11,359 nucleotides of DNA, from positions 1 to 11,359 of the forward strand of contig WJKZ01000275.1 in assembly GCA_014728785.1 (NCBI GenBank). Reading direction: 5' to 3'. The stretch comes from Candidatus Omnitrophota bacterium. Lineage in GTDB: Bacteria; Omnitrophota; Gorgyraeia; Duberdicusellales; 4484-171. Positions 1 through 11,359 of the stretch are shown piece after piece (the first letter of the stretch is position 1; the number at the start of each line of letters is the position of its first letter). The notes under the pieces were generated by a model. It did no database searches. It was not told the origin of the DNA and saw only the letters and a list, made by a program, of their open reading frames with translations. A program made the position numbers and the translations under genes.

Positions 1-216
1 GTTACTTACTGCAGAAGCGTGGTTACGGAGGGTAAAAAAAGGCACTTGAGACGCCTTTTTAAAAGTTTCGGTCTGGAAGTTAAAGCTTTAAGGCGGGAAA
101 GGATAGGCGGGTTGACATTGAAGTTCCTTAAAGGAAGAAGGTTTAAAATTACAAAAAGGGAGATTGTGCGCAGTTTGGTGTTTTCGCAACCTCCGGAACA
201 GACAAATGCTTTATAA
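1..216 (+). CDS. RsuA/RluB-family rRNA pseudouridine synthase, C-terminal fragment
   Basis: This is the 3' end of a gene that enters from the left edge; frame 1 is open from base 1 to the TAA at 214-216. The visible 71 residues contain TEGKKRHLRRLF, which matches the conserved 'EGK-hydrophilic-RRMF' segment near the end of RsuA/RluB/RluE/RluF enzymes, followed by LEVKALRRERIGGLTL, the usual strand that ends the catalytic domain (R-IG-L-L). These enzymes isomerise one uridine of 16S or 23S rRNA to pseudouridine. The catalytic Asp and any N-terminal S4 domain lie outside the window, so the target position and exact subfamily cannot be stated. A GTG at 19 is in frame but is not the real start, because homology continues upstream of it. 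The family call is firm; the gene name is not. Confidence 0.82.
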   Translation, partial: VTYCRSVVTEGKKRHLRRLFKSFGLEVKALRRERIGGLTLKFLKGRRFKITKREIVRSLVFSQPPEQTNAL

Positions 217-252
217 ATGATAGCCGATTATATATAAGCTGCAGATTTTTTC

Positions 253-280
253 TTGAAAAAGTTTTAGTGCATGTTAGTAT
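253..280 (+). promoter_or_regulatory. Probable sigma70-type promoter for the gmhB-like gene
   Basis: TTGAAA at 253-258 and TAGTAT at 275-280 are separated by 16 bases. The -35 matches the consensus at five of six positions and the -10 at four of six. The site lies in an AT-rich 108-base gap (217-324) that follows the pseudouridine synthase stop, and would start transcription near 287, about 38 bases before the ATG at 325. I see nothing else in this gap. Inference from sequence only. Confidence 0.45.
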
Positions 281-324
281 AGAATCTAAATAATATAAAA
301 TATACCCGTTAATTAAAGAGTCGG

Positions 325-873
325 ATGAAAGTTGTATTCTTAGATCGTGACGGAGTAATTAATATCTATCCCGGAGAGGGGCGCTATGTCAATAAATGGG
401 GTGAATTCAGTTTCATCCCCGGAAGCATCGAAGGCATCCGTAAGCTTAACGAAAAAGGGTTTAAGGTTTTTGTGGTTTCTAATCAGGCAGGAGTAGCCAA
501 GGGGCTTTACACCTTCAAAGACTTACTTTATATAAATAAAAAGATGACCGGCGTATTAAAAAAGCAGGGTGCGTTTTTAGAAGGAATACACTATTGTATT
601 CATCAGGAAGGCCAGGAGTGTAGCTGCCGTAAGCCTAAAACCGGTTTGCTGCAAAGAGCTCTGAAGGAGTCTAAGACAAATCCCCGTATTTCTTTTCTTG
701 TGGGGGATTCTCTGAAAGATATAAAAACTGCAGTAAATTTTGGTGCGAAATCAATCCTTGTTCTTTCCGGTAAAGAAAAAATCGCTAACCGGAATAAATG
801 GGATGTCGAACCCGACTATATTTTTGATAATTTATTAGTAGCAGCGTATTATATCTGCTCCCATTACGGATAA
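325..873 (+). CDS. gmhB: HAD-family D-glycero-D-manno-heptose-1,7-bisphosphate 7-phosphatase (GmhB-type)
   Basis: The 182-residue cytosolic protein has the GmhB subgroup pattern of the HAD phosphatases. Motif I is LDRDGVIN, with nucleophile Asp7 and acid/base Asp9. Motif II is VSNQAG (Ser52, Asn53). A zinc-binding loop C-x-H...C-x-C is formed by Cys91, His93, Cys99 and Cys101. Next come CRKPKTG (Lys103/Lys105) and motif IV GDSLKD (Asp128, Asp132). The length is typical of GmhB (about 180-190). Known members remove the C7 phosphate from heptose 1,7-bisphosphate on the way to ADP- or GDP-heptose for lipopolysaccharide or S-layer glycans, which would suggest a Gram-negative envelope. Related histidinol-phosphate phosphatases share the same motifs, so the substrate is less certain than the fold. 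No heptose synthesis partner lies nearby. The upstream sequence shows only a weak AAAGAG in place of a ribosome binding site. Confidence 0.85.
   Translation: MKVVFLDRDGVINIYPGEGRYVNKWGEFSFIPGSIEGIRKLNEKGFKVFVVSNQAGVAKGLYTFKDLLYINKKMTGVLKKQGAFLEGIHYCIHQEGQECSCRKPKTGLLQRALKESKTNPRISFLVGDSLKDIKTAVNFGAKSILVLSGKEKIANRNKWDVEPDYIFDNLLVAAYYICSHYG
824..852 (+). promoter_or_regulatory. Probable promoter for the structured RNA, inside the gmhB 3' end
   Basis: TTGATA at 824-829, then exactly 17 bases, then TATTAT at 847-852: five of six matches in each box with optimal spacing. It lies within the last 50 bases of the gmhB-type coding region and would start transcription at about 859-861, just ahead of the structured region at 877-1014. 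Its position directly before a foldable intergenic region argues for an independently transcribed RNA. Inference, not tested. Confidence 0.5.
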
Positions 874-1020
874 GCGCTGCCGCCGTGTGTCAACAGCACT
901 TCCCCTAGAGGCAATAATTGTGCTATTTTATTATTTACAGCGGTTACTTTGCCTGTTGGCCGGAAAGTGATATTTTTCGGGGCGGACTTGCCTTGAGGCT
1001 TCACGGCGAAGCAGGAATCT
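860..1020 (+). ncRNA. ssrS: Structured RNA, candidate 6S RNA (SsrS)
   Basis: A 201-base gap without a credible protein gene folds into a long closed structure. CTGC+CGCCGTG (877-887) pairs with CACGGCG+GCAG (1002-1008 and 1011-1014), giving 11 base pairs with a two-base AA bulge. Between the arms, the segment CCCCTAGAGGCAATAATT (902-919) resembles the conserved 5' strand of the 6S central bubble (E. coli has CCCCTGAGCCGATAT). A terminal hairpin forms from TTACTTT (944-950) with AAAGTGA (964-970), and a small hairpin GCCTTGAGGC (990-999) sits on the 3' strand, as in many 6S RNAs. GCTTC (998-1002) can alternatively pair with GAAGC (1008-1012), competing with the closing stem. Known 6S RNA binds housekeeping RNA polymerase by mimicking an open promoter. 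The family call rests on my recollection of the consensus, and both ends are estimates. The alternative is a cis-acting leader for the downstream glycosyltransferase. Confidence 0.5.
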
Positions 1021-1029
1021 GAAAAACAA

Positions 1030-1073
1030 AAGCTTTGGCCGGCAAAGGCCATTAAGCTTCATCACTTTCTTTT
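1030..1073 (+). terminator. Intrinsic-terminator-like hairpin abutting the glycosyltransferase start
   Basis: AAGCTT-TGGCC (1030-1040) pairs with GGCCA (1047-1051) and AAGCTT (1054-1059). The loop is GGCAAA, and TT at 1052-1053 bulges out: an 11-base-pair stem. A pyrimidine-rich tail, CTTTCTTTTC, follows at 1065-1074. The stem is convincing, but the T-tract is interrupted and starts about six bases after it, so termination may be partial. The structure ends immediately before the ATG at 1075, so it either ends the structured RNA or acts as an attenuator for the gene behind it. Confidence 0.55.
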
Positions 1074-1074
1074 C

Positions 1075-2148
1075 ATGTTAAAAATAAAGATTGTGCATGC
1101 CGGTTTTGGTGAGGGGCACAAACAGGCTGCTTCTTCAGCTGCAGATTGCTTTGGAACAGGCTGTTTGGATCTGATTGAATTTGCCCGGTTTACTCCGCTC
1201 AAAAAAGCTTCTTCCTTCGGGTATTATGTATTGACCCAGCGTTTTCCCATATTGTGGCAAGCACTGTTTAACCTGAGCAGGTTTAAACCCATAAGGACAA
1301 TATTCAACCTAATCAACCGGTTTATTTTTTCTGATTTTATAAGTTATATCAGAGAAGAGAAGCCCGAAATAGTCATAACCACCCATTTTTTTATACCGTA
1401 CCTGGTTAAAAAGGCCGTACCCGGCAACGTTAATATAATTACCATCATTACCGACCTGCGGGTTCATCCCTGGTGGTTAGACGGTGAATCCGATATATAT
1501 TTTGCCCCTCTGGATATTACCGAGCAGGACCTCCTAGGCTACGGGGTTTCGCGGGAAAAGATAGTTTGTGGTTTTGCTCCCCTGCGGCAGGGATTTGTCC
1601 GGCAAGAGAGCAGGAATGGTTTAAAAAAAGACAGCTTGATGCGGGAGAAAGAGGGGATACTTTTTGTCTCTTCAAGCCGGGGTCGCTTTCCGTTCTTTAA
1701 AGAGGTGTTTGAGGAAATAAATAAAGATTTTCGGGCAGAGGTGATATACGGTCATAACGAAAAACTTAAGAATTATTTAGAAAGTAAAAAAAATGTCTCC
1801 ATATCCTTTTATCCATTTTATCAAAATATGTGGGAACTGTTTTCCCGTAATGACATAATAGTTTCAAAACCCGGTGGTTTGACCATATTCGAAGGAATTT
1901 ATAAAAGGAAGTTTTTTATTTTTACTCACTATATACCCGGTCAGGAGAAAGCAAACATGGAAGTTTTACTGGAGAAGGGGGTGGGGGTTTTTGCTCCCGA
2001 CGTCAGGGAGTTCCAAAAAGCCCTAGATTATTATAAACATAACAAAAACCGCCTGAGAAACGATTATCCCATACAGCTAAAGGGTATTAAGGACCGCCTT
2101 AAAGAAACAGTACAATCTTTCACCGGGGCAGAATCAAAACCGGGATGA
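1075..2148 (+). CDS. MGDG-synthase-type glycosyltransferase (GT28-like)
   Basis: The 357-residue protein matches the monogalactosyldiacylglycerol synthase / processive diacylglycerol glucosyltransferase group. The N-terminal domain carries the glycine-rich HAGFGEGHKQAA (residues 8-19, equal to the family's G-x-GH-x-x-AA), then IVITTHFFIPYL (99-110), ITDLRVHPWW (125-134) and a nucleotide-sugar domain with SKPGGLTIFEG (264-274) and PGQEKAN (288-294), the sugar-nucleotide binding loop. Known relatives transfer galactose or glucose from a UDP-sugar to diacylglycerol at the inner membrane face. MurG and lipid-A disaccharide enzymes share the fold but not the TTHF/TD-H pattern. Acceptor and donor cannot be read from sequence. 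No membrane-spanning segment is evident, so peripheral membrane attachment is expected. There is no Shine-Dalgarno motif; the ATG follows a pyrimidine tract. It probably heads the operon that continues into priA. Confidence 0.8.
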   Translation: MLKIKIVHAGFGEGHKQAASSAADCFGTGCLDLIEFARFTPLKKASSFGYYVLTQRFPILWQALFNLSRFKPIRTIFNLINRFIFSDFISYIREEKPEIVITTHFFIPYLVKKAVPGNVNIITIITDLRVHPWWLDGESDIYFAPLDITEQDLLGYGVSREKIVCGFAPLRQGFVRQESRNGLKKDSLMREKEGILFVSSSRGRFPFFKEVFEEINKDFRAEVIYGHNEKLKNYLESKKNVSISFYPFYQNMWELFSRNDIIVSKPGGLTIFEGIYKRKFFIFTHYIPGQEKANMEVLLEKGVGVFAPDVREFQKALDYYKHNKNRLRNDYPIQLKGIKDRLKETVQSFTGAESKPG

Positions 2149-2192
2149 AGGTGTTGCAATTAGCAGTTATTTGAACCGAAAAACTTTTTTTC

Positions 2193-4034
2193 ATGGCTGA
2201 TGTAGCAAAGGTTGTTTTTCCCATTGCGATAGATAAAGATTTTGACTATCTGCTTCCCGCAAACAGAGGGGCAGAACCGGGTATGCGGGTTGAAGTCGAT
2301 TTTAGAGGAAGACGCTGTTTAGGTATAATTCTGGATTGCAGAAAAAAAACCTCCTGTAAAAATATAAAACCCGTAAGCCGGCTTCTGGATATCCGTCCTG
2401 TTCTCAGTCAAGAAAATATCAGGACAGCAAAAGAACTGACTAAAATTTATCCCTACCCCCTGGCAGAATTTTTGTTTATGATATTACCTCCCTATATGCG
2501 AAGGCTGCACTCTGGGGGCCGGAAAAAAGGCGATGACAGTCTGGGGGCGGAGAAGGCGTCCCTGAATATATCGCAAAAGACTTTAACCGGTGAAACAAAA
2601 AATATTCTGGATAAACCGCTTTTTGTCCAGGGGTTTGGTTTATCTTTCCGGTACGGTTTCTGGCGGGAATATGTGAAAAAAATAGAGGAGTCCGGTTCGG
2701 TTTTGATTTGTTTGCCCCGGGTTTGGAATTTAGGTGCGGTTAAGACATTGTTTGAGCGTGATTTTAAAAAACCGGTTTTTATACTCCATAGTTATCAGAG
2801 CCAGAGAGATAACTTTAATCTTTGGAAAAGCAGCCGGAGCAACTGCATAATATTGGGAACCAGGAGTACCATATTTTATTATCCTTATGATTTGCGGTTG
2901 ATTATAGTGGATGAAGAAAACAGCCCTTATTATTTGCAGGAAGAAAAACCATTTTACCACCTTCGCGAGGTAGCCGGCATCGTAGCTTCAATAAAAAATG
3001 CGGGCCTGATATTCTCCGGTTATTATCCCTCTCTGGAAATTTACAAAGAAATCAGCAAAAATAAAATCAGTATGGTGTCAGAGGATTATAAAAAAAACAA
3101 TTTTAAAATTGTTGATATAAGCAGAAGCGCTTCCAGAAAATTGATAAGCCCCGTGCTGTCGGAAATATTGCGCAAGAACCTGGAGGATAACAGGCAGTCG
3201 GTGATACTCTGGAATAAACAGGGGTTCGGCAGATTCGTTTCCTGTTCGTCCTGTGGAGGCGTTTATAGCTGTCGGCGCTGTTCGGCGCCCTTGCGCTACC
3301 ACCGCAGAGAAAATTTAGCGGTGTGCCCTTATTGTCAGAAGAGTGAATCTTTACCCGGGGTATGTCCGGAGTGTGGCAACGGCTATTTTAAATTTACCGG
3401 CTACGGAATAGAGCGTATTGAAAGTACACTGACAAAGATATTCCCCCAGGTTGGTGTATCTACTCTCAAAGAAGGTAAAACAGATAGCCGTATAATAGTG
3501 TCTACCTCAAAAATTCTTGATTATCTTTACCGGAACACTAAATTTGACGACGGTCTGGTACTGGATGCGGATTTTCTGCTTTCAGCCCAGGATTATTTGT
3601 CGGTTTTTAATACCTATGTATATCTGAAAAAAGTGTCTTTTCTTTTTTCCGGCCACTGTTACATTTTTACCGCCAAGAGGAGTTATTATCTTTATCAATA
3701 CCTGGAAAAACCATGGCCTGAATTTTATGAGAGTGAATTGCGCTTGAGAAAAAAGATGCGTCTGCCTCCTTTTATCCGGCTTATAAAGTTAGTTTTCAGG
3801 GCCAGAAACGAAAAGAATCTTCTGCATCAGGTCGAGAATTTTTTGAGTTTGCTGGAAAAAGAGTTTGAAGAAATTTATGGACCTCACAAAGAATACCCTT
3901 TTAAGCTTCGTGATAAATACAGATATTCTCTTGTTGTAAAAATAAACGGCGAATCTGATTATGGGAGCCGGATAAGAAAAATAGCAGATTCCTTCAGTCT
4001 GGGAGGTACGCGTCTTGCGATAAAAGTGAACTGA
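2193..4034 (+). CDS. priA: PriA-like primosomal protein N', helicase motifs lost
   Basis: PriA recognises stalled forks and reloads the replicative helicase. This 613-residue homologue (usual length about 730-800) keeps the N-terminal 3'-end-binding domain (1-102), GTRSTIF (222-228), the full zinc module (Cys351, 354, 360, 363, 378, 381, 391, 394), FTGYGIERIE (401-410, for the family's FGTGTERVE) and the C-terminal domain beginning RLPPFIRL (523-530). The ATPase is degenerate. The Walker A equivalent is VQGFGLSFRYG (145-155), with no GKT. DEEH has become DEEN (240-243). The SAT motif is GYY (277-279). The GTQM-AKG-DFP and QVAGRAGR motifs are unrecognisable. Only about 43 residues separate the 3'-binding domain from the Walker A position, so the winged-helix domain also appears lost. 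Actinobacterial PriA proteins are a known precedent for loss of helicase motifs. It most likely acts as a fork-binding or loading scaffold. Fmt follows it, a common pairing. Confidence 0.88.
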   Translation: MADVAKVVFPIAIDKDFDYLLPANRGAEPGMRVEVDFRGRRCLGIILDCRKKTSCKNIKPVSRLLDIRPVLSQENIRTAKELTKIYPYPLAEFLFMILPPYMRRLHSGGRKKGDDSLGAEKASLNISQKTLTGETKNILDKPLFVQGFGLSFRYGFWREYVKKIEESGSVLICLPRVWNLGAVKTLFERDFKKPVFILHSYQSQRDNFNLWKSSRSNCIILGTRSTIFYYPYDLRLIIVDEENSPYYLQEEKPFYHLREVAGIVASIKNAGLIFSGYYPSLEIYKEISKNKISMVSEDYKKNNFKIVDISRSASRKLISPVLSEILRKNLEDNRQSVILWNKQGFGRFVSCSSCGGVYSCRRCSAPLRYHRRENLAVCPYCQKSESLPGVCPECGNGYFKFTGYGIERIESTLTKIFPQVGVSTLKEGKTDSRIIVSTSKILDYLYRNTKFDDGLVLDADFLLSAQDYLSVFNTYVYLKKVSFLFSGHCYIFTAKRSYYLYQYLEKPWPEFYESELRLRKKMRLPPFIRLIKLVFRARNEKNLLHQVENFLSLLEKEFEEIYGPHKEYPFKLRDKYRYSLVVKINGESDYGSRIRKIADSFSLGGTRLAIKVN

Positions 4035-4129
4035 TTTATCCTGCCGCGTTGATGCCGGCATTTGTCTGGGGATGCTTTACGTTCCGGAAAATAATGGTAG
4101 TATAAGTTGTGTAAAATCATTACTGTGCC

Positions 4130-5053
4130 ATGAAGATAATTTATTTTGGAAGTTCTGAATTTTCGCGACTTGTTCTGGAGAGTGTGGTCAACAGAGGTCT
4201 CTCTGTATCGTTAGCTGTTAGCCGTGAAGACAAACCGGCGGGCAGAGGCCTGAAGGTTAAATCTACCGAAGTTAGTCGTTTTTGCCGGAACAGGAATATA
4301 CCCGTCTTAAAACCTTCTGATTTGAGTGATGTTTTCGACCGCATTTCCGGGGAGGAAAGCGACTTTTTTGTTGTAGCCGATTACGGGAAAATCATCCCCG
4401 GGGCAATACTTGCCCTGCCGAAAAAATTCCCGTTAGGGGTACACCCTTCTCTTTTGCCCTCTTACCGGGGCTCTTCGCCGATTGAAAGGGCTTTGCTCAA
4501 CGGTGATAAATTCAGCGGGGTTACGATCTTCAAAATGAATGAAAGGGTTGATGCGGGTGATATAGCTTCCCAGAAAAAAGTTGCAATATCAGCCGGGGAT
4601 GATTTTTTCTCTTTACGCGACAGACTGGCGAGAGAAGGTGCGGACCTTTTATGCTCTTCGTTGAAAGACATAGAAGGCGGCAAAATAGTTTTTGTTCCCC
4701 AGAATGAAAATAAGGCAAGCTATGCCTTTAAGTTTAAAAAGTCCGATGCCAAAATAAACTGGAAAAATAAAGCCGAAGATATAAATAATTTGATCCGGGC
4801 TACTATAAAATGGCCGGGAGCTTATACTTTTTATAAAAGTAAGAGAATTAAAGTTATCAAGGCATCCATTGGAGGTGCGAAAGGCGAAAATCATCCTTCG
4901 GTTATCGTTAAATTAGATAAAAACGGCATAGGTGTTGCGACTTCCGACAAGCTTTTACAGATAGAGCTGGTGAAACCGGAAGGTAAAAAAGAAATGGATG
5001 CCTGGAGTTTTGCCTGCGGTCGTAACATTGAAGCGGGAGACAGTTTCGACTAA
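4130..5053 (+). CDS. fmt: Methionyl-tRNA formyltransferase
   Basis: Fmt formylates Met on initiator tRNA using 10-formyltetrahydrofolate. The 307 residues follow the family closely: IYFGSSEFS at the start, REDKPAGRGLKVKSTEV (32-48), VADYGKIIP (82-90), the formyltransferase core HPSLLPSYRGSSPIERAL (105-122), GVTIFKMNERVDAGDI (130-145, with Asp141 at the catalytic Asp position) and a C-terminal tRNA-contacting domain that begins near KINW. The oddity is residue 103. The family has Asn in Asn-x-His, and here the sequence is LGVHPS, with Gly103 before His105. The codon is GGG, two changes from either Asn codon. The start ATG lacks a ribosome binding site and lies 95 bases after priA. That gap (4035-4129) shows a weak TGCCG/CGGCA hairpin (4041-4059) but no convincing promoter. 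A def gene, often beside fmt, is not present here. Confidence 0.92.
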   Translation: MKIIYFGSSEFSRLVLESVVNRGLSVSLAVSREDKPAGRGLKVKSTEVSRFCRNRNIPVLKPSDLSDVFDRISGEESDFFVVADYGKIIPGAILALPKKFPLGVHPSLLPSYRGSSPIERALLNGDKFSGVTIFKMNERVDAGDIASQKKVAISAGDDFFSLRDRLAREGADLLCSSLKDIEGGKIVFVPQNENKASYAFKFKKSDAKINWKNKAEDINNLIRATIKWPGAYTFYKSKRIKVIKASIGGAKGENHPSVIVKLDKNGIGVATSDKLLQIELVKPEGKKEMDAWSFACGRNIEAGDSFD

Positions 5054-5088
5054 ACGCTGCTTTTACCCCAATCTAAAAAAGTATTTAT

Positions 5089-5373
5089 ATGGGAAGAGAT
5101 GCTCGAAAAAAAATACATATCTTTTTTTCGGGCCTTGTCCAGGGGGTAGGTTTCCGGTTTACATCGAAAGCAATAGCGAACCGGCTAGGCATTAATGGCT
5201 GGGTGCGTAATACTCAGGACGGAAGAGTGGAAATGTTCCTTCAGGGTGAGGCAGAAGATATCGATAAGTTTCTTGATTCTCTGAAGGACGAATTTCGTCA
5301 TAACATTACCGGTATAGATATAAAAAAAGAAACCGGACCCTGCGATTGCAAAAATTTTTCAATTCGTTTTTGA
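5089..5373 (+). CDS. acyP: Acylphosphatase
   Basis: This is a 94-residue cytosolic enzyme that hydrolyses the carboxyl-phosphate bond of acyl phosphates. The signature GLVQGVGFRFTS (15-26) contains the phosphate-binding loop with catalytic Arg23, and GWVRNTQDGRVE (37-48) contains catalytic Asn41. Both numbers coincide with the residues used in the classic enzymes. The rest (FLQGEAEDIDKFLDSL and the ending NFSIRF) follows the ferredoxin-like alpha/beta fold, and the length is normal. It lies 35 bases after fmt and 9 before ligA, so it is probably co-transcribed with both. No Shine-Dalgarno motif precedes the ATG. Its physiological role in bacteria is poorly defined, and the neighbours give no substrate clue. 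Confidence 0.93.
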   Translation: MGRDARKKIHIFFSGLVQGVGFRFTSKAIANRLGINGWVRNTQDGRVEMFLQGEAEDIDKFLDSLKDEFRHNITGIDIKKETGPCDCKNFSIRF

Positions 5374-5382
5374 ATTAACCAT

Positions 5383-7416
5383 ATGGATAACAGGGAGATT
5401 GATTCAGTAAAGAAAAAACTGGAGAAGTTAAAAGATCAAATCCGTCGGGCCGATTACAGGTATTATGTTTTAAGTGACCCGGAAATTTCCGACCGAGAAT
5501 ACGATTTACTATTAAGAAAACTTGAAAAAATAGAGACAAGATACCCCGAATTGGTAACTGAGACCTCTCCCACCCAGAGAGTTTCAGGTGGATTGACAAA
5601 GGATTTCCCGCCCATAAAACATAATGTTGCAATGCTCTCCCTGGATAAAGCATTCTCTTTTGAAGAGCTTCGGGTTTGGCAGGGGCGTATTCTTAAGCTC
5701 CTGGGTCGTCCCGAAAAAATTGAATATGTAGTCGAGTTGAAAATCGACGGAGTCAGCTGTTCTCTGGTGTATGAAAGAGGTGTTTTGTCTTTAGGTTCTA
5801 CCCGTGGTGACGGCTCCACAGGCGAGGATATAACTGCCAATATAAAAACAATAAGATCTTTATCTTTAAAGCTTTTCGGAAGCGAGGTCCCGGAGCGACT
5901 GGAGGTACGGGGAGAGGTATTTATGGAGAAGAAGGATTTTCAAGTAAATAATAAAAAGAGGCTTGAGGCTGGTGAGTCTCCCTTTGCTAATCCCAGAAAT
6001 GCAACAAGTGGTTCCCTTAAGCTGTTAGATCCTTCAATGGTAAGCCGGAGGAACCTTAGATGTTTTATCTATTCCTTTGGAGAGAGTAAAGATTGGAAGT
6101 TCAGCAGTCATAAAGATTTTCTGGACAAAGCTGAGCGCTGGGGTCTGCCTCTTAACCCTCACAATAAATTATGTTCAGGTCTTGAAGAGGTGGCTTCTTA
6201 TTGCCGTAGGTGGCAGAGCTTGCGGGAAAAACTTAGCTATGAGGTTGACGGAGTCGTGGTTAAGGTAAATGACTTAGCGCTTCAGCATAAATTAGGCCAG
6301 ACCCTAAAATCACCGAGATGGGCTATTGCTTATAAATTTCCGGCAAAAAGGGCAACTACTGTTGTAAAGGATGTAAAGATCCAGGTTGGCCGTACGGGCA
6401 TATTAACGCCGGTGGCGGTGCTCGAGCCGGTCGAATGCGGCGGTGCGGTAATTTCAAGAGCTACTTTGCATAACTTTGATGAGATTGAACGGCTGGGTGT
6501 ATACAGCAACGATACTGTTTTGATAGAACGGGCCGGAGACGTTATACCAAAGATTGTAAAAGTTATGCGTGCCGGTCCCAGAAAAGCCGAAGACAAAATA
6601 AAGATTCCCCTGAAGTGTCCGGTATGCGGAGGCAGTGTTAGAGGCGAAAGCGAAGATGAAGTTTATGTATATTGCCTGAATAATACCGGTTGCCCCGCAC
6701 AGCTTAAGCGGGCAGTAGTCCATTTTTGCTCCCGCCCGGCAATGGACATAGAAGGTCTGGGCAAATCCCTGGCAGAGGAGTTAGTAGAAAAAAAGCTGGT
6801 AACCAATCTGGGTGATATATACAGGCTTAAAAAAGAAGAATTGTTGAACCTGCCGCTTTTCGCAGATAAAAAAGCCTCCAATCTCTTAAAGAGTATAGAA
6901 TTGAGCAAGAAAAGGGGACTTTCACGCTTTGTCTACGCTCTGGGCATAAAGCATGTAGGAGAAAAAGCAGCCAGGACTCTTGCAGAAAGATTTCCTGCAA
7001 TTGAAGCTTTTTTTAGTCTGGATAGAGACGAACTGGAGGAGATCGATGAGATAGGGCCGGTGATGGCCCGGGCAGTGGTGGATTTCTTCTCTCAGAAGAC
7101 GGTAAAAGATCTTGTTTCTTTTTTAAAATCGACAGGTATGGTCCTGGAAGAAGAAAAAAAGGAAACAGGTGTTGCCGCGAATCTTAAAGGCAAAACATTT
7201 GTTTTTACAGGTGAATTATTAAGTTTAACCCGCCGGCAAGCTAAAGATTTAGTTGAGGAGAGGGGAGGGGTATCTGTAAATTCTGTAAGCAAAAATACAG
7301 ATTTCGTTGTCGCAGGCGAAAAGCCGGGCTCGAAATACCAAAAAGCCAGAAAATTAAACCTCCCTATTATTGACGAAAAAGCCTTTCTGCGGATAACCAG
7401 GGGAGATAACCCATAA
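5383..7416 (+). CDS. ligA: NAD+-dependent DNA ligase
   Basis: LigA seals nicks during replication and repair, using NAD+ to adenylate its active-site lysine. All domains of the 677-residue protein are present and of usual size. Domain Ia holds YYVLSDPEISDREYD (27-41). The adenylation domain has VELKIDG (117-123, nucleophile Lys120), TRGDG (140-144), GEVF (177-180), EVDGVVVKV (287-295) and AYKFPA (316-321). The OB fold includes QVGRTGILTPVA (334-345). The zinc finger uses Cys412, Cys415, Cys431 and Cys437. Helix-hairpin-helix repeats span about 470-590. A BRCT domain (about 600-672) has KGKTFVFTGEL and the conserved GSK near its end. No key residue is missing. It is the last gene of the left operon. 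The T-rich stretch after its stop lacks a GC stem, so no clear terminator is visible. Confidence 0.97.
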   Translation: MDNREIDSVKKKLEKLKDQIRRADYRYYVLSDPEISDREYDLLLRKLEKIETRYPELVTETSPTQRVSGGLTKDFPPIKHNVAMLSLDKAFSFEELRVWQGRILKLLGRPEKIEYVVELKIDGVSCSLVYERGVLSLGSTRGDGSTGEDITANIKTIRSLSLKLFGSEVPERLEVRGEVFMEKKDFQVNNKKRLEAGESPFANPRNATSGSLKLLDPSMVSRRNLRCFIYSFGESKDWKFSSHKDFLDKAERWGLPLNPHNKLCSGLEEVASYCRRWQSLREKLSYEVDGVVVKVNDLALQHKLGQTLKSPRWAIAYKFPAKRATTVVKDVKIQVGRTGILTPVAVLEPVECGGAVISRATLHNFDEIERLGVYSNDTVLIERAGDVIPKIVKVMRAGPRKAEDKIKIPLKCPVCGGSVRGESEDEVYVYCLNNTGCPAQLKRAVVHFCSRPAMDIEGLGKSLAEELVEKKLVTNLGDIYRLKKEELLNLPLFADKKASNLLKSIELSKKRGLSRFVYALGIKHVGEKAARTLAERFPAIEAFFSLDRDELEEIDEIGPVMARAVVDFFSQKTVKDLVSFLKSTGMVLEEEKKETGVAANLKGKTFVFTGELLSLTRRQAKDLVEERGGVSVNSVSKNTDFVVAGEKPGSKYQKARKLNLPIIDEKAFLRITRGDNP

Positions 7417-7432
7417 AATTTTTATTTTTTTC

Positions 7433-7460
7433 TTGACAAAAATTACTTTTATAGTAATAT
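7433..7460 (+). promoter_or_regulatory. Strong promoter for the tRNA-Thr-rpmG-tRNA-Trp-secE-nusG cluster
   Basis: A perfect TTGACA (7433-7438) is followed by 16 bases and TAATAT (7455-7460), predicting a start near 7467, about 30 bases before the tRNA. The bases just upstream (7415-7432) are almost all A and T and could act as an UP element for the RNA polymerase alpha subunit. It is the best promoter in the window, as expected for tRNA and ribosomal protein genes. Confidence 0.8.
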
Positions 7461-7497
7461 CTTAAAGTCTATCTTTTCCACTATTTATGAAAATTTT

Positions 7498-7570
7498 GCC
7501 CACGTAGCTCAGTCGGTAGAGCACTTCGTTGGTAACGAAGTGGTCACCGGTTCGATTCCGGTCGTGGGCT
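7498..7570 (+). tRNA. tRNA-Thr (anticodon GGT)
   Basis: A complete cloverleaf can be drawn. The acceptor GCCCACG (7498-7504) pairs with CGTGGGC (7563-7569), with discriminator T7570. The D stem is GCTC/GAGC. The anticodon stem CTTCG/CGAAG encloses loop TTGGTAA (7529-7535) with anticodon GGT at 7531-7533, and the T stem is ACCGG/CCGGT with loop TTCGATT. The 3' CCA is not encoded, so it must be added after transcription. It reads ACC and ACU codons. Confidence 0.97.
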
Positions 7571-7622
7571 TTATATATAAGGAGTTTTTTAGAAAACCAC
7601 AAAATGTGGAAAGGGGATGGTT

Positions 7623-7646
7623 TAGACTCTCCTGGTCTACTTTTTT
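7623..7646 (+). terminator. Weak terminator or attenuator between tRNA-Thr and rpmG
   Basis: TAGAC (7623-7627) can pair with GTCTA (7635-7639) around a seven-base loop, and six T residues follow at 7641-7646. The stem is short and only moderately stable, so it may reduce rather than stop transcription into rpmG, or be incidental. A second small hairpin, CCACA/TGTGG, lies just upstream (7597-7609). Confidence 0.25.
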
Positions 7647-7656
7647 ACAAAGCTTT

Positions 7657-7809
7657 ATGAGAGAATTAATTGCGTTAGTTTGCACACTTTGCAAACGAAA
7701 AAATTATTACACTACTAAGAATAAACGGAAACACCCGGAAAAGTTTTCCATTAAAAAGTATTGCAGGTTTGACCGGAAGCACACTGAACATAAAGAATCA
7801 AAGGCCTGA
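7657..7809 (+). CDS. rpmG: 50S ribosomal protein L33
   Basis: The 50-residue protein beginning MRELIALVCTLC and containing YYTTKNKRKHPEKFSIKKYC then DRKHTEHKE is L33, a small protein near the E site of the large subunit. The ATG at 7657 is chosen because homology starts there. The frame stays open upstream to 7540, but that stretch is the 3' half of tRNA-Thr. L33 proteins of the zinc type carry two CxxC pairs. Here the first pair is intact (Cys9, Cys12), while the second reads Cys36-Arg-Phe-Asp39, so one ligand cysteine is Asp. No Shine-Dalgarno motif precedes the start. The order tRNA-Thr, rpmG, tRNA-Trp, secE, nusG is common in bacteria and supports the call. Confidence 0.92.
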   Translation: MRELIALVCTLCKRKNYYTTKNKRKHPEKFSIKKYCRFDRKHTEHKESKA

Positions 7810-7866
7810 AATCTATCTATTGTACGTATAAGGCAGAGTCAGATTAAATCGCGTTCTTTAATGTTT

Positions 7867-7940
7867 AGGCGAGTAGCTCAATTGGCCAGAGCACCGGTCT
7901 CCAAAACCGGGGGTTGCAGGTTCAACTCCTGCCTCGCCTG
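7867..7940 (+). tRNA. tRNA-Trp (anticodon CCA)
   Basis: The acceptor AGGCGAG (7867-7873) pairs with CTCGCCT (7933-7939), with discriminator G7940. The D stem is GCTC/GAGC. The anticodon stem CCGGT/ACCGG encloses loop CTCCAAA (7899-7905) with anticodon CCA at 7901-7903, and the T stem is GCAGG/CCTGC. The 3' CCA is not encoded. It lies between rpmG and secE, its usual place in many bacteria. The 57-base gap before it shows no convincing promoter, so it is likely processed from the same transcript. Confidence 0.97.
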
Positions 7941-7994
7941 CTGAAAAATACAGAGATTCGGCAGAGTTGAAAAACCAGGCTAAAGCAAAAGCAA

Positions 7995-8189
7995 ATGTTT
8001 AAGGCTTTAAAGAAAATACCTAAGTTTGTAAAAGAGGCTAAGGAAGAATTAAAGAAGATTAATTGGGCATCCCGGAAAGAATTAGTTTCGGCTACGGTTT
8101 TGGTGATTATAGTTGCCGCGTTAGTCACTTCTTATATAGCCGTAATTGACTTAGGGTTGTCAAGGGCGATTCAATTACTGTTACGATGA
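7995..8189 (+). CDS. secE: Preprotein translocase subunit SecE
   Basis: SecE is the small clamp subunit of the SecYEG channel in the inner membrane. The 64 residues form the short, single-span type: a basic amphipathic N-terminal helix (FVKEAKEELKKINWASRKEL, 11-30) with the conserved Trp24, then a hydrophobic span of about residues 31-51. The usual Pro after the Trp is Ala here. The TGA stop overlaps the ATG of nusG (ATGA at 8186-8189), implying translational coupling. It starts 54 bases after tRNA-Trp, and no Shine-Dalgarno motif is evident. Confidence 0.94.
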   Translation: MFKALKKIPKFVKEAKEELKKINWASRKELVSATVLVIIVAALVTSYIAVIDLGLSRAIQLLLR

Positions 8190-8713
8190 AGCAGTGGTAT
8201 ATACTTCACACTTTAAGCGGAGCCGAAGATAAAGCTAAAGCTAATCTGGAAGCGCGTATAAAAGCCCACCGTTATGAAGAGCTCATAGACAACATTATTA
8301 TTCCCAAAGAGCAGGTTACAGAAGTTAAGCTGGGGAAAAAGCAAGTTTTGCAACGTAAGTTTTTCCCGGGTTACATACTTGTTCATATGGAAATGAACGA
8401 TGATACATGGCTTTTTGTCAGAAAAACAACGGGTATAACCTCATTTATCGGCCCGAAACGCAAACCTTCCCCTATAATGCAGGAAGAGGTAGACAGGATT
8501 TTGGCCAAGGCAGAAGAAAGTAAAGCCAAACCCGCCCCTAAGGTTAGTTTTGATAAAGGTGAAGGCGTAAGGGTTGTTGAGGGTCCTTTTGTAAACTTTA
8601 ACGGGGTAGTTGATGAGGTTTATCCCGACAAGGGAAAGCTCAAAGTGAGTGTTTCCATTTTCGGCAGAACCACTCCCGTTGAGCTTGAGTTCTGGCAGGT
8701 TGAAAAAATTTAA
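8186..8713 (+). CDS. nusG: Transcription termination/antitermination factor NusG
   Basis: NusG binds the RNA polymerase clamp, reduces pausing and links polymerase to Rho or ribosomal protein S10. The 175-residue protein has the NGN domain at the start (WYILHTLSGAEDKAKANLE, 4-22) with FFPGYILVHMEM (59-70), a lysine- and proline-rich linker (about 108-120), and a C-terminal KOW domain (GEGVRVVEGPFVNFNGVV, 125-142) that ends FGRTTPVELEFWQVEKI. Length and domain order are standard, with no insertion domain. Its start overlaps the secE stop, so translation is probably coupled to secE. Confidence 0.97.
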   Translation: MKQWYILHTLSGAEDKAKANLEARIKAHRYEELIDNIIIPKEQVTEVKLGKKQVLQRKFFPGYILVHMEMNDDTWLFVRKTTGITSFIGPKRKPSPIMQEEVDRILAKAEESKAKPAPKVSFDKGEGVRVVEGPFVNFNGVVDEVYPDKGKLKVSVSIFGRTTPVELEFWQVEKI

Positions 8714-8740
8714 GCTGAAATAAAAAGAAAGAAGGTCGGT

Positions 8741-9175
8741 ATGGCAAAAAAGAAGAAAAAACCCAAAGGGCAAATTAAGTTACAGATTCCCGCGGGAGGC
8801 GCCAACCCTGCACCTCCGGTGGGGCCGGCATTAGGCCAGCATGGTGTTAATATAATGCAGTTTTGTAAAGCATTTAACGATGCTACAAAACAGAAAGAAG
8901 GGATAATACTCCCGGTTATTATAAATGTATACGAGGACCGTACTTTTGATTTTGTTGTAAAGAGCCCGCCTGTTTCTTTTCTTTTAAAGAGAGCGGCCAA
9001 CTTGGCCAAGGCAAGCTCTATGGCCGGCAAAGAGACTATAGGAGAGGTGCCCAGAGCAGCTCTTTATGATATAGCAAAAGAAAAGATGGTTGATTTGAAT
9101 ACAAAAGACATAGAGGGTGCTGTTAGAATTATTGAAGGGACCGCCCGGAGCTGCGGTATAAAAATCATAGACTAA
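8741..9175 (+). CDS. rplK: 50S ribosomal protein L11
   Basis: L11 (144 residues) forms the GTPase-associated centre with 23S rRNA and the L10-L12 stalk. The N-terminal domain has [20 protein letters not shown] (13-32), including the proline-rich segment linked to thiostrepton binding and stringent-factor activation, then [16 protein letters not shown] (35-50). The C-terminal RNA-binding domain contains [13 protein letters not shown] and ends [14 protein letters not shown] purine stretch with GAAGG (8731-8735) lies five bases before the ATG, a moderate ribosome binding site. It follows nusG by 27 bases. Confidence 0.97.
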
Positions 9176-9177
9176 CC

Positions 9178-9858
9178 ATGAAAAAGAGCAAGCGATACCT
9201 GGAAGCAAAAAAGTTGGGTGAGAAAGAAAAAAATTACTCTTTGAAAGAATCGGTGGAAATATTAAAGAAAATGCCACAGGCTAAGTTCGACGAAACAGTA
9301 GAAATCAGCGGAAAGCTAAGCGCCGATCCACGCCATTCAGACCAGATGATCAGAGGTTCGGTTCTCTTGCCTCACGGGACAGGAAAGCAGATAAAAGTTC
9401 TGGTTTTTTGTGAACCCGCAAAGGAGGATGAAGCTAAAGCGGCCGGGGCAGATCATATCGGCTCACAGGAATTGGCAGATAAAATCCTTAAAGAAAGCTG
9501 GGTCGATTTTGATTACTGTATATCTACGCCTTCCATGATGAAAGTGGTTGGCAAGCTGGGCAGATTTTTAGGTCCCCGGGGATTAATGCCATCTCCTAAA
9601 ACAGGCACGGTTACCGAAAATATTTCTTATGCGGTAGAAGAAGCTAAAAAAGGTAAGATAGATTTCAGGATGGATAAATTAGGGTGTATACACGCAGGGG
9701 TGGGCAAGATAAGCTTTAGTGAGGGGCAGTTATGTGAAAACATCAAAGCGTTTGTGGATGCTCTTGTCGCAGCCAGACCGGCCTCTGTTAAGGGAGATTT
9801 TGTCAAGGAATTATATATTTCAGCGACCATGAGTCCGTCAATAAAGGTGGCACTATGA
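9178..9858 (+). CDS. rplA: 50S ribosomal protein L1
   Basis: L1 builds the mobile stalk beside the ribosomal E site and in many bacteria represses its own rplKA mRNA. The 226 residues include [12 protein letters not shown] (36-47), [12 protein letters not shown] (59-70) and the hallmark [15 protein letters not shown] (131-145). The ending [18 protein letters not shown] matches the family. The ATG follows the rplK stop by only two bases and has no Shine-Dalgarno motif, so translation is likely coupled to rplK. The TGA stop overlaps the rplJ start (ATGA). I found no obvious L1-binding mimic in the 27 bases before rplK. Confidence 0.97.
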
Positions 9859-10388
9859 AAAAGATCGGTTTATTAACCCGAGAAAAGATAGTAGATGATT
9901 TAAGAACCAAAATTCAGGAAACAAACGGCTGTATATTTATAAGTTTCCACAATCTTAAAGCATTTGGGTTTAACACCTTGCGTAATGATTTTAAAGAAGC
10001 AAAGACTTCTGTTTTTGTAACCAAAAATTCTCTTTTCAAAAGAATCTTTGAAGATTTAGGCCATTCTGATATAGGCGATTTTCTGGAAGACGAAACCGGA
10101 ATCGCTTTGGTTTATGATGATGATGTTGTAGGAGCCTGCAAGATTCTTGCGAATTTTGCCAAGGAAAATGAAGGCTGTACGATTAAAGGCGGCTTTATCA
10201 AGGAGAAAAAAATAACTTCCAATGATATTATGGATTTATCCAAGCTCCCCTCCAGAGAGGTTCTCTTAGGTATGGCGGTTTCGGGATTAGCCTCACCTCT
10301 TACGGGTTTTCTCAACAGTCTGAATCAGATTATTTTGAAATTTTTATGGGTTGTAGAAGAAATCAAAAAAACCAAGGATACTAAGTAA
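9855..10388 (+). CDS. rplJ: 50S ribosomal protein L10
   Basis: L10 anchors L7/L12 dimers to the stalk base. The 177-residue protein has the N-terminal rRNA/L11-binding domain ([16 protein letters not shown], then LKAFGFNTLRNDFKEA and TKNSLFKRIFED), a middle domain and a C-terminal helix (about 155-174) expected to bind L7/L12 N-terminal dimers. It starts within the rplA stop codon (ATGA), so there is no space for the L10 leader RNA that many bacteria place between rplA and rplJ. Feedback control, if present, must lie elsewhere. Sequence similarity to other L10 proteins is moderate, but the gene order makes the call secure. Confidence 0.95.
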   Translation: MKKIGLLTREKIVDDLRTKIQETNGCIFISFHNLKAFGFNTLRNDFKEAKTSVFVTKNSLFKRIFEDLGHSDIGDFLEDETGIALVYDDDVVGACKILANFAKENEGCTIKGGFIKEKKITSNDIMDLSKLPSREVLLGMAVSGLASPLTGFLNSLNQIILKFLWVVEEIKKTKDTK

Positions 10389-10393
10389 AGGTT

Positions 10394-10399
10394 AGGAGG
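10394..10399 (+). promoter_or_regulatory. Perfect Shine-Dalgarno site of rplL
   Basis: AGGAGG at 10394-10399 lies five bases before the rplL ATG. It is the only full consensus ribosome binding site seen in the window. This fits the need to make L7/L12 in several copies per ribosome, while its operon partners are made once. Confidence 0.85.
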
Positions 10400-10404
10400 T
10401 AAAA

Positions 10405-10785
10405 ATGGCCAAGGTAGAAGATATCTTAAAAATGCTGGAAGAGATGAGTGTTTTAGAATTATCGGAATTGGTAAAAGCCTGCGAGGAGAAATTCGGTGTT
10501 CAGGCCAGTGCTCCGGCAGTGGCAGTCGCCGGTGCAGGAGTTCCTGGAGGGGTTCAGGAAGAAGAAGAGGAAAAAACTTCTTTTACCGTTGTATTGACTG
10601 GCGCAGGTTCAAACAAAATAGCAGTAATTAAAGAAATAAGAGCTATAACCGATTTGGGACTCAAAGAGGCTAAAGAATTGGTAGATTCTGCTCCCAAGCC
10701 GGTCAAAGAAAACGCTACCAAAGATGAGGCCGAGGAGGTAAAGAAGAAGCTCGAAGCCGCAGGCGCAGGTGTGGAATTGAAGTAA
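10405..10785 (+). CDS. rplL: 50S ribosomal protein L7/L12
   Basis: L7/L12 is the multi-copy stalk protein that recruits translational GTPases. The 126 residues divide into the N-terminal dimerisation domain (1-33: [20 protein letters not shown]), a flexible hinge rich in Ala, Gly and Val (34-50) followed by an acidic EEEEE run (52-56), and the C-terminal domain (57-126) with [20 protein letters not shown] (69-88) and the conserved ending [10 protein letters not shown]. All factor-binding features are present. A consensus ribosome binding site precedes it. The 77 bases after it, up to rpoB, show no hairpin that would act as an attenuator. Confidence 0.98.
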
Positions 10786-10853
10786 GGGACATATCTCATC
10801 CGTGTATTTAGTTTGGGTAATTTTGTATATTTGTAACTCATAAAATAAAATTC

Positions 10854-10858
10854 AGGAG
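10854..10858 (+). promoter_or_regulatory. Shine-Dalgarno site of rpoB
   Basis: AGGAG at 10854-10858 lies four bases before the ATG at 10863, slightly closer than usual. It supports this start codon. The AT-rich 77-base rplL-rpoB gap holds no promoter that I can defend. Confidence 0.7.
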
Positions 10859-10862
10859 TACA

Positions 10863-11359
10863 ATGAAGAAGGTAAAAACCATATCTTTTGCTAAGGCAAA
10901 AAAAGTACCCTCAACGCCGAACTTCCTTGACCACCAACTTAAATCTTTCGACGATTTTCTTCAGACCAATACCTTGCCGGAAAAGAGAAAGAACATTGGC
11001 CTGCAGGAAGTTATGAATGAGGTCTTTCCCATGGAAAGCCCGGATGGACAATATCGTCTGGAGTTCGTTTCCTATAATTTAAGCCGGCCTCGTTACACGG
11101 TAGAGGAGTGTAAGAGAAGGTCACAAACTTATGCCTGTCCTCTCAGGGTAAGGTTGAGGCTTACAGGGCCTTCTCACAGCATACGCGAACAGGAGATATA
11201 CCTTGGCGATATTCCCCTGATGACCGATACCGCTTCTTTTATTATAAACGGAGATGAACGGGCGATAATAAGTCAGCTACAGCGTTCGCCGGGTGTTTTC
11301 TTTGAAGAGAGCCTGCACCCTACCGGCAAACGTATATATTTTGCCAGAATAATACCTTA
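10863..11359 (+). CDS. rpoB: DNA-directed RNA polymerase beta subunit, N-terminal fragment
   Basis: The frame is open from the ATG at 10863 to the right edge, giving the first 165 residues of RpoB, the catalytic beta subunit. It starts MKKVKTISFAKAKKVPSTPN and continues with LEFVSYNLSRPRYTVEECK (beta lobe region), YLGDIPLMTDTASFIINGDE and SQLQRSPGVFFE. The last two are hallmarks of the fork and protrusion region, where most bacteria have SQLHRSPGV; here His is replaced by Gln. Position after rplL is the standard arrangement, and rpoC is expected beyond the window. The gene is cut by the window edge, not truncated by mutation. Confidence 0.97.
   Translation, partial: MKKVKTISFAKAKKVPSTPNFLDHQLKSFDDFLQTNTLPEKRKNIGLQEVMNEVFPMESPDGQYRLEFVSYNLSRPRYTVEECKRRSQTYACPLRVRLRLTGPSHSIREQEIYLGDIPLMTDTASFIINGDERAIISQLQRSPGVFFEESLHPTGKRIYFARIIP

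Follow-up and report, generated by a model that had tools for sequence, protein, structure and literature searches.

The priA gene of the stretch analysed here (the window, 11,359 nucleotides of a Candidatus Omnitrophota genome) was found to encode a PriA without its helicase residues. The product is probably, with a likelihood of roughly 77%, a pseudohelicase that would act as a structural platform for fork recognition and loading without a motor. The observations behind this reading are the loss of the helicase residues, the retention of the modelled fold, purifying selection in family members, the finding of no canonical priA alongside, and the motorless state shared by many relatives that are scattered over the Omnitrophota tree. 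The window is contig 240 of an assembly of 1.51 Mb in 286 contigs, 68.6% complete. Named relatives of the family recovered in the protein search belonged to Candidatus Omnitrophota, or to Omnitrophica under the older name, and the public names of family members were in several cases "hypothetical protein" and in others "primosomal protein N'".

The identity of the protein was evaluated by domain, sequence and structure. The frame opens with ATG and, as the original prediction stated, runs through 613 codons with no internal stop. The 3'-end DNA-binding domain (3'BD), the zinc module and the C-terminal domain that define a PriA are all present in one chain; these, together with GTRS and the eight zinc cysteines (C351, C354, C360, C363, C378, C381, C391 and C394), had been predicted to persist and were all recovered by Pfam and by residue reading. 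The Pfam Zn_ribbon_PriA model scored 25.9 bits against a cut-off of 26, 0.1 bit short, and Pfam called no helicase domain in the window PriA. The best matches in a PDB sequence search were PriA (1e-47), and homology to PriA is, on sequence comparison, beyond chance. Against NCBIfam TIGR00595 the protein scored 224.3 bits, narrowly below the equivalog cut-off of 230.35, as expected if the motor motifs were lost; its assignment as a PriA orthologue rests on the domains, the fold and the locus and not on this cut-off. The predicted model displayed the full PriA fold and superposed on E. coli PriA at 2.4 Å over 582 residues. Catalytic residues are lost and architecture is kept, as in a PriA pseudohelicase of the Deinococcus type. 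From the length of the linker, the winged-helix domain appears to be absent. In the intact class member L031 the linker at this site is short as well, and the absence therefore seems older than the loss of the motor.

Table 1. Positions in the window of priA, its domains and motif sites, and fmt.
Feature	Position	Strand	Remarks
priA, 613-aa non-catalytic PriA (probable pseudohelicase)	2193..4034	+	
3'-end DNA-binding domain (3'BD), residues 6-99	2208..2489	+	Pfam PF17764 (PriA_3primeBD), 1.4e-19
Short linker, residues 105-135; winged helix here in E. coli PriA	2505..2597	+	pLDDT <50 at 107-123
First helicase lobe HD1, residues ~136-312, boundaries approximate	2598..3128	+	Fold kept, catalytic residues lost
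Former Walker A, R153 at catalytic lysine position	2631..2663	+	
Retained GTRS, residues 222-225	2856..2867	+	
Motif II position DEEN, residues 240-243	2910..2921	+	
Motif III position SGYY, residues 275-278	3015..3026	+	
Zinc module (CRR), eight cysteines, residues 347-398, boundaries approximate	3231..3386	+	
Former motif V region, residues 434-460	3492..3572	+	
Former motif VI (arginine finger) position, residues 477-487	3621..3653	+	
PriA C-terminal domain, residues 526-602	3768..3998	+	Pfam PF18074 (PriA_C), 4.6e-9
fmt, downstream of priA, common to many dead and intact loci	4130..5053	+	Pfam formyl transferase

Judged by the residues of an active helicase (Walker A, Walker B, SAT and arginine finger), the window PriA does not qualify. 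At the Walker A site, residues 147-157 read GFGLSFRYGFW in the alignment, against GITASGKTEVY in the intact relative L031, and thus contain the LSFRY noted earlier. The changes of DEEH to DEEN, in which DEE is retained, and of SAT to GYY also stood. Motifs V and VI, described as unrecognisable, read IIVSTSKILDYLY and YLKKVSFLFSG at their positions, both arginines of motif VI being gone. A pattern script found no occurrence of [AG]x4GK[ST], SAT or GRxGR in the whole window PriA, which excludes an intact Walker A at any other site; the single GK[ST], at residue 428, has no P-loop context. All 31 sequences compared from the window's family have Arg at the Walker lysine position, and 76 of 81 PriAs with a dead motor have Glu as the third residue of motif II (E242 in the window PriA), which argues that the motor is dead, yet not randomly erased.

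The neighbours of priA are ordinary: HAD phosphatase, MGDG-synthase-like glycosyltransferase, fmt, acylphosphatase, NAD-dependent DNA ligase, L33 and nusG, followed by frames read as ribosomal proteins from sequence and then rpoB. The L33 gene is flanked by tRNA-Thr and tRNA-Trp (7498-7570 and 7867-7941), before nusG. Among the polymerase genes collected, rpoB and rpoC were fused into a single open frame of 2590 aa in one genome (L174, G040:C22:37502-41188). In the large clade that includes the window's family, RpoB is missing about 80 residues (model positions ~219-297), a stretch that most of the other class genomes searched possess.

The compared set consisted of 139 rows, 81 with dead and 58 with intact PriAs, a proportion that is not a frequency because the rows were selected: the 30 highest TIGR00595 scorers make up L031-L060, L061-L100 were chosen for low scores, and L218-L236 and L248-L267 serve to represent families or outgroups. 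Rows were classed as dead or intact by family, after motif reading; 12 of the 24 dead families were represented by one sequence each, and the two intact rows that lack GRxGR are incomplete sequences. Dropped before this count were L028 (same gene as L040), E. coli, L101-L110 (further f1 members, eight of which were used in the 31-sequence family comparison), and L113, L114, L219 (the window again), L227, L237-L240 and L244-L247 (fragments or other genes).

Several variant forms were found in this set. PriAs with neither motor nor zinc module occurred in f57 (L228, L229, L231 and L232), f38 (L233-L236) and f1 (L023), three separate groups of which one is the window's own family. The intact zinc module of the original prediction, with its eight cysteines, thus holds for the window PriA and not family-wide, the G007 protein (L023) being without it. 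The f24 PriA (L256, G050) kept GSGK, with Met as the next residue, while its motifs II, III and VI are broken; from its sequence it is seemingly freshly dead and possibly an evolutionary intermediate. In f6 (L241-L243) the motor lobes barely align and the eight zinc cysteines are kept. L078 (G133, f4) has its 3'BD in one frame and the remainder of PriA in another, through assembly error or a true frameshift. The Asp of the 3'-end pocket (D17 in E. coli) was present in 75 of 81 dead versus 7 of 58 intact PriAs. A regain of this residue with motor loss is not claimed, the three independent starred-branch pairs giving a sign-test p of 1.

A species tree was built from RpoB+RpoC (LG+C20, 44/83 taxa, 2470 columns). 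In this tree dead f22, whose genome G048 had 46% of the columns, was sister to intact f17 (98/97), and dead f32 grouped with intact f23 (98/92) and with f14 (100/97). Dead f5 and f13 paired (100/99), as did dead f11 and f20 (97/97). The large clade holding the window was recovered at 100/100 and f57 fell outside the class (94/99), the backbone between these clades being poorly resolved. Six state changes are required on the best tree, with a range of 5-8 across 1000 bootstrap trees, of which 998 call for at least 6 losses if loss is irreversible; a single clade of dead organisms was rejected (p-AU 0.0027). Since no more than three independent dead/intact pairs fall entirely on starred branches, the firm minimum of losses is lower than six. 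Motor loss seems, on these sequences, to have happened several times within Omnitrophota, which supports and extends the earlier suggestion of independent evolution in an unrelated lineage.

The main rival to repeated loss, considered unlikely, is a single ancient loss after which a dead priA spread horizontally to f5+f13, f32, f22, f11 and f20. The PriA tree with all rows included does unite 15 dead PriAs (83/87) and places f32 with f5 and f13 (98/95), and FastTree also unites its dead rows (0.417). However, the longest branches belong to the dead PriAs and the program cautions that such branches attract each other, dead f24 and f57 stand outside the dead group, and the PriA data are compatible with pairings of dead and intact lineages: f22 with f17 (p-AU 0.354), f32 with f14 and f23 (p-AU 0.194) and f24 with f25 (p-AU 0.348). 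When the other dead lineages were omitted, f22 moved to f17 (83), as in the species tree, f5+f13 joined f23 weakly (68), f11 and f20 fell near the base, and the window's large clade joined f30 and f35 (99); f32, in favour of transfer, joined intact f25 and not f23. An fmt homologue was found in the fetched flank of 70/81 dead and 37/58 intact priA loci, on the same strand as priA in every displayed row, which speaks for an inherited locus, and the fmt spacing in f32 (455 and 493) resembles that of intact f23 (462), which counts against transfer. Taken together, these results make repeated loss the preferred reading.

As to the role of the protein, two systems served as precedents. The motorless PriA of D. 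radiodurans binds ssDNA, forks and DnaB (PMC4504706), and ATPase-inactive K230A E. coli PriA was used for DnaB loading in vitro (PMC10175261). In E. coli PriA, fork binding swings the zinc domain, which thereby forms an ssDNA pore and exposes the PriB site; the zinc module is where PriB docks and contributes to the pore (PMC10175261). All domains needed for E. coli-type loading are present in the window PriA, the winged helix excepted. By analogy with these two proteins, the 3'BD would hold the nascent leading-strand end and the dead RecA-like lobes, with the zinc and C-terminal domains, would wrap the lagging-strand template; the bound PriA would then recruit DnaB, probably with the loader DciA, which has been suggested to act with PriA in Caulobacter (PMC9825169). 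A duplex lagging strand would be cleared by another 3'-5' helicase, for example of the UvrD/PcrA type, or such forks may go unused, and the Arg and Glu that remain where ATP once bound may fix the lobes in a single state. The Deinococcus and E. coli precedents, the retained domains and the distribution of DnaB and UvrD-type helicases make motorless fork recognition with loader recruitment the likeliest role, with these putative partners.

DnaB scored above the cut-off in 34 of 37 family genomes, and neither DnaB nor DciA was found in the window's own genome, at 68.6% completeness. DciA matched in 160 of 196 class genomes, with 6/13 in f1 and 0/4 in f2, and the proposed loader is therefore insecure in the window's own order. 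DciA scores were low or absent in f1, f2, f4, f6 and f38, which have dead PriAs, and normal in f12, f28, f31 and f45 of the same clade; they were also low in intact f23. The loading route may differ in the three groups that lost the zinc module. A UvrD-type helicase matched in 195 of 196 class genomes (the exception being the dead f13 genome G113, 85% complete), and a gain or loss of this helicase with PriA death was rejected, no difference being visible. A loader swap was likewise not supported: PF01695 (DnaC/IstB type) matched 193 of 196 class genomes, and among the matches listed most were weak and inside frames of ~430-560 aa, which from frame length and nearness to dciA are taken for DnaA, the longer ones lying scattered in frames of ~150-280 aa. 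A departure of the window PriA from replication restart to another structural DNA-binding role, to which the very rapid divergence, the loss of the zinc module in places and the extreme divergence of the f6 PriA would also be suited, is improbable beside the fork-recognition role.

Maintenance of the gene was evaluated by dN/dS and by its distribution. In five same-genus pairs of family members dN/dS was 0.070, 0.096, 0.103, 0.152 and 0.182 for the whole protein, well below 1, and 0.081-0.190 for HD1; three of the five pairs belong to a single genus and have sequences in common, two are close to saturation (dS 1.6 and 1.8), and the pairs are of other family members, a close enough relative of the window sequence being absent. 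Three further pairs were saturated and gave no ratio. A match to the window protein was found in 34 of 37 genomes of its family. These values and the full fold agree with the prediction of a working, non-catalytic protein and not a pseudogene. One dead PriA of the 81 (L226) is interrupted by a contig end, and in a wider scan one in-frame TGA was found in the priA of G333.

A second canonical priA, which would have made the window gene a decaying paralogue, was not found: the window protein matches one locus in its own genome, with the incomplete assembly (68.6%) as a caveat, and in a scan of 286 genomes of the phylum the best TIGR00595 match in f1 and f2 was 2.2e-68, whereas untruncated intact copies reach ~1e-164 to 1e-207. 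The score alone is no proof, since the dead f24 copy has 9.7e-164. Decay towards loss, suggested by the rapid divergence, the zinc module gone in three groups, the frameshifted copy of G133 and the TGA of G333 (either may be assembly error) and the failure to find priA in some fairly complete genomes (e.g., G042, G225 and G227), is very improbable given the selection test, the Arg conserved in 31/31 at one site, the old and widespread dead state and the place of those three genomes in or beside families whose other members carry intact priA.

The PriA helicase motifs are well conserved among bacteria (PMC4504706), yet the ATPase is dispensable for PriA-PriB restart in E. coli (PMC10175261), which raises the question of what the motor is for. 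Omnitrophota hold both states side by side, and f22/f17 and f32/f23 are natural matched pairs for studying motor expendability and a minimal restart platform. Several apparent separate losses in one phylum suggest that the motor may be expendable for the restart job. A fuller proposal, held tentatively and at somewhat less than even odds, is that the Omnitrophota motor is expendable, probably through the mode of DnaB loading, and died at least six times independently, leaving a conserved static fork clamp that is zinc-less in three groups. If true, the phylum would offer a natural series from active helicase through the freshly dead f24 form to a minimal helicase-free, zinc-free restart platform. 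The literature search found no paper joining Omnitrophota with PriA or with replication restart; within that literature, motor loss in this phylum, its apparent recurrence there, the possible intermediate (f24) and the PriAs without a zinc module are new.

Among known systems, E. coli PriA shares with the window PriA the 3'BD, two RecA-like lobes, the CRR and the CTD, and differs in keeping GSGKT, DEEH, SAT and GRAGR and in having a winged-helix domain. Loss of motor residues is probably also a feature of actinobacterial PriA, the one precedent named in the original prediction; against the NCBIfam PRK14873 models, which we take to represent that protein, the window protein reached at best 122 bits, lower than against the PRK05580 models (best 270.7). 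A smaller, very divergent putative PriA orthologue has been described in Actinobacteria (PMC1193525). The biochemically shown precedent for a motorless PriA is that of Deinococcus radiodurans, a pseudohelicase which, like the window PriA, is without working ATPase residues and has Arg for the Walker lysine, within GKT, with poor matches to motifs I and II (PMC4504706). In the window PriA, from an unrelated phylum, every motif examined is changed, and in Omnitrophota the loss apparently recurs within one phylum, some lineages being zinc-less as well.
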